Shown piece by piece: positions 1-64,000 of a stretch of DNA of 64,000 nucleotides (within the stretch, counting starts at the first letter, position 1; each line of letters starts with the position of its first letter). Source of the DNA: Bdellovibrio sp. GT3. Lineage in GTDB: Bacteria > Bdellovibrionota > Bdellovibrionia > Bdellovibrionales > Bdellovibrionaceae. The position numbers and the translations under genes are program-made. The DNA is taken from assembly GCF_037996765.1 (NCBI RefSeq), contig NZ_JBBNAD010000005.1, positions 652,001-716,000 of the forward strand. Reading direction: 5' to 3'. The notes under the pieces were generated by a model, which did no database searches, was not told the origin of the DNA, and saw only the letters and a program-made list of their open reading frames with translations.

Positions 1-407
1 ACAATTTCGAAGTTAAGAACTACCCAGAATTGGGAAAAGCGGACCGCGAACAAGCTCTCGGCAAAATAGTATCGATTCTGCAAAGTCGACAGCCGGTACT
101 ATTGGAACCTATTTGTGTTGCGGATTGCTCAGACGAAGCTAAAAATAAATGTGTTAAAGCCTGCACTACCAAGGAATGCAAAGACTCCTGCGGTCCGAAG
201 TATCACTCAGCCGTGGTTGCTGGATATCGCAAGATCTGCAAGAAGGACAATCCGAGTAGTTGTCGATATGCACTAAAAGTAATCAACTCGGGCGGCGCCA
301 GTTGGCAGAAGGCCAACAATGACGGTTGGCTTGAGGCAGATCCATTAATGAAGAACGTAAAAATTGATAGCTTATCTTTGGCTTGGTTGGGTGCGAAAAA
401 GAACTAG
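1..407 (+). CDS. C-terminal part of a Cys-rich hypothetical protein (cut by left edge)
   Basis: The reading frame is open from the first bases of the window to a TAG at 405-407, so only about the last 134 codons are present and the true start lies outside. The visible part has a cluster of seven cysteines in about 35 residues (CVADC, KCVKAC, TKECKDSC), then two more in KKDNPSSCR, which suggests disulfide bonding in an exported protein. The last half carries a GGASWQKANNDGW stretch. I do not recognise the family. A TTG at 30 could be read as a start but has no convincing ribosome-binding site and the frame continues upstream, so a truncated gene is the better reading. Confidence 0.6.
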   Translation, partial: NFEVKNYPELGKADREQALGKIVSILQSRQPVLLEPICVADCSDEAKNKCVKACTTKECKDSCGPKYHSAVVAGYRKICKKDNPSSCRYALKVINSGGASWQKANNDGWLEADPLMKNVKIDSLSLAWLGAKKN

Positions 408-522
408 AAAATGCGCACTGCAAGAAACGTTCTGTAAACGGTTTGATTGCAGAAAAAGTGAGCCGTTTGTGTATTTTTCGTAGCTTGACTCCACCATCAG
501 CTCTGCTAGTTTCAACTCCCTT

Positions 523-990
523 ATGAAAACAGAATTCATGCTTAAAGCAGTAGAGCTATCCCGTAAAAACATGCAACAAGGTGCCGGTGGACCTTTTGGT
601 GCCGTTATCGTTAAAGACGGTAAGATTATCGGTGAAGGCTGGAATAAAGTTACTTCCTCCAACGATCCAACGGCTCATGCAGAGGTATCTGCAATTCGTG
701 ACGCTTGTTCAAACGTAAAAAACTTCAGCCTTGAAGGTGCAGAGATCTACACAAGCTGCGAACCTTGTCCAATGTGTCTTGCGGCAATTTATTGGGCACG
801 TATTACTACTATTTATTATGGCAACACTCGTAAAGACGCTGCCGACATTCAATTTGATGATGATTTCCTTTATCAGGAGATCCCAAAAGACATCAAAGAC
901 CGTAAAGTTCCGATGATTCAGTGCGGACACTCAGAAGCTCTTGAGGTCTTCAAAGAGTGGCAGAGCAAATCTGACAAAATCCCATACTAA
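523..990 (+). CDS. guaD: guanine deaminase (GuaD-type nucleoside deaminase)
   Basis: This 155-aa protein belongs to the cytidine/deoxycytidylate deaminase-like zinc enzymes. The zinc site is clear: HAE near residue 53 (His ligand and catalytic Glu) and PCPMC near residues 83-87 (two Cys ligands). The wider pattern GGPFGAVIVKDG, SNDPTAHAEV, YTSCEPCPMC and AIYWAR matches the short bacterial guanine deaminase of the Bacillus GuaD type, and the length is right. The enzyme converts guanine to xanthine plus ammonia in the cytoplasm, which fits purine salvage from prey nucleic acids. tRNA adenosine deaminase TadA is a relative, but the C-terminal half (DDDFLYQEI, ending KIPY) favours GuaD. The gene stands alone between unrelated neighbours. 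Confidence 0.85.
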   Translation: MKTEFMLKAVELSRKNMQQGAGGPFGAVIVKDGKIIGEGWNKVTSSNDPTAHAEVSAIRDACSNVKNFSLEGAEIYTSCEPCPMCLAAIYWARITTIYYGNTRKDAADIQFDDDFLYQEIPKDIKDRKVPMIQCGHSEALEVFKEWQSKSDKIPY

Positions 991-1047
991 GGTCTGATCT
1001 GATAAACAGGACTCCAAGCGAGGTTCAAACTTGGAGAGAATAGAGGA

Positions 1048-3084
1048 ATGAAGCACTTTTCATTCCTCTTTTTATTTTCAGCCCTTCTATTCACATCTTC
1101 CTGCACAACAGTTGAAAAGAAGGTGCCTCGTGACGTTGCCTCACTTCAAGCGACTGGCGGAATGGAAGGTATCTGGTTTTTACAAGGAACCAGCTCCACG
1201 CGTGGACCCTATAACGGCGAATTGGAATTAAGAAGAACCAGCGATGGCACTTATGACGTTATTCGCATGGTCACCTATATCAACTATTTCTATGATGGTT
1301 TGAAAGTTCAGGAAGTTTGGACCGGGAAAGCAGTGACTGCCGGTGATACCTTGGTGCTGAGCTATGATCTGCGCCAGGCCGACTTTATTGAAAAGCTGGG
1401 CAATGCCAAGCGTGATGCGAGTGACTTTAAGAATATGATCAATGTGGTCACCCGCTTTATCGCAACCGACAAGGGTTTGGCGGCTCAGTACTCAGACAAG
1501 AAAGTTTCCAACTATAACGAATGGATTACGACCAAACGTGATTTGGAAGTAAAGCCCCTATGGACAAACTTACGCACCAACATCGATGCGCAGGGGCCGA
1601 AGGTGCCGCTTGCTGTTCGCGGAGTTATTAACATCTTTAAGCGCGACATCGGATATCACAAAGATCCCTATGTGCAGTCTTTTAAGAATAGAAAAGAGTT
1701 TCAGGAAGAGCGCCCGTTTATTGTATTTGATCCAACCGATTATGACTTCTATCAGACACATAAGGATATAATCCGTGTCGTTAATAAAATCACGGATGAT
1801 ATCAGCATCACAGAGGCCTCTGTAAAACGAAATGCTTACGCTCCGTCGCTCAGTGAAAAAGCAGCCAGCTATGACAAGAACACCGTCACTCATCACATCA
1901 ATGAAATCGGCATGGTTTCAAAGGCTGAAGTCGATTCAAACGACAAATTGATCGCTTATCGCTATGATGGGGATTCAGCATTGTGGACGGGAATGTATAT
2001 TGGCTCGCAGGCAATGCGATATCTGAAAACCAAAAACCCGGAAGCTTTGGCGAATGTTCGTAAATCCCTGCGTGCGATATTTATTTTGATGGATATCACA
2101 GAGGATCCTGAGGAGTTTGCAAGAACACTTATGCCTTATAAGCCTGGTGATGCGATTCCGAATAAGTGGCATCAAGGGAAAGGCGTTTATGCAAACATGT
2201 TGTGGCTCGAAGGTGGCAACAACGACATGTACAAGGGCCTGACGCACTCGATGATGTGGGCAAGTTTAGTGATTCCTGAATCTGACAAGGAAATGTGGGA
2301 TCACTTGCGCGATAAATCGCGCCGTCTGTTAAAGCTTAGTGTCTTTGATGACAAGTCTCAGAATCAGGCTCCGTCTTATGGATTGGTGGCCCTTATCAAC
2401 AAGGATAAGAAAGCTCTTGAGGACTATCGTTCCGCTTATCGAAAAATGCGTTGGAAGCCTTCCGGTTACAGCATGAACGCTAACTTCTATTGGCATGGAA
2501 GTGCTGATTGGAGTGGTGTGAATCTGGGTTTGGTGGGTGATATGACTGACATCACCATCGCCGAGCGCCTTGGTGAAACAGAAATTCGCAATCGTCTGCG
2601 CGAAAGATTGATGGACACTTGGGTTACCTATAGCCCGGCTCAACGGCATTTGGTGACGATGGTGGCCTATGGTTATGCATATTCGAAGGGGACTCGTGGA
2701 GACAACTTCCGTGAGGATAGCAGCGATGCCAAATTCATGTCGGCATTAAATAATGCGGCCTGGGGCATTCGGGAAATTCCTTACCCTCGTCCTAATCTGG
2801 ATGTGACCATTAATCACTCATTAAACCCGGAATGGTGCATTTCTCCGATTCCCCGTTTGTTCTGGAAAGCCCTAAAAAGACCGGAACCTCCGAATGAATA
2901 CTTCTATCAGGGCCTTTATAACTATCCGGTATTTGAGTACCAGGCATTTACGTCGAATTTCGTCTGGAAGGACACGGCCTTCGGGTTTAAGGACAGTGCC
3001 GGTCGTGGCTCTGAAAATGCCGGCGTGGACTATTTATTTGCTTATTGGCTGGCTCGGTACGTGGGCGTCCCTCACGTCGAATAA
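1048..3084 (+). CDS. large lipoprotein, possible alpha/alpha-toroid fold, function unknown
   Basis: The 678-aa product begins with a lipoprotein signal peptide: MKHF, a hydrophobic run, then a lipobox ending at the Cys of FTSSC near residue 19. It is therefore probably a membrane-anchored envelope protein. After an N-terminal beta-rich domain (about residues 40-170) the body is helical, with a stretch DSALWTGMYIGSQAMRYLK near residue 310 of the kind seen in six-hairpin (alpha/alpha) glycosidase-like toroids, and many aromatic residues. The C-terminal region is rich in Trp, Tyr and Pro. No catalytic motif is recognised, so the glycosidase idea is only a fold-level guess. A GGAGAGAA ribosome-binding sequence supports the ATG. 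An inverted repeat (TCCAAG/CTTGGA, 1012-1034) lies just upstream of it. Confidence 0.8.
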   Translation: MKHFSFLFLFSALLFTSSCTTVEKKVPRDVASLQATGGMEGIWFLQGTSSTRGPYNGELELRRTSDGTYDVIRMVTYINYFYDGLKVQEVWTGKAVTAGDTLVLSYDLRQADFIEKLGNAKRDASDFKNMINVVTRFIATDKGLAAQYSDKKVSNYNEWITTKRDLEVKPLWTNLRTNIDAQGPKVPLAVRGVINIFKRDIGYHKDPYVQSFKNRKEFQEERPFIVFDPTDYDFYQTHKDIIRVVNKITDDISITEASVKRNAYAPSLSEKAASYDKNTVTHHINEIGMVSKAEVDSNDKLIAYRYDGDSALWTGMYIGSQAMRYLKTKNPEALANVRKSLRAIFILMDITEDPEEFARTLMPYKPGDAIPNKWHQGKGVYANMLWLEGGNNDMYKGLTHSMMWASLVIPESDKEMWDHLRDKSRRLLKLSVFDDKSQNQAPSYGLVALINKDKKALEDYRSAYRKMRWKPSGYSMNANFYWHGSADWSGVNLGLVGDMTDITIAERLGETEIRNRLRERLMDTWVTYSPAQRHLVTMVAYGYAYSKGTRGDNFREDSSDAKFMSALNNAAWGIREIPYPRPNLDVTINHSLNPEWCISPIPRLFWKALKRPEPPNEYFYQGLYNYPVFEYQAFTSNFVWKDTAFGFKDSAGRGSENAGVDYLFAYWLARYVGVPHVE

Positions 3085-3156
3085 GCAAGCTTTGAAAGAA
3101 CTTCCCTATGGTAAGAAAGATTGAATTTCCAGGCCGGTGGGGATAGAAAATCCCCT

Positions 3157-3666
3157 ATGAAAAAGACTGGCAGAGACGCAAAAGAACTAAAGAATTTCGC
3201 TTTGGGTGAAACCAAAACGGACTATCCCTCAAACTACTCCCCAGAGTCCCTGGAAGCGTTTGATAACAAGAATCCTGGCAAAATCGCCTGGACGACGTTC
3301 ATTTGCACAGAGTTTACTTCTCTTTGTCCAAAAACAGGACAACCTGATTTCGCAAAAGTTTTCATCAACTATATTGCCGACAAGAAAATGGTGGAGTCCA
3401 AATCTCTGAAACTTTATCTATTCAGCTTCAGAAACCATGGAGATTTCCACGAAGATTGTATTCAGACAATTTGTGATGATCTCGTAAAACTTATGAAGCC
3501 AAAGTACATCGAGGTCGTGGGTGAGTTCACACCACGCGGAGGAATTGCGATCTTCCCTTATGCAAGTTACGCTTGTAAGGAGAAGTTTTATCAAAACCTT
3601 TGGACAAAACGAATGAGTGAGTTTGCTCCAGGCAAGTATTCCATGGAGTTAAGCAAGCTCTACTAG
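3157..3666 (+). CDS. queF: NADPH-dependent 7-cyano-7-deazaguanine reductase QueF
   Basis: QueF reduces preQ0 to preQ1 with NADPH in queuosine synthesis for tRNA modification. Diagnostic motifs are [12 protein letters not shown], holding the Cys that forms the thioimide with substrate and the following Asp, and [23 protein letters not shown], the family signature for NADPH and substrate binding. At about 169 aa this is the short, single-domain type I enzyme. I start at ATG 3157 because the family begins only a few residues before the first conserved block; a TTG at 3121 would add 12 unconserved residues. A GGGGAT/ATCCCC hairpin sits directly before the ATG. The next gene, ppc, follows after 9 bp and is probably co-transcribed. 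No other queuosine gene is visible nearby. Confidence 0.93.
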
Positions 3667-3675
3667 TGAGGGCTT

Positions 3676-6024
3676 ATGCATGAACGTCTTCCCCGCGAAC
3701 TTACGCAACTTGTAGATTGGTCAGTAACGGAGTTGGGGAAGGTGATCGAATTTGAACTCGGCAAAGCCGGGTTCGTTCGAATCGAAAAAATCAGACGCTA
3801 TGTTAAGTCTGACAAATCCAAATCCCTGAAGGGCCTGCAGGCATTGCAGACAGATCTGCAAAAACTTTCAATCTCAGAACAATATCAAATCGCACATGCA
3901 TTCTCGCTGATGCTGGAAATTATAAACTCCTGCGAATCTGCGTATCGCGCTTATCGTTTGAAATCAGAATCCTCAGCCGCAAAGGACCAGAAGCACACAT
4001 TTGGTCGTACAATCCATGTGTTGACCGCTCATCCGACAGAATCCCGGAATGCCGACACGCTTTACTACTTTAAGAAAATTCAAGCGCTACTGGAGCGCCG
4101 CCTTTTCGGCGAAAGCTTATCTGATCAGGCAGAGCTAAACGTTCTGTTGAAATGGGCTTGGCATATCCCGATGTCGAAGCAAAGAAAACCCTCTGTCATG
4201 GACGAGGCAGAGTATGTTTATGGCTTGGGCCTGCAAGATGAGATCATTGATCTATTCATCCACCAGCGCCAGAAGAAGCAGCCCTTTAACATTCGCACTT
4301 GGGTTGGTGGGGATAAGGATGGTCATCCGGGTGTCGACGAGAAAACGATGATCTCCAGTTTGAATATGTCCCGGGGAATTTTGATAAAATGGCTTTCAAA
4401 ATCTCTTAAGGAATTTCAGCGCGACATGGAGCCACTCGTTTTAGTAAGTGCCCAGGAAAAGCATCACATTGCCCGTATTAAAAGTGAACTTCGGTCCGTT
4501 CAAAAAAGTCTTCGTTCCTTGAAACTGATTCGGACCAGGGATGCGAACCGTTTGCATAAACTTAAGATGGCGATACTAGGACTTGGAAATCAGCATAGAA
4601 AACTTTTTGGGATTGATTCCCCACTTTTACAGCGAATTCAAACGTTCTTAAAAGTATTTCCGGGACTTGTTGTTCCGTTGGAGATACGCGAGGACAGCAG
4701 CTTGGTCCACGAGGCAGCTCTGGACAGCGGCAGTAAGCTTAATATCGCCAGAATGTTGAAAATGTTAAGTCGTGTGTCCCCCGAACATGATCCCAAAAAC
4801 TATGTTCGAGGTTTTGTGCTTAGTAACTGTGAGTCTGTTCAGGATATCGAAGCGGGAATGAAGCTGACGAAGCGTTATCTGGGCGACTACCGACTGCCCG
4901 TCGTTCCCCTTTTTGAAAGTTCGCACTCTTTGTCCAACGGAAAGGATATCATTGCGGAATTCCTAAAAAGTGTCCGCAGAAAATCCATCGTAAAACGAAA
5001 GTGGTCAGGGGATCTGGAAGTAATGCTGGGTTACTCGGACTCAGCCAAGCAAAATGGATCGTTTGCATCCAGATATTTGGTAAAAACTGCGATTTCTGAG
5101 ATAGAAAAAGTGATCATGAAGCACGGCCTGCGACCTGTGTTCTTTCATGGCAGCGGTGGCAGCATTGAGCGTGGAGGTGGTTCGGTTCAGGAGCAGACGG
5201 ATTGGTGGCCGCTATCTGCTTTGCTAAATGTGAAAGTGACCGTTCAGGGAGAGATGATTTACAGAAGCTACTCAGCGCCAGAAATCTTGCAGCGACAGCT
5301 TGAAAGAATTATGAATGCCAGAGATCGAAAGTCTGCAAAGGCAGAAGGAAAAACATCCAAGAAAATCGATATGGCTTTAAAGCGAATGGCGGATTTCACC
5401 CAGAGCCACTATCAAATGACCCTGCAGGATCCTGACTTTTTGAAACTGATTGAAGAGGCTACTCCCTATTCATACTTAAAGAATTTAAGACTGGGATCGC
5501 GTCCCTCCAAAAGACAGGGGTCCGCAGTTGAGATAAAAAGCTTAAGGGCAATCCCATGGGTGCTATGCTGGACACAAACACGTACGTTGTTCCCGACATG
5601 GTGGGCGTTTGGAAGTTACTGGAAAAGTTTAAAAGAGGCGCAGAAGAAGGAATACAGATCTGCATTCAGGCAATCTCAGCTTTTCAGTTCCTACATTAAG
5701 GCGTTGGGTTTCACGCTTGAGAAAATGGATTTGAATATCTTTGCGCTATACGTTTCAAATTCCAAGCTGCCGGATGAGGTTAAGACCAAGTATATCCGAG
5801 AGTTCCAGCAGGAGCATAAGTCCTGCATCAAGGCAGTGCGCGAACTGACAGGAGAAAGGAATCTGCTGTGGTATCGGCCATGGCTTGGAACCAGCATTTC
5901 TTTGCGCTCGCCCTTGATTGACCCCCTCAATGTCCTTCAGCTGATTGCTTTGAAAGAAAAGAACCTGCTGTTGTTAAGGGAGACGGTGACGGGTGTTGCG
6001 AGCGGGATGTTGACCACCGGATAG
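3676..6024 (+). CDS. ppc: divergent phosphoenolpyruvate carboxylase
   Basis: PEP carboxylase makes oxaloacetate from PEP and bicarbonate to refill the citrate cycle. Recognisable blocks, in order, are TAHPTE (catalytic His119), EIRED (Arg338), VPLFESSHSL, GYSDSAKQNG, FHGSGGSIERGGG (His491), VTVQGEMI, SRPSKR, LRAIPWVLCWTQ and a C-terminus ASGMLTTG like the usual AGMRNTG. At 782 aa it is about 100 residues shorter than the E. coli enzyme. The conserved glycine loop is altered: the position equivalent to E. coli Arg581 is Ser493, the Gly before the second Arg is Glu498, and the usual QPPGS segment is replaced by EQTDWWP. Activity or allosteric control may therefore differ. It follows queF by 9 bp. 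Confidence 0.9.
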   Translation: MHERLPRELTQLVDWSVTELGKVIEFELGKAGFVRIEKIRRYVKSDKSKSLKGLQALQTDLQKLSISEQYQIAHAFSLMLEIINSCESAYRAYRLKSESSAAKDQKHTFGRTIHVLTAHPTESRNADTLYYFKKIQALLERRLFGESLSDQAELNVLLKWAWHIPMSKQRKPSVMDEAEYVYGLGLQDEIIDLFIHQRQKKQPFNIRTWVGGDKDGHPGVDEKTMISSLNMSRGILIKWLSKSLKEFQRDMEPLVLVSAQEKHHIARIKSELRSVQKSLRSLKLIRTRDANRLHKLKMAILGLGNQHRKLFGIDSPLLQRIQTFLKVFPGLVVPLEIREDSSLVHEAALDSGSKLNIARMLKMLSRVSPEHDPKNYVRGFVLSNCESVQDIEAGMKLTKRYLGDYRLPVVPLFESSHSLSNGKDIIAEFLKSVRRKSIVKRKWSGDLEVMLGYSDSAKQNGSFASRYLVKTAISEIEKVIMKHGLRPVFFHGSGGSIERGGGSVQEQTDWWPLSALLNVKVTVQGEMIYRSYSAPEILQRQLERIMNARDRKSAKAEGKTSKKIDMALKRMADFTQSHYQMTLQDPDFLKLIEEATPYSYLKNLRLGSRPSKRQGSAVEIKSLRAIPWVLCWTQTRTLFPTWWAFGSYWKSLKEAQKKEYRSAFRQSQLFSSYIKALGFTLEKMDLNIFALYVSNSKLPDEVKTKYIREFQQEHKSCIKAVRELTGERNLLWYRPWLGTSISLRSPLIDPLNVLQLIALKEKNLLLLRETVTGVASGMLTTG

Positions 6025-6155
6025 GGACCGAAAGGGCCTCCTGTCCATGTTTTAGACACGCATTAAACCTTTGGGAGCAATAGGCTGTCATAGAGGAAGG
6101 TCCGATTCTTGTAACTGCCTTGGTGGATTTATTTATCGAACCAAAGGATCTAAAG

Positions 6156-6893
6156 ATGAAGAACTTTTCAATTCGCGGCGTACTTACTGTTTCCCTTCTA
6201 TTGATCGGGCAAAATTCCTTTGCGAAGATCAGTGCTGATCAAATCAAACAATGTATTGCGAATGAAATGAGCGTGGTTCAGGTGATTCACCCTCTTAAGG
6301 CTGAATTCCTAAGATTGGAACGCCAGGGATCTGTTGCAGAGCTAATTGAAATTCTAAGATCCAATTCTGAATCCCTGAGAGCACTGTCTTCAGCTGGTTT
6401 GAAAAGCGCTGAGGGGCAGTCATTGAGCCGAGAAATTGCCGACGTTAAATCGGTTTTGGCAAACGCGGATTCGTGTGAGTCAGCTCGCAAAGCAGCTCTG
6501 AACTTTTTGAATGTTTATGATAAGAAACCACTTCTTTCTTTGAATGTATTTTTTGAGAACGACCAGGGTTTGAATGCTGAAACTGAAGAGTGGAAAAGCG
6601 AAGCGCTGAAGGCACTTAAAACTGCTGGATACAACAAGGCTGCATCCACTTTGGATATTACTCAGCAACCGGCGCTGACTTTGCTGACGGTCTCTGGTGA
6701 GACAACATCGGTATTAAGCGAACAGTTCTCCTTACCATACGATGACACTATGAAGTCGGCGCTTAAAGCTATCGTAGGCAACGACGCTTCTGCCAATATC
6801 CTTGAAGAAAGACTGGCTGAAAAGATTCGTAATGAGTCTTTGACAAGAATGTCCAAGATCCTAGGTTCTGTTGACCAGCTTGTTAGCCGATAA
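6156..6893 (+). CDS. exported hypothetical protein
   Basis: The 245-aa product has a clear Sec signal peptide (MKNFSIRG, a Val/Leu-rich core, then SFAKIS), so it is probably periplasmic or secreted. The mature part is helical with many Ala, Leu, Glu and Ser residues, and I recognise no domain. ATG 6156 is chosen over an upstream TTG at 6120 because it starts the signal peptide and has AAAGGA at the right distance. The 3' end overlaps the convergent acyltransferase-like gene by 33 bp, so no terminator fits between them. Confidence 0.75.
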   Translation: MKNFSIRGVLTVSLLLIGQNSFAKISADQIKQCIANEMSVVQVIHPLKAEFLRLERQGSVAELIEILRSNSESLRALSSAGLKSAEGQSLSREIADVKSVLANADSCESARKAALNFLNVYDKKPLLSLNVFFENDQGLNAETEEWKSEALKALKTAGYNKAASTLDITQQPALTLLTVSGETTSVLSEQFSLPYDDTMKSALKAIVGNDASANILEERLAEKIRNESLTRMSKILGSVDQLVSR

Positions 6894-7928
6894 TTTAAAC
6901 GAACGAAGTCTGATAACCAGCAGCCGAGCAAGCACCTCGGTTGCTGCAACCATACCAATCCAAAAAAGATCCATAAGCCTAGGGTTCGCCCGAAACTCTA
7001 ATGACAGCTGGGACGCCCAGGATAAAAAGATAAATTGGATAAAATAACAAAGACCAAAATGTCGATTCCAGGCAAGCTCAGAGTTCATCCGCACAATCTT
7101 AAATCGGTTCAGGAATTGATTTACTGAATTCAAACAGGAAATCCGAATCCAAATCAATATCACCGCGAAACGACTCCAAAAAAACCAAACTGATCCAGAG
7201 AATACGTAGTAATAAAAGCCCGTCGAAGACACTGAAACATCGCTTCTAAACGGAAATGCAGCAATCAATCCAGCCGCCACGGCCAGCAGCACTGGCACTT
7301 CGTATTTGAGGCCTGTAAATACCAGCGAATTCATAGAAAGATCTCGTATCACTCGCCCTATCGAGAACCCTAGAACTGGAATTGAAAGCCAAGGCAGAAG
7401 TCCCCAACCGATAGTCGTTGTGGCATCCAAATCCCCGATCAGCATCTGGCCAAGGATTGGACTGTCTGATGGTTTGAGCGACTGAAATACTTCAACAGGA
7501 ATAAAGAGCAAAGACAAAGAGAGCGCACTCAGTGCGAGCAGAGCTTTTTTATTGTTGGGAAGAATTTGTACGGTCAGCAAGCTTACCAATAGATACCCGT
7601 ATAAATTCCAGCTCCAACTTTGATAATCAGTTTGCGACTGATCGTGGATCATCATTCCCACAAGCCCGATTGCGACCAGCAGATATCGCTGCCAGTTGAT
7701 GTCTTTTCTTGAAAGACCAATCAAAAAGAATGAGATAAGCGCCAGGATGATTCCGGAATAGCTCCAGTAGTCGACAAAGAACTGAGTCAGATAGGCATAA
7801 ATGGACTGACTTTTAGTAAAGAACATACGGTCTTCGCCAAAAGCGGACTCCCAAACGTGATAGAATGTAATCACTATCACGCTGAAGGTTCTTAGAATAT
7901 CCAGAGCCAGGAATCTTCGCTGATTCAT
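6861..7928 (-). CDS. multi-pass membrane acyltransferase-like protein (paralog 1)
   Basis: A protein of about 355 aa with roughly ten hydrophobic segments. The start LALDILRTFSVIVITFYHVW resembles the acyltransferase-3/OafA group, where an Arg and a His in the first helix are important. It is clearly paralogous to the protein at 14817-15848: both share DxLR...FYHVW or YFHVW, SFFLIGL, a GWxLxPWLxxPVL block and a SxLAWNxHFGxxYF block near the C-terminus. ATG 7928 is chosen because it forms an ATGA overlap with the stop of the upstream synthase-like gene and has AAGGA before it; a GTG at 7934 is the alternative. It is the last gene of a minus-strand operon starting with prepilin-like genes. Its substrate is unknown. 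Confidence 0.7.
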   Translation of the reverse strand: MNQRRFLALDILRTFSVIVITFYHVWESAFGEDRMFFTKSQSIYAYLTQFFVDYWSYSGIILALISFFLIGLSRKDINWQRYLLVAIGLVGMMIHDQSQTDYQSWSWNLYGYLLVSLLTVQILPNNKKALLALSALSLSLLFIPVEVFQSLKPSDSPILGQMLIGDLDATTTIGWGLLPWLSIPVLGFSIGRVIRDLSMNSLVFTGLKYEVPVLLAVAAGLIAAFPFRSDVSVSSTGFYYYVFSGSVWFFWSRFAVILIWIRISCLNSVNQFLNRFKIVRMNSELAWNRHFGLCYFIQFIFLSWASQLSLEFRANPRLMDLFWIGMVAATEVLARLLVIRLRSFKLSANKLVNRT

Positions 7929-9460
7929 TGCCACATCCTTGGTAGCTGCGGCTTAAACAAGGAGTTTACCAGAAACTTTTCCACAGGTGGCAGAGGAATT
8001 ATTTTGTATTCACTTTTTGGATCATTGCCCAAGTTCATTACTTGGGAATCAGATGCGAAGACAAAGCTTTCAGATTTTTCAAACGCCACGATGTTTGAGA
8101 ATGGCACCTCTGCAAGCGTTGAGTGAATGATGTCAGCACTTTCGTTGGTTGGGAAGTCAAAGACGATGAAGCCCTGTGGATCCAGTTTGCGTTTCAGGAT
8201 TCTATAAAATTCAAGACTGTAAAGCTTTGAAAGCTCCACGCTATAGGGGTACGGGAAATCCAAGAACACCGCATTCCATGTACGCTTGCTTTCGCGCAGA
8301 AAATGGAAGGCGTCGTCAGCAATCACTTCCACGCGATTGTTGTGAAGGGAGTCTTCATTCAGGTTGCGCCAACGGGGGTCTTCTTTTGCAAGTTTCAAAA
8401 CCTGTGGATCCAATTCGACAAGAGTTATTTCAGAGTCGGATGGAAACTTTTTTAAAACATCACGCAACAACAAGCCGTCACCCGCTCCCAAGATAAGGAT
8501 CTTGGTGGGCGCAATGCCGGACAGATGTGTCGCTCCCTCCAAGAAGGCTTCGTGATAAGACTTTTCATATCTGGAATCAAACTGGTATTGCCCGTTCAGC
8601 CAAAGGCTGAAGTAAGATTCTCCGTCGCCTTGTCCTTCGACCACGTCAATGGCCTGATAGGGGCTATGATGTCTGGTAACGTGGATATCGTTCTTCAGCC
8701 CCCGAAGGTATTCCACCACTTCTGAGGAACTGGAAATGATTTTTGGGTAGTCCACGAAATAGCGCATGCGCAAGGACCACTGTTGCAGCGGTATTTGAAT
8801 CAGCGAAAAAGCCAGGATGAATGCAGATGCGGCGATTGATCTTTGTAGGTGACTTCTTTTATCAGGTAACTGTGTCGCCAGGTAAATACAGATGCTGCCG
8901 CTCAAAAGGGAAATCAGAATGGCGCTTCCATAGATCTCCAAATTCGGAATAAGTATCAGCGGAACAACGACAGCTGATGCCAATGCACCAAAGTAGCTAA
9001 AGGCCAGAATTCTATTCAGTTGAATATTGTCTTCAGTGTCTTTGCGTAAGCGGAATAGCAAGGGTGTTTCGTATCCGGTCAAATAGCCCAAGGTTAGAGA
9101 TATCGCTCCGCTGCTTAAGACGAAAACGATCATCAGTAAGCCAATAGGAATTCGAACTCCGTAGAATTCTATAAGTCCAAGGCTTGGAATAAAGAATAAA
9201 TATGTGACCAGCATGGGTGAAATCGCACCCAGAAACATCAACAGGAATTCGACCCGGAACAATCCTGATAAAGCGTCTTTGGCGTTAGAGGACTTTTTGC
9301 TTCCCAAACCAATTCCATAAATGAAAAGGGCCGAGGATAGACAGAAGCCAATGACTTCCTCCTGCAGGAATACGGCAAACGTCTTTGCCATTACGCTTTG
9401 GTAGGCAAATCCACAAAAGGACAGGGCAAAAGAAAGTAGTTTTAATTTGCGATTATCCAC
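7925..9460 (-). CDS. membrane-bound spermidine-synthase-like protein
   Basis: The 511-aa product has an N-terminal domain of about seven membrane helices (residues 1-210) and a C-terminal cytoplasmic domain of the polyamine aminopropyltransferase/methyltransferase fold. The latter shows YHEAFLEGATHL, the nucleotide loop ILILGAGDG (usually GGGDG), VELDP, and LDFPYPYSVELSKLYSLEFYR. In true spermidine synthases the last block reads D-x-x-D-P; here the first Asp is kept but the second, which binds the amine substrate, is Tyr. It may therefore modify something other than putrescine. The start is GTG 9460 within the end of the upstream gene (19-bp overlap), and the stop overlaps the next gene as ATGA. 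The gene lies inside a prepilin-containing operon. Confidence 0.75.
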   Translation of the reverse strand: MDNRKLKLLSFALSFCGFAYQSVMAKTFAVFLQEEVIGFCLSSALFIYGIGLGSKKSSNAKDALSGLFRVEFLLMFLGAISPMLVTYLFFIPSLGLIEFYGVRIPIGLLMIVFVLSSGAISLTLGYLTGYETPLLFRLRKDTEDNIQLNRILAFSYFGALASAVVVPLILIPNLEIYGSAILISLLSGSICIYLATQLPDKRSHLQRSIAASAFILAFSLIQIPLQQWSLRMRYFVDYPKIISSSSEVVEYLRGLKNDIHVTRHHSPYQAIDVVEGQGDGESYFSLWLNGQYQFDSRYEKSYHEAFLEGATHLSGIAPTKILILGAGDGLLLRDVLKKFPSDSEITLVELDPQVLKLAKEDPRWRNLNEDSLHNNRVEVIADDAFHFLRESKRTWNAVFLDFPYPYSVELSKLYSLEFYRILKRKLDPQGFIVFDFPTNESADIIHSTLAEVPFSNIVAFEKSESFVFASDSQVMNLGNDPKSEYKIIPLPPVEKFLVNSLFKPQLPRMWQ

Positions 9461-10134
9461 TTAGAGATCAGCTCCTGATAAACAGACAAGTTGTACAAAA
9501 CCCCAAATGTGACTGTGGAAAAGATTGTGCATAACAGGGGAAGTTCAATTTTGCGAAGCTGCGATTCCCTGCCGGCCCAGTAAAAGCAGCAAATGAATGC
9601 CAGACCCAGATTCATCAAAGCCAGAATTAGGTTTACCGATATTGAGCCAAACTGCCTGTTTAAAAAAAGCGCAAACAGAATACCACCAGCAAACATGCCT
9701 GCATAATCCAGAAACAATGCTCTTTCGTTCTGATCTTTTGCATTGGTCTCTGTTTGCATAACCTGTAAAAGCAAGGGCAGTTCCATGCCCGAAAAGAATC
9801 CAATCAGAAAAATCAGGGAATAGCACAGGGGTACGGATACGAACTTCGATCCTGAATCAAAGTATACAAACAGAAGCGGAGACACAATTGCCAGCAGGGA
9901 GATGATCACTTCGATCCAGATAAAAACTTTTTTGGAGTTTAAGCGCACAGGAGTGAAGTAAGCTCCCGCACCCATCGCGGAAATATAGATCCCCGTTGTG
10001 ACCGTATACTGCAATACGACGTTACCCCAAAGAACAGAGAGAATATTGGCCAGTACCAATTCATAGGTGTAACTGCAGAAAGCCGTTAAAAAAACCAGGA
10101 TAAGAATAAAGCGAAATCTTGAGTCCGCCTTCAC
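9442..10134 (-). CDS. membrane protein resembling the N-terminal domain of membrane spermidine synthases
   Basis: A 230-aa protein with about seven hydrophobic helices. The beginning (YELVLANILSVLWGNVVLQY, then TTGIYISAMGAGAYF) has the pattern of the membrane domain that precedes the catalytic domain in membrane-bound aminopropyltransferase-like proteins, and it resembles the first half of the next gene. It has no catalytic domain. The pair thus looks like a duplicated membrane module, or two subunits of one complex. The GTG start at 10134 is one base after the stop of the prepilin-like gene upstream, and the 3' end overlaps the synthase-like gene by 19 bp, so translation is probably coupled. 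Confidence 0.7.
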   Translation of the reverse strand: MKADSRFRFILILVFLTAFCSYTYELVLANILSVLWGNVVLQYTVTTGIYISAMGAGAYFTPVRLNSKKVFIWIEVIISLLAIVSPLLFVYFDSGSKFVSVPLCYSLIFLIGFFSGMELPLLLQVMQTETNAKDQNERALFLDYAGMFAGGILFALFLNRQFGSISVNLILALMNLGLAFICCFYWAGRESQLRKIELPLLCTIFSTVTFGVLYNLSVYQELISKWIIAN

Positions 10135-10135
10135 C

Positions 10136-10903
10136 CTAATACCCCTGCGTTGTGGAGGCAGGAACTGTGAACAAATATGTTTGGCGAATCAATTCGGAGT
10201 TCGAACAAGACGAACCATTCTTTACACAGAATGCAACTTTCAGGCATTGGTACTGTGGTAGTGAACAATTTGGTGCTTCAGGACGATTCCGTAATGTCGT
10301 GTTAAGGGGAATGCTATTGACTGAAGTCATGGCCGGAAGTGCTGGTATGAAGACATCAAGGTTTGCGTGGGCTTGGGGCAAATTGATTTCAGCCATAACC
10401 TGTCTGGTGGCTTCTTTAAATATTTCAAACTGATCTGGTTTTTCAGAGCTATTGCTATGGTAGGCGACCATCCACTCATCTTGCGTCTGCAGATTAACTT
10501 GCAGGTTGCCGGGTTCGACACAGATATCAAGACCCGCATTCAGGGATCTTTTAGAGCACAATCCCGCAGCGTATTCCCAGCACAGTCGAATCGTTTTAGC
10601 CCCGCTTCCAATTTTGATTACTTTTCCGGGGCAGCCATAGTCATCATTTGCGGCATTGCCTGAGGTTTGTGGCGGCATATCGCGAAGGTAGTTCGCCTTG
10701 TCATAGGCGCCTTTTAGAGAAACTGCGAAGTTTTCAATGGCAATTTCGGAATCAAAGAATGCGCGGGACTTATCGTAGCTTTTATTAAGAGTTCCCATTT
10801 TAGAAACGACACCGACGATAATAACGCCGACAACGACTGCGATGGCAATGACCAGCATCGCCCCAGCAAAACCTTTTTTCGATCGCAATAGTTTAGGCAT
10901 CAT
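10136..10903 (-). CDS. prepilin-like membrane-anchored protein (PilX-like)
   Basis: The 255-aa product starts with a short basic leader (MMPKLLRSKKG) followed directly by a hydrophobic helix (FAGAMLVIAIAVVVGVIIVGVV), the layout of a type IV prepilin or minor pilin. The usual Glu at +5 of the mature protein is missing, as it is in some PilX/GspK-type minor pilins. Several Cys pairs in the extracellular part (YGCPG, IRLCWE, LCSKRS, DICVEP, NCSLPQYQC) suggest disulfides. It lies between another prepilin-like gene (stop 12 bp upstream) and the membrane synthase-like pair. AGGAG precedes the double ATG. Function is inferred from the N-terminus and context only. Confidence 0.65.
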   Translation of the reverse strand: MMPKLLRSKKGFAGAMLVIAIAVVVGVIIVGVVSKMGTLNKSYDKSRAFFDSEIAIENFAVSLKGAYDKANYLRDMPPQTSGNAANDDYGCPGKVIKIGSGAKTIRLCWEYAAGLCSKRSLNAGLDICVEPGNLQVNLQTQDEWMVAYHSNSSEKPDQFEIFKEATRQVMAEINLPQAHANLDVFIPALPAMTSVNSIPLNTTLRNRPEAPNCSLPQYQCLKVAFCVKNGSSCSNSELIRQTYLFTVPASTTQGY

Positions 10904-10914
10904 AAAATAGACTC

Positions 10915-11940
10915 CTAGTTTCTCTTAAGCTGCCCGCTCGGATAAGAAGGTTTTAGAAAATAAATTAAATCATAGGGACGACGGTAAATGGGTCTTCTTT
11001 GATTGCGCAGGGTAACCGGAGTTTCAGATGACTGCGCCATTTGTGCCGAGGAAAACCCAAGTACATTATCCCGAAAAGTGACTCTTACGACCCTTTCGAC
11101 ATCTTTATAGGGGCTGGTCGTTTTGCATTCAGCTTGTGTCATCGCAGCAGGTGGGCACCAGGTATAATCGCGCTTGCTGTTTTCCTGACCCAGGTATTCG
11201 CGGACGGTGATCTTAAAAGTCACCGAGGACAGTCTAAGTCTGTTGGATAACGCCGGGTCCTGATCGGGATTATTCATGTCGAATCTGGTGACTTGTCTTT
11301 CCGTGGCTTGAAAGTCAACGATGGAGCCAAACCACAGGTCATCCCGTGAAGGACCAATTGTGACCGTGCCCGCAGCTTGTGAGCGACCGAGATCGATATA
11401 CAAGACTCCGAAGGTTTTGGCTGTGGGCCTTTGAAAATAAATTCCCGTAGGCAGAAACCGATCACCCAAGCTGGGAACGGCTGTGTACTCGCTGTGCATA
11501 TTGTCTCGTAAAAAGATGCCCACCGTGTCCACTGGAGCAGGATTTGCGGTGGCATTAAATCCAGCCGAAGCCAGGTAATCGGCTCTGACGAAGCCGGTAT
11601 TCTGGCTGCTTCCGGTTGAGTTCCAGTTATTAAGGTTGCGCCCACTGCCATCTTCGACGTTTATGCCTTGAGAAGCGAAGTGTTTCAGATAAAACGAAAT
11701 ATCGTTGAGATCAGACTCCGACTGAATTCTGTTGGTCAGTGACTCACTTTGATTCGTGGCCATCGAGATCAATGCTCCCACACCATACAAAAGAATCGAC
11801 CCTAGGACTACCGAAAGCAAAAGTTCGATCAGGGAAAAACCTTGTTGCCCCAATTTCCCACTGCTAGAATTTGAAGTACATCTTGAATGGCTTACTGTGG
11901 GGGATTTTGAATGTTTCGAAGCGACAGGTCTAACAGTCAT
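10915..11940 (-). CDS. prepilin-like protein with N-methylation motif (PilW-like)
   Basis: A protein of up to 341 aa with a classical prepilin cleavage site: QQG, then FSLIELLLSVVLGSILLYGVGAL. Gly is at -1, Phe at +1 and Glu at +5. Size and position match PilW-type minor pilins. The start is uncertain. ATG 11940 gives a 34-residue leader and would overlap the divergent gene by 30 bp; a TTG at 11853, four codons before the cleavage Gly, would give a short leader. The C-terminal part has CPPAAMTQAECK and ends RRPIYRRPYDLIYFLKP. It is the first gene of a five-gene minus-strand operon. Confidence 0.72.
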   Translation of the reverse strand: MTVRPVASKHSKSPTVSHSRCTSNSSSGKLGQQGFSLIELLLSVVLGSILLYGVGALISMATNQSESLTNRIQSESDLNDISFYLKHFASQGINVEDGSGRNLNNWNSTGSSQNTGFVRADYLASAGFNATANPAPVDTVGIFLRDNMHSEYTAVPSLGDRFLPTGIYFQRPTAKTFGVLYIDLGRSQAAGTVTIGPSRDDLWFGSIVDFQATERQVTRFDMNNPDQDPALSNRLRLSSVTFKITVREYLGQENSKRDYTWCPPAAMTQAECKTTSPYKDVERVVRVTFRDNVLGFSSAQMAQSSETPVTLRNQRRPIYRRPYDLIYFLKPSYPSGQLKRN

Positions 11941-14814
11941 AAATATATCTCGGGCTTTTCAGCTCTTGAAATGATGGTTGCGATCGGAATCCTTGCCACG
12001 ATCTTTATTCTAGCAATGCCTTTCTTTAGCCAACAAGGGAAAATTATTAAAGAGATGAGAACCTCGGCGAGCTGCCAGGCGGTTCTCGATACTGCTTTTT
12101 CGCGAATTAACTCATTGGGAAATTCACTGGACAGCTATCCACCCAAAATGAACACCAGCATGGCGGGCGTAAGTGGAGCCGGTGCTATTGGTCAGAGAGT
12201 GTTTCTTCCACCCGATATCCCGGCTGGCTCTTACTCGTTTGATCCGCAGTTCAATGCACAAAGAAGTAAGATGTTTGATCTGGCCCCTGGCAGGGTTCTG
12301 TATTCGGCAAATCCTGGTAAAACCATCAAGATTCCTCAAACAGCGACGACCACCAAAGACGTTCCAATACGAAATGACGGTTTGACGCTTTACACTCCCC
12401 TGTTGCTGAAAGGCTCGATGGAGTACTTGGCAACGAAGTACAATTCTGGACATTGCAATGCCTTCTCGCCAGTGAGTTTGTTGACTAGTGTGGATAGTCA
12501 GGCACTAAGCAGTCAATTTCAGGGTGGTTTGAAAAATCTGAATCTATCCTTGAAAGTGAATCGTTACGATCTTGCTTCGAATAGCATGAGCACCGCTTGT
12601 GGCAATTACTGGCCTCGTCCTCGAAATGGTGAGCGATCCAATGTAACGTATGAACCGCAGTTTGGATACTCACCTCAAACCAGACAGATCGTTGGGATTT
12701 TCCCTAGTTGGATGAATGATAAAGACGGTCTGCGTGTAACCCTGCGTGCGAACTTCATAAATGATAAAGGACAGTCTGAAACCTGCGAAGGCACGAAAGA
12801 TTTCTCGTTGCCGGAAGATAAGCAAAATGTCGTCGATTTCTTTTATGACGTGAATTATGTGAAAACGTCAGCGGCCACACCGGGTGCGATCATTGATAAC
12901 ACAAATCGCACGAATGGATTGCGCGCCGGAACGAAGTGTTCAGGATCGCAGGCGAATTGCCTGGGTCATCCGTTTGAAACGATCTTAACGAATCTTCAAC
13001 CATACAATGCTTCAAACCCCAAGTGGCCCGAGAATCGCGACAGGCCTTTATGTTCGCAAACGGCTCAGAACTATATTGATCTGGTTGTCACTTTCCGCGT
13101 CTATAACATGCATAAAGACGGTGGCGTGGTGCCGATGTGTTTGGACACTTCCAGACAGTGGTTTAAAAACTCACCAGGCAATTGGTGTCCGGGATCTTAC
13201 AACGGGGGAGCTGAGACCAGCTTCGATAAATCCTGGGATATGCGTTACACCGGCTGGGTGCCTTGTGAGCAGATGCAGTTCTGTAACTCCAGGCCCGATC
13301 GAGTGGAGGTTATCAAATCTTCCGGTACGAATTTCAAGTTCCCGGGTATGAATGTTCAACAGCCATACGTGGAATACAAATACACGTACAACCAGATTCG
13401 CGGCGATAAAGCCAACCCGCGTATGTGGGGTTGTGAAATGAAATTTGGTATTGCGATGATCGATCTAGCGGGAAATCTGAGCTATGTACCCGCGCAGGAA
13501 AAAATGATGGATCAACCGGGCATTGGTGGCGACAGACGTCCACCAATTAAAGAGATCAATCCCCATGTCTATTTCAAACCACCTCCTTGTTACACGTGTA
13601 ATTGCAAACCTTGTAAGGGTGGTAAAGGTTTGTTTGGTGGATTGTTTAACTGGGTGTTGTTTGCAGTACTCGTTATCGTAACGATGGGTGTTGGTGCTAT
13701 TGCCTGGATTTCCATTACCGCACTAACGATTGCCATCGCATCTGGTGTGGCAGCAGTTATCTGCTATAACGGCGGCTTGGGTTGCGCCAGCGACGGGGGA
13801 CGCAACTATGTTCCTGACTCTGCCGGCGGGAAATACCGGTCTTGCGATGACAGTAATAACGGATGCAAGTGTGGTAAGAAGTGTAACATCATTCGCCCGC
13901 CAAGTCCTGGATGGTCCGCTCCACTTGACGATGCGATGGACATTTCGCAACTGGAAAAAAACTCCTGTGTTCCAGGCAGTACATTCTATGTCGATAACAC
14001 CGCTTACGGAAGTTTGAATGGAATCAAGCCGCAGTTGGGATACAAAACTTCGAATGGAACCGGTAAGGGTTATACCTACAACATGGATCCAAATGCGAAG
14101 GTCACTCCTGGGGATGAATTGATTTATACGGCTTTCAACTCCAAAAATCAGCAGTTCTGTTATGTGGCCGTGCGCTGCTCAGCAGGTAAGTTTCAGGTGA
14201 TCAAAGAGAGCAGTGAAATATTGGATGATAATAATCTGTATCCGCTGATGGGTTGTTATCCGGTGAAAGTCGGCAAGAAGATTAATTTCAACAGTTCCAA
14301 ACCGGGTATTTCACAGGGCGGAAATGCTTGTCTGGAAGTTCAGTTCAATAAGGGGCCGCAGAATCCGCAAAATAATCAATTGTGGAATTGGTCGAACTTT
14401 AATGAACAGTGTAGTGTTACGACAAGCACCAGCACTCTATCAAATGATCCAAGAGTTGTGGCCGGGAACTGTCCTGTGACTTCGGCAATTGTTCCGGCGG
14501 GTGCTCAGTATGTGTCTACTGGTTCTGGTTGTGCGCTGCCAACGGCGGATCCAAATGATTTGGTGGGTATGAACTTCGCCTGTCAGCATTCCAAGATTTC
14601 CTGGGATCCATGTCTAAACTCGAATTCCAAGACGGGTCCTATGACATGTCCTAAATGGTGCTACGCTGATTGTAAGGTTCCTGAATACGTACCGGAGCAT
14701 CCTTGGATCGATGCGCCTCATAACGTTCAAAAATACTATGAGAACATGGGTTCTGGAGATGCGGGATTGCCGTTCTGCACGATGGATAGAAACCTATTTG
14801 ATGTTATTCTTTAA
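11911..14814 (+). CDS. giant prepilin-like protein, Cys-rich, 967 aa
   Basis: The N-terminus is a type IV prepilin signature: a basic 15-residue leader ending in SG, then FSALEMMVAIGILATIFILAMPFF with Glu at +5. The rest is far larger than any ordinary pilin (usually 120-250 aa, minor pilins up to about 400). It includes many Cys residues, a C-x2-C-x-C-x2-C cluster at residues 560-568, two adjacent hydrophobic helices (about 577-618) and a second Cys cluster (CKCGKKC) soon after. It might be a tip adhesin carried on a pseudopilin stem. GGGGGA before ATG 11911 supports the start. The stop is two bases before the next gene, an acyltransferase-like paralog. I know no named family with this architecture. 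Confidence 0.78.
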   Translation: MFRSDRSNSHKYISGFSALEMMVAIGILATIFILAMPFFSQQGKIIKEMRTSASCQAVLDTAFSRINSLGNSLDSYPPKMNTSMAGVSGAGAIGQRVFLPPDIPAGSYSFDPQFNAQRSKMFDLAPGRVLYSANPGKTIKIPQTATTTKDVPIRNDGLTLYTPLLLKGSMEYLATKYNSGHCNAFSPVSLLTSVDSQALSSQFQGGLKNLNLSLKVNRYDLASNSMSTACGNYWPRPRNGERSNVTYEPQFGYSPQTRQIVGIFPSWMNDKDGLRVTLRANFINDKGQSETCEGTKDFSLPEDKQNVVDFFYDVNYVKTSAATPGAIIDNTNRTNGLRAGTKCSGSQANCLGHPFETILTNLQPYNASNPKWPENRDRPLCSQTAQNYIDLVVTFRVYNMHKDGGVVPMCLDTSRQWFKNSPGNWCPGSYNGGAETSFDKSWDMRYTGWVPCEQMQFCNSRPDRVEVIKSSGTNFKFPGMNVQQPYVEYKYTYNQIRGDKANPRMWGCEMKFGIAMIDLAGNLSYVPAQEKMMDQPGIGGDRRPPIKEINPHVYFKPPPCYTCNCKPCKGGKGLFGGLFNWVLFAVLVIVTMGVGAIAWISITALTIAIASGVAAVICYNGGLGCASDGGRNYVPDSAGGKYRSCDDSNNGCKCGKKCNIIRPPSPGWSAPLDDAMDISQLEKNSCVPGSTFYVDNTAYGSLNGIKPQLGYKTSNGTGKGYTYNMDPNAKVTPGDELIYTAFNSKNQQFCYVAVRCSAGKFQVIKESSEILDDNNLYPLMGCYPVKVGKKINFNSSKPGISQGGNACLEVQFNKGPQNPQNNQLWNWSNFNEQCSVTTSTSTLSNDPRVVAGNCPVTSAIVPAGAQYVSTGSGCALPTADPNDLVGMNFACQHSKISWDPCLNSNSKTGPMTCPKWCYADCKVPEYVPEHPWIDAPHNVQKYYENMGSGDAGLPFCTMDRNLFDVIL

Positions 14815-14816
14815 GC

Positions 14817-15848
14817 ATGACTGAAAAAAGCAATCATAGAATCTATGGGTTTGATCTTCTCAGAATCGCCACGATGATGGCGATTCTGTATTTTCACGTT
14901 TGGCAGTTTACGTTTTATCAGGATGTGATCTCGCTGCCGCCGGAAATTTCCAATTACCACAATCTTACCGGATGGGTTGGAGATACGTTCAAGTATGGCG
15001 GTCTGTTTATCGTGGCCCTCAGTTTTTTTCTGATTGGTTTAAAAGTCAGAGCCAAACAATCCATGCGCTTCTTTGTTCTTATTTTTGGATTGATAACATT
15101 GTCTGTTTCAAATGCTCCGGCCCCGATGGATCCCAGCACATGGGATTGGGATGTTTATTCCTATTTGATATTTGCCCTGCTGCTGGTATTGGCATTGCCA
15201 CGAAATCTGATTCTGCGCACGGCTTTGTCCATGGCAAGTATTCTGATATTAAGCATTCCTTTTGAATGGTATGAAGGAATGCTGCAGATAAAAGACGCGG
15301 TTCAGTTTTCGGGTTGGAATTTAATGCCGTGGCTTGCGGTGCCGGTGCTGTTTCATTCACTGGCAGTGATATGGTCACAAAAGTTCAAAGATAACGTTAA
15401 AGCGGTAAAAAACTGGGAATGGGCTGTCTGGATTTCTGCAATTGTTCTGCTGTTTGTGATCACTCCAGACTATGGACCTTTCCCTGCGGGTCCTGGCTTT
15501 GAGGCTTATGTTTTCAAGCAGAAGCCATTGATGTTCTGGAAGCACTTTGTGGTGTTCTTGTTTTTAATGCGAGTCAGTCTTGATCCAAGAATCAACTCAG
15601 CATTGGGAAACATAAAAGGCATGAGCTGGTTTTCCAATCTGGCTTGGAATAAGCATTTTGGTGTCGCCTATTTCATGCATCTTGCATTTTTGCCCATGGG
15701 TCTTCATTTCATGGACTTCTGGGGGCACTATCCGCGGGCCTTTGAGTGGCTGTGGCTATTTATCTTTGTCGCTGTCGAAGTCGTGGTGCGATCGATCTAT
15801 GCTTTGCAGATTGCGTTTAAAACAAAAGTTGTTCGATTGCTTAGTTAG
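14817..15848 (+). CDS. multi-pass membrane acyltransferase-like protein (paralog 2)
   Basis: This 343-aa protein with about ten membrane helices is a paralog of the one at 6861-7928. Shared blocks are FDLLRIATMMAILYFHVW, LSFFLIGL, a W-D-W-D-V-Y-S-Y-L segment, GWNLMPWLAVPVL and SNLAWNKHFGVAYF. The fold resembles acyltransferase-3 or related membrane O-acyltransferases, though I cannot assign a substrate. It starts two bases after the stop of the 967-aa prepilin-like gene and lacks its own clear ribosome-binding site, so it is probably translationally coupled and works with that protein. The 3' end overlaps the convergent receiver-CheX gene by 4 bp. Confidence 0.7.
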   Translation: MTEKSNHRIYGFDLLRIATMMAILYFHVWQFTFYQDVISLPPEISNYHNLTGWVGDTFKYGGLFIVALSFFLIGLKVRAKQSMRFFVLIFGLITLSVSNAPAPMDPSTWDWDVYSYLIFALLLVLALPRNLILRTALSMASILILSIPFEWYEGMLQIKDAVQFSGWNLMPWLAVPVLFHSLAVIWSQKFKDNVKAVKNWEWAVWISAIVLLFVITPDYGPFPAGPGFEAYVFKQKPLMFWKHFVVFLFLMRVSLDPRINSALGNIKGMSWFSNLAWNKHFGVAYFMHLAFLPMGLHFMDFWGHYPRAFEWLWLFIFVAVEVVVRSIYALQIAFKTKVVRLLS

Positions 15849-16735
15849 ACTGGAACCGCAATGACGGTCAGGTAGAACTTTCCTTTGGTTGTTGCAAAGG
15901 GGATCAGCATTCCCGCTGATCCTTGAGGGCAGGCGATCAGGCTTCCCGCTCCAATCAGAACTTTTGGAACTGTCAGCTGCACACCGAAATTGGTGATTTC
16001 TGATTTGGCGTTACCGAAAATAATATTATTGATCTCACCGACTGCGTCCTGATTCTCGGCATTGAGTTCGGTCTGTTCTTCCATCAGCATGACGGAGACC
16101 ACTTCCAAATAGCTGCCTTTATCGAAAGAAATTGCCAGGTATCCAGAGTACGACTGCGACTTGATTTCCACGACAGAGGAAATTTCTCCCATCAAAGATT
16201 CATGCGGGGATTTAGTTTCTGCCTTACCCATGGTGATATTCTGCACGCCAAATTGCGCGAATACATTGGTCGTAGCTTTGATGACGGCATTAATCACGCG
16301 AACATCCACGGCATACTTGCTGGAAGCGGTAGCGGTGGCTACGGCCGCGGGCCCGCTATTCAGGATCTTAATCATGGTCTGAATCAGCTCATCCGCGGTG
16401 ATGGGCTTTTTAAGCATTGTGCAGTGGCGAAGGGAGTCTGGCAGATCTGTGCTATCACGTTGTGTGACCACGATCAGGCTTGCGTCCTGGGTGTTTTTAT
16501 AGGTGTGCAGACCATAGACGAAACCACCATCCATAAGACGTGGCACCTCTGTATCAATTAGAACCATATCGAATTTTTGATTCTCAGTTTTGATCGCGGC
16601 TTCAGCACCGTCTTTGGCGCGCACGACGACCGGGGCAATATCAGAGTCCCGCAATAGCTTGCCTAGCGGCTCTCGCACCAAATTATCAAGACCAGAGTTG
16701 TTATCAACAATAAGGATCGTTTTTCGAGTCTTCAT
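15845..16735 (-). CDS. response regulator with C-terminal CheX-like domain
   Basis: A 296-aa fusion. Residues 1-125 are a CheY-like receiver: acidic pocket near Asp11, phospho-acceptor Asp61 in DMVLID, Thr91 in VVTQRDS and switch Lys110 in LKKP. Residues 145-296 look like the CheX/CheC phosphatase fold, with the helix DAVGEINNIIFGNAKSEI carrying the Glu-x2-Asn pair needed for dephosphorylation in CheX. Such proteins remove phosphate from CheY-type regulators, or hold a CheX domain under receiver control. No kinase gene is adjacent, so the partner is elsewhere. It is transcribed convergently to the pilin-like cluster with a 4-bp overlap. Confidence 0.8.
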   Translation of the reverse strand: MKTRKTILIVDNNSGLDNLVREPLGKLLRDSDIAPVVVRAKDGAEAAIKTENQKFDMVLIDTEVPRLMDGGFVYGLHTYKNTQDASLIVVTQRDSTDLPDSLRHCTMLKKPITADELIQTMIKILNSGPAAVATATASSKYAVDVRVINAVIKATTNVFAQFGVQNITMGKAETKSPHESLMGEISSVVEIKSQSYSGYLAISFDKGSYLEVVSVMLMEEQTELNAENQDAVGEINNIIFGNAKSEITNFGVQLTVPKVLIGAGSLIACPQGSAGMLIPFATTKGKFYLTVIAVPV

Positions 16736-16864
16736 GGTTTAGTGGCCCGCTCATAAGTGGTTTGGGATTGTGAGGGAATACATGAAGATGCAAGATACCC
16801 TAACTAATTATCGGTCCTTGATGGCAGCGACTTAATGATTCCATGAGAGAGAAATTTGGATTGT

Positions 16865-16902
16865 GAGAATTCTCGGGAAAGCCCCGAAGATGAGTAATTC
16901 TC
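16865..16902. other. nested inverted repeat, possible structured RNA or operator
   Basis: Outer arms GAGAATT (16865-16871) and AATTCTC (16896-16902) enclose inner arms TCGGG (16873-16877) and CCCGA (16883-16887). All pairs are perfect. The element lies in the 246-bp non-coding stretch upstream of the receiver-CheX gene. No T-run follows on either strand, so it does not look like a simple terminator. No protein-coding gene is supported in the rest of this gap. Confidence 0.4.
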
Positions 16903-16981
16903 GATAGGTTTATTTTAATTTACCCCTCTAAATAGGTTTTAATTTGATACGGGATCTTGCATTCTAAAAAAGATGCCAATT

Positions 16982-17302
16982 TTATTTTGTATACTCACCA
17001 TTCTTAAGTCCCGAGCGAACCCTATCAATAATTGCTTGATCTGCTTCGCTGCGGGAGATCGGAGTTCCACTTTCAAACTCTTGGCTGGAAATTATTCGTT
17101 TGAACTTTGAGATTTCCTTTTTTTGTATGCTCGCTGCTGTTTTTCTTGGAGTTTTCTGAGTACGTAAGGGCATGGCTTTCGAGGTACTTTCTATTGAGAT
17201 TTGATTTTGTTTTTCAGTAGTCAGCTTACTCGGAATATCAAATATAAATGAGGCCCCAATTGATGCTACAGTAAAGTATGCCGCAAGCTTTTCTATATTC
17301 AT
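16982..17302 (-). CDS. small AT-rich hypothetical membrane-anchored protein
   Basis: A 106-aa frame with an N-terminal hydrophobic segment (MNIEKLAAYFTVASIGASFIF) and a basic, Ser/Thr/Lys-rich remainder. ATG 17302 is preferred over the longer frame starting at 17347 because GGAG lies at good distance before it and the hydrophobic segment then begins near the N-terminus. Local composition is more AT-rich than the neighbouring genes. It lies downstream of the 3' end of tRNA-Ser, a common landing site for mobile DNA, but no integrase is visible. I do not recognise it and it may be poorly conserved. Confidence 0.45.
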   Translation of the reverse strand: MNIEKLAAYFTVASIGASFIFDIPSKLTTEKQNQISIESTSKAMPLRTQKTPRKTAASIQKKEISKFKRIISSQEFESGTPISRSEADQAIIDRVRSGLKNGEYTK

Positions 17303-17461
17303 TGAATTTGCTCCGTAGTATCTAGTTCGTCCTGTATACATCGGCATGTTTACCTAGATATTAAAGGATACTCCAATAGTGGGAAAGTTTTCCCAGTAAG
17401 ACGTTATTAGTGCTGCTGAATGAGCAGCTTTAAGAGCTTGATGTGGTGTCTTTAGCGGAAA

Positions 17462-17641
17462 ATGATAGGGCTATTTGAGGAGCGAACCAAAACAGTGACT
17501 AAGGCCTTGAAAGATAGATTTAAACGCGAGGGAAGTATCGAGATTTACAAAGGACGGCGTGCTGAAGCTGAAAGAAATCTGAAATGGCAAAATGCGGGGA
17601 TCATGTCCCGCTATCTTTATAGTGCCGTTCTTAAAAAGTAG
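17462..17641 (+). CDS. possible 59-aa basic protein
   Basis: A short frame begins at ATG 17462 with GCGGAA just before it and ends at TAG 17639-17641. The product is basic and helical (TKALKDRFKREGSIEIYKGRR, then ERNLKWQNAGIMSRYLYSAV), and codon choice looks like that of the surrounding real genes. It resembles no family I can name and could be a remnant of a longer gene. It ends shortly before the terminator of the oppositely oriented tRNA-Ser. Confidence 0.4.
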   Translation: MIGLFEERTKTVTKALKDRFKREGSIEIYKGRRAEAERNLKWQNAGIMSRYLYSAVLKK

Positions 17642-17651
17642 GCCCTAAAAA

Positions 17652-17680
17652 CACAAAAACCTGCTCTAGGCAGGTTTAAA
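17652..17680 (-). terminator. rho-independent terminator of tRNA-Ser
   Basis: Read on the minus strand, a CCTGC/GCAGG stem with a short loop is followed by TTTTTGTGTTTTT. It sits directly after the CCA end of the tRNA-Ser gene, as expected for its terminator. Confidence 0.7.
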
Positions 17681-17771
17681 TGGCGGAGAAGGAGGGATTC
17701 GAACCCTCGGTACACTTTTGGTGTACGAGCATTTAGCAAACGCTTGGATTCAGCCACTCTCCCACTTCTCC
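17681..17771 (-). tRNA. tRNA-Ser (anticodon GCU)
   Basis: The minus strand folds as a class II tRNA. The acceptor is GGAGAAG/CTTCTCC with discriminator G and encoded CCA (17681-17683). The anticodon loop is TTGCTAA with anticodon GCT, a long variable arm (TCGTACACCAAAAGTGTACCGA) marks it as serine, and the T arm contains GGGTTCGAATCCC. It reads AGC/AGU serine codons. Confidence 0.95.
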
Positions 17772-17924
17772 GCGGGCTCTTTTTCAAGCTGAGAAGCTAA
17801 ATTGCCATAGCCCGTGCCCCAAATCAAGGATTGGGGGGCTTATAACGGGGTGCTTTTTGCAATTTTCTTTAAGAATGCTTGATTTTTCGATTACGGCGGC
17901 TTAAACATACGTCTCTTTCACAGT

Positions 17925-18001
17925 GCACTCGTAGCTCAGCTGGATAGAGTACTTGACTACGAATCAAGTGGTCAGAGGTTCGAATCCTCTCGAGTGCACC
18001 A
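17925..18001 (+). tRNA. tRNA-Arg (anticodon ACG)
   Basis: A complete class I tRNA: acceptor GCACTCG/CGAGTGC, D arm TAGCTCAGCTGGATAGAGTA, anticodon stem TTGAC/ATCAA around loop with ACG, T arm AGAGGTTCGAATCCTCT, discriminator A and encoded CCA at 17999-18001. ACG, with A34 edited to inosine by TadA, reads CGU, CGC and CGA. The 153 bp before it hold no gene; a weak TTGATT/TAAACA pair at 17879-17907 could be its promoter. Confidence 0.96.
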
Positions 18002-18081
18002 TTTTTTTCCTTTTTAATCCCATAAATTCAATACCTTACGAAACCAAAAGGCATTACTCTGTTTTCCGTAACGGAGGACGC

Positions 18082-18534
18082 ATGGATTTTAAGTTTTGGC
18101 TCAAGGTGGCTTTCATGATTGGTTCATTTGGACTGGTTATCTATGGAATGCAGCAATTAAGATCCTCTCAATTCGCCCGTGATGCTCAAAAAGACGATAG
18201 TGCCCTGTCTTTATTGTTGGGTGGAGAAACGCGTCCCTTGAATTGGTGCCCGGCCGACACGAAAAAAGTCGAAATCCTGAATGAAAAGGGTGAAGTTCAA
18301 AAGACCCTGGAGTCGGTCCAAGATATCAGCTCGGCCTGCGAGATTATGATTGGGTCCATTTCGGAAGAAGTGTTGAAGACCTCTCAGTTTTCCCGTCGCT
18401 TGGTGGCAACGGACGCCAAGGGAGCGGCTAAAACCATGGAACAGGTCCCAAATACATCATTTTTCAAAGTCGACGACATGCCTCTAAGCTCGACCTTGCT
18501 GGAAAAAGTCTTAAAGCGCCTGGAACAGCCCTGA
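18082..18534 (+). CDS. small membrane-anchored hypothetical protein
   Basis: The 150-aa product starts with one membrane helix (FWLKVAFMIGSFGLVIYGM) and continues as a soluble domain, probably periplasmic, with Cys residues in LNWCPAD and SSACEIM. ATG 18082 is preceded by GGAGGAC at ideal spacing. The open frame extends upstream into tRNA-Arg, but that part is clearly not protein-coding. It sits between two tRNA genes on the same strand and may share readthrough from tRNA-Arg, which lacks a clear terminator. No family is recognised. Confidence 0.7.
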   Translation: MDFKFWLKVAFMIGSFGLVIYGMQQLRSSQFARDAQKDDSALSLLLGGETRPLNWCPADTKKVEILNEKGEVQKTLESVQDISSACEIMIGSISEEVLKTSQFSRRLVATDAKGAAKTMEQVPNTSFFKVDDMPLSSTLLEKVLKRLEQP

Positions 18535-18541
18535 TTTCTGT

Positions 18542-18570
18542 TTGACAAGATAGGTCCAAACTAATAATTT
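18542..18570 (+). promoter_or_regulatory. sigma-70-type promoter for tRNA-Asn
   Basis: TTGACA at 18542-18547 is a perfect -35 hexamer, followed after 17 bp by TAATTT at 18565-18570. The tRNA-Asn gene starts 16 bp later, which fits the expected start of transcription. Confidence 0.6.
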
Positions 18571-18585
18571 GGCTTTCACCGATGT

Positions 18586-18661
18586 TCAGGAGTAGCTCAG
18601 TCGGTAGAGCAAGCGGCTGTTAACCGCTGGGTCGGGGGTTCGAGTCCCTCCTCCTGAGCCA
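18586..18661 (+). tRNA. tRNA-Asn (anticodon GUU)
   Basis: A full class I tRNA: acceptor TCAGGAG/CTCCTGA, D arm TAGCTCAGTCGGTAGAGCA, anticodon stem GCGGC/GCCGC-type pairing around CTGTTAA with anticodon GTT, T arm GGGGGTTCGAGTCCCTC, discriminator G and encoded CCA. A hairpin terminator follows 10 bp later. Confidence 0.96.
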
Positions 18662-18670
18662 TTTTTTATG

Positions 18671-18697
18671 AAAAACCACCCTAGAGGTGGTTTTTTA
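18671..18697. terminator. bidirectional terminator after tRNA-Asn
   Basis: AAAACCACC and GGTGGTTTT form a stem around CTAGA, flanked by A-runs and T-runs on both sides. It can end tRNA-Asn transcription on the plus strand and the envelope-protein operon (18726-21039) on the minus strand. Confidence 0.8.
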
Positions 18698-18725
18698 GTT
18701 TCTGGGGTAAGGTTCAGCTCCGCAA

Positions 18726-19262
18726 CTAGAACAAGTACTGCAGAGTAAATCCCGAAGAAATATAATACTGAATATCGCGGTTCGAGTTGTTGAACATCGC
18801 GATCAATCCGTTATCGAAAATTCGCACACGGTATCCAATGGCCAAGCGGCTGGGGAAAAAGGTCAGTGTTGAACCAAACTCTGCCCCATAGCGAAGTGCG
18901 GTTTCGTCATAGTATCCCTTGGATGGGTATTTGTCGGGCGAGCGTATAAAAAACCTGTCCGTATTTAAAGCATAGACGGCGAAGCCACCGAACTGAAGTG
19001 GGCGCCATTCATTGCCTTTAAGCGGGGTAACCCAGCGGGAATAGCGATAGCCGATATTGGTCTGATAGTAGGTGTCGTTACCGATATCATAGCCGCCCAA
19101 TGAAACATCGGTCGCGTGTTCCGGAGTCCACTCATAGCTGACTCCCGCAGCCAGGAAACCCATGAATCCAGCACGCTCAATCAATGCGCGCCACTCACCG
19201 GAATGAGCGGGGCTTGTTATGAAGATCAGGCAAATAAAAACTATTTTATTGAAAGAGAACAA
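18726..19262 (-). CDS. outer-membrane-type exported protein
   Basis: With a TTG start at 19262 the 178-aa product has a good signal peptide (FSFNKIVFICLIFITSPAHS), followed by alternating aromatic and polar residues and a C-terminal Phe (TLQYLF), the profile of a small beta-barrel outer-membrane protein. GGAGG lies just before this TTG. The open frame continues upstream to 19367, but that extension lies inside the preceding gene and lacks signal-peptide character. It overlaps the metallophosphoesterase gene by 22 bp and is the last gene of a three-gene operon. No specific family is assigned. Confidence 0.65.
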   Translation of the reverse strand: MFSFNKIVFICLIFITSPAHSGEWRALIERAGFMGFLAAGVSYEWTPEHATDVSLGGYDIGNDTYYQTNIGYRYSRWVTPLKGNEWRPLQFGGFAVYALNTDRFFIRSPDKYPSKGYYDETALRYGAEFGSTLTFFPSRLAIGYRVRIFDNGLIAMFNNSNRDIQYYISSGFTLQYLF

Positions 19263-20071
19263 TCTTCCTCCAATGTATCCATGCGCTTGATGCAAAACTG
19301 ACCGGAGCCCGTATCCAGTCTGACAATCAACCAGTGTGCACCCTGCTCGGCCTCGGATCTTCCGCACTGAAGCATGATTGTGCCGTTGTCCGTGCCCAGC
19401 ATGTAAACGTGATTGTGACCGTTAAACACGATTTTCACTCTGTTGTGTTTGATTACGTAATCCATGTTGGCGGCGTCTTGGCCATGAAATCTTTCTTCGT
19501 CTCTTAGTGGCGTGTGCGTGAAGATCATGACGTTCAAACCTGCGGTGTCTGCGCTATCAACAGAGTCACGCAGCCATTGAGAGCTGAAATTTTCAGGGCT
19601 TTCCAGGTTGTTGGAGTTAAAGAAAATATAACGGTAACCGCCGCGATCCATGTAGTAGTTCAAGTCACCGAAAGCTTTTTTGAAAAGCTCGGGACCTGCA
19701 CCAATCGTGTCGTGATTTCCAATGGCCATCAAACGCGGGCCGTCCAGTCGCGAGATTGATTCAATAAATTGATCGTATTCCAGGTTGTAAGAGGAGTTGG
19801 TGTAATCACCGAGTCCTGCAACAAAGTCATAGGGGCCGTTTTGGTTCATTCCAAAAGTGACTTTATCCAATGCCTTATAGTTTTGATGAGGATCAGAAAA
19901 AATGCCCAGGCGAATTTCCCCGTCGCCATCAATGTCACCGATCAGGCCCTGATTTTCAATGTTCAAGCCTCTCTCGGGACGCAGTAGCTTATCTGAAAAA
20001 GGAGAGTCCACAAAGGGAGCGCAAGAGCTTAAAACTGCAAATGCCAGTAGGCATGAAATTACTTTGATCAT
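19241..20071 (-). CDS. calcineurin-like metallophosphoesterase lipoprotein
   Basis: The 276-aa product has a lipoprotein signal with lipobox LSSC (Cys17), so it is envelope-anchored. The metallophosphoesterase motifs occur in order: FSDPH (Asp-x-His), GLGDY, GNHD, FTHTP and GHNH, together forming a two-metal site. It hydrolyses a phosphoester, but the substrate cannot be told from sequence. The N-terminal DIDGDGEI stretch looks like a calcium-binding loop before the catalytic domain. It overlaps the upstream barrel-protein gene by ATGA and the downstream gene by 22 bp, so the three envelope proteins are made together. Confidence 0.85.
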   Translation of the reverse strand: MIKVISCLLAFAVLSSCAPFVDSPFSDKLLRPERGLNIENQGLIGDIDGDGEIRLGIFSDPHQNYKALDKVTFGMNQNGPYDFVAGLGDYTNSSYNLEYDQFIESISRLDGPRLMAIGNHDTIGAGPELFKKAFGDLNYYMDRGGYRYIFFNSNNLESPENFSSQWLRDSVDSADTAGLNVMIFTHTPLRDEERFHGQDAANMDYVIKHNRVKIVFNGHNHVYMLGTDNGTIMLQCGRSEAEQGAHWLIVRLDTGSGQFCIKRMDTLEEDCSLSIK

Positions 20072-21039
20072 AGACGGAACTCCACTGCCAGGCGGCCGTA
20101 AAAGTCACTCTTAATGGATGTTACGTGGGAATTCGGAGAATAGATTTTTTCCGACTCATAGAGCTTGCGATCTGCGGATCCACCCAAGGCAAAGATCACG
20201 CGGGTTGCTTCAGTCAGCTCGCGGGCCAAATAGGCCTCAGCCATGATCTCCTGATAGAAGAGCCGGTCGTCATCTTCAGTGCGTTCGTGAAAAAGATAGG
20301 AGCGCACAGTAAGGGCCGCAACCCCGCCGACAACCGTATTATGTGTGATTTCATTGTCAGCTGAAACGTTGACGCCAAATGGAGTGACAGAGGCCATCCC
20401 CTTCCAGTCGTCGGCAAATTTCCACTTCATTCTAAAGAAAGGCAAACCGAATGTGATCTCCATATCATTATCAAGGTGATAGGTGATGCCCAAATACGGG
20501 AATGGTTCGCCATTCAGAAATCCGCGATTTTCGGACTGATCAATACCGAAAATCCAATTGTGACTATCAATCAAACGCGTGCGATAAATCAAAGCGGCAT
20601 AAACATACTTGTCACGATCTGACCCCCAAGGATCATCACTTGCCGTTGCAGAGGCGATAAAACCACTGATGTTATCTCCGTTGGAAAAAGTTTTTCGAGC
20701 CCCGGCACCGATAAACTCCTGCCTTAAAGAATTGCCGATAAAGATGTCTTTCGAACCAAGATCAAAATCGGTTCTTCCCAGATTCAGTGATTCAGAATAG
20801 ACCGCAGCCGACGCCGCCCAAGTGTCGCCAGTGTAAAGGGGTATTTGAACTTCGCCGCTGGAGATGCGAACTGGAGAGTCTTTGTAAGTGTAAGGGGAGG
20901 TCCACAAGTCGGAGCGAAACATAAATGTCATTTGCAAATTCTGATCATGAATTTGCGGAATTGTTCCGAGTGGCCGAGCCAAAGCAAATGGTTGAAGCAA
21001 GAAACTGCAGATAAGAATGGCGAAGATAAAATTTTGCAC
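20068..21039 (-). CDS. predicted outer-membrane beta-barrel protein
   Basis: A 323-aa protein with a Sec signal peptide (a hydrophobic run ending FALARPLG). Many alternating hydrophobic and polar strands rich in Tyr, Phe and Gly follow, ending in Leu-Ala-Val-Glu-Phe-Arg-Leu, which suggests a beta-barrel. I recognise no named family. The start is a GTG at 21039 with a weak ribosome-binding site. It is the first gene of the operon with the metallophosphoesterase and a second barrel-like protein, hinting at a shared role at the outer membrane. Confidence 0.7.
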   Translation of the reverse strand: MQNFIFAILICSFLLQPFALARPLGTIPQIHDQNLQMTFMFRSDLWTSPYTYKDSPVRISSGEVQIPLYTGDTWAASAAVYSESLNLGRTDFDLGSKDIFIGNSLRQEFIGAGARKTFSNGDNISGFIASATASDDPWGSDRDKYVYAALIYRTRLIDSHNWIFGIDQSENRGFLNGEPFPYLGITYHLDNDMEITFGLPFFRMKWKFADDWKGMASVTPFGVNVSADNEITHNTVVGGVAALTVRSYLFHERTEDDDRLFYQEIMAEAYLARELTEATRVIFALGGSADRKLYESEKIYSPNSHVTSIKSDFYGRLAVEFRL

Positions 21040-21145
21040 GAGTAATTATTAATTTTGAGTATGGTATTCGTCACCAAAAAGTGTGGGGAATGTTTTATAA
21101 AACATCTTGTACCCCAAAATGCTTTTGGATAGCATTCCTCAGTAC

Positions 21146-21715
21146 ATGACTCGATTAAGTATTTTGAAACCTATATTTCTGGCTATGGTGTTGGTTGTCT
21201 TCGCAGGTTGCGCGGATGATTCCTCTGGGAATTCAGTTCCGACTGACAATGTGGAGTTGGATGAAAATTGGGAAAGCATCGAGTACGCACAAGGCATGAT
21301 CAAAGGCCGTCAGTGGAAGTACCTTCAGGGACGTGCCAGTATTTTCAAGCGCAACAACAAGGACTTTTTGGAAATCCGATTGTGGAATGATCGATTTGAT
21401 AATCCATGTTCGGTGGCATTGGGTTCGAAAGTACAAGTTCGAATGTATGTTCCTTTAAGCCGGGGCAGCTGGAGAATTGATCCCAATGATCCATTCTCTC
21501 TCATTCCTACGCTTATTTTTTCTGACTATGGGGTCAGCAATAATTCAAAAGTAAATTTGATCGCCGATGAGGGCATGGCCTCTGTAAACCTGCTTGATAA
21601 TAATAATGTCGCGGGTGTCGTCAGCGCTCAATTTAAGCCCAAGGATGAGGGGCGGACCAAGGTTTACGGCAAATTCAACGTTCCGTTCTGTACGACTTTC
21701 TACGGCTCAGATTGA
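21146..21715 (+). CDS. lipoprotein of unknown function
   Basis: The 189-aa product carries a lipoprotein signal peptide with lipobox VFAGC (Cys near residue 22), followed by a short Ser/Asn-rich linker and a beta-rich domain with two further cysteines (NPCSVAL and FCTTFYG). I start at ATG 21146, which puts Met 22 residues before the lipid Cys; upstream TTG 21107 and ATG 21119 are possible but give unusually long leaders. It is divergent from the barrel-protein operon. No family is recognised. Confidence 0.7.
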   Translation: MTRLSILKPIFLAMVLVVFAGCADDSSGNSVPTDNVELDENWESIEYAQGMIKGRQWKYLQGRASIFKRNNKDFLEIRLWNDRFDNPCSVALGSKVQVRMYVPLSRGSWRIDPNDPFSLIPTLIFSDYGVSNNSKVNLIADEGMASVNLLDNNNVAGVVSAQFKPKDEGRTKVYGKFNVPFCTTFYGSD

Positions 21716-21834
21716 CACAAATAGGCCCTGAATATCCCTCAAATCCAATATATTGCATTTAGGACATAAAACTATCAGGCATAAACATTGAATTCCATGA
21801 ATCCGAATCACGTATGTTGGAATCTGGAGGATCG

Positions 21835-22404
21835 ATGAGTCTGAATAAGTACCTATCAGGGCTGACGGCTGTCTGTATGGCGGCTTTTGCATTATCAGTG
21901 CATGCAGCACCTGCTTCAAAATTTTCATCCTCCCCTGTTCGCCCGGCAATTGCAGCGATTCCAACACCTCAATTCAAAAGCTACCGCGAGTGGAAAACTG
22001 AAAAAGTGAATTCGGCGCAGATGAAAGTGACCCTTATCAGGGGTCAGATTCAAACGCAAAAAACCGGCCGCCGTGCAGCTTCCGGCACAGATCCAAATCT
22101 TGCACGAGGCAAATCAATGGAAGCAGTCGCTGCTCACAATATTTCGGTTGAGGCTTTGGAAAGACAACTCAGTGAAGAGCAATATGACCTGGAAGTGGCC
22201 AAGGACCTTTCGGTTACGGACTATTTTGCGGGTTATTTGACAAAAGTTTCCGATAAAAAGGCCGCCTTCAAGGAAGTTGCAGGAAAACTTTCTCCTGAAG
22301 AAGTGGCAGAACTTATGAATGCCTACGCCAACTCTGTATTTGGCGCACATGCGTCAGACCTTCCTGCCAGTGCAACGAACACCTCTAAAGAAGCTGGTCG
22401 CTAA
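21835..22404 (+). CDS. exported hypothetical protein
   Basis: A 189-aa protein with a signal peptide (LSGLTAVCMAAFALSVHAAP) and a mostly helical, Glu/Lys/Ala-rich mature part with probable coiled-coil character around residues 90-150 (VEALERQLSEEQYDLEVAKDL). GGAGG before ATG 21835 decides the start over the ATG at 21814. The gene stands alone, 204 bp before groES. It is probably periplasmic; no family is recognised. Confidence 0.75.
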   Translation: MSLNKYLSGLTAVCMAAFALSVHAAPASKFSSSPVRPAIAAIPTPQFKSYREWKTEKVNSAQMKVTLIRGQIQTQKTGRRAASGTDPNLARGKSMEAVAAHNISVEALERQLSEEQYDLEVAKDLSVTDYFAGYLTKVSDKKAAFKEVAGKLSPEEVAELMNAYANSVFGAHASDLPASATNTSKEAGR

Positions 22405-22532
22405 TTCCCTTCTCTGGACAGATAAATTTCCTAACAAAAGCGCGCTGCTCGGCGCGTTAAGGGCTTAAAGCCTCTCACTTTCAAAGAAACAATCCTCTCT
22501 CTGAAAACATCAAAAAAATTAAGCGGCTCGCC

Positions 22533-22560
22533 TTGACTCTTTTTAGAGCGAGTTCATATT
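22533..22560 (+). promoter_or_regulatory. groES-groEL promoter with degenerate CIRCE-like repeat
   Basis: TTGACT (22533-22538) and CATATT (22555-22560) are 16 bp apart, about 50 bp before groES. The half-sites CCTTGACTC and GAGTTCATA (22531-22539 and 22550-22558) overlap the promoter and resemble HrcA's CIRCE operator only in the ACTC/GAGT core, with a 10-bp rather than 9-bp spacer. The promoter is plausible; HrcA control is uncertain. No gene is seen in 22405-22608. Confidence 0.45.
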
Positions 22561-22608
22561 ACCTCCATTGTTATTTTTGAATTAAAAAGTGCATAACGGA
22601 GGCATTAC

Positions 22609-22911
22609 ATGGCTAAGAACGAAATTGGCGTTCGTCCACTTCACGACAGAATTCTTGTTCGCAGAATGGCGGAAGAAGAAAAAACGGCTGGCGGTCTTTT
22701 CATCCCTGATACAGCAAAAGAAAAACCACAAAAAGGTGAAATCATCGCGACTGGTAAAGGTCGTGTAACTGAAGACGGCAAAATCCTGCCTCTTGAAGTT
22801 AAAGTTGGCGACAAAGTTCTTTTCAGCAAATACGCAGGAACTGAGTTGAAACTTGAAGGCGCAGAATACTTGATGATGCGCGAAGAAGACATCCTTGGTG
22901 TTTTCAATTAA
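22609..22911 (+). CDS. groES: co-chaperonin GroES
   Basis: The 100-aa protein matches GroES along its length: [38 protein letters not shown], with the mobile loop GGLFIP that contacts GroEL, then [16 protein letters not shown] and the C-terminal [13 protein letters not shown]. It forms the seven-membered lid of the GroEL folding chamber. GGAGG lies before the ATG. groEL follows after 28 bp with its own GGAG. Codon use is strongly biased, as expected for a highly expressed gene. Confidence 0.98.
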
Positions 22912-22924
22912 TCGAAGAAATTAA

Positions 22925-24586
<1,662 letters not shown>

Positions 24587-24588
24587 TC

Positions 24589-24638
24589 CGCCATCGCCGA
24601 AGGCTATGGCGTGATTACACCACGCCGAAGCTTCAGCG
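24589..24638. repeat. array of mutually exclusive hairpins after groEL
   Basis: Three inverted repeats overlap: CGCCAT/ATGGCG (24589-24611), GGCGTG/CACGCC (24608-24626) and an imperfect CGC-GAAGCTTC-GCG palindrome (24623-24638). The stretch resembles REP-type intergenic repeats and could stabilise the groEL message 3' end. Whether it recurs elsewhere cannot be seen here. Confidence 0.4.
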
Positions 24639-24666
24639 AAGGAGGGTCGCACTCCGTTCTAAATAC

Positions 24667-24699
24667 AAAAAACCCGAGTCTAAAAAGCTCGGGTTTTTT
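24667..24699. terminator. bidirectional terminator after groEL
   Basis: AAAAAACCCGAG and CTCGGGTTTTTT form a long stem around TCTAAAAAG. The symmetric A- and T-runs let it stop both groEL transcription and the convergent gene ending at 24704. Confidence 0.88.
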
Positions 24700-24703
24700 C
24701 TTT

Positions 24704-26272
24704 CTAAAAGAGATATTCAATCCCACCCAAGAGTGTAGTCATCTTGTGGCTGACAGTGCTGCGATCAGCAGTTGAGCTGTAATCAGAACTGAAATTTTCA
24801 AACAACAATTCGCCCTTGATTGCAAACTTCGTTTTCAATCGATAGTTTCCGTAGAAACTAAAGCTGTTGATTTTGCTGCTGGTGCCAGATCCGCTGTTTG
24901 GTGATTCACTCATTGTTGGATTCATGAACAAATCAAATCGCCCGCCCAACTCCATTGGCAGTTCAGGGCCCAGAGGGAATGATCCGCCCAGACTGATTAA
25001 CAAGCCACCGTACTTATTGGATGTGAAAGCAACCGGAGTACTGTCATCAATTTTAAAATTGGTATCCTGGTAACCCGCACTCAATTGAATTTTCGGTCCA
25101 AAGAAATCATTGGAAAGCAGGAAGTTGTATCCGCCCATCACTGAGTACTGGGACATACTTGTATTCAAAGAGCCAGGTGATGAGCCTGACAGACTGTTGT
25201 CCACCGTGAACACCGACTGGCGAAGGCTTAATCCGACATACCATTCTGGATTAATCCAAAGCTCGCCACGCACCAGCAGGTTAGGTGCCAGATTCGCATT
25301 GCCGGAAATCGATTGCGCGGTCGGTGTCGTAAGTTTCACGTTCTGAGAATAAGAAGAGAAACCTGCCAATACCTCTACTTTACCAAACTGAGGGGGAGGT
25401 TCGGGTGCCCACTCATGGGGATCATCACCGAAAGCCACGTCTTTATCGGGTCTTGTTGTGATGTCAGTTAGAATTTTTCCGGAAGGAGTTGTCACAGGGG
25501 TTGAGTACTTAACAAACTCATCGGGCATAACTTTGGAGCCCACCGCGATGACACCAGGTTCTTTTTCAAGCTCAACGTAACCGAAGCTTAGATACGGCTC
25601 AACCTTGAAAAGCTTAACCCGGCCCAAAACTTCTTTTTCAGTGCTGACCATGAAATTCAATTTTGGATGACGATTCACTTTGATGATCTGTACAACGGAC
25701 ACGCGGCTGTCGGTTTTTAATCCGTAGTTGCTTCCCAGATTCAGCGTAACCTGCTGACCACGACGGCTTAGGATCTCCGCTCTGAAAGGCATTCTATTTT
25801 TGATATTATTAAACAAAATGGATGCTTGAGTTTTGATGTCAGCGGTGTCGAAACCTTTATAGTCGGTCAACACTTCCTGCAAAAGCGGAAAACCTTCGCG
25901 GCCAACGAAAAGAGTCATCGTAATTGAAATACCACGGGGTCCACGAATAATCTTTGTGGTTAAAGCGGCATTTGACTTTGCCGTTTGCAAAAGTTTTTGA
26001 ACCTGAGCAGGAGACTCATCAAGCAATTCAGATTTGATTTCTAGATTCTTCGGATAATTAACCAAAGACCACTGCTTGTCCTCATTCAGCTGCTGGCGAA
26101 GTTGTTCTTCGACCGGGCGAGCATAGATTCCACCAATATTATCCGTAGTCGGCACTAGCACGATCGACTTGATCGCGAGATCTTGGTCGACTGGACTGAC
26201 ATAGGCGTTCTGGGCAAAGGTCTGAGACACAAATGCAAAAACAACGATGCTGAAAAGAATCTTAATTTTCAT
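24704..26272 (-). CDS. exported protein with C-terminal beta-barrel-like domain
   Basis: The 522-aa product begins with a signal peptide (MKIKILFSIVVFAFVSQTFAQ). The N-terminal half (about 25-250) is a soluble domain with RRGQQVTLNLGSNYGLK and a GRVKLFKVEP segment, resembling the beta-fold found in Bdellovibrio surface proteins. From about residue 290 the sequence is strand-rich and ends in GGIEYLF with a terminal Phe, as in outer-membrane barrels. ATG 26272 is chosen over the longer frame because it begins the signal peptide. It is divergent from another barrel-like protein 77 bp away. No named family is assigned. Confidence 0.72.
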   Translation of the reverse strand: MKIKILFSIVVFAFVSQTFAQNAYVSPVDQDLAIKSIVLVPTTDNIGGIYARPVEEQLRQQLNEDKQWSLVNYPKNLEIKSELLDESPAQVQKLLQTAKSNAALTTKIIRGPRGISITMTLFVGREGFPLLQEVLTDYKGFDTADIKTQASILFNNIKNRMPFRAEILSRRGQQVTLNLGSNYGLKTDSRVSVVQIIKVNRHPKLNFMVSTEKEVLGRVKLFKVEPYLSFGYVELEKEPGVIAVGSKVMPDEFVKYSTPVTTPSGKILTDITTRPDKDVAFGDDPHEWAPEPPPQFGKVEVLAGFSSYSQNVKLTTPTAQSISGNANLAPNLLVRGELWINPEWYVGLSLRQSVFTVDNSLSGSSPGSLNTSMSQYSVMGGYNFLLSNDFFGPKIQLSAGYQDTNFKIDDSTPVAFTSNKYGGLLISLGGSFPLGPELPMELGGRFDLFMNPTMSESPNSGSGTSSKINSFSFYGNYRLKTKFAIKGELLFENFSSDYSSTADRSTVSHKMTTLLGGIEYLF

Positions 26273-26349
26273 ACTTTTAATTCTGCACGTCGAATGAAAA
26301 GTCGTCAATTTTGGGTCAAGTAATTCGGACCGTTGCCGAAATAAATTTT

Positions 26350-27495
26350 ATGAAGATGCATTCTTTTTTTACATTGATGATCGCAGTTGCTCTGCTTGGT
26401 TCGACTTCTTACGCACAGTCTAGTCTGGAAGGAATTTCCACTGGCCGTTATGAGGTTCGAAAGAATTCAGCACCAACCAAATTAAATCGTAACCCGGCTC
26501 AAGCAGTTCCTGAAGTGTCTGTGACCTTGAAAGAGGATAAAACAGCCGCTGCTGTGGTCGAGGCAGAACCGGCAGTATCGCCAACTCAGAAAGCTGTGGT
26601 TGCGACTTCTGCTCCTGCGCCCGAGGCAGTAGTGGCGGCGGCACCCGCAGCCTCCATTACACCAGTACCAACGGCTGTACCTACGGTTGAGCCTAGCATC
26701 ACGGACCAGGCAGAGGCTTTATTCTCAAATAAAGCGGATAAAATCTATGATTACTATGCAGAGTCCGTACACCCGGAAGATGTTCGTAACAATAGGCTGG
26801 AAGTGGAGATTTCTCCGCTGGCTGTATACAACGACTCTCAGTCAAACTATTCATTCCGTGACTATCAAAGCTTTTACAATGCGCTTCGCTTTAAAGCCAA
26901 CGTGTGGTTGACGCCACTTATTGGTGTGAGTGGTAAGTTTGTTTTCTCTCTGGGTTCAGACGTTGATTCCATGGAAGCAGATGCCTCCAGAGTCGCAGTG
27001 AAATACGAGCAGCTTGATGTGGGTTTGAACCTTCGCAAGTACTTCGGAAATTCTCGTAAGGCCAACTCTTTGGAGTTCGCGCTTCTGTTCAGCGATAATA
27101 AAATGAAGCCACCGACGGACGCGGTAAATCGCGTGGGTATCAGTACTTCCGGATTTGGATTGGGAATGAAAATGCGTGTTCCATCGTCGGTGGACTATGC
27201 CTGGGTTTATGGTGGCAGCTTCTTCCCGCGTTTACAGCACACGGAGCAAGGCAACGTGTCCAATATCAGCTCTGGCTCTGTGGCGGAAAATTCCCGATTG
27301 GCTTTAGAGCTGGGCGGAGAATGGAGATTGTCGCGTTCCAGCCAGATTCTGTGGGGTCTTGAGGCATCTGCAGAAAAGAATATGTTCGATGGCAGCGCAA
27401 CTGTTCCAGACCCAAGTACAGGAACAACACCCAAGAATGTCAGTGTAACCAATTCGGCCTATGTGTTTTCCCTAGGCTATCGTTGGGGCAACTAA
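26350..27495 (+). CDS. exported beta-barrel-like protein with Ala/Pro/Val-rich linker
   Basis: A protein of about 382 aa with a signal peptide (MHSFFTLMIAVALLGSTSYAQ). A low-complexity stretch of Ala, Pro, Val and Thr (residues 75-125) links it to a C-terminal domain of about 230 residues that is strand-rich and ends SLGYRWGN, typical of outer-membrane barrels. The linker could span peptidoglycan. ATG 26350 or 26356 may be the start. The CheY-like gene is 42 bp downstream on the same strand. Confidence 0.7.
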   Translation: MKMHSFFTLMIAVALLGSTSYAQSSLEGISTGRYEVRKNSAPTKLNRNPAQAVPEVSVTLKEDKTAAAVVEAEPAVSPTQKAVVATSAPAPEAVVAAAPAASITPVPTAVPTVEPSITDQAEALFSNKADKIYDYYAESVHPEDVRNNRLEVEISPLAVYNDSQSNYSFRDYQSFYNALRFKANVWLTPLIGVSGKFVFSLGSDVDSMEADASRVAVKYEQLDVGLNLRKYFGNSRKANSLEFALLFSDNKMKPPTDAVNRVGISTSGFGLGMKMRVPSSVDYAWVYGGSFFPRLQHTEQGNVSNISSGSVAENSRLALELGGEWRLSRSSQILWGLEASAEKNMFDGSATVPDPSTGTTPKNVSVTNSAYVFSLGYRWGN

Positions 27496-27517
27496 AATCC
27501 TCTCATCAAAAGGCGGT

Positions 27518-27541
27518 ATGGCTTCTATACTGAAGCCATGA
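27518..27541 (+). CDS. 7-codon leader ORF coupled to the CheY-like gene
   Basis: ATG 27518 follows AAAGGCGG and encodes MASILKP, with stop TGA at 27539-27541 overlapping the ATG of the next gene (ATGA). The same bases form a perfect hairpin, ATGGCTTC/GAAGCCAT with a 6-nt loop (27518-27539), that covers the downstream start. Translating the leader would open the hairpin and deliver ribosomes to the regulator gene. No protein evidence exists. Confidence 0.4.
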   Translation: MASILKP

Positions 27542-27930
27542 AGATACGTTTTGCAGTTATCGATGATGCCGCCTTCTTACGCGAACTCATAAAAAACATG
27601 ATGAGCAACGCCGGTCACCAATGTGTCGGTGAAGCTGAAAACGGTAATGATGGAATCCGTCTGGTGGACTCCGTACTGCCCGATTTGGTTTTTCTGGATA
27701 TGGTTATGCCATTAAGAAATGGACTTGAAACGGCCCGTGCAATTAAGGAAGCGCATCCCGATATTCAAATTATTGGATGTTCGACAATTGATAACGATGC
27801 GATGATTGAAAAAGCCCATGAGGCAGGTTTCGATGCATACATCACCAAGCCATTTACCAAAGAAAATTTACTATTAGTCGTTTCAAAAGTGTTGCCGCAG
27901 CTGGGGGAATCAACGCATGGAAGAGGTTAA
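27538..27930 (+). CDS. single-domain CheY-like response regulator
   Basis: A 130-aa receiver domain with no output domain: IDD at residues 8-10 forms the acidic pocket, Asp54 in LVFLDMVMP is the phospho-acceptor, Ser82 lies in IIGCST and Lys104 in YITKPF. It could act like CheY on the flagellar motor or on another signalling partner; sequence alone cannot decide. Its start codon is buried in a perfect hairpin with a 7-codon leader ORF. The following small membrane-protein gene overlaps it by 14 bp. No histidine kinase is adjacent. Confidence 0.88.
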   Translation: MKIRFAVIDDAAFLRELIKNMMSNAGHQCVGEAENGNDGIRLVDSVLPDLVFLDMVMPLRNGLETARAIKEAHPDIQIIGCSTIDNDAMIEKAHEAGFDAYITKPFTKENLLLVVSKVLPQLGESTHGRG

Positions 27931-28177
27931 GTTCGTTTTAAAGACATTGGTATTTACAATGTTACTGATTGTTTTGTCTCAGGTTAAAGTGGGCGGAGCA
28001 TCGGTAGAGTCTTATGCATTTCGTTGGCTGCAAAGATCAACGGTGTCTCAGTATATTCAAAGTGCTGCCGCAGGGGGCGCGATGGCGCTTAAGAATCTTA
28101 CAGTGCATGTTAAGGATGGAGTTGTGAGCACTGTGGATGGCTTCCAGGAAGGTTCTCACGAAAAGGCAGTTCGTTAA
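27917..28177 (+). CDS. small membrane protein coupled to the CheY-like gene
   Basis: The 86-aa product has one N-terminal hydrophobic segment (VLKTLVFTMLLIVLSQV) and a short soluble tail with VHVKDGVVSTVDGFQEG. ATG 27917 lies within the end of the regulator gene, so translation is probably coupled. It may anchor or respond to the regulator, but no family is recognised. The stop at 28175-28177 is immediately next to the stop of the convergent peptide gene. Confidence 0.6.
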   Translation: MEEVKFVLKTLVFTMLLIVLSQVKVGGASVESYAFRWLQRSTVSQYIQSAAAGGAMALKNLTVHVKDGVVSTVDGFQEGSHEKAVR

Positions 28178-28357
28178 TTAGCGAAGTGCGCCGTTAGAGT
28201 TTGAGTTTTTAACAATCTTTGTGGCTGTAGCAGCGACATTTGAAGTGGTTGCTGCAGTGTTTTTGAAAAGAGAACCACCTGCGCGGGAACCACAAGCTGC
28301 GAAAGAAGTGGAAGACATTGCGAAAACTACGATTGCGATAAAAGCTGCGATTTTCAT
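28178..28357 (-). CDS. 59-aa exported Ala-rich peptide
   Basis: A short gene starting at ATG 28357 with AAGGGGA at ideal distance. The product has a Sec signal (MKIAAFIAIVVFAMSSTSFA), then a single Cys right after the expected cleavage point and an Ala/Thr/Asn/Ser-rich, probably disordered tail ending GALR. It parallels the 60-aa peptide encoded 250 bp upstream in length, signal peptide, a single Cys near the mature N-terminus, Lys/Phe pattern (LFKNTA versus MFDKTA) and promoter type. Function is unknown; secretion to the periplasm or outside is likely. Confidence 0.72.
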   Translation of the reverse strand: MKIAAFIAIVVFAMSSTSFAACGSRAGGSLFKNTAATTSNVAATATKIVKNSNSNGALR

Positions 28358-28390
28358 ATGATCCCCTTTGTTGGTTGGATACTAGACATC

Positions 28391-28410
28391 TATTGCATCC
28401 GACATGCCAA
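28391..28410 (-). promoter_or_regulatory. sigma-54-like promoter of the 59-aa peptide gene
   Basis: The minus strand reads TTGGCATGTCGGATGCAATA, with GG and GC exactly 10 bp apart as in -24/-12 promoters (consensus TGGCAC-N5-TTGCA). The predicted start lies about 27 bp before the ATG, leaving room for the AAGGGGA site. A similar element precedes the 60-aa peptide gene. Confidence 0.55.
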
Positions 28411-28540
28411 AGCGGGTGTTTCAGACCGGGATTTCGGTCACCAGGAATCAAGTACTTAGAAATTTCAAATCTCAAAATGAGACAGCGATGCCAAGTCGCG
28501 CCTTTTTGCGCGCACTGCTGGCAATGGATTGATCAACCTG

Positions 28541-28588
28541 AAAACTAAAATTCGTGAGCGTCCCGGGGGAAGGATACCCACGAATTTT
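28541..28588 (-). terminator. probable terminator of the 60-aa peptide gene
   Basis: Perfect 10-bp arms AAAATTCGTG (28547-28556) and CACGAATTTT (28579-28588) form a stem 16 bp past the stop of the 60-aa peptide gene. On the minus strand the stem is followed by AGTTTT. The 22-nt loop is longer than usual. Confidence 0.5.
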
Positions 28589-28604
28589 GGGATTTAAACA
28601 GGGA

Positions 28605-28787
28605 TTAACCGCGACCGCCGTTTGCTTTTGATTGAGACGTCGGTACAACCTTAGGAGCAGCAGCTGCGTATGGCTTAGCTGTTTTATCAAACATCTTAGC
28701 GCTTACTTGTTGATTGCATGCTGATGCAAATGAAACAGAGGCTGTTGCTGCAATAGCGAATGCGATCATTAGTTTTAGAGCTTTCAT
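28605..28787 (-). CDS. 60-aa exported Ala-rich peptide
   Basis: The product has a strong signal peptide (LMIAFAIAATASVSFA) and a mature part of about 37 residues: one Cys at the third position after SFA, AKMFDKTAKPYAAAAPKVVP and a C-terminus GGRG. AAAGGAG precedes the ATG. It has its own sigma-54-like promoter and a hairpin at the predicted 5' end of the message. It is similar in design to the 59-aa peptide downstream and lies 189 bp from the hit-like gene on the same strand. No known family. Confidence 0.75.
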   Translation of the reverse strand: MKALKLMIAFAIAATASVSFASACNQQVSAKMFDKTAKPYAAAAPKVVPTSQSKANGGRG

Positions 28788-28798
28788 AGGTATTCTCC

Positions 28799-28822
28799 TT
28801 TGAAGTGAAATATAACTTCAAA
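28799..28822 (-). promoter_or_regulatory. 5'-end hairpin abutting the ribosome-binding site
   Basis: Perfect 8-bp arms TTTGAAGT and ACTTCAAA are separated by 8 bp. The predicted transcript of the 60-aa peptide gene would begin at or near this stem, and the 3' arm runs straight into the AAAGGAG site. It could protect the message or control translation. Confidence 0.45.
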
Positions 28823-28828
28823 CAGGAG

Positions 28829-28850
28829 TATTGCAGTGGGTATGCCACAA
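28829..28850 (-). promoter_or_regulatory. sigma-54-like promoter of the 60-aa peptide gene
   Basis: On the minus strand TGGCAT and TGCAATA occur with GG and GC exactly 10 bp apart, the spacing of -24/-12 promoters. The same hexamers occur in the promoter of the 59-aa peptide gene. The predicted start falls at about 28821. Confidence 0.55.
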
Positions 28851-28914
28851 TTTACCGGGATGCCAGGTTTACAAACCACGTGTTTTCAAGGGGTTAACGG
28901 CTGTGATCTGGGAA

Positions 28915-28949
28915 TAAAAAAGGCCCCTTTTGTAAGGAGCCATTTTTTG
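28915..28949 (-). terminator. terminator after the hit-like gene
   Basis: On the minus strand GGCTCCTT and AAGGGGCC form a stem with one mismatch and a short loop, followed by TTTTTTA. It lies 28 bp past the stop of the hit-like gene and probably ends the Tad/hit transcript. No gene is seen in 28788-28976. Confidence 0.65.
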
Positions 28950-28976
28950 TTCTGTGTCTGTTAAGGAACTTAACAG

Positions 28977-29270
28977 CTATCGGTCGTTAATACCTTTATT
29001 CCCGCTAGCTGAGCCGGAGCTGGTAGATTCACCTTTATTCTCATTAGGATTGAAGGCTGTTTTATCCAACAGACGCTCATGTCTTTGATACATCTGACAT
29101 TTAGTACAACCAGGTGCGCTTACACTCGCGGCAGTTGAACTTTTACCGATTTCCATTTCGTCAGCCGGGTCGGAGCCTGGATTCGTAGTCTCTGCATTAG
29201 CTACGATAGAAGTAGCGGAAATCACAAAACTGATCAGAGCAAAAACCACCAGAAACATAAATTTCTTCAT
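28977..29270 (-). CDS. hit: hit-locus small exported protein (Bd0108-like)
   Basis: A 97-aa exported protein: signal peptide (FMFLVVFALISFVISATSIVANA), an acidic linker, a CTKC pair (Cys55, Cys58), and a disordered Ser/Gly/Asn tail ending GINDR. AAGGAG precedes the ATG, 12 bp after the Rhs-like gene. Size, signal peptide, neighbouring Rhs-like gene and the Flp/Tad operon upstream match Bd0108 of B. bacteriovorus, where mutations allow prey-independent growth and where the product has been linked to pilus status. A 10-bp direct repeat lies inside the tail-coding part. The assignment rests on gene order and features, not alignment. Confidence 0.75.
   Translation of the reverse strand: MKKFMFLVVFALISFVISATSIVANAETTNPGSDPADEMEIGKSSTAASVSAPGCTKCQMYQRHERLLDKTAFNPNENKGESTSSGSASGNKGINDR
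28992..29040. repeat. 10-bp direct repeats inside the hit-like gene
   Basis: ACCTTTATTC occurs at 28992-29001 and 29031-29040, 39 bp apart, within the 3' part of the coding sequence. Slippage or recombination between the copies would remove exactly 13 codons (residues 81-93) in frame. The B. bacteriovorus hit gene is known for recurrent deletions of similar size between short direct repeats. Confidence 0.85.
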
Positions 29271-29282
29271 ACCGAGCTCTCC

Positions 29283-30935
29283 TTAGAGATATAGCTCTGC
29301 AGTAGCAGGAGCGATAATGTCGAGCAAGTTATTAAATGTGCTGGCCACTTGCATTGCCACTGAAGGTCCTTCTTTACTATCCACCTTGTTGATCTCACCA
29401 TTTGGTTTGTAGGAAACCTGAATAGTTCCCAATCCTGGGCGAGTCACAATAGATGGTTTTCCGTAACGCTCTTCATACTCGATCTTAACCACTTTCTTGG
29501 CCTGATCGGTGATCGTTGCGATACGACCGCGATTATCATAGGTCATAGCAATCTTCTGACCATCTGAGTTCTGCGCATAGTTCAGATTGCCTTTGCCATC
29601 ATATTTAAACTGAGTGGCTTTAGCTGTGACCTTCTGACCTTTTTGGTTGAAGAACGTCGTGGATACCTGAGTCACCTTTTTGATTTTCGAATCGTATTCG
29701 AAAGCCATGCGAGTTGCTGGCGTAGCCTTAACTTTTACCAAACCATCCGGATAGTATTCATAAGAAATACGCTCAGAGTTTCTGCGGATGCCCGTCGGCT
29801 TGCCGAATAGCTCGTGATAGCTGATATCAGTGACATTGCCATTGATAGTTGTCATCACACGTTGCAGGTAATACTGCCCATCAGCGCGCTGTCTGTGCCA
29901 GAACTCGTACTTGTCATCTGCGACAACTTCTTTGCCACAAACTTTTTTAACTGATGACCAGTAGTGATTCTGTGGATCGTTTTGCGAGAACTCGTACTTA
30001 TAGGATTCCACACACTTGTCGCGATTCGAGAAAGAAGTGACCCAGTCATTCTTCTTGTCATACTTGATCGCGATAGATGTTTTATCCGGCCATGAAGCCT
30101 TGGTTAAGTTGTGAAGGTCGTCATATTCGTAAGTGTAAGTCTTGTTCCACGCATTCTTAACTGAAGCCAAGTCATCCAGATTTGCGAACTTATAATCCAC
30201 ATTCAGACCGTTAGGGCCTGTGATGGACTTAATCTTTTTGTTTTGAAAGTACTTGAACGCCAGACGACGACCGTTATTGTCCTCGATCTTGGTGATTTGA
30301 GTCTTATCGTAATCGAACTTCAAGAAGTTGCCGTTCTTATCATAGATATGAGTCAGAAGACCTTGCGGACTAAAACGCTGTGCTGTTCCGTCTGGAAGAG
30401 TTCTTGTATAAAAAGTTTTATTGAACGTGAAGTTCTCCACTTCGCGACCGTTTGCAAAAAACTTCGTACCTTCCTTAACAGGAACGATAATGCCGTACTT
30501 TCTTGCAAGCTCAGTGCGAGTGTTGTCGTCTTCCAAAAGATCTGTTTTCAGGGAACTCAGATAAGTGTCAGTCACGCCGACTTTCTTTTCGGCTTTCATC
30601 TTAGTCACGATCTGGCTGATTGTTTTTTCAACATCCTGGCGTGAAACTTCACGAGGTGAGTAGGTAATTTCCATACCACCACCGCACTCTTTCACTTTGA
30701 TATTTCCCTCAGCATTTACTTCCATGCTGGTTTCGAAATCCGAGCACCAACCGAATCCAAACATTCCGTTGAAAAGTGAGCGGCTGTTATAGGTTCTAAC
30801 AATTTTAAGATCGTAACCAGTGCCTGGTACGTCCATGTCTATCCACGTATTGGAATAGTTGGCATTCTTCATGTCGACAAGGGCATGCGCCTGAGCCGAG
30901 AAAAGAACGGCCACTGCAATAAGTGCCTTCTTCAT
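29283..30935 (-). CDS. exported Rhs/YD-repeat-like protein (Bd0109-like)
   Basis: A 550-aa protein with a signal peptide (MKKALIAVAVLFSAQAHALV), an N-terminal DUF6531-type start (IVRTYNSRSLFNGMFGFGWCSDFE) as in Rhs proteins, and YD-type repeats through the rest: YDKNGNFLKFDYDK, EDNNGRRLAFKY, YEYDDLHNL, YDNRGRIATITD. Unlike polymorphic toxins it is short and has no variable toxin domain at the end. It could form a beta-cocoon or wall-associated surface. It sits between the Tad operon and the hit-like gene, as Bd0109 does in B. bacteriovorus, where the two proteins are reported to influence pilus behaviour and host-independent growth. Confidence 0.82.
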   Translation of the reverse strand: MKKALIAVAVLFSAQAHALVDMKNANYSNTWIDMDVPGTGYDLKIVRTYNSRSLFNGMFGFGWCSDFETSMEVNAEGNIKVKECGGGMEITYSPREVSRQDVEKTISQIVTKMKAEKKVGVTDTYLSSLKTDLLEDDNTRTELARKYGIIVPVKEGTKFFANGREVENFTFNKTFYTRTLPDGTAQRFSPQGLLTHIYDKNGNFLKFDYDKTQITKIEDNNGRRLAFKYFQNKKIKSITGPNGLNVDYKFANLDDLASVKNAWNKTYTYEYDDLHNLTKASWPDKTSIAIKYDKKNDWVTSFSNRDKCVESYKYEFSQNDPQNHYWSSVKKVCGKEVVADDKYEFWHRQRADGQYYLQRVMTTINGNVTDISYHELFGKPTGIRRNSERISYEYYPDGLVKVKATPATRMAFEYDSKIKKVTQVSTTFFNQKGQKVTAKATQFKYDGKGNLNYAQNSDGQKIAMTYDNRGRIATITDQAKKVVKIEYEERYGKPSIVTRPGLGTIQVSYKPNGEINKVDSKEGPSVAMQVASTFNNLLDIIAPATAELYL

Positions 30936-30965
30936 TATTTCTACCTCTTCCCTGAAACTGACGGA

Positions 30966-31841
30966 CTACACTTTGATGGTAACAAGTTTTTTGATGATGA
31001 CACCACCGATAATTTGCAGGGCCAGCATGGCAAAGAGCAACACTAGACCTAGGGTGGTGTTAAACATTGGCTTGATGAATGTTGGATCAATTACTAAAAA
31101 TACGCCCATCAAAAAGAATGGAATCAGAGTGACGATGATCCCTTGCATAAGACCTTGCGCCGTCATTGCCTGAATTTTTTTCTCCACCTTCTGGCGTTCG
31201 CGAATAACCAAGACAATAGTCTGGAATGTTTCAGCCAGATTACCACCGGTCTCTTTAAGTATATTGATGGACGTCACAAACATCTGTACGTCTGGACGGG
31301 GAATGCGATTTCCAAGATCGTTCAAAGCGCTTTCGAAGCTGTCACCAACTTGCATTTGATACAAAACCTGCGAGAACTCCTGACTGATAGGATTTCCCAT
31401 GATTTCCACGACACGCTTCATGGATTCCTGCGGATTGGAGCCAGCTTTAATACCGTTGGCCATGATGGTGATGCCATCAACCATTTGATCGACAAACGCT
31501 GAACAGCGTTTTTCATAAAGCATGCGAACAATAAGAAGTGGAAGTTGCCAGCCAGCCACAGTCACAGAGGCGCCAAAGAATGCACCGACCAAAACACTTG
31601 GCCAGAATAACAAGAACACCAAAGCACCAATACCAAAACTCATTAACAAAATCAGAATAGTGATTTTCTTTTCGTCCGCATCCATGCCCATCAAGCGCAT
31701 GATGCGAACAACTTCCTCACGCTGGCCTAAGCTGCGTTTGTGAAGCCAGGCAATGGCTTTATCAGCCCATAGAATGACAACTGTGAAAACACAGATGCCA
31801 AACACAGGGATCATAATCCATTCCTTAAACAAGAAACTCAT
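30966..31841 (-). CDS. tadB: Flp/Tad pilus inner-membrane platform protein TadB
   Basis: The 291-aa product has hydrophobic pairs at both ends and a cytoplasmic T2SS-F (GspF-type) domain between: QMVDGITIMANGIKAGSNPQESMKRVVE, EFSQVLYQMQVGDSFESALNDLGNRIP and NILKETGGNLAETFQTI. TadB and TadC usually form a pair of such platform proteins that work with the ATPase TadA. Only one is present here, so TadC is either elsewhere or absent. The gene follows the TadZ-TadA fusion after 2 bp and precedes the Rhs-like gene by 30 bp. Confidence 0.85.
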   Translation of the reverse strand: MSFLFKEWIMIPVFGICVFTVVILWADKAIAWLHKRSLGQREEVVRIMRLMGMDADEKKITILILLMSFGIGALVFLLFWPSVLVGAFFGASVTVAGWQLPLLIVRMLYEKRCSAFVDQMVDGITIMANGIKAGSNPQESMKRVVEIMGNPISQEFSQVLYQMQVGDSFESALNDLGNRIPRPDVQMFVTSINILKETGGNLAETFQTIVLVIRERQKVEKKIQAMTAQGLMQGIIVTLIPFFLMGVFLVIDPTFIKPMFNTTLGLVLLFAMLALQIIGGVIIKKLVTIKV

Positions 31842-31843
31842 AG

Positions 31844-34066
31844 TTATCCAACCTTCTTAGGAGGCACAACCCCACCCGGCATCTTAGGCATCAATCCCGC
31901 ACCCGGCGCAGCTCCTGGCGCGGCCGTGCCAGCCGGAGCCTTGGCGGCGGCTGGGTCGTTACTGAAGATCTCACGTGGAATGACCACACCCTTGTCGCTT
32001 AGTTTTTGGATAAAGCTAGGGATGGTACCAGTTGCCTGGAATGTTCCGACAATCTTGCGATTCTTATCGTAACCAGTTTCTTTAAAGCGGAAGATTTCTG
32101 CCAAAGTGACCACGTCACCCTGCATGCCTGCAACTTCAGTGATGCTTAAGATACGACGACCACCATCGGATTGACGGGAAATCTGCACAATCAAATTCAC
32201 CGCGCCCGCAATTTGTTCGCGGATTGCACGAATTGGAAGTTCCATTCCAGACATCATACACAGGGTCTCCAAACGTGCGACGCACTCACGGGGACTGTTG
32301 GCATGGGTCGTGGTCATGGAGCCATCGTGACCTGTATTCATGGCCTGCAACATATCCAAGGCGGCGCCGTCACGGCACTCACCGACGATGATACGGTCAG
32401 GACGCATACGCAGGGCATTCTTAATTAGATCGCGAATATGGATGGCGTTGGAGCCTTCCATGGAAGCGGGACGAGTCTCAAGGCGGACAACGTGCTCCTG
32501 TTGCAATTGCAACTCGGCCGCGTCCTCGACAGTGATCACACGCTCATTGGATGGGATAAAGGAAGACATCATATTAAGTAATGATGTTTTACCAGAACCA
32601 GTACCACCGGAGATCACCACGTTCAGACCGTTCTCCACGCACAGGCGCAGGAAGTCGATCATGTTTTTGGTGATACTTCCGTACTCAATGTATTTCTCAG
32701 GCGTGATACCGCCCTTTTTAAATTTACGAATAGTCAAAGCCGGGCCGTCGATGGAAAGAGGCTCGATCACGGCATTAACACGCGATCCATCTTTAAGACG
32801 GGCATCCACGTAAGGTGTGGAATCATTAATCTGACGACCCAGTGGTGTTACGATGCGTTCGATAATACGCCGAAGGTGATCGTTCGACGTGAAAGTCACC
32901 GGACTTAAAGAAACCTTACCGCTTCTTTCGACAAAGATTCTTTTAAACCCATTCACCATGATCTCGGTCACAGCAGGATCCGCCAGCAGATCCTCAAGGG
33001 GACCCAGTCCCAGGGCTTCTTCCAAAACCTCTTTGATGATCTTGGATCTTTCCTCGCGCACCAGTTCTGGTGCCTCTTTGTCGACGATTACTGTGATTTC
33101 GCGCTTGGTTTTTTCGCGAACTTCTTTTTCTTTGTTCTCGTCCTGTTTGGTGTCAGTAAGAAGTTTTTTAAGATCCACGGTACGGATCAACTCATTGTGC
33201 ACACGGATTTTCAAAATCGTGCGCGGGTCCATGCCATTTGCACCAGAGACCGCCGGTGTATTTGAACCTTCAGTTGCTGCTGGAGCGGGTTTTGGACGAG
33301 TCAGTGTTTTCAGTCTTTGTAAAACACCGCCGGTCAGCTTGCGAGACAAGTCAAAGTACGAAGCTGTCAGTGGTGATTTTGGCGAGCTGATAATGAATGG
33401 TGTGTATTTTTGCAAGGACATCATCGTCGTTGCATCATCCTGTGGAATGATTCCCAGGAAAGGCAATTGCAGCTGATTGGAAATCGCCTGAGGCGACAAT
33501 CCAGTTGGAGAAGCCTTGTTCACCACCAATTGGAACATATCTTTGGGGAAAGTCGCAGAAAGCAGCTCATTGATCAGACGTTGAGTTTGCGTCACAACCA
33601 GAACCTCTGGTGTGGTCACGATCATGATGGCTGTTGCTTCCTGAAGAATCGCCATTTGCGCGGGACCCAGGTCATTACCCACGTCAACCACGACAAACTT
33701 GAAGGCACGGGAGAAGAACTCCATAAGTTTTCCCAGCATATCAGGGGAAATATTAAGAGATTCCTCGGGACCGCGCACGGCGCCCACGTAACCCAAACCG
33801 GAGGCATGCATTGTCACCAATGTGTTCATCGGTTGGGAGTTCAGAGATCCTTGGAAAGTGGAAAGTTCTTTTAGTGTTTTTACAGGTTTCAGACCCATAA
33901 TCACGTTTTGATCGCCGACGGATTTTGAATCCGCGTCGACAAGTAAAACCTGAGTACGAAGCTCGGTCATCAATGCACAGGCAAAGTTAGCAGCAAAGAC
34001 GCTTTTACCTACGCCTCCCTTACCACCAACAACAGCGATGAGATTACAATTCGGATTGATAGCCAA
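31844..34066 (-). CDS. TadZ-TadA fusion: MinD-like localiser plus pilus ATPase
   Basis: A 740-aa fusion of two normally separate Tad proteins. Residues 1-250 are a ParA/MinD-type ATPase like TadZ/CpaE, with deviant Walker A GGKGGVGKS and DADS; TadZ sets the pilus position at the cell pole. After a Pro/Ala-rich linker, residues 290-700 are TadA/CpaF: Walker A GGTGSGKTSL, Walker B RIIVGECRDGAALDML, and the His box GHDGSMTTTHANS. It powers pilus assembly. A Pro/Gly/Ala tail follows. The fusion would tie pilus power to polar placement. A perfect GCCGATAA lies 18 bp upstream. The secretin gene ends 53 bp before it. Confidence 0.93.
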   Translation of the reverse strand: MAINPNCNLIAVVGGKGGVGKSVFAANFACALMTELRTQVLLVDADSKSVGDQNVIMGLKPVKTLKELSTFQGSLNSQPMNTLVTMHASGLGYVGAVRGPEESLNISPDMLGKLMEFFSRAFKFVVVDVGNDLGPAQMAILQEATAIMIVTTPEVLVVTQTQRLINELLSATFPKDMFQLVVNKASPTGLSPQAISNQLQLPFLGIIPQDDATTMMSLQKYTPFIISSPKSPLTASYFDLSRKLTGGVLQRLKTLTRPKPAPAATEGSNTPAVSGANGMDPRTILKIRVHNELIRTVDLKKLLTDTKQDENKEKEVREKTKREITVIVDKEAPELVREERSKIIKEVLEEALGLGPLEDLLADPAVTEIMVNGFKRIFVERSGKVSLSPVTFTSNDHLRRIIERIVTPLGRQINDSTPYVDARLKDGSRVNAVIEPLSIDGPALTIRKFKKGGITPEKYIEYGSITKNMIDFLRLCVENGLNVVISGGTGSGKTSLLNMMSSFIPSNERVITVEDAAELQLQQEHVVRLETRPASMEGSNAIHIRDLIKNALRMRPDRIIVGECRDGAALDMLQAMNTGHDGSMTTTHANSPRECVARLETLCMMSGMELPIRAIREQIAGAVNLIVQISRQSDGGRRILSITEVAGMQGDVVTLAEIFRFKETGYDKNRKIVGTFQATGTIPSFIQKLSDKGVVIPREIFSNDPAAAKAPAGTAAPGAAPGAGLMPKMPGGVVPPKKVG

Positions 34067-34119
34067 TGCGGACCTCCGCTTAACTTATCGGCTTGGATGA
34101 TCAATCCGTATACGCGACG

Positions 34120-35643
34120 TTAGTCGCGCAAACGGAATTTTTTCTTAATTTGTTCTGATCCAGCGCTTGCTGAAGTCTTAATTACCGGAGTCACGAAAAC
34201 CACAAACTGACTTTGTTGTTTTGCGAATTCTTTGGATGCATACAAGCTGATGATTGGATTCTTCTGTCCAGCTGGACGATTGTAACCAGTCGAAGAGGAG
34301 TTGCGGATCAAACCACCCACCGCCGCACTTTGACGGTCACGAACCACCACGGAGCTGGTCATCTCATTGGCACTAGTGATTGGAGCACCGGCAGGAGTAC
34401 TACCGATCATGCTCGAAACCTTAAAGGCCATATCCATGCGCACGCTGCCGGATTTTTCACCCATCAATACCGGTGTGATCGTAGTTACGATACCAACCTC
34501 CGCAAAGGCTGTTCCAGTCGTGCCATTTTGACCAAGCACTGTGTACGGTTGATTGGTGATCTGTTTGATTTCACCTTTTTTACCGTCCTCAACGATCAGG
34601 CTGGTACTTTCAAGTACGCGGGCCTGGCCGTGTTGTTTTGCCCAGTTTAGCTTTGGCAACAAGTTTGAAACTGTTCCTGTGATAGAGCTGACGATACCAC
34701 CAGCGGCAGAACCACCAGTCTGGAAAGTCATCTGGGAGTTATCACCAAGCTCTGGAGTGAACTGGAACTTGAAGTTCTTGGAATAGTCTTTTTGCAGCTC
34801 AACGTAGTGAACCACAAGCTGAATCATTTTTGGAGGCGGCTTAGGAGCGGACTCCTTAATTTGAATCAGGTTGATGATACCGTCGTTCGCCGGTTTGCGG
34901 CTGACGATAACCCCTTTTTCCACAGCGGCATCCACAATGCGGTCTGGAAGATAGGTTTTAGCGATGATTTCTGCACGAGCTGATTCTTCCTGACTGTTTG
35001 CCCAGCCCTGAAGAATGATTTTGTCATTTACTGCACGGACTTCGATCTCAGGATTGTTGATATCGCGAGCGATGAACTCAGCAATCTTCTTTTGTGCCAA
35101 GGGGCTTAAGGTCACAATTGAAGAAGCCTGGTTTCCGAACTGGGAAACCACGTTATAGATACGAGCCATATCCTTAGGGAGAAGGATCTGACCGTCGACT
35201 ACGACTCTGTCGTTGACGATTTTAATATTGATGCCCTCGATGTCGCCCAATAGGGAGCGCATCTCACGCACGATTTTATCAAGTTTGCTTTTCTTGACGT
35301 CGATACGATACTCCGCGACGACTTTGCCATTGCGTTTATCGTGAATCGTCATGGTCGCAAAACCCTCTGTGCGTGGCACAAAGCGAATGACGTTAAGATC
35401 TTTGGAATAGTTCGCAGTCACCACACGGCGGAAGTCACCTTTGAACTCGACATTATCCGGAAGTGGCGGAAGTTTTTCATCCTGCTCAATTCCCAAAGTC
35501 AGATTGATGAACTTGCGCGACCGAAACGCACCACTGCTGTCTTCGCCGGATGTTGACGGCGTCGCAGAAAGATCATCCTCTGCGTGCGCGACAAATCCAC
35601 AAAGACTTAATGTAAGCCCCAGTGTAAGCAGCATATGTTTCAT
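34120..35643 (-). CDS. rcpA: Flp/Tad pilus outer-membrane secretin (CpaC/RcpA)
   Basis: A 507-aa secretin precursor with a signal peptide (LLTLGLTLSLCGFVAHAED), an N-terminal pilus-assembly domain (residues 45-140), BON-like segments (INIKIVNDRVVVDGQI and IEVRAVNDKIILQGWA), and the C-terminal secretin core with IEDG-like LIVEDGKKGEIK, VGIVTTITPVL and AVGGLIR. It forms the outer-membrane channel for the Flp pilus. It follows cpaB by 49 bp. The C-terminus lacks an obvious pilotin-binding extension. Confidence 0.93.
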   Translation of the reverse strand: MKHMLLTLGLTLSLCGFVAHAEDDLSATPSTSGEDSSGAFRSRKFINLTLGIEQDEKLPPLPDNVEFKGDFRRVVTANYSKDLNVIRFVPRTEGFATMTIHDKRNGKVVAEYRIDVKKSKLDKIVREMRSLLGDIEGINIKIVNDRVVVDGQILLPKDMARIYNVVSQFGNQASSIVTLSPLAQKKIAEFIARDINNPEIEVRAVNDKIILQGWANSQEESARAEIIAKTYLPDRIVDAAVEKGVIVSRKPANDGIINLIQIKESAPKPPPKMIQLVVHYVELQKDYSKNFKFQFTPELGDNSQMTFQTGGSAAGGIVSSITGTVSNLLPKLNWAKQHGQARVLESTSLIVEDGKKGEIKQITNQPYTVLGQNGTTGTAFAEVGIVTTITPVLMGEKSGSVRMDMAFKVSSMIGSTPAGAPITSANEMTSSVVVRDRQSAAVGGLIRNSSSTGYNRPAGQKNPIISLYASKEFAKQQSQFVVFVTPVIKTSASAGSEQIKKKFRLRD

Positions 35644-35692
35644 GGTTTCCCCCTAAATTACAATTCCCCTAGAACCTAAAACTGTCACAATA

Positions 35693-36610
35693 CTACAAAG
35701 TCTTAAACCCGTTCCTGCGTTGTTGCGTCGGTTGAGGTGCTCGTTGCTGCATTGGTTGTTGCATAATCGGTCTTTGTTGCGGTGGCATGACGATGGGTTG
35801 CGCCGGCATGGACGGAGCATCCAGGGATACCACAGGTTTTCCAAGTACCGTATCCGCTGTCGAGCTTGGTGCGCGAACAGGGATTGTACGGTCGCTTGGA
35901 TTTCTAAGTGCAAAGAACAAATTTCCTGGAGCCGTGGACAGGATATAGAACAAGTCCTGCGCCTCTTTAGGGCTGGCTTCAACAGTGATCGTTGCATACT
36001 TAGTGTCACCCGTTAGGGCGATCTGGTTCAGATTCTTACCGGATGAATCCAGTTCAAACATACGCGGAATGTTGTTCACAATACTCAGACCCGTTGCCAG
36101 AACAGGTACGTCACTCATCAATAGGAACACTTCACGACGTTGCGCCACACCTTTACCTGAATCAACGGCACTGTAGATATCAATGCGATCACCAGGACGG
36201 ATAAGTTTTGCCACGCCACGGATTTCATCAACAGGAAGTGCCACGGCGCGCTTGCTTGGAGCGACCTGCAACGCAATCCCTGTGTCCGGACCCGGTGTCA
36301 GTAGATTGTTTTTTACAACCATTTGGCCCTTGCGAATTGGTACCGCAGCCACGTTCCCGATAATCTCATCAGGAACTGTCACGGTGTCCGGCTGAATAAA
36401 GTCTGCCGGCATGTCTTTCGTTTCAACCATGGTGTCGTAGATCGTTTGCATTTCTGCGATGTCTTCTTTAGCCACCACCACACGTTTAGTGGAACCGAAA
36501 CGCTTGTCGTACTCAGCTTTCTTTTCCTGGGAATAGCTGTACAGCAGGAAGGTGGCGAAGATTCCCGCTCCAATTGAAAGCCATAAATTTCTAGTTTCGT
36601 TTGATCCCAT
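35693..36610 (-). CDS. cpaB: Flp pilus assembly protein CpaB/RcpC
   Basis: The 305-aa product has an N-terminal membrane helix (LWLSIGAGIFATFLLYSYS), an SAF domain (VVVAKEDIAEMQTIYDTMV, then GNVAAVPIRKGQMVVKN) and an RcpC/CpaB domain (VALPVDEIRGVAKLIRPGDRIDIY). It is thought to act with the secretin between the membranes. ATG 36610 with AGGAG is preferred over the frame start at 36646. Unusually, the last 40 residues are a Gln/Pro-rich tail (PPQQRPIMQQPMQQR) of low complexity. It follows a pseudopilin gene by 8 bp. Confidence 0.9.
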   Translation of the reverse strand: MGSNETRNLWLSIGAGIFATFLLYSYSQEKKAEYDKRFGSTKRVVVAKEDIAEMQTIYDTMVETKDMPADFIQPDTVTVPDEIIGNVAAVPIRKGQMVVKNNLLTPGPDTGIALQVAPSKRAVALPVDEIRGVAKLIRPGDRIDIYSAVDSGKGVAQRREVFLLMSDVPVLATGLSIVNNIPRMFELDSSGKNLNQIALTGDTKYATITVEASPKEAQDLFYILSTAPGNLFFALRNPSDRTIPVRAPSSTADTVLGKPVVSLDAPSMPAQPIVMPPQQRPIMQQPMQQRAPQPTQQRRNGFKTL

Positions 36611-36618
36611 ATCTTCTC

Positions 36619-37125
36619 CTAAGCTCCACAAGCTGCATTCAGACAAATTCCATATTGGGATTTAATCCAAATGGGGTTCACGCCGACTTTTTCGTTTCGT
36701 TCTTCTTCTTTAATAAAGGGCACCTGTTGATTGTGTTCATTCCTGGTGCCTGACATTTCAACCTCTTTTTGGCTCGACAACAAATTGATGTTGATCGGGC
36801 GGGTTGAAGCGAACCACTCCGGTTGTCCACTTTTTGGAGCATCCTCTGAGTTGATTCCATGAAGTCTTAAGGACATTTTGTGATAACTAAGCTGGGCGTT
36901 GCCCAGATCACCGTTGCTACGGAAGTAACTTAAGTTTGAGCGATGTCTAAATGTTTCAAACGCATAGTTTCTTGCCGCGATGGAATTCAGGATGCCGGAA
37001 TGAATCGCACCAAAGAATCCCAATGAGAAAGTGATGAACGTAACAATGACAAAGATGACCGGGATTACCTCGATCATCGCTGAGCCTTTTTCATTGCTAA
37101 CGAAGGATTTTTTGGACTTTAACAT
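36619..37125 (-). CDS. TadE-like pseudopilin
   Basis: A 168-aa protein with a prepilin-type site: basic leader ending NEKG, then SAMIEVIPVIFVIVTFITFSLGFF with Glu at +5, followed by a globular part ending in ICLNAACGA. TadE/TadF pseudopilins are cleaved by a Tad prepilin peptidase and help start the pilus. It overlaps the upstream pseudopilin gene by 7 bp. The sequence is poorly conserved outside the N-terminus, as is usual for this group. Confidence 0.78.
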   Translation of the reverse strand: MLKSKKSFVSNEKGSAMIEVIPVIFVIVTFITFSLGFFGAIHSGILNSIAARNYAFETFRHRSNLSYFRSNGDLGNAQLSYHKMSLRLHGINSEDAPKSGQPEWFASTRPININLLSSQKEVEMSGTRNEHNQQVPFIKEEERNEKVGVNPIWIKSQYGICLNAACGA

Positions 37126-37760
37126 CCGTTATCCTCCATCGGGACATACTTGTTCCGGTAGCGATCCGCCAGAACACCATACCTTGAATCCAGGTCCACG
37201 ATGGCTTCGTAGCGTTTTTTGATTTGCAGATCCCAGCATTCCTGCTGGGTTGGTTCGCGGATTAAAAATGCAGTTAGATTTGCTTTCGGAGATTCACCAT
37301 CTGTTGTGGTGCGACCCAGGAATGCAATTCTAAGAGCAAGAACTCGGGCGCTGAAAGTCAGGCGAGCTCCCGTAAGTGGAACACGATCATCATCGTATGG
37401 ATAGTCTTTGGAAAAGTCCTGACCGCTGGCACCGCCACCACGCAATTCAAGATTTGAAAGTTTAAACCAGCCGGCATCAGTCGTTGTAAACAATGGAGCC
37501 AAAGTGCCATTGCTTGTCAGGCTTTTGAATTTGTTCTGACCCATTTCATTTTGTTTGTCCGGGTCAATGTGACCTGCGACGTAAGCGCGCGAAGTCGAGA
37601 AGGTGATGTATTGGGCGATTTCAGCCATGGATAGTGTAAACGTCAAAGCGAACATGACCATGCAAAGACCTGCGCACAGGATCAATGAAAATATGAAATC
37701 CACAGAGATCATGCCCTGTGAATTATTGATGATCATGTGAGGACTCGAGAATGTTCTCAT
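37119..37760 (-). CDS. TadF-like pseudopilin
   Basis: The 213-aa product starts with a 16-residue leader ending SQG, then MISVDFIFSLILCAGLCMVMFALTF; Asp occupies the +5 position where Glu is usual. The globular part includes GGGASGQDFSKDYPYDDDR and ends YRNKYVPMEDNGC. GAGGAG precedes the ATG. It is third of four small prepilin-like genes after the Flp pilin and probably a minor component of the same pilus. Confidence 0.75.
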   Translation of the reverse strand: MRTFSSPHMIINNSQGMISVDFIFSLILCAGLCMVMFALTFTLSMAEIAQYITFSTSRAYVAGHIDPDKQNEMGQNKFKSLTSNGTLAPLFTTTDAGWFKLSNLELRGGGASGQDFSKDYPYDDDRVPLTGARLTFSARVLALRIAFLGRTTTDGESPKANLTAFLIREPTQQECWDLQIKKRYEAIVDLDSRYGVLADRYRNKYVPMEDNGC

Positions 37761-37772
37761 GGTCTCCTCAAT

Positions 37773-38030
37773 CTACTTATCCGGGTCGATGGAGATGCCG
37801 CGGTTTTTTTGGTTAGGGTGCATTTGACGGGCGTCCTTTGCAGGCTTCCACACACCACTTTCCATCATGCCAGCGACTCTGTCCCATGGACCGGAAATCA
37901 TATTCGCCAAAAAATTTGAACCACGAAGTGCGTTCATGCTTGCGACAAAAATTCCAACCATCACCACCATTAGCAAAACGGCTTCGATGACCAGCTGTCC
38001 TTTGTTATTCGCAACCAATGAGCGTTTCAT
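37773..38030 (-). CDS. small TadE-like pseudopilin
   Basis: An 85-aa protein with leader MKRSLVANNKG and mature start QLVIEAVLLMVVMVGIFVASM (Gly at -1, Glu at +5). The tail is short and polar (DRVAGMMESGVWKPAKD). ATG 38030 is chosen because it forms an ATGA overlap with the previous gene's stop; a start at 38045 would add five residues. It lies 12 bp before the next pseudopilin gene. Confidence 0.75.
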   Translation of the reverse strand: MKRSLVANNKGQLVIEAVLLMVVMVGIFVASMNALRGSNFLANMISGPWDRVAGMMESGVWKPAKDARQMHPNQKNRGISIDPDK

Positions 38031-38215
38031 TGCATTGCACTCCACTCATTACGGGCGCCTTTCGGCTTGAAGCCTTGTCCTGTGTCCAATTGCTTTTCCA
38101 CGCGAGCAGCCAATCGTGGACCTGATCCACGAAACGCCTCGGACGGAGCTGAAATAAATGCTTTCAGCCCGATACCCAGAATTGCAATCATCAGCAGGAC
38201 ATACTCAATCGTCAT
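38027..38215 (-). CDS. leaderless pilin-like protein
   Basis: A 62-aa protein that begins directly with a pilin-type helix (MTIEYVLLMIAILGIGLKAFI) containing the E-Y pair typical of Flp pilins but with no leader or cleavage Gly. An in-frame TAG 15 nt upstream and no alternative start between rule out a longer form, and GGAG sits at the correct distance before this ATG. It may insert unprocessed. It lies between flp (26 bp upstream) and another pseudopilin gene (ATGA overlap). Confidence 0.7.
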   Translation of the reverse strand: MTIEYVLLMIAILGIGLKAFISAPSEAFRGSGPRLAARVEKQLDTGQGFKPKGARNEWSAMQ

Positions 38216-38241
38216 GCGATCTCCGTGCTAGCTAAACGAAA

Positions 38242-38430
38242 CTATTCGGAAGTGATTCCACCAATAGATCCGCGTAGTTCTGAAATTTTATCAGTCACTG
38301 TGGATTGGATATCTTTCTTGAAGATCATGACCAAACCTACAACTACCACTAGCAAGAGGATGTACTCTGTCGCACCCTGACCTTGTTTGTTCTTTAAAAG
38401 ATTCTTGGAAAAGTTCTTAAACTTTTGCAT
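38242..38430 (-). CDS. flp: Flp-type pilin
   Basis: The 62-aa prepilin has the basic leader MQKFKNFSKNLLKNKQG followed by QGATEYILLLVVVVGLVMIF, with Glu at +5 and Tyr at +6, the hallmark of Flp major pilins, and a short tail. AAGGGGG lies before the ATG. It is the first gene of the Tad operon and has a sigma-28-like promoter about 25 bp upstream. In B. bacteriovorus a pilin gene at this position near the hit locus is known to be expressed during the predatory cycle. No prepilin peptidase is present in the operon. Confidence 0.9.
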   Translation of the reverse strand: MQKFKNFSKNLLKNKQGQGATEYILLLVVVVGLVMIFKKDIQSTVTDKISELRGSIGGITSE

Positions 38431-38452
38431 TGATGTTCCCCCTTATGGTTTC

Positions 38453-38479
38453 ATATCGGCTCATTTGGGGATTGTCTTA
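38453..38479 (-). promoter_or_regulatory. sigma-28 (FliA)-like promoter of the flp/Tad operon
   Basis: The minus strand shows TAAGACAA, 11 bp, then GCCGATAT, against the FliA consensus TAAAGTTT-N11-GCCGATAA. Spacing is exact and 7 of 8 bases match in the -10 part. It lies 22 bp before the flp start codon. Confidence 0.5.
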
Positions 38480-38521
38480 AGGGAATTCACTACAGATTGT
38501 GGATTTAGTAGTGTCTCAAAA

Positions 38522-38554
38522 CGGGAAAACGAGGGGCGTGGACCCCTCGTTTAA
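38522..38554 (-). terminator. terminator after the 102-aa exported protein gene
   Basis: AAACGAGGGG and CCCCTCGTTT form a 10-bp perfect stem with a 6-nt loop, followed on the minus strand by TT and a later TTTT. It lies 20 bp past the stop at 38574 and separates this gene from flp. Confidence 0.75.
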
Positions 38555-38573
38555 TTGAATTCTGTCGTATAAT

Positions 38574-38882
38574 TTATTTACACTCGGCCTTATCTGAGAA
38601 AGTCTTGCCTAAATCTTTGCCATCGAACTTCAAAGTGACCTTCTTTTCAGCCAAAGTGCCTTTGCGAACGATTTTTGAGCTCTTCTCTGCCCATTTTTCG
38701 CAAAGCTCAGCGGAGTCCAGTTTTTTAGACTCTTCGGTCGGATTCTTTCCGTTATAAGGTTTTCTAGCCTCGACCTCTTTGCCTGGACATGGTGTACGGT
38801 CCACCGTAATTGCGCACTCACCTGCGAATGCGGATTGAGCCATCATTAAAGTCACAACTGTCATCATCAATGCTGTCTTCAT
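38574..38882 (-). CDS. small exported Cys/Lys-rich protein
   Basis: A 102-aa protein with signal peptide MKTALMMTVVTLMMAQSAFAGEC and a basic mature part with four Cys (GECAITVDRTPCPG, AELCEKW and a C-terminal AECK), suggesting disulfides in the periplasm. GGAG precedes the ATG. It starts 15 bp after the chemoreceptor gene on the same strand, so it is probably made from the chemoreceptor's sigma-28-like promoter. No family is recognised. Confidence 0.75.
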   Translation of the reverse strand: MKTALMMTVVTLMMAQSAFAGECAITVDRTPCPGKEVEARKPYNGKNPTEESKKLDSAELCEKWAEKSSKIVRKGTLAEKKVTLKFDGKDLGKTFSDKAECK

Positions 38883-38897
38883 TCTCGTGGTCTCCTG

Positions 38898-40376
38898 TTA
38901 TGCCGCAGACGACTCTGTATCGTCTGTGGAGTTTGAACTTTCATTTTTAATTTTACCGCCAACCAAGGCATGCAATTGAACCATCATTGAGCTCAGTTCA
39001 CCTGCTTGTGATTGCATTTCCTCGGAGGCACTTGTTACATTGCCCATTGAGGAAGCCACACCCTGAAGGCTTTCATCAATCGAAGTCAAAGCTTGCTTGA
39101 CCTGATCAATGCTGTGGGACTGCTCTTGTGATCCCTGTGCAACTTCCTGAATTAATTGAAACACGTGGTTCGTATTATCAACAATGGCTTTCAGGGATTT
39201 TTCACTGTCAGCAGCCAGCGAAACACCCGTTTGACTTTTGGCATTTGCCTCGTTGATCAAGGTTGAAATATCCTTGGCTGCTTCTGAACTTTTTTGAGCC
39301 AAGGCGCGAACGGCATCAGCAACCACCGCAAATCCTTTGCCTTGCTCGCCGGCGCGAGCTGCTTCAACCGCTGCGTTCAGTGCCAACAGATTTGTTTGAA
39401 AGGCAATGTCATCAATCATATCTAGGATCTCAGTGATCTTTTTGGTGTTTGTCGAGATTTCAGCCATGACGGTGATCAACGATTGAATTTTCGTCTGGCC
39501 ATGTGTGACGGCAGTTTGTCCTTCTTTGGAAATCTGTGCCGCTTCAGTGGAGCTATTGGAGTTCTTTCGCACGGTCAGACTTAAATCTTCCATCGTGGCG
39601 ACGATCTCCTCCAGAGAGGCTGCGGTACTTGTCGTATTGCTGGAAATCGATTCACTTGATTTTGCAAGACCTTCGGTTCTTGAGCCAACAACGTGGGCGC
39701 TTGAATCCAGCCCCTCTGCAACGGTCTTTAGGGATTTCTGTACTGAGCGGATATTCAGAATACTGGTTACTAAACCAACAAGGACAAAGAATAGGGTCAC
39801 TCCCAGAATGGAAAAAAAGGTGATTTTGAAAAGCTTGGCAGCATTCTCCGATTTTTCAACGCCCACCAGGTAGCTCGCATCAGTCAGCGATTTCAAAGAC
39901 TGGTAGGAAGCATCGTAAAATTTTGCAGAACTGTCTTGAAGTATTTTTTCTGCCAGTGCGGTGTCTTCCTTATCCAGAGCCGCTTTGAACTTGTCGCTTT
40001 CGGCTTGGTAGCCATCCCAGTTTTGCAAAAATGAATCATAGGACTTTCTTAAATCTTCCGAGGTCAAAAGAGGATCAAGTACTTTCGAATAAATGATGAT
40101 ATTGCCCATAAGGGAATCCATCTCATCGATGATGACTTTGCGTTCATCCGTGCTTTGCGTGGCCAGAAGATTGAATTCGAGCTTGCGATAGTTAACCACG
40201 TTGATGTTGATGTCGGCGGTTTTACCGACAATCGGCAACCAGGTTTCTGCAACTTCGGATGTGACAGTGTTTTGTGTCTTCAATTCATAGAGTGAAAACG
40301 CATTGGTCAGTAAGCAAATCAGAGTAAGCAGTCCTGTGATAAACAGAAAGCGGCTTTTTAAAGAGACCTTAGACAT
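38898..40376 (-). CDS. methyl-accepting chemotaxis protein
   Basis: The 492-aa chemoreceptor has an N-terminal membrane helix ([21 protein letters not shown]), a four-helix-bundle sensor outside the membrane (about residues 30-185), a second helix ([21 protein letters not shown]) and a signalling coiled coil. The hairpin tip reads [40 protein letters not shown], the region that binds CheA and CheW. No CheR-docking pentapeptide is seen at the C-terminus. ATG 40376 with GGAGGA is clearly the start. The ligand is unknown. A sigma-28-like promoter lies just upstream. Confidence 0.94.
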
Positions 40377-40394
40377 TATGTCCTCCGAACCAAT

Positions 40395-40421
40395 TTGTCG
40401 GAAATTTAACATTGGAACTTA
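40395..40421 (-). promoter_or_regulatory. sigma-28 (FliA)-like promoter of the chemoreceptor gene
   Basis: On the minus strand TAAGTTCC and TCCGACAA are 11 bp apart, matching the FliA layout (TAAAGTTT-N11-GCCGATAA) with 6 of 8 bases in the -10 part. It lies 18 bp before the start codon; chemoreceptor genes are typical FliA targets. Confidence 0.45.
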
Positions 40422-40510
40422 GGTCCAGTTCTAAGAAGTCCGGAAAATTTGATTGAGGAGATGTTGACCAAGGTCCTAAAGACCCCTAAATTCAACTTTA
40501 GAGGTCAGTC

Positions 40511-40585
40511 ATGCAAAAACAAATGGTCATTTTGTACGTATTCTGTGTCGTTATCTTTTTCGTCGTTAACGTCGTCGTATCGTAA
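40511..40585 (+). CDS. possible 24-aa single-span membrane microprotein
   Basis: ATG 40511 follows AGAGG at 7 bp and opens a 24-codon frame, MQKQ followed by an unbroken run of hydrophobic residues (VILYVFCVVIFFVVNVVV) and a final Ser. It would be one membrane helix. The frame lies in the gap between the chemoreceptor and hpt genes, on the opposite strand. Such tiny hydrophobic frames can arise by chance, so support is moderate. Confidence 0.38.
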   Translation: MQKQMVILYVFCVVIFFVVNVVVS

Positions 40586-40596
40586 TTTAATACTGA

Positions 40597-41115
40597 CTAG
40601 TTTTTCATCGTATAGATATCAGGATAGTTTCTTCCAACTTCCTCTGAATCCATTCCGTATCCAACCACATAACGATCATCAATAGTTTTACCGATGTAGT
40701 CTGCTCTGATTGGCAGCTCACGGCGGGCTGGTTTATCCAACAAAGTTACGATTTTCAGGGATGCCGGAGCGGATGCGAACAAGCGGCTTCTTAGGAAGCT
40801 CAATGTGCGTCCCGTATCGATGATTTCTTCCACGATCAAAACATGTTTGCCAGCGATATTAACTGAAATGTCTTTAACAATTTTAATTGCGCCACCGCGC
40901 TCAACCGCTTGTACGTATACGAAATCAACCTGCTGAGTAAGGTCCACTTTTCTCATCAAGTCTGCAGTGAAGTGCATGGATCCGCGCAAAGGGCAGATGA
41001 AAATGACTTCTTTCCCTTCGTAATCGCTTTCAATCTGTTTTGCCAGATCAGAAATCAATTCTGCGATTTCGTCTTGAGTAAGGAAAGGAACCATTTGTTC
41101 TTTAAGTAGTGCCAT
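40597..41115 (-). CDS. hpt: hypoxanthine phosphoribosyltransferase
   Basis: The 172-aa enzyme salvages hypoxanthine or guanine with PRPP to IMP or GMP. It shows the PRPP-binding signature HVLIVEEIIDTGRTL, the flexible loop region FVYVQA near residue 70, and the purine-contacting block LLDKPARRE, then DDRYVVGYGMD. Length is normal. AGAGG lies before the ATG. It is 14 bp downstream of the TPR gene on the same strand, so may share its transcript. With guaD it supports use of prey purines. Confidence 0.94.
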   Translation of the reverse strand: MALLKEQMVPFLTQDEIAELISDLAKQIESDYEGKEVIFICPLRGSMHFTADLMRKVDLTQQVDFVYVQAVERGGAIKIVKDISVNIAGKHVLIVEEIIDTGRTLSFLRSRLFASAPASLKIVTLLDKPARRELPIRADYIGKTIDDRYVVGYGMDSEEVGRNYPDIYTMKN

Positions 41116-41129
41116 TTGCGCCTCTGATT

Positions 41130-41855
41130 CTACAAATCAATTGATGTAATGCCTGCTGCTTGCGCCATCTTCAGATAACGAAGAGCTTCAGGATGTTGTG
41201 GATCCCGAATGAGGATATTCTCCCACTGTTCCGTGGCTTCAGCAATATTGTTTGAGTTGTAGTAGATCGCCCCAAGCTTTAGGCGAGCTGGAATAAGGTG
41301 TGGGTATTCGCGGATCAGGGATTTCAAATCCTTGATGGCGCGTTCTGTTTGATTTAGTTGCACGTTTACTTCGGCAACACGCAAAGTGATTTCAGCTTTA
41401 CGGCTGGAAAGCTTTTGAGCTTTCAGAAGTTGCTCCAAAGCCTCATTGTAGCGCTTGTATTGATAATACAAATCCGCCAGTTCTTCGTGCTTGGAAGCCA
41501 GTTTTTCATCAACAAATGGATCTTGTTTGCCGGATTTCTTGTCCAATTGCGATTGGGCATCCAAGAAGACCTGTTTGCCTTCATCGTATTTTCCCAGGTC
41601 ATTCAGGATAATGGACAATCCCACACTCGCATCCGTGTAAGTTGGATCAATTTCCAACGCACGTTTGAAGGTTTTAATTGCTTTGCTGAACTGACCCTTG
41701 TCGTAAGCAATTGTCGCAAGCATCTGATAAACCTCGGGATTACGAGTGTTTTGCAGAAGCATTTGATTCAAAATAGGCTCAGCCATTTTGTAGTTCCCGT
41801 TGATGAAATATCCACGGGCTTCAGAAATCATGTCGTCTTGAAGAGAGTGAATCAC
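41130..41855 (-). CDS. tetratricopeptide-repeat protein
   Basis: A 241-aa protein built of about six TPR units, for example GNYKMAEPILNQMLLQNTRNPEVYQML, GQFSKAIKTFKRALEIDPTYTDASVGL and NNIAEATEQWENILIRDPQHPEALRYL. No signal peptide is seen, so it is probably cytoplasmic and mediates protein contacts. The GTG start at 41855 overlaps the stop of bamD (GTGA), with AAAAGGAG before it, so the two are coupled. It could assist envelope assembly or be a general scaffold. Confidence 0.85.
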   Translation of the reverse strand: MIHSLQDDMISEARGYFINGNYKMAEPILNQMLLQNTRNPEVYQMLATIAYDKGQFSKAIKTFKRALEIDPTYTDASVGLSIILNDLGKYDEGKQVFLDAQSQLDKKSGKQDPFVDEKLASKHEELADLYYQYKRYNEALEQLLKAQKLSSRKAEITLRVAEVNVQLNQTERAIKDLKSLIREYPHLIPARLKLGAIYYNSNNIAEATEQWENILIRDPQHPEALRYLKMAQAAGITSIDL

Positions 41856-42592
41856 TTCATCTCCTTTTCAGCCTGCTTCAATTCACTGCTGCCAGGGAAG
41901 TCGCTGGAAAGAATTGCCATGTATTTTTTGGCTTTCGGTTCGTCGCCAATCTTTTTAGCGGAAATAACAATGCGGGAAAGTGCACGTGCATCCAAGCCAA
42001 GGTTTTTGTAGTTTGCATACAAACCCTCATAGCGTTTCAAGGCGCTGCCATAGATTTCGCGGATAAAATAAAAATTCCCGATGTAGTCTTCTTTTTCCGC
42101 AAGCATTTTGATCGTTGCAGAGCGCTTCTCGGAGGCCTCTTTTACGTACTCCGAGTTCGGATATTTCCTAATCAAATCAGTAAGATTGAGGATGGTATCG
42201 TTAGCCAAAGATAAATCGCGATCAATCGTCGACGGCAACTGGTTGAAGTAGCTCATGCCCAAGCGGTACTGAACATAGTCAGAGTTTGGAACTGTGGGAT
42301 GAAGTTCCTTGAACATCTGATATGCAACCTGTGCTTCAGCGTAAGACTCCTGTTTGTAGTAAACATCAGCGACGGCAAGCTCAGCCTTTGTGGCGTAATT
42401 GCTGTACGGGAATTTATTCTTCACTTCAGTGTAACGACGAATTGCTTCTTCATAGCGTTCGCTTTTATCGAACTCTTCAGCAATTGCGAATGCACCCTCT
42501 GGAGTGTCAGAGTTTCGTTCCATTGAGGAGCAACCGGACATTAACAGTCCTGTTGCGCAAATAAGTGTCATGACTCGGAGCGTTTTTAGCAT
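41852..42592 (-). CDS. bamD: outer-membrane assembly lipoprotein BamD
   Basis: The product of about 246 aa has a lipoprotein signal with lipobox LMSGC (Cys near residue 20) and five TPR-like helix pairs: EGAFAIAEEFDKSERYEEAIRRYTEVKNKFPYSNYATKAEL, SYAEAQVAYQMFKELHPTVP and the YVQYRLGMSYF motif. This is the BamD/YfiO pattern; BamD works with BamA to insert beta-barrel proteins into the outer membrane. ATG 42592 begins the signal peptide and is preferred over the longer frame from 42628. It overlaps the TPR gene by 3-4 bp. Confidence 0.9.
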   Translation of the reverse strand: MLKTLRVMTLICATGLLMSGCSSMERNSDTPEGAFAIAEEFDKSERYEEAIRRYTEVKNKFPYSNYATKAELAVADVYYKQESYAEAQVAYQMFKELHPTVPNSDYVQYRLGMSYFNQLPSTIDRDLSLANDTILNLTDLIRKYPNSEYVKEASEKRSATIKMLAEKEDYIGNFYFIREIYGSALKRYEGLYANYKNLGLDARALSRIVISAKKIGDEPKAKKYMAILSSDFPGSSELKQAEKEMK

Positions 42593-42659
42593 GCGGATAT
42601 CATATTTTGGTCCAGAACCCACTGTCAATGAAGGGGCTCATGGCGCACCGCTATCAGAG

Positions 42660-43439
42660 TCAATTGGTCTGAAGAATGGCAGATTTTTTCACCCAACCGG
42701 TAATCGATCCCGGAAAAGTGACTTGCGACCACTCCGCGTTCTCGTTTTGGACGATAACTTCCATGCCACCATACAAATCCAACAAGGCCGCTTGGTTTTC
42801 TCCAGGTGCCGCTTGCAGCGATACTTTTTCGCTGATGATCGTCGCACGAAGTATAGTTTGGTCGTAGATTTTAAGACTTAAAAGTGTCAGAGAAATCAGA
42901 AATCCCAAGCTAAGAATGCTGCCGATGACCGGAAAGCCTGGAAGTGATTTTTCTTCGGCAATGGCACGGCGACGTTGTCCAAAGAATCCAACTAGAATCC
43001 AACCGGCCGCAAACATGAAGAGGGCTGTTGTAATTAAGTAGGCCGTTGTTGGAACCGGGGCCAGTAACTTTTTGCGAACGGTTTCGTAGGTTTCGATTTG
43101 ATGTGGAATGTCCCTGACGTCCATTTGTGTTAAGGCAAACTTTAGTCCAGTGCGAGCCTGCGTCAGTTCGGGGTCATTTGTGAGTGCTTTACGAAATAGA
43201 CCCACTGCAAGCGGTCTATTGCCCAGTTGAAACTGGGCTAAAGCCAAGTTTGTGAGTGTTGTTGCGTTATGGGGATCCAACTCAAGCGCTTTGGCGAATG
43301 CGTCACGTGATTTTTCGTATTCCTTAGCCGTGTAATGCTGAGTGCCTTGGTTGAATAAAGCGGTGAAATCGGCGCTTTGAGTCCAAGCAATGATGGGCAA
43401 AACAAGAGTAAAAAAGAACACAATGAATCGCGTTGTCAT
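42660..43439 (-). CDS. BatE-like TPR and SH3-domain membrane protein
   Basis: A 259-aa protein with a signal peptide (FIVFFFTLVLPIIAWTQSA), two or three TPR units (TQHYTAKEYEKSRDAFAKALELDPHNATTLTNLALAQFQLGN), two membrane helices (LITTALFMFAAGWILVGFF and IGSILSLGFLISLTLLSL) and a C-terminal bacterial SH3-like domain (VSLQAAPGENQAALLDLYGGMEV then ITGWVKKSAI). This order matches BatE-type proteins of the Bat aerotolerance group, although batABCD genes are not adjacent. ATG 43439 begins the signal peptide. It lies 67 bp before bamD on the same strand. Confidence 0.78.
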   Translation of the reverse strand: MTTRFIVFFFTLVLPIIAWTQSADFTALFNQGTQHYTAKEYEKSRDAFAKALELDPHNATTLTNLALAQFQLGNRPLAVGLFRKALTNDPELTQARTGLKFALTQMDVRDIPHQIETYETVRKKLLAPVPTTAYLITTALFMFAAGWILVGFFGQRRRAIAEEKSLPGFPVIGSILSLGFLISLTLLSLKIYDQTILRATIISEKVSLQAAPGENQAALLDLYGGMEVIVQNENAEWSQVTFPGSITGWVKKSAILQTN

Positions 43440-43550
43440 AGTCTCGAAGTTTAGCCGGGTGTCTTGTCTTAGTCCAGAGCGAAGAGTAAACTGGACGGGC
43501 ATTTCAAATAACATGGAGATGAAGGATTTTATATCTCCGCGAAAGGTATT

Positions 43551-44927
43551 ATGAGCTCTCTTGTAGGCCATCAGATTCAACAATCCGATAAAGTAAATTC
43601 TTTGATCAAAGATCTTGTCGGCGAAGTCACTAAATTAAATTCTTCCCTTGAAGGCATTCGCGCTCCTCAAGATGCATTCAAAGATTCTGGAAAACAAAAA
43701 ATCGAACAAACTGGTTTGTTGCGTGGTCGACCTTTGCACTATCAGTACATGGGTTCCGGTGCGGGACGTGGTCCTTACGTTGAACTTGAAGACGGCAGCA
43801 TCAAATTGGATTTGATCAACGGTATCGGTATTCATTTGATGGGTCATGCGAATCCACGGGTGATGGCAGCGGCTGTTCGCGGTTCTTTGTCAGACATTAT
43901 CAATCAAGGCAACTTGCAACCGAACAACGAATATCGCCTGTTCTCTGAAAAGCTTGTGCAAATAGCTTCAAAAAATTCACGCTTGAAATACGCGTGGATT
44001 GCCACTTGTGGAACTATGGCGAATGAAAATGCGTTGAAGCTTTCTCGTCAAAAAAATTCTCCGGCACGTTTCGTGATGTCGTTCAAAGATGCTTTTGCCG
44101 GTCGTTCCACGATGATGGCGGAAGTTACTGACAACACGGCTTACAAACAAGGTTTGCCAGAGTATCACGAAGTACTGCGCGTGCCGTTCTATGACAAGCG
44201 TGATCCAAAGTCCGGTGAAAAAGCATTGGCAGCAATTAAAGAGCATGTAGCCAAACATGAAGGCAACATCTCTGCGTTCGGTTTTGAGCCGATGTTGGGT
44301 GAGGGCGGTTACCAAGCGGCTCCTCGTGAATTCTTTGTGCCGCTTTTGGACTTCTGTAAATCCAAAAACATCGCAGTTTGGGCGGACGAAGTTCAGACGT
44401 TCACTCGTACGGGTGAGTACTTTGCATTTGAAACATTGGGCTTGGGTCAGTACATCGACATCTGCACAATCGCAAAAACTGCGCAAATTGGCGCGACTCT
44501 TTACACTGAAGAATACAATCCAAAACCAGGTTTGATCGCAGGAACATTCTCCGGCGCTTCACCTTGTTTGGCGGCTGGTGTGGAAATGTTGAACATGCTT
44601 TCTGAAGGATTCCTTGGACCTCAAGGTCGTATTCAACAGATCCATAAACGCTTCATCGATGGCATCAACAAAATGAACGATACAACTTGCAAAGGCATTG
44701 CGACCGATGCAGGTGGTATGGGCCTGATGGTGGCATTCACTCCGCACGATGGCAAAAAAGAAAGCGTAAACTCATTCCTTAATAAACTTTATGCGAATGG
44801 TGTGATTGCTTTCCCTTGCGGCAAGGATCCAGTGCGAGCGCGCTTCTTGATCCCGGCAATCATCCAGGATCAGGACATCGATATCGCCTTGAATGTAATT
44901 GAAAAAACACTTCTTGAAGGAGTGTAG
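43551..44927 (+). CDS. class III aminotransferase, probable succinylornithine transaminase
   Basis: The 458-aa PLP enzyme has the class III aminotransferase pattern: GIGIHLMGHANPRV, CGTMANENALKLSRQ, the Asp contacting PLP in VWADEVQT, the catalytic Lys in CTIAKTAQIG, and GTFSGASP. As first gene of an operon with AstA and AstD, it most likely acts as AstC, moving the delta-amino group of N2-succinylornithine to 2-oxoglutarate. The N-terminal 60 residues are longer than in AstC/ArgD, so a different amine substrate is possible. AAAGG precedes ATG 43551. The next gene starts at the base after the stop. Confidence 0.8.
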   Translation: MSSLVGHQIQQSDKVNSLIKDLVGEVTKLNSSLEGIRAPQDAFKDSGKQKIEQTGLLRGRPLHYQYMGSGAGRGPYVELEDGSIKLDLINGIGIHLMGHANPRVMAAAVRGSLSDIINQGNLQPNNEYRLFSEKLVQIASKNSRLKYAWIATCGTMANENALKLSRQKNSPARFVMSFKDAFAGRSTMMAEVTDNTAYKQGLPEYHEVLRVPFYDKRDPKSGEKALAAIKEHVAKHEGNISAFGFEPMLGEGGYQAAPREFFVPLLDFCKSKNIAVWADEVQTFTRTGEYFAFETLGLGQYIDICTIAKTAQIGATLYTEEYNPKPGLIAGTFSGASPCLAAGVEMLNMLSEGFLGPQGRIQQIHKRFIDGINKMNDTTCKGIATDAGGMGLMVAFTPHDGKKESVNSFLNKLYANGVIAFPCGKDPVRARFLIPAIIQDQDIDIALNVIEKTLLEGV

Positions 44928-46274
44928 TTGGATTTCATCGAGTCTTGCCGTCAGTTAATCGCAATCGACAGCACACCGGCGCATGGCAATAAAGAGCTTG
45001 CACGGTGGGCGGCGGCATTTTGCCGTCAAAAAGGTCTTGTGGTTGAGGAGCAGATTGAGGTCGTGGGTGATCTTGAGCAGGTGAATATTATCGCTCGTCC
45101 GGTTGATGAGCGACCGGGCTCAGAGTTTTTATTTCAAACTCATCTGGATACTGCAGACCCGGGGCCTTTTGCACTTTGGACGGAGACGGGGAGCAATCCC
45201 TATGATGCCCACATCATCGATGGAAAAATTTTTGGCTTGGGAGCTGCCGACGTGAAGCTGGATTTTTTGTGCAAACTTGAGGCGATTGCTTCGTTTGGCA
45301 AAAATCGAGCATGGCGTCTGCCGCCAGTTTTGGTGGGAACATTTGGTGAAGAAACCGGAATGCAAGGGGCGCTAAAGCTTATTCGTAAGAATAAAATTTC
45401 TGCGAAGATGGCTTTGATTGGTGAACCGAGCGATTTGCAGTTGGTAAACGCCGCAAAAGGTTTTGCCACTGTCGAGATCCGCGTGCCGTTTTCAGATGAA
45501 GAGATTCGTTACCGGGATGAACACAATCTGCGGGAGAGTACATCCACGCAGTCCAAGTTGTTTCGTGGCAAAGCGGCTCACTCTTCGATGCCTCATTTGG
45601 GTGAAAGCGCTATCACGAAGATGCTGGAGTATTTAACGATGCTTCCAGATACGGTTAACATTATGGAGATCGACGGCGGTATTAACTTTAACACGGTTCC
45701 AAGTCATGCGTTCCTGGAGATCGACATGCTTTCAACCGTTAAGAATCCGATTGCCGCCAAGCTTGCAAATATCTATCGCGGACTGAAGGAAGTCGAGAGT
45801 GACTTCCTAAAGCATCGCGATGAGGATTTTTACCCAAGCACTCCGACATTGAATATTGGTCTGGTTCGCACCAACGAAAATGACGTGCAATTGTCCGGCA
45901 GCTGTCGCTTGCCGCCAATTATCACTCAGGAAATCTATGAACGTTGGATGGAGCAGATTCGTAATCTGTGTGAAAAAAATGGCGCTGTTTTCAGTGTGAA
46001 TGATTATAAAAAACCATTCCGCACGGAAGTGAACTCCATTTTGGTGAAGGGATGTCTGGATGAATTGCGTGGCTTGGGCTTAAAAGCAGAGCCGGCGACT
46101 CAGCCTTCGACGAACGAAGCCAGTATATTTTCCAGAATTGGAATTGAGTGTGCATGTTTTGGCCCGGGCAAACGCGAAGGCAATGTGCACACACCTCAAG
46201 AACATGTGGCCATTGAGGATTTACATAAGGCCATTGAATTTTATAAGAAAGTCATCGAAAGGTTTTGCTTATGA
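44928..46274 (+). CDS. M20-family deacylase, possible desuccinylase
   Basis: A 448-aa metallohydrolase of the M20 (ArgE/DapE/CPG2) group with the metal sites FQTHLDTA (His, Asp), GLGAADVKLD (Asp), TFGEETG (catalytic Glu pair), IGEPSD (Glu) and GNVHTPQEHV (His). It starts with TTG immediately after the transaminase stop, with AAGGAG at good distance. In this operon it could remove succinate from N2-succinylglutamate, replacing AstE, or act on N-succinylornithine. The operon position is strong evidence for the pathway but not for the exact substrate. The stop overlaps astA as ATGA. Confidence 0.82.
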   Translation: MDFIESCRQLIAIDSTPAHGNKELARWAAAFCRQKGLVVEEQIEVVGDLEQVNIIARPVDERPGSEFLFQTHLDTADPGPFALWTETGSNPYDAHIIDGKIFGLGAADVKLDFLCKLEAIASFGKNRAWRLPPVLVGTFGEETGMQGALKLIRKNKISAKMALIGEPSDLQLVNAAKGFATVEIRVPFSDEEIRYRDEHNLRESTSTQSKLFRGKAAHSSMPHLGESAITKMLEYLTMLPDTVNIMEIDGGINFNTVPSHAFLEIDMLSTVKNPIAAKLANIYRGLKEVESDFLKHRDEDFYPSTPTLNIGLVRTNENDVQLSGSCRLPPIITQEIYERWMEQIRNLCEKNGAVFSVNDYKKPFRTEVNSILVKGCLDELRGLGLKAEPATQPSTNEASIFSRIGIECACFGPGKREGNVHTPQEHVAIEDLHKAIEFYKKVIERFCL

Positions 46275-47302
46275 GTTTTCTGATAAGACCTGTTCGGCAC
46301 GACGATTTGAACCAGTTGGTTGATTTGGCAAAGCAGTTCAATCTGTTAAATTTGCCAGGAGATAAGAAAGTTCTAAGTGAAAAGATTGATCGCAGTGAAC
46401 AGTCTTTCGCCGATAAACTGGAAAAATCCAAAGCCGAATATCTTTTTGTAGTCGAGGATCTGGAAGAAAAACAGATCGTGGGCAGCTCATTGATCCTTGC
46501 CAAACATGGTAACGACGAAGTTCCCCATAGTTATTTTAAAATTATCAAACGCGATCACTTTTCCCAAGATTTGGGAATTGGATTCATTCATCAAGTATTG
46601 CGCTTCCAGCTGGATTTTGATGGTCCAACTGAAATCGGAGGACTTCTTGTCGATCGCGCCTACCGCCGTCGCCCTGAAAAGCTGGGTAAGCAAATCAGCT
46701 TAACCCGTTTCCTGTACATGGCGATTTATCCCGAGAAGTTCGAGGAAAGAGTTCTTTGTGAACTGACGCCGCCGTTGACTGATGAAGGTCGCTCTGAATT
46801 CTGGGAGGCCCTGGGTCGCAGATTCACGGGGCTGCCATATCAGGAAGCGGATGCCTTAAGTCAGTCGCACAAAGAATTTATTGAAAGCCTGTTCCCGCAA
46901 GAAGACATCTATCTGGCGCTTTTGGATTCCAAAGCACGGTTGGTATTAGGTCGTGTGGGCGAGGCCACCAAGCCCGCGCAACATCTTTTGGAAAGCATCG
47001 GGTTTAACTACCTTGATGAAGTGGACCCCTTTGATGGCGGGCCTCATTACGGTGCGCAGACGGCGGATATCCTGCCAATCAAGATGGGCCGTCATTTGAT
47101 GGTCGCTGATGGCAAGGACTCCACTTTTAAAGAACAGTATTTAATCGCCACCATGGGTGAAGAATTCAGGGCCACGATGTGTGCCGTGGACATTCGTGAT
47201 GGTGAAGTTATTCTGCCAGCTAAGGCACGACAGATTTTAGGTGTTGAAATTGGGGATCAAGTTTTTGCAGCCCCATTCCACTACAACAGAGGAAGACAAT
47301 AA
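46271..47302 (+). CDS. astA: arginine/ornithine N-succinyltransferase AstA
   Basis: The 343-aa product resembles AstA/AruF along its length: FLIRPVRHDDLNQLVDLAKQ, then LFVVEDLEEKQIVGSSLI, GGLLVDRAYRRRPEKLGKQISLTRFLYMA, EFWEALGRRFTGLPYQEADAL and DEVDPFDGGPHYGAQ. It transfers succinyl from succinyl-CoA to the alpha-amino group of arginine (or ornithine in some homologs), the first step of the AST pathway. ATG 46271 overlaps the previous stop and gives the usual N-terminus. It is followed by astD after one base. Confidence 0.88.
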   Translation: MSFLIRPVRHDDLNQLVDLAKQFNLLNLPGDKKVLSEKIDRSEQSFADKLEKSKAEYLFVVEDLEEKQIVGSSLILAKHGNDEVPHSYFKIIKRDHFSQDLGIGFIHQVLRFQLDFDGPTEIGGLLVDRAYRRRPEKLGKQISLTRFLYMAIYPEKFEERVLCELTPPLTDEGRSEFWEALGRRFTGLPYQEADALSQSHKEFIESLFPQEDIYLALLDSKARLVLGRVGEATKPAQHLLESIGFNYLDEVDPFDGGPHYGAQTADILPIKMGRHLMVADGKDSTFKEQYLIATMGEEFRATMCAVDIRDGEVILPAKARQILGVEIGDQVFAAPFHYNRGRQ

Positions 47303-47303
47303 G

Positions 47304-48821
47304 ATGAGCACCACTATTTTTCCAATCAACTACAAAGGTGACTTTATTAACGGCCGCTTCGTTCCAGTAAGTAAGGGCGATGGCGAAGTAAGAAACCTAA
47401 GCCCTGCTGATCTAAATGATTTGATCATGACAGTGCCATTTAAACATGACCACATGGATGAAGCTTGTGTGGCTGCAAAAAAAGCTTATCCAAAATGGGC
47501 GACGCTTTCCATGGACGAAAGACGTTCGTATTTGATGCGTTTGAAAGAAATGTTCGACACTCATGCTGAACAGTTTGCTCAGATCATTTCGCGCGACACA
47601 GGTAAGCCTGCGTGGGAAGCGATGACTGAAGCCAAAGCTTTGGGTGCGAAGATTGATATTACTTTGAATCAATCAGTGAAGCTTATCGCCGATGAGCGTA
47701 TTACCAATGCACTTCCACAGGTTGATGGGGTTATCCGTCACAGATCTCGTGGCGTGATGGCAGTGGTGGGACCGTTTAATTTCCCGGCGCATTTGCCAAA
47801 TGGACACATTATCCCGGCATTGATCGCGGGGAATACAGTCGTGTTCAAACCTTCTGAGCAAACTCCTGCCGTAGGTCAATACATGGCAGAAATGTTTGAA
47901 AAAGCGCAGTTCCCTGAGGGCGTATTTAATATGGTCCAAGGCGATGGTGCTGGCGGTGGTCGTTTGGTTGCAAACGAACACGTTGATGGAGTCTTGTTTA
48001 CGGGATCCTATGAAGTCGGTTTGAAAATCAAACAGGAAACTTTGAATCACTACTGGAAGATTCTGGCTCTGGAAATGGGCGGTAAGAATGCCACTGTGGT
48101 TTGGGAAGACGCGGATATGGACAAGGCTGTATATGAAAGCCTTGTTGGTGCTTATATGACCGCGGGACAACGCTGCTCTTGCACCAGCCGAATCATTGTT
48201 CATCCAAAAATAGCTGATGAGTTTACTGAAAAGTTCTATCAAGCAGCCAAGAAGCTTTCGATCGGTCACTGGACAGAGAACACTTTTATGGGTCCGTTGA
48301 TCACTTCAGCATCAGTTGAAAAATACATCCGCTTCCAGGAAATCGCCAATCGCGAAAACTGTGAAAGCTTGATGCGTGGTAAATCTTTGGATTTGAAGAA
48401 CAAAGGTTACTACGTAACTCCTAGTATTCATCTGGTTAAAAAGTTTGACCCGAATTCCGTATATCAAAAATCTGAGATCTTCGGGCCTAACGTTGCGATC
48501 TACACAACTGGAGACTGGAATCATGCGATGGAAATCGTGAATTCCACGGGTTACGGTCTGGTCATGGCTTTATTCTCCAAGAACAAGGAGCTTTACGAGG
48601 ATGCTTTGTTCAAAGCTCGCGTGGGTCTTTTGAACTGGAATCGCACAACTAACGGAGCAAGCTCACGTCTGCCATTTGGTGGCATGGGTAAATCTGGAAA
48701 TGACAGAGCTTCCGCACACTTTGCGATTCAATATTGCACAGTGCCTGTGGCAAGTCTTGAGGATCCAACTCCGTTTGATCCGACTAAAATTCTGCCAGGC
48801 ATGAATTTGGATATGAAATAA
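47304..48821 (+). CDS. astD: succinylglutamate-semialdehyde dehydrogenase AstD
   Basis: The 505-aa aldehyde dehydrogenase shows VMAVVGPFNFPAHLPNGHIIPALIAGNTVVFKPSEQTP (very AstD-like), LFTGSYEVG, LEMGGKNA with catalytic Glu, the nucleophile Cys in GQRCSCTSR, and EIFGPN. It oxidises N-succinylglutamate semialdehyde to N-succinylglutamate with NAD+. ATG 47304 follows AGAGGAA and one base after the astA stop; the longer frame start at 47241 lies inside astA. The stop overlaps mltG by one base (TAATG). Confidence 0.92.
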   Translation: MSTTIFPINYKGDFINGRFVPVSKGDGEVRNLSPADLNDLIMTVPFKHDHMDEACVAAKKAYPKWATLSMDERRSYLMRLKEMFDTHAEQFAQIISRDTGKPAWEAMTEAKALGAKIDITLNQSVKLIADERITNALPQVDGVIRHRSRGVMAVVGPFNFPAHLPNGHIIPALIAGNTVVFKPSEQTPAVGQYMAEMFEKAQFPEGVFNMVQGDGAGGGRLVANEHVDGVLFTGSYEVGLKIKQETLNHYWKILALEMGGKNATVVWEDADMDKAVYESLVGAYMTAGQRCSCTSRIIVHPKIADEFTEKFYQAAKKLSIGHWTENTFMGPLITSASVEKYIRFQEIANRENCESLMRGKSLDLKNKGYYVTPSIHLVKKFDPNSVYQKSEIFGPNVAIYTTGDWNHAMEIVNSTGYGLVMALFSKNKELYEDALFKARVGLLNWNRTTNGASSRLPFGGMGKSGNDRASAHFAIQYCTVPVASLEDPTPFDPTKILPGMNLDMK

Positions 48822-49891
48822 TGAAAAAGACGGTTGTCGTTCTTATCAGTGCGATGATGGCTTTGTTGGTTGCGATCGGCGTTTGCGTCGGATTTCTGGG
48901 TTATCAGTATTCGACCACCGCACCAAGCAGTATTGCTCAGGACGTGGTTTACGAAGTAGTGCCGGGACGTGCGTTTAATACGATCGCCCGGGATCTGGAG
49001 GCAAAGGGCCTGGTCCGTAATGCTTTCTTCTTTTCCATGTACGCTCGTTTCAAAAACGAGCGCTCCAAAGTAAAAGTTGGGGAGTATCTGCTGCGAACGA
49101 ACATGACACCAAGTGAAGTATTGGACGTTATTACTTCCGGTAAAAGTATCGCACGCGCATTTACGATCAGCGAGGGTCTTAGTATTTATGAGATTTCCGA
49201 GCTGTATGAAAAAGAAGGATTTGGAACGGCTGCCGAGTTTATGCGCCTGGTGCGCGATCCTCAGTTGATCCAGGCCTTGCTTGGTGAGAAGCAGGAAAGC
49301 CTTGAAGGTTATTTGTTTCCTGAAACATACATGCTGACAAAATTCACAGACACCAAAGGGCTTTTGGGCGCGATGGTTAAGAGATTCATGTATGTCTATA
49401 ACGAAATCCAGCCGCAGTCTCAGCTAAAAGGCTGGACTCGTCATCAGATCGTGACTCTGGCAAGTATCGTGGAAAAAGAAACCGGTGCTCCTGAAGAACG
49501 ACCTTTGATCTCCTCGGTATTTCATAATCGTCTGCAAAAGGGTATGAAACTTCAGACAGATCCGACGATCATTTACGGCAAGGCGGAAACGCTGGGTAAA
49601 ATCGTGATCAATATCACCCGTGCAGATTTGACCGCGCCGACTCGTTATAACACCTATGTGATTTCGGGTCTTCCTCCTGGGCCGATTGCAAATCCAGGTA
49701 AAGAAGCTTTGCTGGCAGCGATGAATCCAGAGCGCAGTAACTATCTGTTTTTCGTAAGTCAAAATGACGGGACCCATGTTTTCTCTGAAGATTACAAAGG
49801 TCACCAGGCAGCAGTTAAGCGTTATCAGTTGAATTCCAAGGCCCGCGAAGGACGCTCTTGGAGAGATCTAAATAAGAAGCCCGCAAAATAA
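48821..49891 (+). CDS. mltG: endolytic murein transglycosylase MltG
   Basis: A 356-aa inner-membrane protein: N-terminal membrane helix (VLISAMMALLVAIGVCVGFLGY), a LysM-like domain (VVYEVVPGRAFNTIARDLEAKGLV), and the YceG catalytic domain with LEGYLFPETY, the catalytic Glu in LASIVEKETG, VFHNRLQKGMKLQTDPTIIYG and ISGLPPGPIANPG. It cuts nascent glycan strands and sets their length. It is the last gene of the succinyl-pathway operon by a one-base overlap, although its function is in the cell wall. Confidence 0.94.
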   Translation: MKKTVVVLISAMMALLVAIGVCVGFLGYQYSTTAPSSIAQDVVYEVVPGRAFNTIARDLEAKGLVRNAFFFSMYARFKNERSKVKVGEYLLRTNMTPSEVLDVITSGKSIARAFTISEGLSIYEISELYEKEGFGTAAEFMRLVRDPQLIQALLGEKQESLEGYLFPETYMLTKFTDTKGLLGAMVKRFMYVYNEIQPQSQLKGWTRHQIVTLASIVEKETGAPEERPLISSVFHNRLQKGMKLQTDPTIIYGKAETLGKIVINITRADLTAPTRYNTYVISGLPPGPIANPGKEALLAAMNPERSNYLFFVSQNDGTHVFSEDYKGHQAAVKRYQLNSKAREGRSWRDLNKKPAK

Positions 49892-49894
49892 AAA

Positions 49895-50395
49895 CTATTT
49901 TGTGGGAGCTTCTTCCTCGGGTGAACTGACTTTGTCAAAGCCCTGAGTCGCAGAATTAAATTTAAAGATATTCAGTCGTGGCACCATTTGATCATCATAA
50001 GTCGGTGCCACTATCTCCAGACTCCCGTCACCATCCACATCCGTCAGAGCCAGATTTGTTGAGTTGCCCTTCAGAGTGAAGTAGCCGTCGCGATTTTCCG
50101 CCAAGGGAAGTTTCGCCATCAGAGTCAAACCTTCGGCTCCGGTCAGATTATAGACTTCCAGCTCTAGAGTATTCTTGCTGTGAATTTTTAAAACTGTAAT
50201 CTGCGGCCCTTGCGAGGTCAGGTTCCCTGTCACTTTTGCAATAACAGTCCGACTGTCAGAGGAAAAAAGCTCCTTCACGGAGTTACGCAGGTTTGGAATG
50301 ACTGCAATTGTGGTTACAACCATGGCGACGATGGCCAGGCCGATCATCAGGAGAATTTCTTTTTTCGAAAATGCAGAATCTGTTTTGGAAGTCAT
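49895..50395 (-). CDS. membrane-anchored protein with FG-GAP/VCBS-like repeat
   Basis: A 166-aa protein with one N-terminal membrane helix (ILLMIGLAIVAMVVTTIAVIP) and a beta-rich outer domain. The C-terminal part contains LALTDVDGDGSLEIVAPTYDDQ, a calcium-binding DxDxDG loop followed by a repeat of the FG-GAP/VCBS kind found in surface proteins. A single repeat cannot form a full propeller, so its role is unclear. It is convergent with mltG, three bases away, and divergent from lysC. Confidence 0.65.
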   Translation of the reverse strand: MTSKTDSAFSKKEILLMIGLAIVAMVVTTIAVIPNLRNSVKELFSSDSRTVIAKVTGNLTSQGPQITVLKIHSKNTLELEVYNLTGAEGLTLMAKLPLAENRDGYFTLKGNSTNLALTDVDGDGSLEIVAPTYDDQMVPRLNIFKFNSATQGFDKVSSPEEEAPTK

Positions 50396-50478
50396 AAAAA
50401 AAAGTTTGCCATAAAGTCATTGAAGTAAAAACAAGAAAAGACTTAAGATGCTTGAGAATCTTATCTGCGGAGGCTTTG

Positions 50479-51846
50479 ATGAACCAGCTTGTCGTATCCA
50501 AATTTGGCGGAACCTCGATGGGGGATGCTCAGTGCATGCTTCGCAGTGCGGAGGTCGCCTTTCGACAAAAATCAAGCATGGTTGTGGTTTCCGCGACCTC
50601 AGGAACCACCAACGATCTGATCAGTCTGGGGCAAAAAGCGGAAAAATCAGCCTGGGCTGACTGTGAGACCATCATTCGCAAGATTCAGGATCGTCATCGT
50701 AAAATTGCGGCGGAACTAGATTCCAGCATGGACTCCCATCACAAGCTGGATGCGCTCTTCGAGGAAATGCATTCTTTGGCAAAAGGTGTGAATCTGCTTC
50801 GTGATTGCTCCACCAAAGCGATGGATGCGTTGATGAGCCTTGGGGAGAGAACATCTTCTGTTCTGTTCACAGAGGCGATGGCCACCGTGCTAAAGCAAAA
50901 AGGTTCGCAAAAGAAAGCGAAGCTTTTGGATGCACGCGAAGTTTTAAAGACCGACGACTCTTTTGGTAGGGCTAAGCCTTTGACTGCCATTGTGGCCCAA
51001 CACTGTCAGCGCCATCTGCCGGATATGCGAAGCATGAATGCCGTGGTGGTAACTCAAGGTTATATCGGAAGCACAGAAGAGGGCATGACAACGACATTGG
51101 GTCGTGGGGGCTCAGATTATTCAGCTGCTATTCTTGCTGAAGGTATCGCTGCTGATATTCTGGAAATTTGGACAGATGTTGCCGGTATCGCAACTACCGA
51201 TCCTCGCCTGTGTCCTCAGGCAAAGCCGATCTCAGAAATTTCATTTAAAGAGGCGTCGGAACTTGCGACGTTTGGTGCGAAGGTTTTGCATCCGGCGACC
51301 TTGCTTCCTGCTATCCGCAAGAACATCCCAGTCTTTGTCGGCTCCAGCTTTGAAGCTGAAGCAAAAGGTACATGGGTGCGCAAGGAAGTCGAACAGCACC
51401 CGCTGATCCGTGCGATGGCGATCAGAAAGAACCAGGTGCTGGTCACTCTATCAACTCCCGAAATGCTTCATGCCCATGGATTTCTGTTTCAGATTTTCAA
51501 AGTGTTTAACGATCATAAAGTCAGCATCGATGCAATTACCACTTCCGAGATTTCTGTCAGTGTGACTCTTGATGATTCAACTTTGTTGAACAAAAAGCTC
51601 ATCGCCGACCTGTCGGAGATCGCTGATGTGCATGTTGAGGAAAATCTGTCTTTGGTTTCTTTGATTGGAAATAACATCAACCATACATCGGGCTTGGGTA
51701 AGGAAATTTTTGAAACCATCGCTGACATCAACGTTCGCATGATTTGTCTGGGAGCAAGTAAGCATAACTTCTGCTTTCTGGTGAACGAAGAGCACGGTCC
51801 CCTGGCTATTCAAAAACTTCATCAGAAGTTCGTGGAAATGGCCTAG
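50479..51846 (+). CDS. lysC: lysine-sensitive-type aspartokinase
   Basis: The 455-aa aspartate kinase starts VVSKFGGTS (substrate and ATP site) and continues with SATSGTTNDLISL, TQGYIGSTEEGMTTTLGRGGSDYSAAILA, EIWTDVAGIATTDPR, and EISFKEASELATFGAKVLHPATLLPA. Two ACT domains near the C-terminus (from about residue 305) give amino-acid feedback, and the pattern resembles E. coli LysC. It phosphorylates aspartate for lysine, threonine, methionine and diaminopimelate synthesis. ATG 50479 with GGAGG is used instead of the frame start at 50452. It stands alone; the 83-bp leader is too short for a lysine riboswitch. Confidence 0.94.
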   Translation: MNQLVVSKFGGTSMGDAQCMLRSAEVAFRQKSSMVVVSATSGTTNDLISLGQKAEKSAWADCETIIRKIQDRHRKIAAELDSSMDSHHKLDALFEEMHSLAKGVNLLRDCSTKAMDALMSLGERTSSVLFTEAMATVLKQKGSQKKAKLLDAREVLKTDDSFGRAKPLTAIVAQHCQRHLPDMRSMNAVVVTQGYIGSTEEGMTTTLGRGGSDYSAAILAEGIAADILEIWTDVAGIATTDPRLCPQAKPISEISFKEASELATFGAKVLHPATLLPAIRKNIPVFVGSSFEAEAKGTWVRKEVEQHPLIRAMAIRKNQVLVTLSTPEMLHAHGFLFQIFKVFNDHKVSIDAITTSEISVSVTLDDSTLLNKKLIADLSEIADVHVEENLSLVSLIGNNINHTSGLGKEIFETIADINVRMICLGASKHNFCFLVNEEHGPLAIQKLHQKFVEMA

Positions 51847-52023
51847 CTGCTCGTTTAAATAGTAAACAAAGCAGGCCTATTTAATGGCCTAAGTATATGA
51901 AATTGATAATTTAAATCAAAACAAATGGCTACCTAAAGAGTCAGCTTATTTGACATGTAAAAACAGTCTAAACGCTTGTTTTCTGTACCTTTTTGGGTTG
52001 GATTTTGATATACCGCATCCCTT

Positions 52024-53037
52024 ATGAATCCACTTCACGCCCTAAAGACAAATCCGTTTGTCCTTGCCCCTATGGCAGGGATCACTGATCACGCCTTCCG
52101 TACGTTCATGAAAAAGCTCGATACGAGTGTGGTCGTGACTGAATTGGTCAGCGCAAGTGGTATTGAATACAAGTCTGAAAGAACCATGAAGCTGATGAGC
52201 TTTGATGAATCTCAACGACCTATCGGTATTCAGTTGTTCGGTGAAGATCCTGAAATTTTGGGAAGAGCCGCTGCAGTGGCTGAGGCCGAAGGTTGTGACT
52301 TCGTAGATTTGAATTTTGGTTGTCCTGTTCCTAAGGTTGTAAAAAAAGGCGCCGGCTCTGCAATGATGAAAGACCCTGTGCAAATGCAGAAGGTTCTTGC
52401 GGCAGTTAAGGGAGCAGTTAAAGTTCCTGTGACTATCAAAATCAGAACGGGCTGGGATTCCAATACCAGAAACGCTTTGGAGATTTGCAACATCGCTTAC
52501 AACGAGGGCATCGAATGGGTTGCTATCCATGGCCGCACTCGTGCGCAAAGTTATACTGGATTTGCGGACTGGGATTTTATTACTGACGTTAAGTCCAAGG
52601 CAAAGCTTCCAATTCTTGGAAACGGAGACATTCTCACACCCAAACAGGCGGTTTTGAGACTTGAGCAGTCCGGCTGCGATGGGGTCATGATTGGTCGTGG
52701 TTGCCTTAAAAATCCGTTTATTTTCATGGATGCACTGTCCTTGTGGCGTGGCGAGCCGTTAAAAACGGTACAAAGAGACTATGTGAGCCTGTTTAACAGT
52801 CTGAAAACTGAGCTTGTTGCGCATTGTGATGAACACATCACAGGGATTCAATTGAGAAAGTTTGCAGCTTGGTTCTCAACAGGGTATCCTGGAGCAGCAC
52901 AATTCAGGAAGAATCTTTTTCAATCCAAAAGCAATGAAGAGATCATGGACCTTGCTAACGAATTTTTCGCTAGCGTAGGCAATGTTGAGCAAGAAGATCA
53001 GTCGAAAGACGAATTCTTGATGGGCGGACACGGTTAG
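52024..53037 (+). CDS. dusB: tRNA-dihydrouridine synthase DusB
   Basis: The 337-aa FMN enzyme matches the Dus family: LAPMAGITDHAFR, IGIQLFGEDPE, FVDLNFGCPVPKVVKKGAGSAMM with catalytic Cys100, IKIRTGWD, WVAIHGRTRAQSYTG, PILGNGDI and GVMIGRG. It reduces specific uridines in the tRNA D-loop using NADPH. The C-terminal EQEDQSKDEFLMGGHG tail is unconserved. No clear ribosome-binding site precedes ATG 52024. The 177 bp before it hold only an AGGCC/GGCCT inverted repeat (51871-51890) and AT-rich DNA. Confidence 0.95.
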   Translation: MNPLHALKTNPFVLAPMAGITDHAFRTFMKKLDTSVVVTELVSASGIEYKSERTMKLMSFDESQRPIGIQLFGEDPEILGRAAAVAEAEGCDFVDLNFGCPVPKVVKKGAGSAMMKDPVQMQKVLAAVKGAVKVPVTIKIRTGWDSNTRNALEICNIAYNEGIEWVAIHGRTRAQSYTGFADWDFITDVKSKAKLPILGNGDILTPKQAVLRLEQSGCDGVMIGRGCLKNPFIFMDALSLWRGEPLKTVQRDYVSLFNSLKTELVAHCDEHITGIQLRKFAAWFSTGYPGAAQFRKNLFQSKSNEEIMDLANEFFASVGNVEQEDQSKDEFLMGGHG

Positions 53038-53116
53038 TTGTCCTGACCGAATCCTGTAATGAGTTTTTAAAATTTTTGTTTTAGTTTACAAGTTTCAATT
53101 TAATGAAGGGTTAAAT

Positions 53117-54931
53117 ATGATTCAAGATCCAAAGAAGATTAGAAATATCGCGATCATCGCGCACGTCGACCACGGTAAAACAACCCTGGTTGACCATTTG
53201 ATTAAACAAGCCGGTACATTCCGTGACAATGAGCACGTTGATGACCGCTTGATGGACTCCATGGATCTTGAAAGAGAACGTGGTATCACTATCGCAGCCA
53301 AGAATGCGTCTTTCGTTTACAAAGATATCAAAGTTAACATCGTAGATACTCCGGGACATAGTGACTTCGGTGGTGAAGTTGAACGTATCCTGAACATGGT
53401 TGATGGTTGTATCCTTCTTTGCGACGCTTCTGAAGGTCCACTTCCGCAAACACGTTTCGTATTGAAAAAAGCTCTTGAGCAAAATCTTAAAGTTATCGTT
53501 TGTATTAACAAGATCGATCGTTCAGATGCTCGTATCCAGGAAGTTCACAATGAACTTTTCGATTTGTTCATCGACCTTGAAGCGACTGAAGAACAATGTG
53601 ATTTCCACACTGTTTACGCTATCGCGCGTGAAGGTATGGCGACTTTGGATCCAGCGGTTAACACTGGTACATTGGAAGTTCTTTACGATGCTATCGTAAA
53701 CTTGGTTCCTCCTCCAAAAATTGACGAAGAAGCTCCATTGCAAGTTATGGTTTCCAACATCTCTTACAATGATTACGTAGGTCGTTTGGCGATCGGTCGT
53801 ATGCGTGCAGGTACAATCAAAGTCGGTGACGAGGTTGTATGCGTTCAGGAAAAAGGTCAGAAGAAAGTTAAAGTCTCTGCTTTGTATCAGTACAAAGTGA
53901 ACTCGCAAGTTCCAGCTCAAGAAGTTGGCGCAGGTGACATCGTTGTTATCGCGGGTATGGAAGACTTTACTATCGGTGACACTATCACTTCAGCTTTGGA
54001 TCCTCGTCCGCTTCCGCGTATTCGCGTGGATGAACCGACGGTGGGAATGGTGTTCTCGGTAAATAACGGACCGTTCGCGGGTATGGAAGGTAAGAACGTT
54101 ACTTCCCGTAAGATCCTTGAGCGTCTTGAGAGAGAATTGTTGTACAACGTTGCGATTCGCGTAGAAAAAACTGCGAACACTGACGCTTTCAAAGTTGTTG
54201 GTCGTGGTGAGTTGCAATTGGGTGTATTGATCGAGCAAATGCGCCGTGAAAACTTCGAACTTCTGGTTTCCAAACCGACAGTTGTCTTCAAAGAAGAAAA
54301 CGGTCAAAGAATGGAACCAATGGAGATCGCGGTTATCGATATCGAAGACTCCTTCGTTGGTGCGGTTACTGAGAAACTTGGTAAACGTAAAGGTGTGATG
54401 CAAAACATGGTTCAAAAAGGTTCAGGACGTACTCGTCTTGAGTTTTTGATCCCATCACGTGGTTTGATCGGTTACCGTTCTGAGTTCTTGACTGACACTC
54501 GTGGTACAGGTCTTTTGAATACTCAATTCAATGGCTGGGAAGCTTACAAAGGTGAAATCGAACACCGTATGAATGGTGCGATGATTTCTGACCGTAAAGG
54601 CCAAGCTACTGCATTCGCGATCTGGAATCTTCAAGAGCGCGGTATTATGTACGTAACTCACGGTCAAGATGTGTACGAAGGCATGATCGTAGGTGAGCAT
54701 GCTAAGGACAATGATCTAGAAGTAAACATCACTCGCGAGAAGAAATTGTCAAACGTACGTGCTTCGGGTTCTGATGAAGCTATCCGTCTGGTTCCAGTAC
54801 GTCCTATGACGTTGGAAAAAGCGATGGAATGGATCAAGGATTCTGAACTGATCGAAGTGACTCCGAAGAACATCCGTCTTCGTTGCCGCGAAACCGATCC
54901 AAACAAACGTGCAAGAGCAGCGAAGGAATAA
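53117..54931 (+). CDS. typA: ribosome-associated GTPase TypA/BipA
   Basis: A full-length 604-aa translational GTPase. G motifs are [44 protein letters not shown] and CINKIDR, followed by domains II, III and V as in EF-G (no domain IV) and the TypA-specific C-terminus with [22 protein letters not shown]. It aids ribosome assembly and stress adaptation. Codon use is strongly biased, like groEL. GAAGGG precedes ATG 53117. The stop overlaps the ABC ATPase start by one base (TAATG), linking the genes in one operon. Confidence 0.98.
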
Positions 54932-55857
54932 TGGATTCGAAAGTCGCCATTGAGATAAAAGACCTAACCAAAAAATACGACGATAAAGTCGCTGTCGATG
55001 GAATAGATCTGGAAATCTACAAAGGCGAATGTTTCGGACTATTAGGTCCAAATGGGGCTGGCAAAACAACAACGATGAAGATGATGTATTGCTCAGCCCT
55101 CGTTACCAGCGGGGAGCTCTACGTTCTCGGCCTTAACGTTAAAAAGAATTTCCGCGAAATCAAATCTCGTATCGGCGTCGTCCCTCAGGACGACGGCCTC
55201 GATCCTGACTTCACAGTCTTAGAAAATCTCTCAGTCTATGCCAGTTATCACAATATTCAGCCTGCAGAGGCCGAGTTGCGTGCACAGGCATTGCTACGCC
55301 TGATGAAGCTGGAAGAATACCAGGATCGTTCCGTGGAAACATTGAGCGGGGGAATGAAGCGTCGTTTGGCGATCGCCCGTGGGCTGATTAATTCTCCTGA
55401 AGTTATTTTCCTGGATGAGCCCACTACCGGCTTGGATCCCCAGGCTCGTATCTGGATCTGGGACTTCTTCAAACATTTGAAATCCGAAAAAAGCACTCTG
55501 GTACTGACGACTCACTACATGGAAGAGGCAGAGCAAATGTGTGATCGCGTGGCGATCATTGATGACGGAAAAATTCTGACTATCGGTAAGCCGCGTGACC
55601 TGATTCGTGATCTGATCGGCAAGGAAGTTGTCGAGTTCGACACTAATCCTGTGGATTTGAACTATTATCTTGGGCGTTTGCGCGCTGAAGGATTTGCGTA
55701 TCAGGTTATCAAAGACACTGTGTCCGTTCTGGTGAAAGAAAATCAGGAAGGCCGCCGTGTTGTCGATCTGATCGCCTCAGACAAAATATTTATTCGTAAG
55801 CCCACCTTGAACGATGTGTTCCTGAAATTGGCAGGACATCAATTGAGGGACGAATAA
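54931..55857 (+). CDS. ABC exporter ATPase (NodI/DrrA type)
   Basis: The 308-aa ATPase has Walker A GPNGAGKTTT, Q-loop VVPQDDGLDPDFTVLENL, signature LSGGMKRRLAIARG, Walker B VIFLDEPTTGLD and switch His in VLTTHYMEEAEQMCDR, plus a C-terminal extension. The DDGLDPDFTV segment resembles NodI-type ATPases. It pairs with the permease that starts at the last base of its stop. ATG 54931 is chosen over the frame start at 54883, which lies inside typA. Substrate is unknown. Confidence 0.93.
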   Translation: MDSKVAIEIKDLTKKYDDKVAVDGIDLEIYKGECFGLLGPNGAGKTTTMKMMYCSALVTSGELYVLGLNVKKNFREIKSRIGVVPQDDGLDPDFTVLENLSVYASYHNIQPAEAELRAQALLRLMKLEEYQDRSVETLSGGMKRRLAIARGLINSPEVIFLDEPTTGLDPQARIWIWDFFKHLKSEKSTLVLTTHYMEEAEQMCDRVAIIDDGKILTIGKPRDLIRDLIGKEVVEFDTNPVDLNYYLGRLRAEGFAYQVIKDTVSVLVKENQEGRRVVDLIASDKIFIRKPTLNDVFLKLAGHQLRDE

Positions 55858-56645
55858 TGAAAATCAAACAACTGTTTTCCGTTCCCAAGTTCAACGACGG
55901 TGCCCTGAAAGTTTGGCAGCGTAACTTCTTGTACTTTAAAAAGACCATGATGGTTTCCTTGTTCTGGATTGTTCTGGAGCCGGTCATCTATCTGGGTGCC
56001 ATCGGGTTTGGTTTGGGTTCGTTCGTGAACAACATGGAAGGAATGTCGTACATCGAGTATTTCTTCCCGGCGTTGCTGTGTACGACTGCGATGATGGTGT
56101 CATTCTTTGAAGGTACCTATGGAAACTACACCAAGCTGACTCATCAAAAAACTTACGCGACTATCATGCTGACTCGGGTCGGGCCAGAGGAAATCGTTGC
56201 TGGTGAGTTGATGTGGGCTGCGACCAAAGGTTTCTTTGGCGTGACCGGTGTGACTGTCGTGGCTGTGTTTTTTGGTTTGATTGATTCTTATCGAATTCTT
56301 TTGGCCTTGCCGGTATTGCTTCTTATCTCGGCGTTGTTCTCTTGCATCGGGATGATCTTCACCTCGATTGCCAGAAACTATGATTCATTTATTTATTCCA
56401 CATCCGGCTTGATAGTTCCAATGAGCCTGTTAAGTGGAACCTATTTTCCTTTGGAGCAATTGCCGACGGGAATGCGCTATCTTGCCTACCTATTCCCTCT
56501 AACTCACGGGGTGGCGGCAGTGCGCGGGATTTTACATCAGGGAAATCTGACCATGATTGCAATACACATCGTAATCCTGGCGTTGCTGACCTGGATCTGC
56601 ATGAACGTTTCGTTCCACCGTATCCGCAATAAACTACTGAAATAG
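55857..56645 (+). CDS. ABC-2 type permease (NodJ type)
   Basis: The 262-aa protein has six membrane helices of the ABC-2 family with the conserved region LIVPMSLLSGTYFPLEQLPTGMRYLAYLFPLTHGVAAVRG, typical of NodJ and related exporters of lipids, saccharides or drugs. It overlaps the ATPase by one base and must form the channel with it. The stop is one base from the stop of the convergent mtgA gene, with no terminator visible between. Confidence 0.9.
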   Translation: MKIKQLFSVPKFNDGALKVWQRNFLYFKKTMMVSLFWIVLEPVIYLGAIGFGLGSFVNNMEGMSYIEYFFPALLCTTAMMVSFFEGTYGNYTKLTHQKTYATIMLTRVGPEEIVAGELMWAATKGFFGVTGVTVVAVFFGLIDSYRILLALPVLLLISALFSCIGMIFTSIARNYDSFIYSTSGLIVPMSLLSGTYFPLEQLPTGMRYLAYLFPLTHGVAAVRGILHQGNLTMIAIHIVILALLTWICMNVSFHRIRNKLLK

Positions 56646-56646
56646 C

Positions 56647-57531
56647 TTACAGGCTTTCATCAGGCGTCATATCAAGTTCGGAGCTGTCGCCGGAAGTTCC
56701 TTCGCGAATTTCCTGCTCCAAACGTTCGATTTCATCACTGCTCATTGAATCCACCTGCTCAACAGACATCTCATTTAAGCCAGGGATATGATCCATCGGT
56801 GGGGGAGCAGGACTTAAGAAGGTCTGAATGCGTTCCATCGCCACTTCGTACTCTGCTTGGTCAATGCTATGGAACTGATACATGTTCTGCACGATCTGAC
56901 TCATGCGCTTGCGTGCGAATTGGGTGAGTTCTTTTTTATGGTAGGAATGGGAATACTTAATAGGACTCGGTAGCACCATCGCAAGGAAGGCGCTCTCAAC
57001 GACATCCAGATTTGCAGCGGGCTTTTTGAAATAAAACTGAGCGGCTTGTTTTACGCCGTAGATATTTTTTCCGAATTCCACGATGTTCAGATACTTTTCC
57101 AGGATTTCTTTTTTGGTCAGCGTCTTTTCAATGCGGTCCGTGATGATCGCTTCCAAACCTTTGCGGAAGAACGTGCGGTCCGCGTTCAGGAACATATTCT
57201 TTGCCAACTGCTGAGTGATTGTGGATCCACCGCGTTTGTAAACACCGGTTTCCCAACCCTGACGGAAGTTCTTTTCGATAACTCCCCACTCAAAGCCATG
57301 GTGCTTATAAAAATTTCCATCTTCAGTCATGATGATGGTTCTTTGCAGGTAAGGACTGATTTGTTTTAGCGGCACATAGTTTTTGGAAGTCGGGCACAGG
57401 TCCACTTTGTACATAGTGGTGATCATGCAACCTTTGATTTCCTTCGCGTCAGGAAGCCACGACCAGATGATCGCAGCTGTGGTAATCATAATTGCAGCTA
57501 TGATGGCGAAAAAAAGTCCTGCAGCCTTCAT
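56647..57531 (-). CDS. mtgA: monofunctional peptidoglycan glycosyltransferase MtgA
   Basis: A 294-aa GT51 enzyme with one membrane helix (AAGLFFAIIAAIMITTAAIIW) and the five family motifs, including TEDGNFYKHHGFEW with catalytic Glu, KRGGSTITQQLAKNMFL, RKGLEAIITDRIEKTLTKKEILEKYLN and VESAFLAMVLPSPIKY. It polymerises lipid II into glycan strands without transpeptidase activity. A C-terminal acidic tail of about 60 residues (SMSSDEIERLEQEIREG and following) is longer than in the E. coli protein. It lies one base downstream of the epimerase gene on the same strand. Confidence 0.93.
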   Translation of the reverse strand: MKAAGLFFAIIAAIMITTAAIIWSWLPDAKEIKGCMITTMYKVDLCPTSKNYVPLKQISPYLQRTIIMTEDGNFYKHHGFEWGVIEKNFRQGWETGVYKRGGSTITQQLAKNMFLNADRTFFRKGLEAIITDRIEKTLTKKEILEKYLNIVEFGKNIYGVKQAAQFYFKKPAANLDVVESAFLAMVLPSPIKYSHSYHKKELTQFARKRMSQIVQNMYQFHSIDQAEYEVAMERIQTFLSPAPPPMDHIPGLNEMSVEQVDSMSSDEIERLEQEIREGTSGDSSELDMTPDESL

Positions 57532-57532
57532 C

Positions 57533-58519
57533 TTACTTCAACATTCCTTGTTCTTTGATCCATTCAATACTGTTGTGAATGGCTTGTCTTGCCGGACGGG
57601 GCTTGAAGCCAAGTTCTCTTTGTGCTTTTGATGAATCAAACCAGTGATACATCGTCGCGGTGTACGCGTTTTCTTTACTAAGAGGGCCTTTAAGTCCGAT
57701 CTTTTCCATAAAGTCGCCAATCGTTCCTACCACGTGTAGCAAACCGTCTGGCAGTTGTCTGGTGGGCGGTTTTACACCGGCTTCTTCCGCAATCATGCCG
57801 AATAGATCTTTAATCAGAATATTTTCACCCGAAAGGATGTAGCGTTCGCCAGTTTTTCCATTCTTCCAGGCACTGATAATTCCCTGAATAACATCTTCAA
57901 CTGCCACGACGTTCACGCCACCTGAAGTGTAAAATTTAAGTTTTCCCTGAGCGACCTTTAACATCATTTTGCGACTGCCTTTTTTTGCATCGCCGCGGCC
58001 ATAGATGGTTGCAGGATTCAGGATAACGGCATCGATTTCGCCTTTATCACAGGCCTTCTTAACCAAAACTTCGGCATCGTGTTTGGTTTCAAAGTAACCA
58101 AGGTTCAGATCATGAATGTTGAAAGGTGAATTTTCATTCAGGATTTCGTTGGGAGTGCGACCTCCGCCCACTGCGACTACAGAGGACAAATGAACCAGAC
58201 GACGGATTTTCTTTTCTTTGCAAACCTCGATGACGTTTGCGGTGCCTTGAACATTCACTCTTTCCATGAGAGGGCGATCCGCTGCCTTGTAGGCAACCAC
58301 ACCGGCCAGATGGAAAACAGTATCAATGTCTTCGAAGGCTTCCAGAAGAGAAACGATGTCAGTCACATCACCGTGACGGTACTGACATTTGATTCCATTC
58401 AGCTCCGAGATGTCACTCTTTGGTCTGACAAGTGCAAAGACTTCGTGTCCCTCGTCAACCAAAGCTCTTGTCAGCCAGCTACCCAGGAATCCATTTGCAC
58501 CGGTTACTAGAACTTTCAT
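57533..58519 (-). CDS. NAD(P)-dependent epimerase/dehydratase (extended SDR)
   Basis: The 328-aa protein is an extended short-chain dehydrogenase: VLVTGANGFLGSWL nucleotide loop, DVTD, VFHLAGVVAYK, LVHLSSVVAVGG and the catalytic pair in YFETKHDAE, then ILNPATIYGRGD. It resembles the dihydroflavonol-reductase/3-beta-HSD-like group, including HpnA-type proteins. Substrate cannot be told; lipid or sugar modification is likely in this neighbourhood. It overlaps the PAP2 phosphatase gene by 4 bp. Confidence 0.88.
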   Translation of the reverse strand: MKVLVTGANGFLGSWLTRALVDEGHEVFALVRPKSDISELNGIKCQYRHGDVTDIVSLLEAFEDIDTVFHLAGVVAYKAADRPLMERVNVQGTANVIEVCKEKKIRRLVHLSSVVAVGGGRTPNEILNENSPFNIHDLNLGYFETKHDAEVLVKKACDKGEIDAVILNPATIYGRGDAKKGSRKMMLKVAQGKLKFYTSGGVNVVAVEDVIQGIISAWKNGKTGERYILSGENILIKDLFGMIAEEAGVKPPTRQLPDGLLHVVGTIGDFMEKIGLKGPLSKENAYTATMYHWFDSSKAQRELGFKPRPARQAIHNSIEWIKEQGMLK

Positions 58520-59106
58520 ACGGTCTGTGCCTCATCGTCTGTGTCTTCATCGAATCTGGAAATAAATCTTTGGCAAAGTCTCGCCATGATGATGCCGGTA
58601 ATTATGCCCAGCATGGCTCCGGCCAGAATATCAGTGGGGAAGTGAACTCCATTGTAGACGCGGCTATAGGATACCAAAAGAGCCAGGGTCATCATTGGCG
58701 CCATTGCCACCGGAAAGATAACTGATACGAATGTCGCGAAGTTAAAAATATTTGTCGCATGATTGGAAACGAAACTATAGCCGCCAAACGGAGCCCTTAC
58801 GTTAACGGTAAGACTTTCGGTGTTAGCAGGCCTCGGACGTTGAACAGTTTTTTTGAAACCCCAGTTGCCGATACCATCGGATAACGAAACACTCAGAACC
58901 GCCATGACAAAAATGGTACAGCCTTTTTTCCAGCCGCGGCGCCAGATAAAGAGCGCAATGATCAGCGGAATGCAGACGATTTTGACCGGGTCCTTTTTAT
59001 GAAGGTCTGTGATGAATGGGAAAAACACATCTGCCCACGGAGCAGTCCATTCAGAATTGATCAGCGTAAAAAGACGTTTATCGAGGTTCAAAATAAAATC
59101 GAGCAT
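58516..59106 (-). CDS. PAP2-family membrane phosphatase
   Basis: The 196-aa protein has about five membrane helices and the three phosphatase motifs: KKTVQRPRP, SFVSNHATN and SRVYNGVHFPTD. Family members dephosphorylate phosphatidate, undecaprenyl diphosphate or related lipids at the membrane. With mtgA two genes away, recycling of undecaprenyl diphosphate for cell-wall synthesis is a reasonable guess. The stop overlaps the epimerase start as ATGA. It is divergent from motA. Confidence 0.9.
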   Translation of the reverse strand: MLDFILNLDKRLFTLINSEWTAPWADVFFPFITDLHKKDPVKIVCIPLIIALFIWRRGWKKGCTIFVMAVLSVSLSDGIGNWGFKKTVQRPRPANTESLTVNVRAPFGGYSFVSNHATNIFNFATFVSVIFPVAMAPMMTLALLVSYSRVYNGVHFPTDILAGAMLGIITGIIMARLCQRFISRFDEDTDDEAQTV

Positions 59107-59201
59107 GATAGGGATATTAACTTAGTTTCTTGCTCGCAGAAAGTCTAGGTCTTCAGAGGGCCAGAGTGCCTCGTTCAACTCACTATGGCATTATTATGCC
59201 T

Positions 59202-59957
59202 ATGGACATAGCTACAATCCTAGGGCTCGTTATTGGTTTTGGTGGAATCATCTTCGGTAACTTTATCGAAGGTGGACACATAAGTTCCCTAATGCAGTTT
59301 ACTGCGTTTCTTATCGTCTTTGCTGGTACTGCGGGAGCTGTCATGGTTTCCAGTTCAGAACATGCATTGAAAACCGGATTGAATCTGGCAAGAAAAGCTT
59401 TTAAGACCGAAGAAAGTAAAGCTCACGGTAAACTTGAAGATATCGTCGAGTGTGCGCGTCTTGCAAAAAAAGAATCAATACTTTCATTGGAACCCAGAAT
59501 CAGCAAAATCGGAGATCCACTTTTGCAGAACGTTCTGCGAAATGTTGTCGATGGTGTGGAAGAGCCTGTCATTCGCGACATATTTGAAACGCAAATATAC
59601 ACTGAAGAAGAAGAGTTACTTGCGGGAGCTAAGGTTTGGGCCGATGCTGGTGGCTTTGCTCCAACCATTGGTATCATCGGTGCGGTTCTGGGATTGATCC
59701 ATGTCATGGGCAATCTGACTGACACTAGTAAATTGGGTGCGGGTATTGCCGTGGCGTTTGTGGCAACGGTTTATGGTGTGAGCTTCGCGAATCTTTTGTT
59801 TTTGCCAATCGGAAACAAGATTAAGAAAAAAGTTGAGGATATGACTCGGGAAAAGTTGATGGTCCTTGAGGGCGGATTGATGATCGCCAAGGGTGCCAAT
59901 CACATGGTCATTGAACAAAAGCTAAGGTCGTACTTACCTCATGTCAGCAAAACGTAG
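59202..59957 (+). CDS. motA: flagellar motor stator protein MotA
   Basis: About 251 aa with four membrane helices: ATILGLVIGFGGIIFGNFIEGG, LMQFTAFLIVFAGTAGAVM, GGFAPTIGIIGAVLGLIHVMGNL with the conserved Pro in the third helix, and GAGIAVAFVATVYGVSFANLLFLPIGNKI. The cytoplasmic loop carries the charged residues that touch the rotor. It conducts ions with MotB to turn the flagellum. The start is ATG 59202 or 59196; a longer frame from 59130 is unlikely. The next gene overlaps by 17 bp. B. bacteriovorus is known to have several motAB pairs. Confidence 0.94.
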   Translation: MDIATILGLVIGFGGIIFGNFIEGGHISSLMQFTAFLIVFAGTAGAVMVSSSEHALKTGLNLARKAFKTEESKAHGKLEDIVECARLAKKESILSLEPRISKIGDPLLQNVLRNVVDGVEEPVIRDIFETQIYTEEEELLAGAKVWADAGGFAPTIGIIGAVLGLIHVMGNLTDTSKLGAGIAVAFVATVYGVSFANLLFLPIGNKIKKKVEDMTREKLMVLEGGLMIAKGANHMVIEQKLRSYLPHVSKT

Positions 59958-60690
59958 AAAACACGAAGAACATGTAAATCACGAAAGATGGTTGGTCTCT
60001 TATGCAGACTTTATCACTCTTTTGTTTGCGTTCTTCGTGGTTATGTATGCGACTTCAACTGCCAATGAGTCCAAGCAGAAGGACTTCGAGGATTCAATTA
60101 AATTGAACTTCCATTTGGTGGGCAAGGGTGGAACTGATCAAAACGGTGAAACGATTGATGCAGCTATTGCAGAACTCGATATTCCCGTTGGTAACTTTCC
60201 AAAAAAGGGCGGACCTGCTGAGGCCGCTGACTATGTCGAGCGTGCACTTGGCAAAGCCATGAGCAAAGAAGACCAGAAAAAAGACATTCAGGATATCTAT
60301 CATGATTCCGTCGGTGTTCGTGTTTCCCTGACTGCCTCCAGCTTCTTTACGCCGGGATCAGCGAAACTGCGACTGTCATCGTTGCCGGCACTGGATAAAG
60401 TTGCGGAGATTTTGGCGGCGAACGATAAACGAATCATTATCGAAGGCCATACCGACGACACGCCCATCGCGGATCCACAGTATCCCAGTAACTGGGAGCT
60501 TGCCGGTGACCGGGCTTCAGCGGTTGTCCGTTACTTTGTTAAGTATCACCAATTGAATCCCAAAAGATTTGTGGCGATCTCTTATGGCGATCAAAAGCCG
60601 ATCGTGCCCAATGATACTGAAGAGCACAAATCCATGAACAGACGTATTGAGATTCTGATTGTTACTGATAATAAGAAGGTTGGAATCTAG
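59941..60690 (+). CDS. motB: flagellar motor stator protein MotB
   Basis: The 249-aa stator subunit has a short basic N-terminus, one membrane helix WLVSYADFITLLFAFFVVMYA with the ion-binding Asp23, a plug/linker region, and a C-terminal OmpA-like peptidoglycan-binding domain (IIEGHTDDTPIADPQYPSNWELAGDRASAVV then MNRRIEILIV). It anchors MotA to the wall. It starts inside the end of motA. A terminator hairpin follows the stop. Confidence 0.95.
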   Translation: MSAKRRKHEEHVNHERWLVSYADFITLLFAFFVVMYATSTANESKQKDFEDSIKLNFHLVGKGGTDQNGETIDAAIAELDIPVGNFPKKGGPAEAADYVERALGKAMSKEDQKKDIQDIYHDSVGVRVSLTASSFFTPGSAKLRLSSLPALDKVAEILAANDKRIIIEGHTDDTPIADPQYPSNWELAGDRASAVVRYFVKYHQLNPKRFVAISYGDQKPIVPNDTEEHKSMNRRIEILIVTDNKKVGI

Positions 60691-60698
60691 ACATAAAA

Positions 60699-60725
60699 AA
60701 AGCCGAGATGTTTAATCTCGGCTTT
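60699..60725. terminator. terminator between motB and the convergent exported-protein gene
   Basis: AAAGCCGAGAT and ATCTCGGCTTT form an 11-bp perfect stem with a 5-nt loop. On the minus strand a run of seven T follows, giving a strong terminator for the gene ending at 60750; on the plus strand the T-run is weaker. Confidence 0.85.
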
Positions 60726-60749
60726 GGTGTTTTCAAGAGGATTTCGGGA

Positions 60750-61409
60750 CTAAGCTACACAGTCTTTAAGTTTTTTAAGAATCTCGATCGCTTTTTCTTT
60801 GGAAACTTTTTGTGTTTCCATAACTGCGTCGATCAAGTTCTCGTCAGCTGTTTTTCCATTGCCCTTGCGAGCGTTGAAAGCTGTTACAACTTTTACGTAA
60901 GAAGTGCGCTCTGCACCTTTAAATGAAGTCAGGATTTGTGTGCCCAGGCGGATCATTTTGTTATAAGCGGCAACTGCAACTTCAGTTTGTTCTTTTGTGT
61001 TTTCACGAGAAGGAACTTTGCCAGCAAGATGCATATCGCCGATCATTGATGCCAGGCCTTCTGCGCCATCAGTCAGCTCCTTAGCTTCTGCGCGGTCTTC
61101 AATTTTATCCGCGGCTTTCTTAACAGAAGTGATAGATACAAGATTTTTAAGAACTTCCTTATCCGCCAAAGCGTTTTCAACGACTTTGCTTTCTTTACCT
61201 GGAGCAAGATCACGAACAGCTTGCTCTAGATATCTTTTTTCTGCATTTTTGCCGGAAGCATTTTTAAGATTGCCGTTTGAATCCAAGAAGTACTCTTGAG
61301 ATGTTTTATCAAACTTTGCCAATCTTTCTGGGGTGGTCATTTTCCCTGGTGCTGCGAAAGCAGTTGCAGAGAAAGAGATTGCCATACCGATAATAAATGC
61401 CTTTTTCAT
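60750..61409 (-). CDS. exported helical hypothetical protein
   Basis: The 219-aa product has a signal peptide (MKKAFIIGMAISFSATAFAAPG) and a helix-rich, Lys/Ala/Glu-rich mature part with a single Cys three residues from the end (KDCVA). Codon use is even and favours frequent codons, suggesting good expression. AGAGGAG precedes the ATG. A sigma-54-like -24/-12 element lies upstream. It is probably periplasmic. No family is recognised. Confidence 0.75.
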   Translation of the reverse strand: MKKAFIIGMAISFSATAFAAPGKMTTPERLAKFDKTSQEYFLDSNGNLKNASGKNAEKRYLEQAVRDLAPGKESKVVENALADKEVLKNLVSITSVKKAADKIEDRAEAKELTDGAEGLASMIGDMHLAGKVPSRENTKEQTEVAVAAYNKMIRLGTQILTSFKGAERTSYVKVVTAFNARKGNGKTADENLIDAVMETQKVSKEKAIEILKKLKDCVA

Positions 61410-61464
61410 TGAAAACTCCTCTTCTAAAAATCTGAAAACGTTTAAATCTATACTTCAATACTAA

Positions 61465-61479
61465 GCAAAACCCTTACCA
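61465..61479 (-). promoter_or_regulatory. possible sigma-54-like promoter of the exported-protein gene
   Basis: On the minus strand TGGTAAG and TTGCT occur with GG and GC exactly 10 bp apart. The -12 part matches consensus well and the -24 part less so. The predicted start lies about 44 bp before the ATG at 61409. No gene is seen in 61410-61594. Confidence 0.35.
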
Positions 61480-61594
61480 CTATCAGTTCACCTATATTCG
61501 ATCTGGCTTGTGTGCCGTGTTTAACAATCGAAATCAGTGACCTTTTCCGCGTTCCATACCTAACACCGGAAGGCGTATCATTTTGATACATTTC

Positions 61595-64000
61595 CTATTT
61601 TGCACCCAATCCCAGTGCACGGGTTTCCGCCAGTTGCTTTTGAACCAAGTTGTTGAATTTCTTGGTCAGAACGTCCACTTCCGCAAGGTTATTAATTTTA
61701 TCCCAGCTCACTGCATTGGCGATGGAGCCGTAGGACTTCATCTCTGATGCAAGACCTTGAAGTGATTCAAGCACTGTCGTCACTACGTTGATTTGTGCCT
61801 TGGTCAGATTGTACTTTTGAATGACTTCCGGCTCTTGATTTTCTGACTCTTCCTGCACAAGGGCTGCGAATGGATCATCATTTGTTTTCGGTTGTACTTT
61901 GTCAGCGTTAGCACCCAAAGTTTTGGCTACTTTGACCAATACAGCTTGAATCTTCTGCTCCTGTGCTTCCAGTTCAGAGTTTTCAAGAGTGGATTCAATT
62001 CTTTCGCGTCCGTCTTTGGTTACGATCTTAATTTTCTTAATAAGACGGTTCATTGTCGCGAATTCAGCTTCAATTTCTTTAAGCAAAGGATCGTTTGGAT
62101 TCTGATTCATGATGTTTTCGAAATCCAACTTGTATGCAGTCTTTGAGTTCATGATGTCGTTCAGGATCGAAAGGTATACTCTTTCTTCCTGGAAGATTGC
62201 ATTCATAGCACCGTTGTAGGCAGGGCCCGCATTTATCAGGATTTTGCCTGGCTTATACAGACTGCGAATCAGGTTCACGACGATTTTATCGTACTCGATC
62301 GTGTACTTGTCGAAAGCAGACTTCATTTGGCTGTAGGTGTTGTCTTTCCACCATGTCTCGAAAGCTGGTTTGGTAGCGGTACCCAGAACTGAAGGACGGA
62401 TCTCTGCCAAAAGGTAGTTCACAACACCTTTATAGCTGCCTTGGCTTGCATTCACGCCCCAGGAATATGCTTGAGGGACTACAGCTTTGAATTTTTGAGT
62501 ATAGGAAGGGTTGCACTCCTGGAAGTTGTCAGCTGGGTTTGCAATTGTTGGCGACAGGAATACCGAAGGGAATCCTGTAGTGTCGCGCACAGTTTGCTGA
62601 CCTTTTTCGATATCAGGGCCGCAAACCATTTGCATGATCAGGTAGTCCGTAATTTGTGGAGTCGCGAAGATTCCAACACGGCGGTAGTAATTGGTATTGC
62701 TGACTTTTTCGTATGAAGCAGGACTTGATACATAGGTTTTAGCCCATGCGGCACCAGTATCCATTTGTGGATTTGGATTTCCAATCATGCTTTGAACTTG
62801 ATTTAGCAATTTCAAGTAAATCGCGTCGGCACCTGAATTCTGCTTCACAACCAAAGTACGAAGTTCCTGGTTCAGCAAGTTGAATACGGAAACCACCTTA
62901 TTTGGTTCTTTAAGCCCCAGTCCATTCACGATTGCCGTGAAGTTCTTTTGCTGCGCGGGTGTTAGCTTTTTAAACTCTGGAGAGTTCAAAAGCATGGAAG
63001 CGGCAGCGGCAGCATCATGAAGAGTGTACTTTTGACGTTGTTCGATAAACTTTGGATCTGTGTGATAAGTATCATCCGGGCCAGCCTTCATACCATCGGC
63101 TTTTACTCCGTAGAGTGGTGAAAGCAAGGTGATGTCGGCTGGTTGGCTGCGATCAAAGCGGTTTTGACGGGCTTGTTCAACGAAGTCACCATAGAAGTTT
63201 TCTGCCGACTTATAGCCTTGAGTCAGCTGCATAAGAGCGCTTTGCCAGTTTTGACTTGCTTCATGGACGTCAGCAAGGTTAGCCATGCGCCATGCCGCCA
63301 TTTTTTCACGGAAGTCTTTCAATCTGAATTGAAGTGGGTGCTCGTAGCTATTCATCCAATGCGGTTTTTGAGCATTCATTTCTTTTTCGATATTTTCAGT
63401 GGCTGTGTACAGTGCCGGAGCATCGACGATGTTTCTCCAGGCATATGTCACAGAGCGCATGAATAGCTGGTCCAAAGCTACGAATGCTGAAAGCTTCAAA
63501 CCTTTGGTTAGCAAGAAGCGCAGACCTTTTACTTGCGTTGTACCCGGCATCAGCCATGTCACGATATCCACGCCAGTCATGCGAATGATGTTTGCTTTTT
63601 GAGCGTTAAGGCCCGTTACGATTCCTTTTTCAAGACCGGCTGCTACAGCAGATGAAATCAACATAGAAGTGATGTTCGGAGCCATCTCCCAGATTTTCTT
63701 GTGAATTACCAAGTGCTCATAAGCCTTTTCGCAAGGCTCTGCATCCGCGCCGCTTTGAATATCAGCTTCAGTAACTTTCTTGCCCATCCAAGTTTTAGCA
63801 CATGCTTTTACGTTAGGATCAGCAACGATTTGCGAGGCGATACCTTGAACCGTAGCACCCACAGTCATTCCCAGGTAGGGAATGAAAGCATGATACTTTG
63901 GATTTTTCATGTACATCGAAAGTATATTTGAAGCTGCACCTTGAGAGTACATAAATAGCTGAAATCCAATGATCCCCATCGGAGAAAATGAATGTGTCAC
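61595..64000 (-). CDS. large membrane-associated protein (start cut by right edge or at it)
   Basis: An 801-codon frame open to the right edge; the last codon visible at its 5' end is GTG, which could be a start, but the protein probably continues beyond the window. The N-terminal quarter has several hydrophobic segments (MGIIGFQLFMYSQGAASNIL, AFIPYLGMTVGATVQGIA, NITSMLISSAVAAGLEKGIV). The rest is a long, mainly helical soluble part with NPNP-type turns and a C-terminal coiled-coil-like region. Cys residues are few and paired (KACAKTW, EPCEKAY). I recognise no family. It may be an envelope or secretion-related protein. Confidence 0.7.
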   Translation of the reverse strand: MTHSFSPMGIIGFQLFMYSQGAASNILSMYMKNPKYHAFIPYLGMTVGATVQGIASQIVADPNVKACAKTWMGKKVTEADIQSGADAEPCEKAYEHLVIHKKIWEMAPNITSMLISSAVAAGLEKGIVTGLNAQKANIIRMTGVDIVTWLMPGTTQVKGLRFLLTKGLKLSAFVALDQLFMRSVTYAWRNIVDAPALYTATENIEKEMNAQKPHWMNSYEHPLQFRLKDFREKMAAWRMANLADVHEASQNWQSALMQLTQGYKSAENFYGDFVEQARQNRFDRSQPADITLLSPLYGVKADGMKAGPDDTYHTDPKFIEQRQKYTLHDAAAAASMLLNSPEFKKLTPAQQKNFTAIVNGLGLKEPNKVVSVFNLLNQELRTLVVKQNSGADAIYLKLLNQVQSMIGNPNPQMDTGAAWAKTYVSSPASYEKVSNTNYYRRVGIFATPQITDYLIMQMVCGPDIEKGQQTVRDTTGFPSVFLSPTIANPADNFQECNPSYTQKFKAVVPQAYSWGVNASQGSYKGVVNYLLAEIRPSVLGTATKPAFETWWKDNTYSQMKSAFDKYTIEYDKIVVNLIRSLYKPGKILINAGPAYNGAMNAIFQEERVYLSILNDIMNSKTAYKLDFENIMNQNPNDPLLKEIEAEFATMNRLIKKIKIVTKDGRERIESTLENSELEAQEQKIQAVLVKVAKTLGANADKVQPKTNDDPFAALVQEESENQEPEVIQKYNLTKAQINVVTTVLESLQGLASEMKSYGSIANAVSWDKINNLAEVDVLTKKFNNLVQKQLAETRALGLGAK

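Follow-up and report, generated by a model that had tools for sequence, protein, structure and literature searches.

A candidate pilus-tip gene cassette in Bdellovibrio that includes membrane aminopropyltransferase-like and acyltransferase-like proteins

We analyzed a 64,000-nucleotide stretch of Bdellovibrio sp. GT3 DNA (G000:C5:652001-716000, hereafter the window) within a 3.58 Mb genome. Seven open reading frames (ORFs) occupy positions 6861-15848 of the window and form two divergent arms, with a prepilin-like trio at the center and one member of the same acyltransferase-like (AT) family at either end. The minus arm comprises PilW341, PilX255, TM230, SPD, and AT-minus, and the plus arm comprises BIG967 and AT-plus. 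The block and the genes that flank it are:

6861..7934, minus strand: AT-minus, 357 aa, TmAT-like multi-pass membrane protein (DxxRx10H), assigned from family alignments, with the fold tested on its paralog AT-plus
7925..9460, minus strand: SPD, 511 aa, membrane spermidine-synthase-like protein whose N-terminal half lies in the membrane and whose C-terminal domain is of the aminopropyltransferase type (Pfam Spermine_synth, E 3.4e-17)
9442..10134, minus strand: TM230, 230 aa, separate copy of the membrane half found in SPD (PRK03612 match, profile-profile comparison)
10136..10903, minus strand: PilX255, 255 aa, GspK/PilX-like prepilin without Glu5 (profile match to PilW)
10915..11940, minus strand: PilW341, 341 aa, prepilin with a G34/E39 motif (GFSLIE; Pfam N_methyl)
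11911..14814, plus strand: BIG967, 967 aa, large prepilin containing 36 Cys and, near its middle, a hydrophobic stretch (~residues 571-608), a candidate tip or adhesin subunit
14817..15848, plus strand: AT-plus, 343 aa, TmAT-like multi-pass membrane protein (D-LL-R16-x10-H27; alignment and structure model)
3676-6024: PEP carboxylase-like gene, outside the block
6120-6893: 257-residue protein, outside the block
15845-16735: receiver-CheX protein, outside the block

Genes within each arm overlap slightly or are separated by at most 11 bases, as the original prediction, made from the DNA letters, had described. The coordinates give overlaps of 10 bases for AT-minus/SPD and 19 for SPD/TM230, while gaps of 1, 11, and 2 bases separate TM230 from PilX255, PilX255 from PilW341, and BIG967 from AT-plus, respectively. 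The starts of the divergent PilW341 and BIG967 ORFs also overlap (11911-11940), an arrangement that is readable in the relative L068 as well. A promoter and terminator scan gave no excess over shuffled sequence.

Type IV prepilins are recognized by a leader peptide with its G-1 cleavage site, a hydrophobic helix, and usually Glu5; PilW341 and BIG967 carry these features, and PilX255 is without Glu5. PilW341 scored above the Pfam N_methyl cut-off (26.7 bits versus 21.2), whereas BIG967 scored 15.3 bits as a protein, below the cut-off, and 21.7 bits in the genome search, above it. G15 and E20 of the BIG967 GFSALE motif are invariant in 7/7 aligned sequences. PilX255 had no family match of its own, and its profile matches that of PilW (hhalign probability 86, E 4.5e-6); it has a cleavage site between G and F and no Glu5, like GspK/PilX-type subunits. 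Apart from the prepilin signal, BIG967 contains no Pfam domain; the search found no solved relative for it, and its structure model (pLDDT 34) is too poor for use. By sequence, the trio is similar to a tip set of the GspK/J/I type: one member has no Glu5, and another has a Cys-rich body of 950 residues. All seven ORFs were confirmed, and the prepilin signals and profile match bear out the predicted central trio in two divergent operons.

AT-minus and AT-plus are 29-31% identical, in keeping with the proposal that both operons end in the same acyltransferase-like family. Neither matches a Pfam model, including Acyl_transf_3 (AT3) and HGSNAT_cat, and the AT profile found no match among solved sequences; relative L124 matches HGSNAT_cat weakly (E 0.0032). 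We modeled AT-plus with AlphaFold2 (pLDDT 87, pTM 0.87). Its best structural matches were nine chains of human HGSNAT (Z 13.8-15.2, with 289-298 of the 343 residues aligned; rmsd 4.4-4.6 over ~292 residues), followed by GWT1 (Z 11.8) and then by unrelated rows at or below 4.9. Foldseek alone gave no match for the AT model at E <=0.001. According to the available text of PMC12423673, TmAT superfamily proteins carry DxxR in TMH1, the AT3 form being DxxRx10H, and sequence models miss some members of the superfamily. DxxRx10H can be read in both AT proteins of the window; R16 is nearly invariant and H27 is invariant (19/19 rows). Because sequence models miss TmAT members, we claim AT only as a superfamily member by fold; judged from the structure model and the motif, AT is a member of the TmAT superfamily. 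Given the HGSNAT-like fold and DxxRx10H, the likeliest role for AT is to move an acyl group, taken from acyl-CoA, across the membrane, which favors the original acyltransferase guess.

SPD and TM230 both matched PRK03612 (E 1.5e-72 and 3.6e-33, respectively; both below cut-off, with SPD reaching 244.7 bits versus the NCBIfam equivalog cut-off of 472), and they matched each other in a profile-profile comparison (hhalign probability 99.9). By these comparisons, the two have a common membrane fold, and they often occur as tandem fusions, which fits the predicted pair of a spermidine-synthase-like protein and its free membrane-domain relative. Solved aminopropyltransferases are the nearest structures to the SPD profile (3anx, E 2.9e-32). 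SPD Asp401 is equivalent to human Asp173, described in the available text of PMC12812037 as the catalytic base of aminopropyltransferase, and is kept in 19/19 pilin-type rows of an alignment that omits duplicate records L186, L171, and L165_10599. Asp328 and Asp383 are likewise kept in 19/19 rows. With a Spermine_synth domain and the catalytic Asp, SPD falls within the aminopropyltransferase family. Within the gatekeeping loop, the DxxDP motif has a second Asp with a role in diamine binding, and here SPD departs from spermidine synthases proper: this residue, 3 after Asp401, is replaced by Y/F in 16/19 pilin-type rows (Y 10, F 6, and D, E, and L 1 each; Y in the window). The same position is D in 39/45 rows outside the labelled groups and Y in 11/11 rows from SpeD-fused loci (described below). 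Since the catalytic residues are kept and the gatekeeping loop is altered, we infer that the cofactor chemistry of SPD looks conserved and its acceptor choice changed; the loop suggests an acceptor other than a free diamine. Among 91 SPDs placed in a tree, those with a TM partner (51 rows) separate from the ordinary ones (40 rows) with support 100/99, the splits alone being a result because the group labels were assigned from gene content. The second SPD of L165, labelled pilin, groups with the ordinary enzymes.

Co-occurrence of the 967-aa protein with both AT paralogs, which the original prediction had proposed as a check, extends to the whole block: the seven-gene order is intact in five genomes of two genera (G000, G011, G022, G021, and G035, the last from the other genus). 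BIG967 has matches in 10/59 relatives, of which three are weak and seven strong (the window's own genome, G011, G021, G022, G035, G032, and G030); a first scan of genome contigs with BIG967 gave no match. Of the 143 genomes in the class, 26 match the AT profile and 46 the TM230 profile. The 26 AT genomes do not include G050 and other SPD genomes without AT; in 24 of them, no more than 10 kb separates AT from a TM230/SPD membrane domain. The two exceptions are G032, which has prepilins and AT with no SPD, and G126, in which SPD is on a different contig with an N_methyl match ~0.8 kb from it. A prepilin is present in the fetched AT neighborhood in 24/26 genomes, the two others being G126 and G101 (where the contig ends). 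Among the neighborhoods outside the training of the prepilin model, 11/13 hold a prepilin against an expected ~6% per 20 kb, a figure that reflects N_methyl density and serves as a guide rather than a strict probability, given related genomes and stretches of unequal length (5.6-20 kb). Gene order and strand vary among Bdellovibrionales, yet the prepilins remain adjacent in 24/26 genomes. Because it is conserved across genomes, both with SPD/TM230 and with a prepilin, the association exceeds chance; the separation of the genes in relatives, which the original prediction had named as refuting it, was not observed.

The locus also occurs in a second layout, in which a prepilin with Glu5 and another of GspK type are accompanied by F6 (a protein with one TM segment), TM230, SPD, F5 (periplasmic-looking), and AT, and often also by F11, a His-rich 7-TM protein; BIG967 and PilX255 distinguish the window-type layout. 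The GspK-like prepilin of the second layout has Ser after the cleavage site in 6/6 aligned sequences, and the scanned members of F5, F6, and F11 gave no Pfam model above cut-off. TM230 and SPD are fused in several loci (731-775 aa), and L080 carries two TM230-SPD pairs, a duplication. In an empty-site comparison, the CheX-like neighbor was present in 24/24 genomes of the genus, and none of the other nine query proteins, PEP carboxylase included, turned up in six fetched regions. A plasmid search with SPD returned only relatives below 60% identity.

SpeD makes decarboxylated SAM (dcSAM). It follows AT in G058 and sits between two ATs in G030, in each case as the sole SpeD of the genome. By PF02675, SpeD is absent from 7/25 SPD-bearing AT genomes (G041, G101, G102, G121, G123, G126, and G127), and from 8/26 AT genomes when G032, which has no SPD either, is counted; this absence argues against an obligate aminopropyl chemistry. 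G050 has SPD and prepilins without SpeD or an AT match. The available text of PMC10407285 reports that SpeD homologs can be arginine or ornithine decarboxylases.

We examined named SPD loci, the best 80 of 372, for their gene content. Within these 80, separate TM230, SpeD, and SPD genes occur in 13 loci, including Omnitrophota, Gammaproteobacteria, and one Bdellovibrionales record, and a SpeD-TM230 fusion occurs in 11, mostly Bacteriovoracaceae. In 11/11 of the latter, the fusion stands directly before SPD and after a TmAT-like gene. The TmAT-like proteins have DxxRx10H at the expected N-terminal place in 10/11 loci; in L217, which is truncated at its start, the match to the pattern falls at another place in the protein. 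As a set, they align to AT with hhalign probability 45 and E 2.2e-4, and one member matches Acyl_transf_3 below cut-off (E 0.0053). The prepilin models used detected no prepilin in these 11 of the best 80 loci, which implies that a pilin is unnecessary as acceptor for the wider enzyme family. Before the TmAT-like gene, 10/11 loci encode an exported-looking Cys-rich protein of 1131-1376 aa. We considered and rejected homology between this protein and BIG967: their hhalign E of 0.004 is at the level of the unrelated pair AT/TM230 (E 0.008), so the comparison is one of analogy only. BIG967 and the large Bacteriovoracaceae-type protein are both Cys-rich with a central hydrophobic stretch.

Our tentative reading, which could well be wrong, is that the block is a pilus-tip cassette with its own membrane aminopropyl/acyl-modification module. 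Processing of the three subunits would fall to PilD, and their assembly to the motor of a pilus or type II secretion system with genes outside the block; among the AT genomes, PilD is present with its N-terminal domain in 25/26, and a PilB-type ATPase scores above cut-off in 22/26. SPD and TM230 would form a membrane-embedded pair in which the cytosolic SPD domain may move an aminopropyl group from dcSAM onto a membrane-held amine. AT would take an acyl group from acyl-CoA in the cytosol, bring it through the membrane, and place it on that acceptor or on a partner of it. The acceptor would be an exported subunit, or else a lipid that travels with one, and would leave as part of the fiber tip. 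What underlies this reading at the level of sequence is the prepilins, the TmAT fold, the aminopropyltransferase family membership of SPD, the TM pairing, and the conserved partnership. Speaking against it are the prepilin-less enzyme loci, the SpeD-less genomes, G032 without SPD, G050, the retained N-terminal domain of PilD, and the other activities that SpeD homologs can have. A more specific version, in which SPD/TM230 aminopropylate the N-terminal amine of processed tip subunits, or another membrane-held residue, and AT acylates the new amine or a neighbor, strikes us as quite unlikely; if true, N-terminal aminopropylation and acylation would give a charged or lipid-like pilus tip in predatory-lineage bacteria. 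A cell-wide replacement of PilD N-methylation by SPD is unsupported, as the PilD N-terminal domain is kept and there is no sign that pilin N-methylation is replaced. The earlier idea of a modified fiber is partly supported: SpeD inside or fused to the modules and the kept catalytic residues favor aminopropyl chemistry, whereas the 11 prepilin-less loci (best 80 of 372) and the SpeD-less genomes weaken the case for a fiber subunit as the acceptor.

The same loci bear on what else the enzymes might do. They could make and export a small molecule, such as a modified polyamine or an aminopropyl/acyl lipid, that is no part of a fiber, with the prepilins as neighbors because both serve surface contact. 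The Bacteriovoracaceae-type modules without a detected prepilin, most of them beside a large exported-looking protein, fit this explanation, as do the TM230-SpeD-SPD genes with other neighbors in Omnitrophota and Gammaproteobacteria (all among the best 80 of 372 loci). Set against the persistence of prepilins beside these genes in Bdellovibrionales through changes of order and strand, we rate it as possible but somewhat unlikely. SPD might instead be another SAM-dependent transferase, for example a methyltransferase, acting on a membrane acceptor; the SPD-bearing genomes without SpeD and the replaced gatekeeping Asp would be expected of such an enzyme. It is an unlikely description of a protein whose best solved relatives are aminopropyltransferases, whose catalytic Asp and GDG Asp are kept in every pilin-type row, and whose related modules have SpeD embedded in or fused to them.

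It is improbable, in our view, that SPD/TM230 act as a polyamine- or membrane-state sensor or as a transporter that regulates the fiber, as proposed for PspA operons. The TM230 membrane-domain motifs do keep charged residues (D143 invariant, E118 nearly invariant), and a synthase-like domain fused to a 7TM transporter-like domain is described for PspA operons in the available text of PMC11237479, but SPD has kept its catalytic residues, and none of the 10 proteins scanned in and beside the block matches PspA, DUF350, or DUF4178. Most doubtful is that shared location or transfer alone produced the association, with parts that do not act together. The cassette is indeed patchy, given how few relatives carry BIG967 (three of them by weak matches) or AT, but rearrangement, duplication (L080), and gene fusion across families have not separated its parts.

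The pilus-tip reading joins known kinds of system: the type IV pilus tip clusters (type IVa minor-pilin/PilY1), the GspI/J/K tip of type II secretion, and pilin-modifying enzymes. Like the two kinds of tip set, the block has a few prepilins, one of them large (BIG967) and one without Glu5, and a motor elsewhere; unlike the tip clusters found in the literature searched, it adds an aminopropyltransferase-like and two TmAT-like membrane proteins. SPD shares its two-part architecture, family, and catalytic Asp with the PRK03612 enzymes, including those of PspA/DUF350/DUF4178 operons, but differs in scoring below cut-off, in having a second TM partner, in its replaced gatekeeping Asp, and in its separate tree group. 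AT has the fold and DxxRx10H of the TmAT superfamily (AT3 OafB, HGSNAT, GWT1), whereas its two paralogs in the block match neither the AT3 nor the HGSNAT Pfam model and are paired beside prepilins. For the PspA operons, in which a spermine/spermidine-synthase-like domain is fused to a 7TM transporter-like domain, the available text of PMC11237479 suggests aminopropylation of other substrates, and it cites Li et al. 2019 for AdoMet decarboxylase clusters with a proposed non-polyamine aminopropylation. As far as that text conveys, those clusters similarly link SpeD to a membrane SpeE-like enzyme and to the idea of a non-polyamine acceptor, but with PspA and ATP-grasp partners in place of the prepilins and TmAT proteins seen here. 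In the open literature searched, we found no description of prepilins joined with SPD/TM230 and TmAT proteins.

Because SPD, TM230, SpeD, and TmAT proteins are co-encoded or fused in named relatives, the block is a place to test the use of dcSAM on non-polyamine acceptors. If the pilus-tip reading is right, an enzyme module would be built into a pilus-tip gene set of Bdellovibrionales, a group that includes predators of bacteria, and aminopropyl transfer would be a chemistry not described for pili in the literature searched.

The 5' ends of two divergent prepilin ORFs in the cassette, PilW341 of the minus arm and BIG967, the large prepilin of the plus arm, overlap at window 11911-11940, which places the starts or promoters of each within the ORF of the other. 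The flanks carry:

3676-6024: gene for a divergent PEP carboxylase-like protein of 782 aa
15845-16735: receiver-CheX protein, in which a CheX domain is joined to a response-regulator receiver
17684-18658: three tRNA genes, 2-3 kb off the right end of the cassette

The receiver-CheX protein has a match in 24/24 genomes of the genus, 20 of them without a strong BIG967 match. Against the equivalog model, the PEP carboxylase-like protein reached 357 of 815 bits, mainly over the model's C-terminal half.

Many clusters with AT, the TmAT-like multi-pass membrane protein, also have F11, a His-rich 7-TM membrane protein family whose scanned members had no Pfam match above cut-off. In genome G126 (AT neighbourhood L118), F11 adjoins AT. 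Members of the family lie at:

L075, 3424-4434
L076, 6588-7577
L127, 15458-16405

Two other arrangements were seen among the best 80 of 372 loci retrieved by a search with SPD, the membrane spermidine-synthase-like enzyme. In marine Gammaproteobacteria and Omnitrophota, TM230 (a stand-alone copy of the SPD membrane half), SpeD (which makes decarboxylated SAM), and SPD are adjoining genes, as in L168 (HTCC2080; 6870-11752) and similar loci. A conserved operon, mostly of Bacteriovoracaceae (L187, L175, L163, L217, and others; about 4400-12450), joins the gene for a large Cys-rich protein that looks exported to genes for a TmAT-like protein, a SpeD-TM230 fusion, and SPD.

The genome of the window holds further prepilin clusters. 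At L083 (C6:40001-60000; local 3781-14278), a prepilin set occurs in two tandem copies, each with a ~1,020-aa, one-TM protein related to an 835-aa protein in L084. In this second cluster (C6:74001-94000; local 3854-18044), prepilins adjoin three large membrane proteins that resemble spermidine synthases (724, 798, and 780 aa; 1/3 above the NCBIfam MFS_SpdSyn cut-off). The pairing of prepilins with the spermidine-synthase-like family may be a recurrent theme.

Follow-up and report, generated by a model that had tools for sequence, protein, structure and literature searches.

A 39-bp-spaced direct repeat in the Bd0108 (hit) orthologue of Bdellovibrio sp. GT3: probably an accidental weak spot, not an evolved switch

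The hit locus and its direct repeat

The window, meaning the whole stretch of 64,000 nucleotides analysed here, contains an open reading frame (ORF) that lies directly downstream of a Bd0109 (RHS) gene and starts 12 nt past its stop. Together, its profile match and its Bd0109 neighbour (Table 1) mark this ORF as a true Bd0108/hit orthologue, which bears out the original prediction of a hit-like gene. The protein has the family trait of a CxxC followed by a D-x-T motif. Bd0108 itself has been found experimentally to be disordered (PMC4267844). The hit protein evolves fast: the closest sampled relatives stand at 89% for Bd0109 versus only 27-29% for the hit protein.

Table 1. Features at the hit locus, in window coordinates.
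Feature	Position	Strand	Basis or remark
Bd0109 orthologue (RHS/YD repeats), upstream neighbour	29283..30935	-	
hit/Bd0108 orthologue, 97 codons	28977..29270	-	NCBIfam NF053838 (hit_Bd0108, predatory lifecycle switch protein), 108.1 bits against a curated cut-off of 40; comes after Bd0109, an order found across the genus
C55-x-x-C58 motif	29097..29108	-	Alignment; both Cys invariant in the aligned genus set
D69-K70-T71, the conserved D-x-T motif	29058..29066	-	Alignment; T71 invariant; spared by the 39-bp deletion
First copy of the direct repeat, read along the gene (GAATAAAGGT, codons 77-80)	29031..29040	-	
Second copy of the direct repeat, read along the gene (GAATAAAGGT, codons 90-93)	28992..29001	-	
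Terminator-like hairpin downstream of hit gene	28922..28941	-	Pattern match only
Putative small secreted Cys protein ORF	28605-28787	-	HD100 counterpart 96483-96683, 66 aa (L056, G001)
Second, tandem member of the small family, 59 aa	28178-28357	-	

The gene downstream of Bd0109 was taken from 59 genomes of the family, and the 58 intact genes were compared; HD100 is G001, in which the published HD100 primers lie at the expected place, and Tiberius is G007. Beyond the genus, many of the genes have diverged too far to match NF053838, and "homologue" there refers to whichever gene occupies the hit position; a CxxC is often present in it. Across the 40 hit-position proteins that have this motif, the tail that follows it measures 31-47 residues (mean 37.6, SD 3.8).

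The repeat is present as predicted: on the forward strand ACCTTTATTC occurs as two exact copies 39 bp apart, and these are its only copies within the window, where 0.13 would be expected and where two copies arise in 1 of 100 shuffles. On the coding strand the word begins at the last base of codon 77 and again at that of codon 90. Deletion of one copy and the spacer in silico removes ESTSSGSASGNKG, confirming the predicted in-frame loss of 13 codons (residues 81-93) with frame and stop retained. The product would end in ...NPNENKGINDR, keeping the hydrophobic N-terminus, the CxxC and D-K-T and dropping 13 residues of the variable tail. A search for a deletion-favouring hairpin between the copies returned none better than those of shuffles.

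The downstream small ORFs and the published sRNA

In each of the 24 genus genomes the hit gene is followed by a small ORF of 57-69 codons that has a hydrophobic N-terminus, a Cys and an [LM]-x-x-x-T-like motif. In HD100, a "non-coding sRNA" at 96455-96716 was reported to be up-regulated in every bd0108 mutant examined (PMC3818213). The HD100 small ORF falls within this interval, and the study's two RT-PCR primers lie inside the ORF. Near pairs of genomes differ at the small ORF by 15 synonymous and 3 non-synonymous changes (HD100 and Tiberius) and by 15 and 0 (G003 and G010), a low dN/dS that indicates coding constraint. Because the ORF sits inside the published RNA in HD100, is conserved in the genus and is under coding constraint in near pairs, the hit-locus "sRNA" of HD100 is very probably an mRNA that encodes a small, conserved secreted protein, provided that the transcript runs on the ORF strand. 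The gene tag BD_RS00505, mentioned in this interval (PMC5941755), may be the same small ORF. By eye, the reverse primer Bd0108-Rcomp of the published complementation fragment (PMC3818213) corresponds to the first bases of the small ORF in HD100 (L056), so that all but the opening part of this ORF would be missing from the complementation plasmid. Pfam and NCBIfam models gave nothing over cut-off on the small downstream genes; of RNA families, STnc250 alone appeared at the locus (E 0.13; 22 bits, where the gathering score is 42) and was taken as chance.

Compared as a pair alone, the small-ORF family and the Bd0108 tail align with an hhalign probability of 86% (E 5.5e-6), which no more than suggests a relationship. 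The weak profile match that the two share covers C..L.D.T plus tail, and the small proteins extend 31-42 residues (mean 37.1) past their last Cys, equal in length to the Bd0108 tail (hit-position genes of the family, L055-L114); Bd0108 and the small proteins may belong to a single paralogous family of secreted peptides. The second small ORF is exactly 174 nt long in the relatives G011 and G016, the size of a "174-bp insertion" that was reported for Bdellovibrio sp. SKB1291214 close to its hit locus and taken there as possible gene transfer (PMC5941755). The second family member of HD100 lies elsewhere, at ~407 kb.

Background frequency and conservation of the repeat

An in-frame repeat of at least 10 bp is rare in randomised versions of the hit gene: dinucleotide shuffles give one in 0.7% of cases, and shuffles of synonymous codons in 1.1%. 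Real coding DNA of this genome exceeds the shuffle prediction. In a background sample of 20 x 20 kb per genome (this genome and HD100) plus the window, amounting to 464 kb for this genome, such repeats at a spacing of at most 100 bp occur in 50 of 1225 coding tiles of 294 nt (4.1%) and in 7 of 86 small ORFs (8%) of this genome. When the spacing is restricted to 20-60 bp, the counts are 32 of 1225 tiles (2.6%) here and 30 of 1069 (2.8%) in HD100, and four ORFs of the window itself carry one. Since real genes are richer in repeats than shuffles, the hit-gene repeat, although real, is not exceptional and stands at about the genomic background frequency.

Among relatives the repeat is scarce. In-frame repeats of at least 10 bp occur in 4 of the 58 hit-position genes: that of the window (39 bp), those of HD100 and its close relative G004, which share the 42-bp spacing, and that of G054 (14 bp), where the repeat sits near the N-terminus. 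Within the genus, the C-terminal repeat is limited to the window, HD100 and G004, with a version containing one mismatch in G020. The hit genes of the nearest sampled relatives of the window's species, G011, G014 and G016, yielded no in-frame repeat of at least 10 bp. Tiberius lacks it as well: its hit protein is 96% the same as that of HD100, and the two copies of CAAAGGCTCC in HD100 are replaced by TAAAGGCTCC and CAAGGGCTCC, both word differences being synonymous. The great majority of related genes therefore lack repeats at this place, an outcome that the original prediction had named as counting against it. In a separate observation, the hit orthologue of G002 (L057), also downstream of Bd0109, is split by a frameshift, with its N- and C-terminal halves in different frames and otherwise intact; this could be a natural mutation of the prey-independence type or a sequencing error. 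Bd0108 of strain W has been described as without its C-terminus, and given that description G002 may be strain W.

Family-wide, the four genes with a repeat compare with 0.5 expected from shuffles, an excess that the genome overall also displays. By our own arithmetic (~2.7% per gene, ~22 independent lineages), the chance that at least two lineages of the genus carry a repeat is ~12%, a figure that leaves room for a weak tendency of the hit gene toward repeats.

One possibility would be that the two NKG peptides serve some function in the protein and that the DNA repeat follows from them. Lys-Gly shortly after D-x-T does recur in several species (RPKG, IKGS, ENKG), and KG or EG lies close to many C-termini. 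However, the peptides alone do not force identity of the DNA, as the low yield of synonymous shuffling indicates, and two such peptides are missing from most homologues; this explanation is unlikely.

Interpretation of the repeat

The 42-bp deletion between 10-bp direct repeats, on which the original prediction drew, is documented in strain 109J, where it accounts for 25 of 54 host-independent isolates (46%) (Wurtzel 2010, PMC3013116); Capeness 2013 (PMC3818213), which cites Cotter & Thomashow 1992 for it, is also a source for this deletion in bd0108. In 109J, host independence also arises through frameshifts (35%) and stops (6%) (PMC3013116), which means that frame-keeping is not needed. A later HD100 screen found bd0108 mutated in 32% of 44 host-independent strains, with frameshifts or an inversion in the fully sequenced bd0108 mutants (PMC11323537). 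The pilus phenotype differs between whole-gene deletion and 42-bp deletion of bd0108 (PMC3818213), so an in-frame product can have an effect of its own. The deletion and its phenotype are known for HD100/109J only.

The window and HD100 resemble each other in several respects. The genes are orthologous and lie next to Bd0109; both contain an exact, in-frame 10-bp direct repeat pair in the C-terminal half, spaced by 39 and 42 bp, respectively; and one repeat arm of each falls at a semi-conserved Lys-Gly shortly past the D-x-T motif. In contrast, the repeat words differ (GAATAAAGGT and CAAAGGCTCC). On alignment with Bd0108 and its relatives, the repeat positions are not homologous: the HD100 copies, at residues 69-72 and 83-86, flank H-D-D-T (75-78), whereas those of the window, at 77-80 and 90-93, both follow D69-T71 and so do not constitute an HD100-type site, with copies at homologous positions flanking D-x-T. 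The HD100 deletion removes RRHDDTVSREIKGS, including the conserved H-D-D-T, and that of the window would keep D-K-T, so that the two take out adjacent, different segments and are not equivalent. These comparisons are positive evidence against a repeat design shared by the window and HD100, and the "same design" envisaged in the original prediction does not hold, the more so as most relatives, including Tiberius, have no repeat. Repeats with an AAAGG core may have arisen twice because of the semi-conserved Lys-Gly after D-x-T.

The original prediction further suggested that the repeat itself may be selected as a contingency switch, kept so that some cells delete 39 bp and become prey-independent, as in HD100. 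The gene is the right one, HD100/109J do use a 10-bp repeat deletion, and both losses are in frame, with a remaining tail that would be shorter than those of natural homologues. Against this, the repeat is no more frequent than the genomic background, is missing from the nearest relatives, and would excise a segment different from that of HD100 in a gene where frame-keeping is not required. Consistent with these objections, the repeat-free hit gene of Tiberius was unchanged in six host-independent isolates (PMC3539863), an observation confounded by the ability of Tiberius to grow without prey anyway.

The mechanism raises a further objection. Deletion between spaced direct repeats loses the intervening segment, and the same mechanism cannot restore it. 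Phase-variable simple sequence repeats at contingency loci offer a likeness, in that a repeat-mediated replication error could, by inference, alter the gene product at elevated frequency. Unlike such loci, the window has two spaced copies in place of a tandem array, with a loss not reversible by the same mechanism, and its repeat has neither an excess over genomic background nor conservation between relatives. Because the deletion is irreversible in this sense, the repeat would be a mutational hotspot at most and not a contingency switch; a selected switch is very improbable. Given the background frequency and the scarcity among relatives, selection on the repeat is not supported.

A distinct question is whether the deletion would matter to the protein. 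The predicted tail is 26 residues after the 39-bp deletion and 28 after the HD100 42-bp deletion, below all 40 natural versions. Falling outside the natural range, the shortened tail may still impair the protein and reduce its function. Against such an effect, the residues lost in the 39-bp deletion are hypervariable and the D-K-T motif stays. It is also conceivable that Bd0108 acts via the length of its variable tail and that species independently gained short repeats whose loss cuts the tail below a threshold of ~30 residues, giving a convergent mutational route to prey-independent growth. Within the genus alone, the constraint on tail length was no tighter than on the N-terminal part, and such a convergent route appears quite unlikely.

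Taken in aggregate, the data make it likely that the repeat is an incidental, lineage-specific feature and a potential slippage hotspot in an ordinary Bd0108 orthologue, not maintained by selection as a switch. The C-terminal tail is fast-changing and of low complexity, with recurring Lys-Gly dipeptides, and a 10-bp repeat could have arisen there incidentally. Judging from general knowledge of direct repeats, the new strand could mis-pair between the copies during replication and 39 bp could be lost, making the tail a potential site of slippage deletion, as in HD100. The deleted product would lack 13 variable-tail residues, with function perhaps reduced through the short tail. Three observations go against a reading by chance: within the genus, a repeat is present in two independent lineages, and in the same half of the hit gene; the family-wide count exceeds that from shuffles; and the tail would fall below the natural range after both deletions. 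On balance, the repeat in the hit gene is probably an accidental weak spot, not an evolved switch.

In Bdellovibrio, no mutational gate between predatory and prey-independent growth is better known than the hit gene, and its 42-bp deletion is often quoted as built in. The repeat that underlies this deletion is no common design of the genus, and even Tiberius lacks it; the deletion spectra of HD100/109J should therefore not be extended to other species. The analysis also indicates a possible tail-length constraint in Bd0108, and suggests that the "small RNA" of the hit locus has probably been misread as non-coding.
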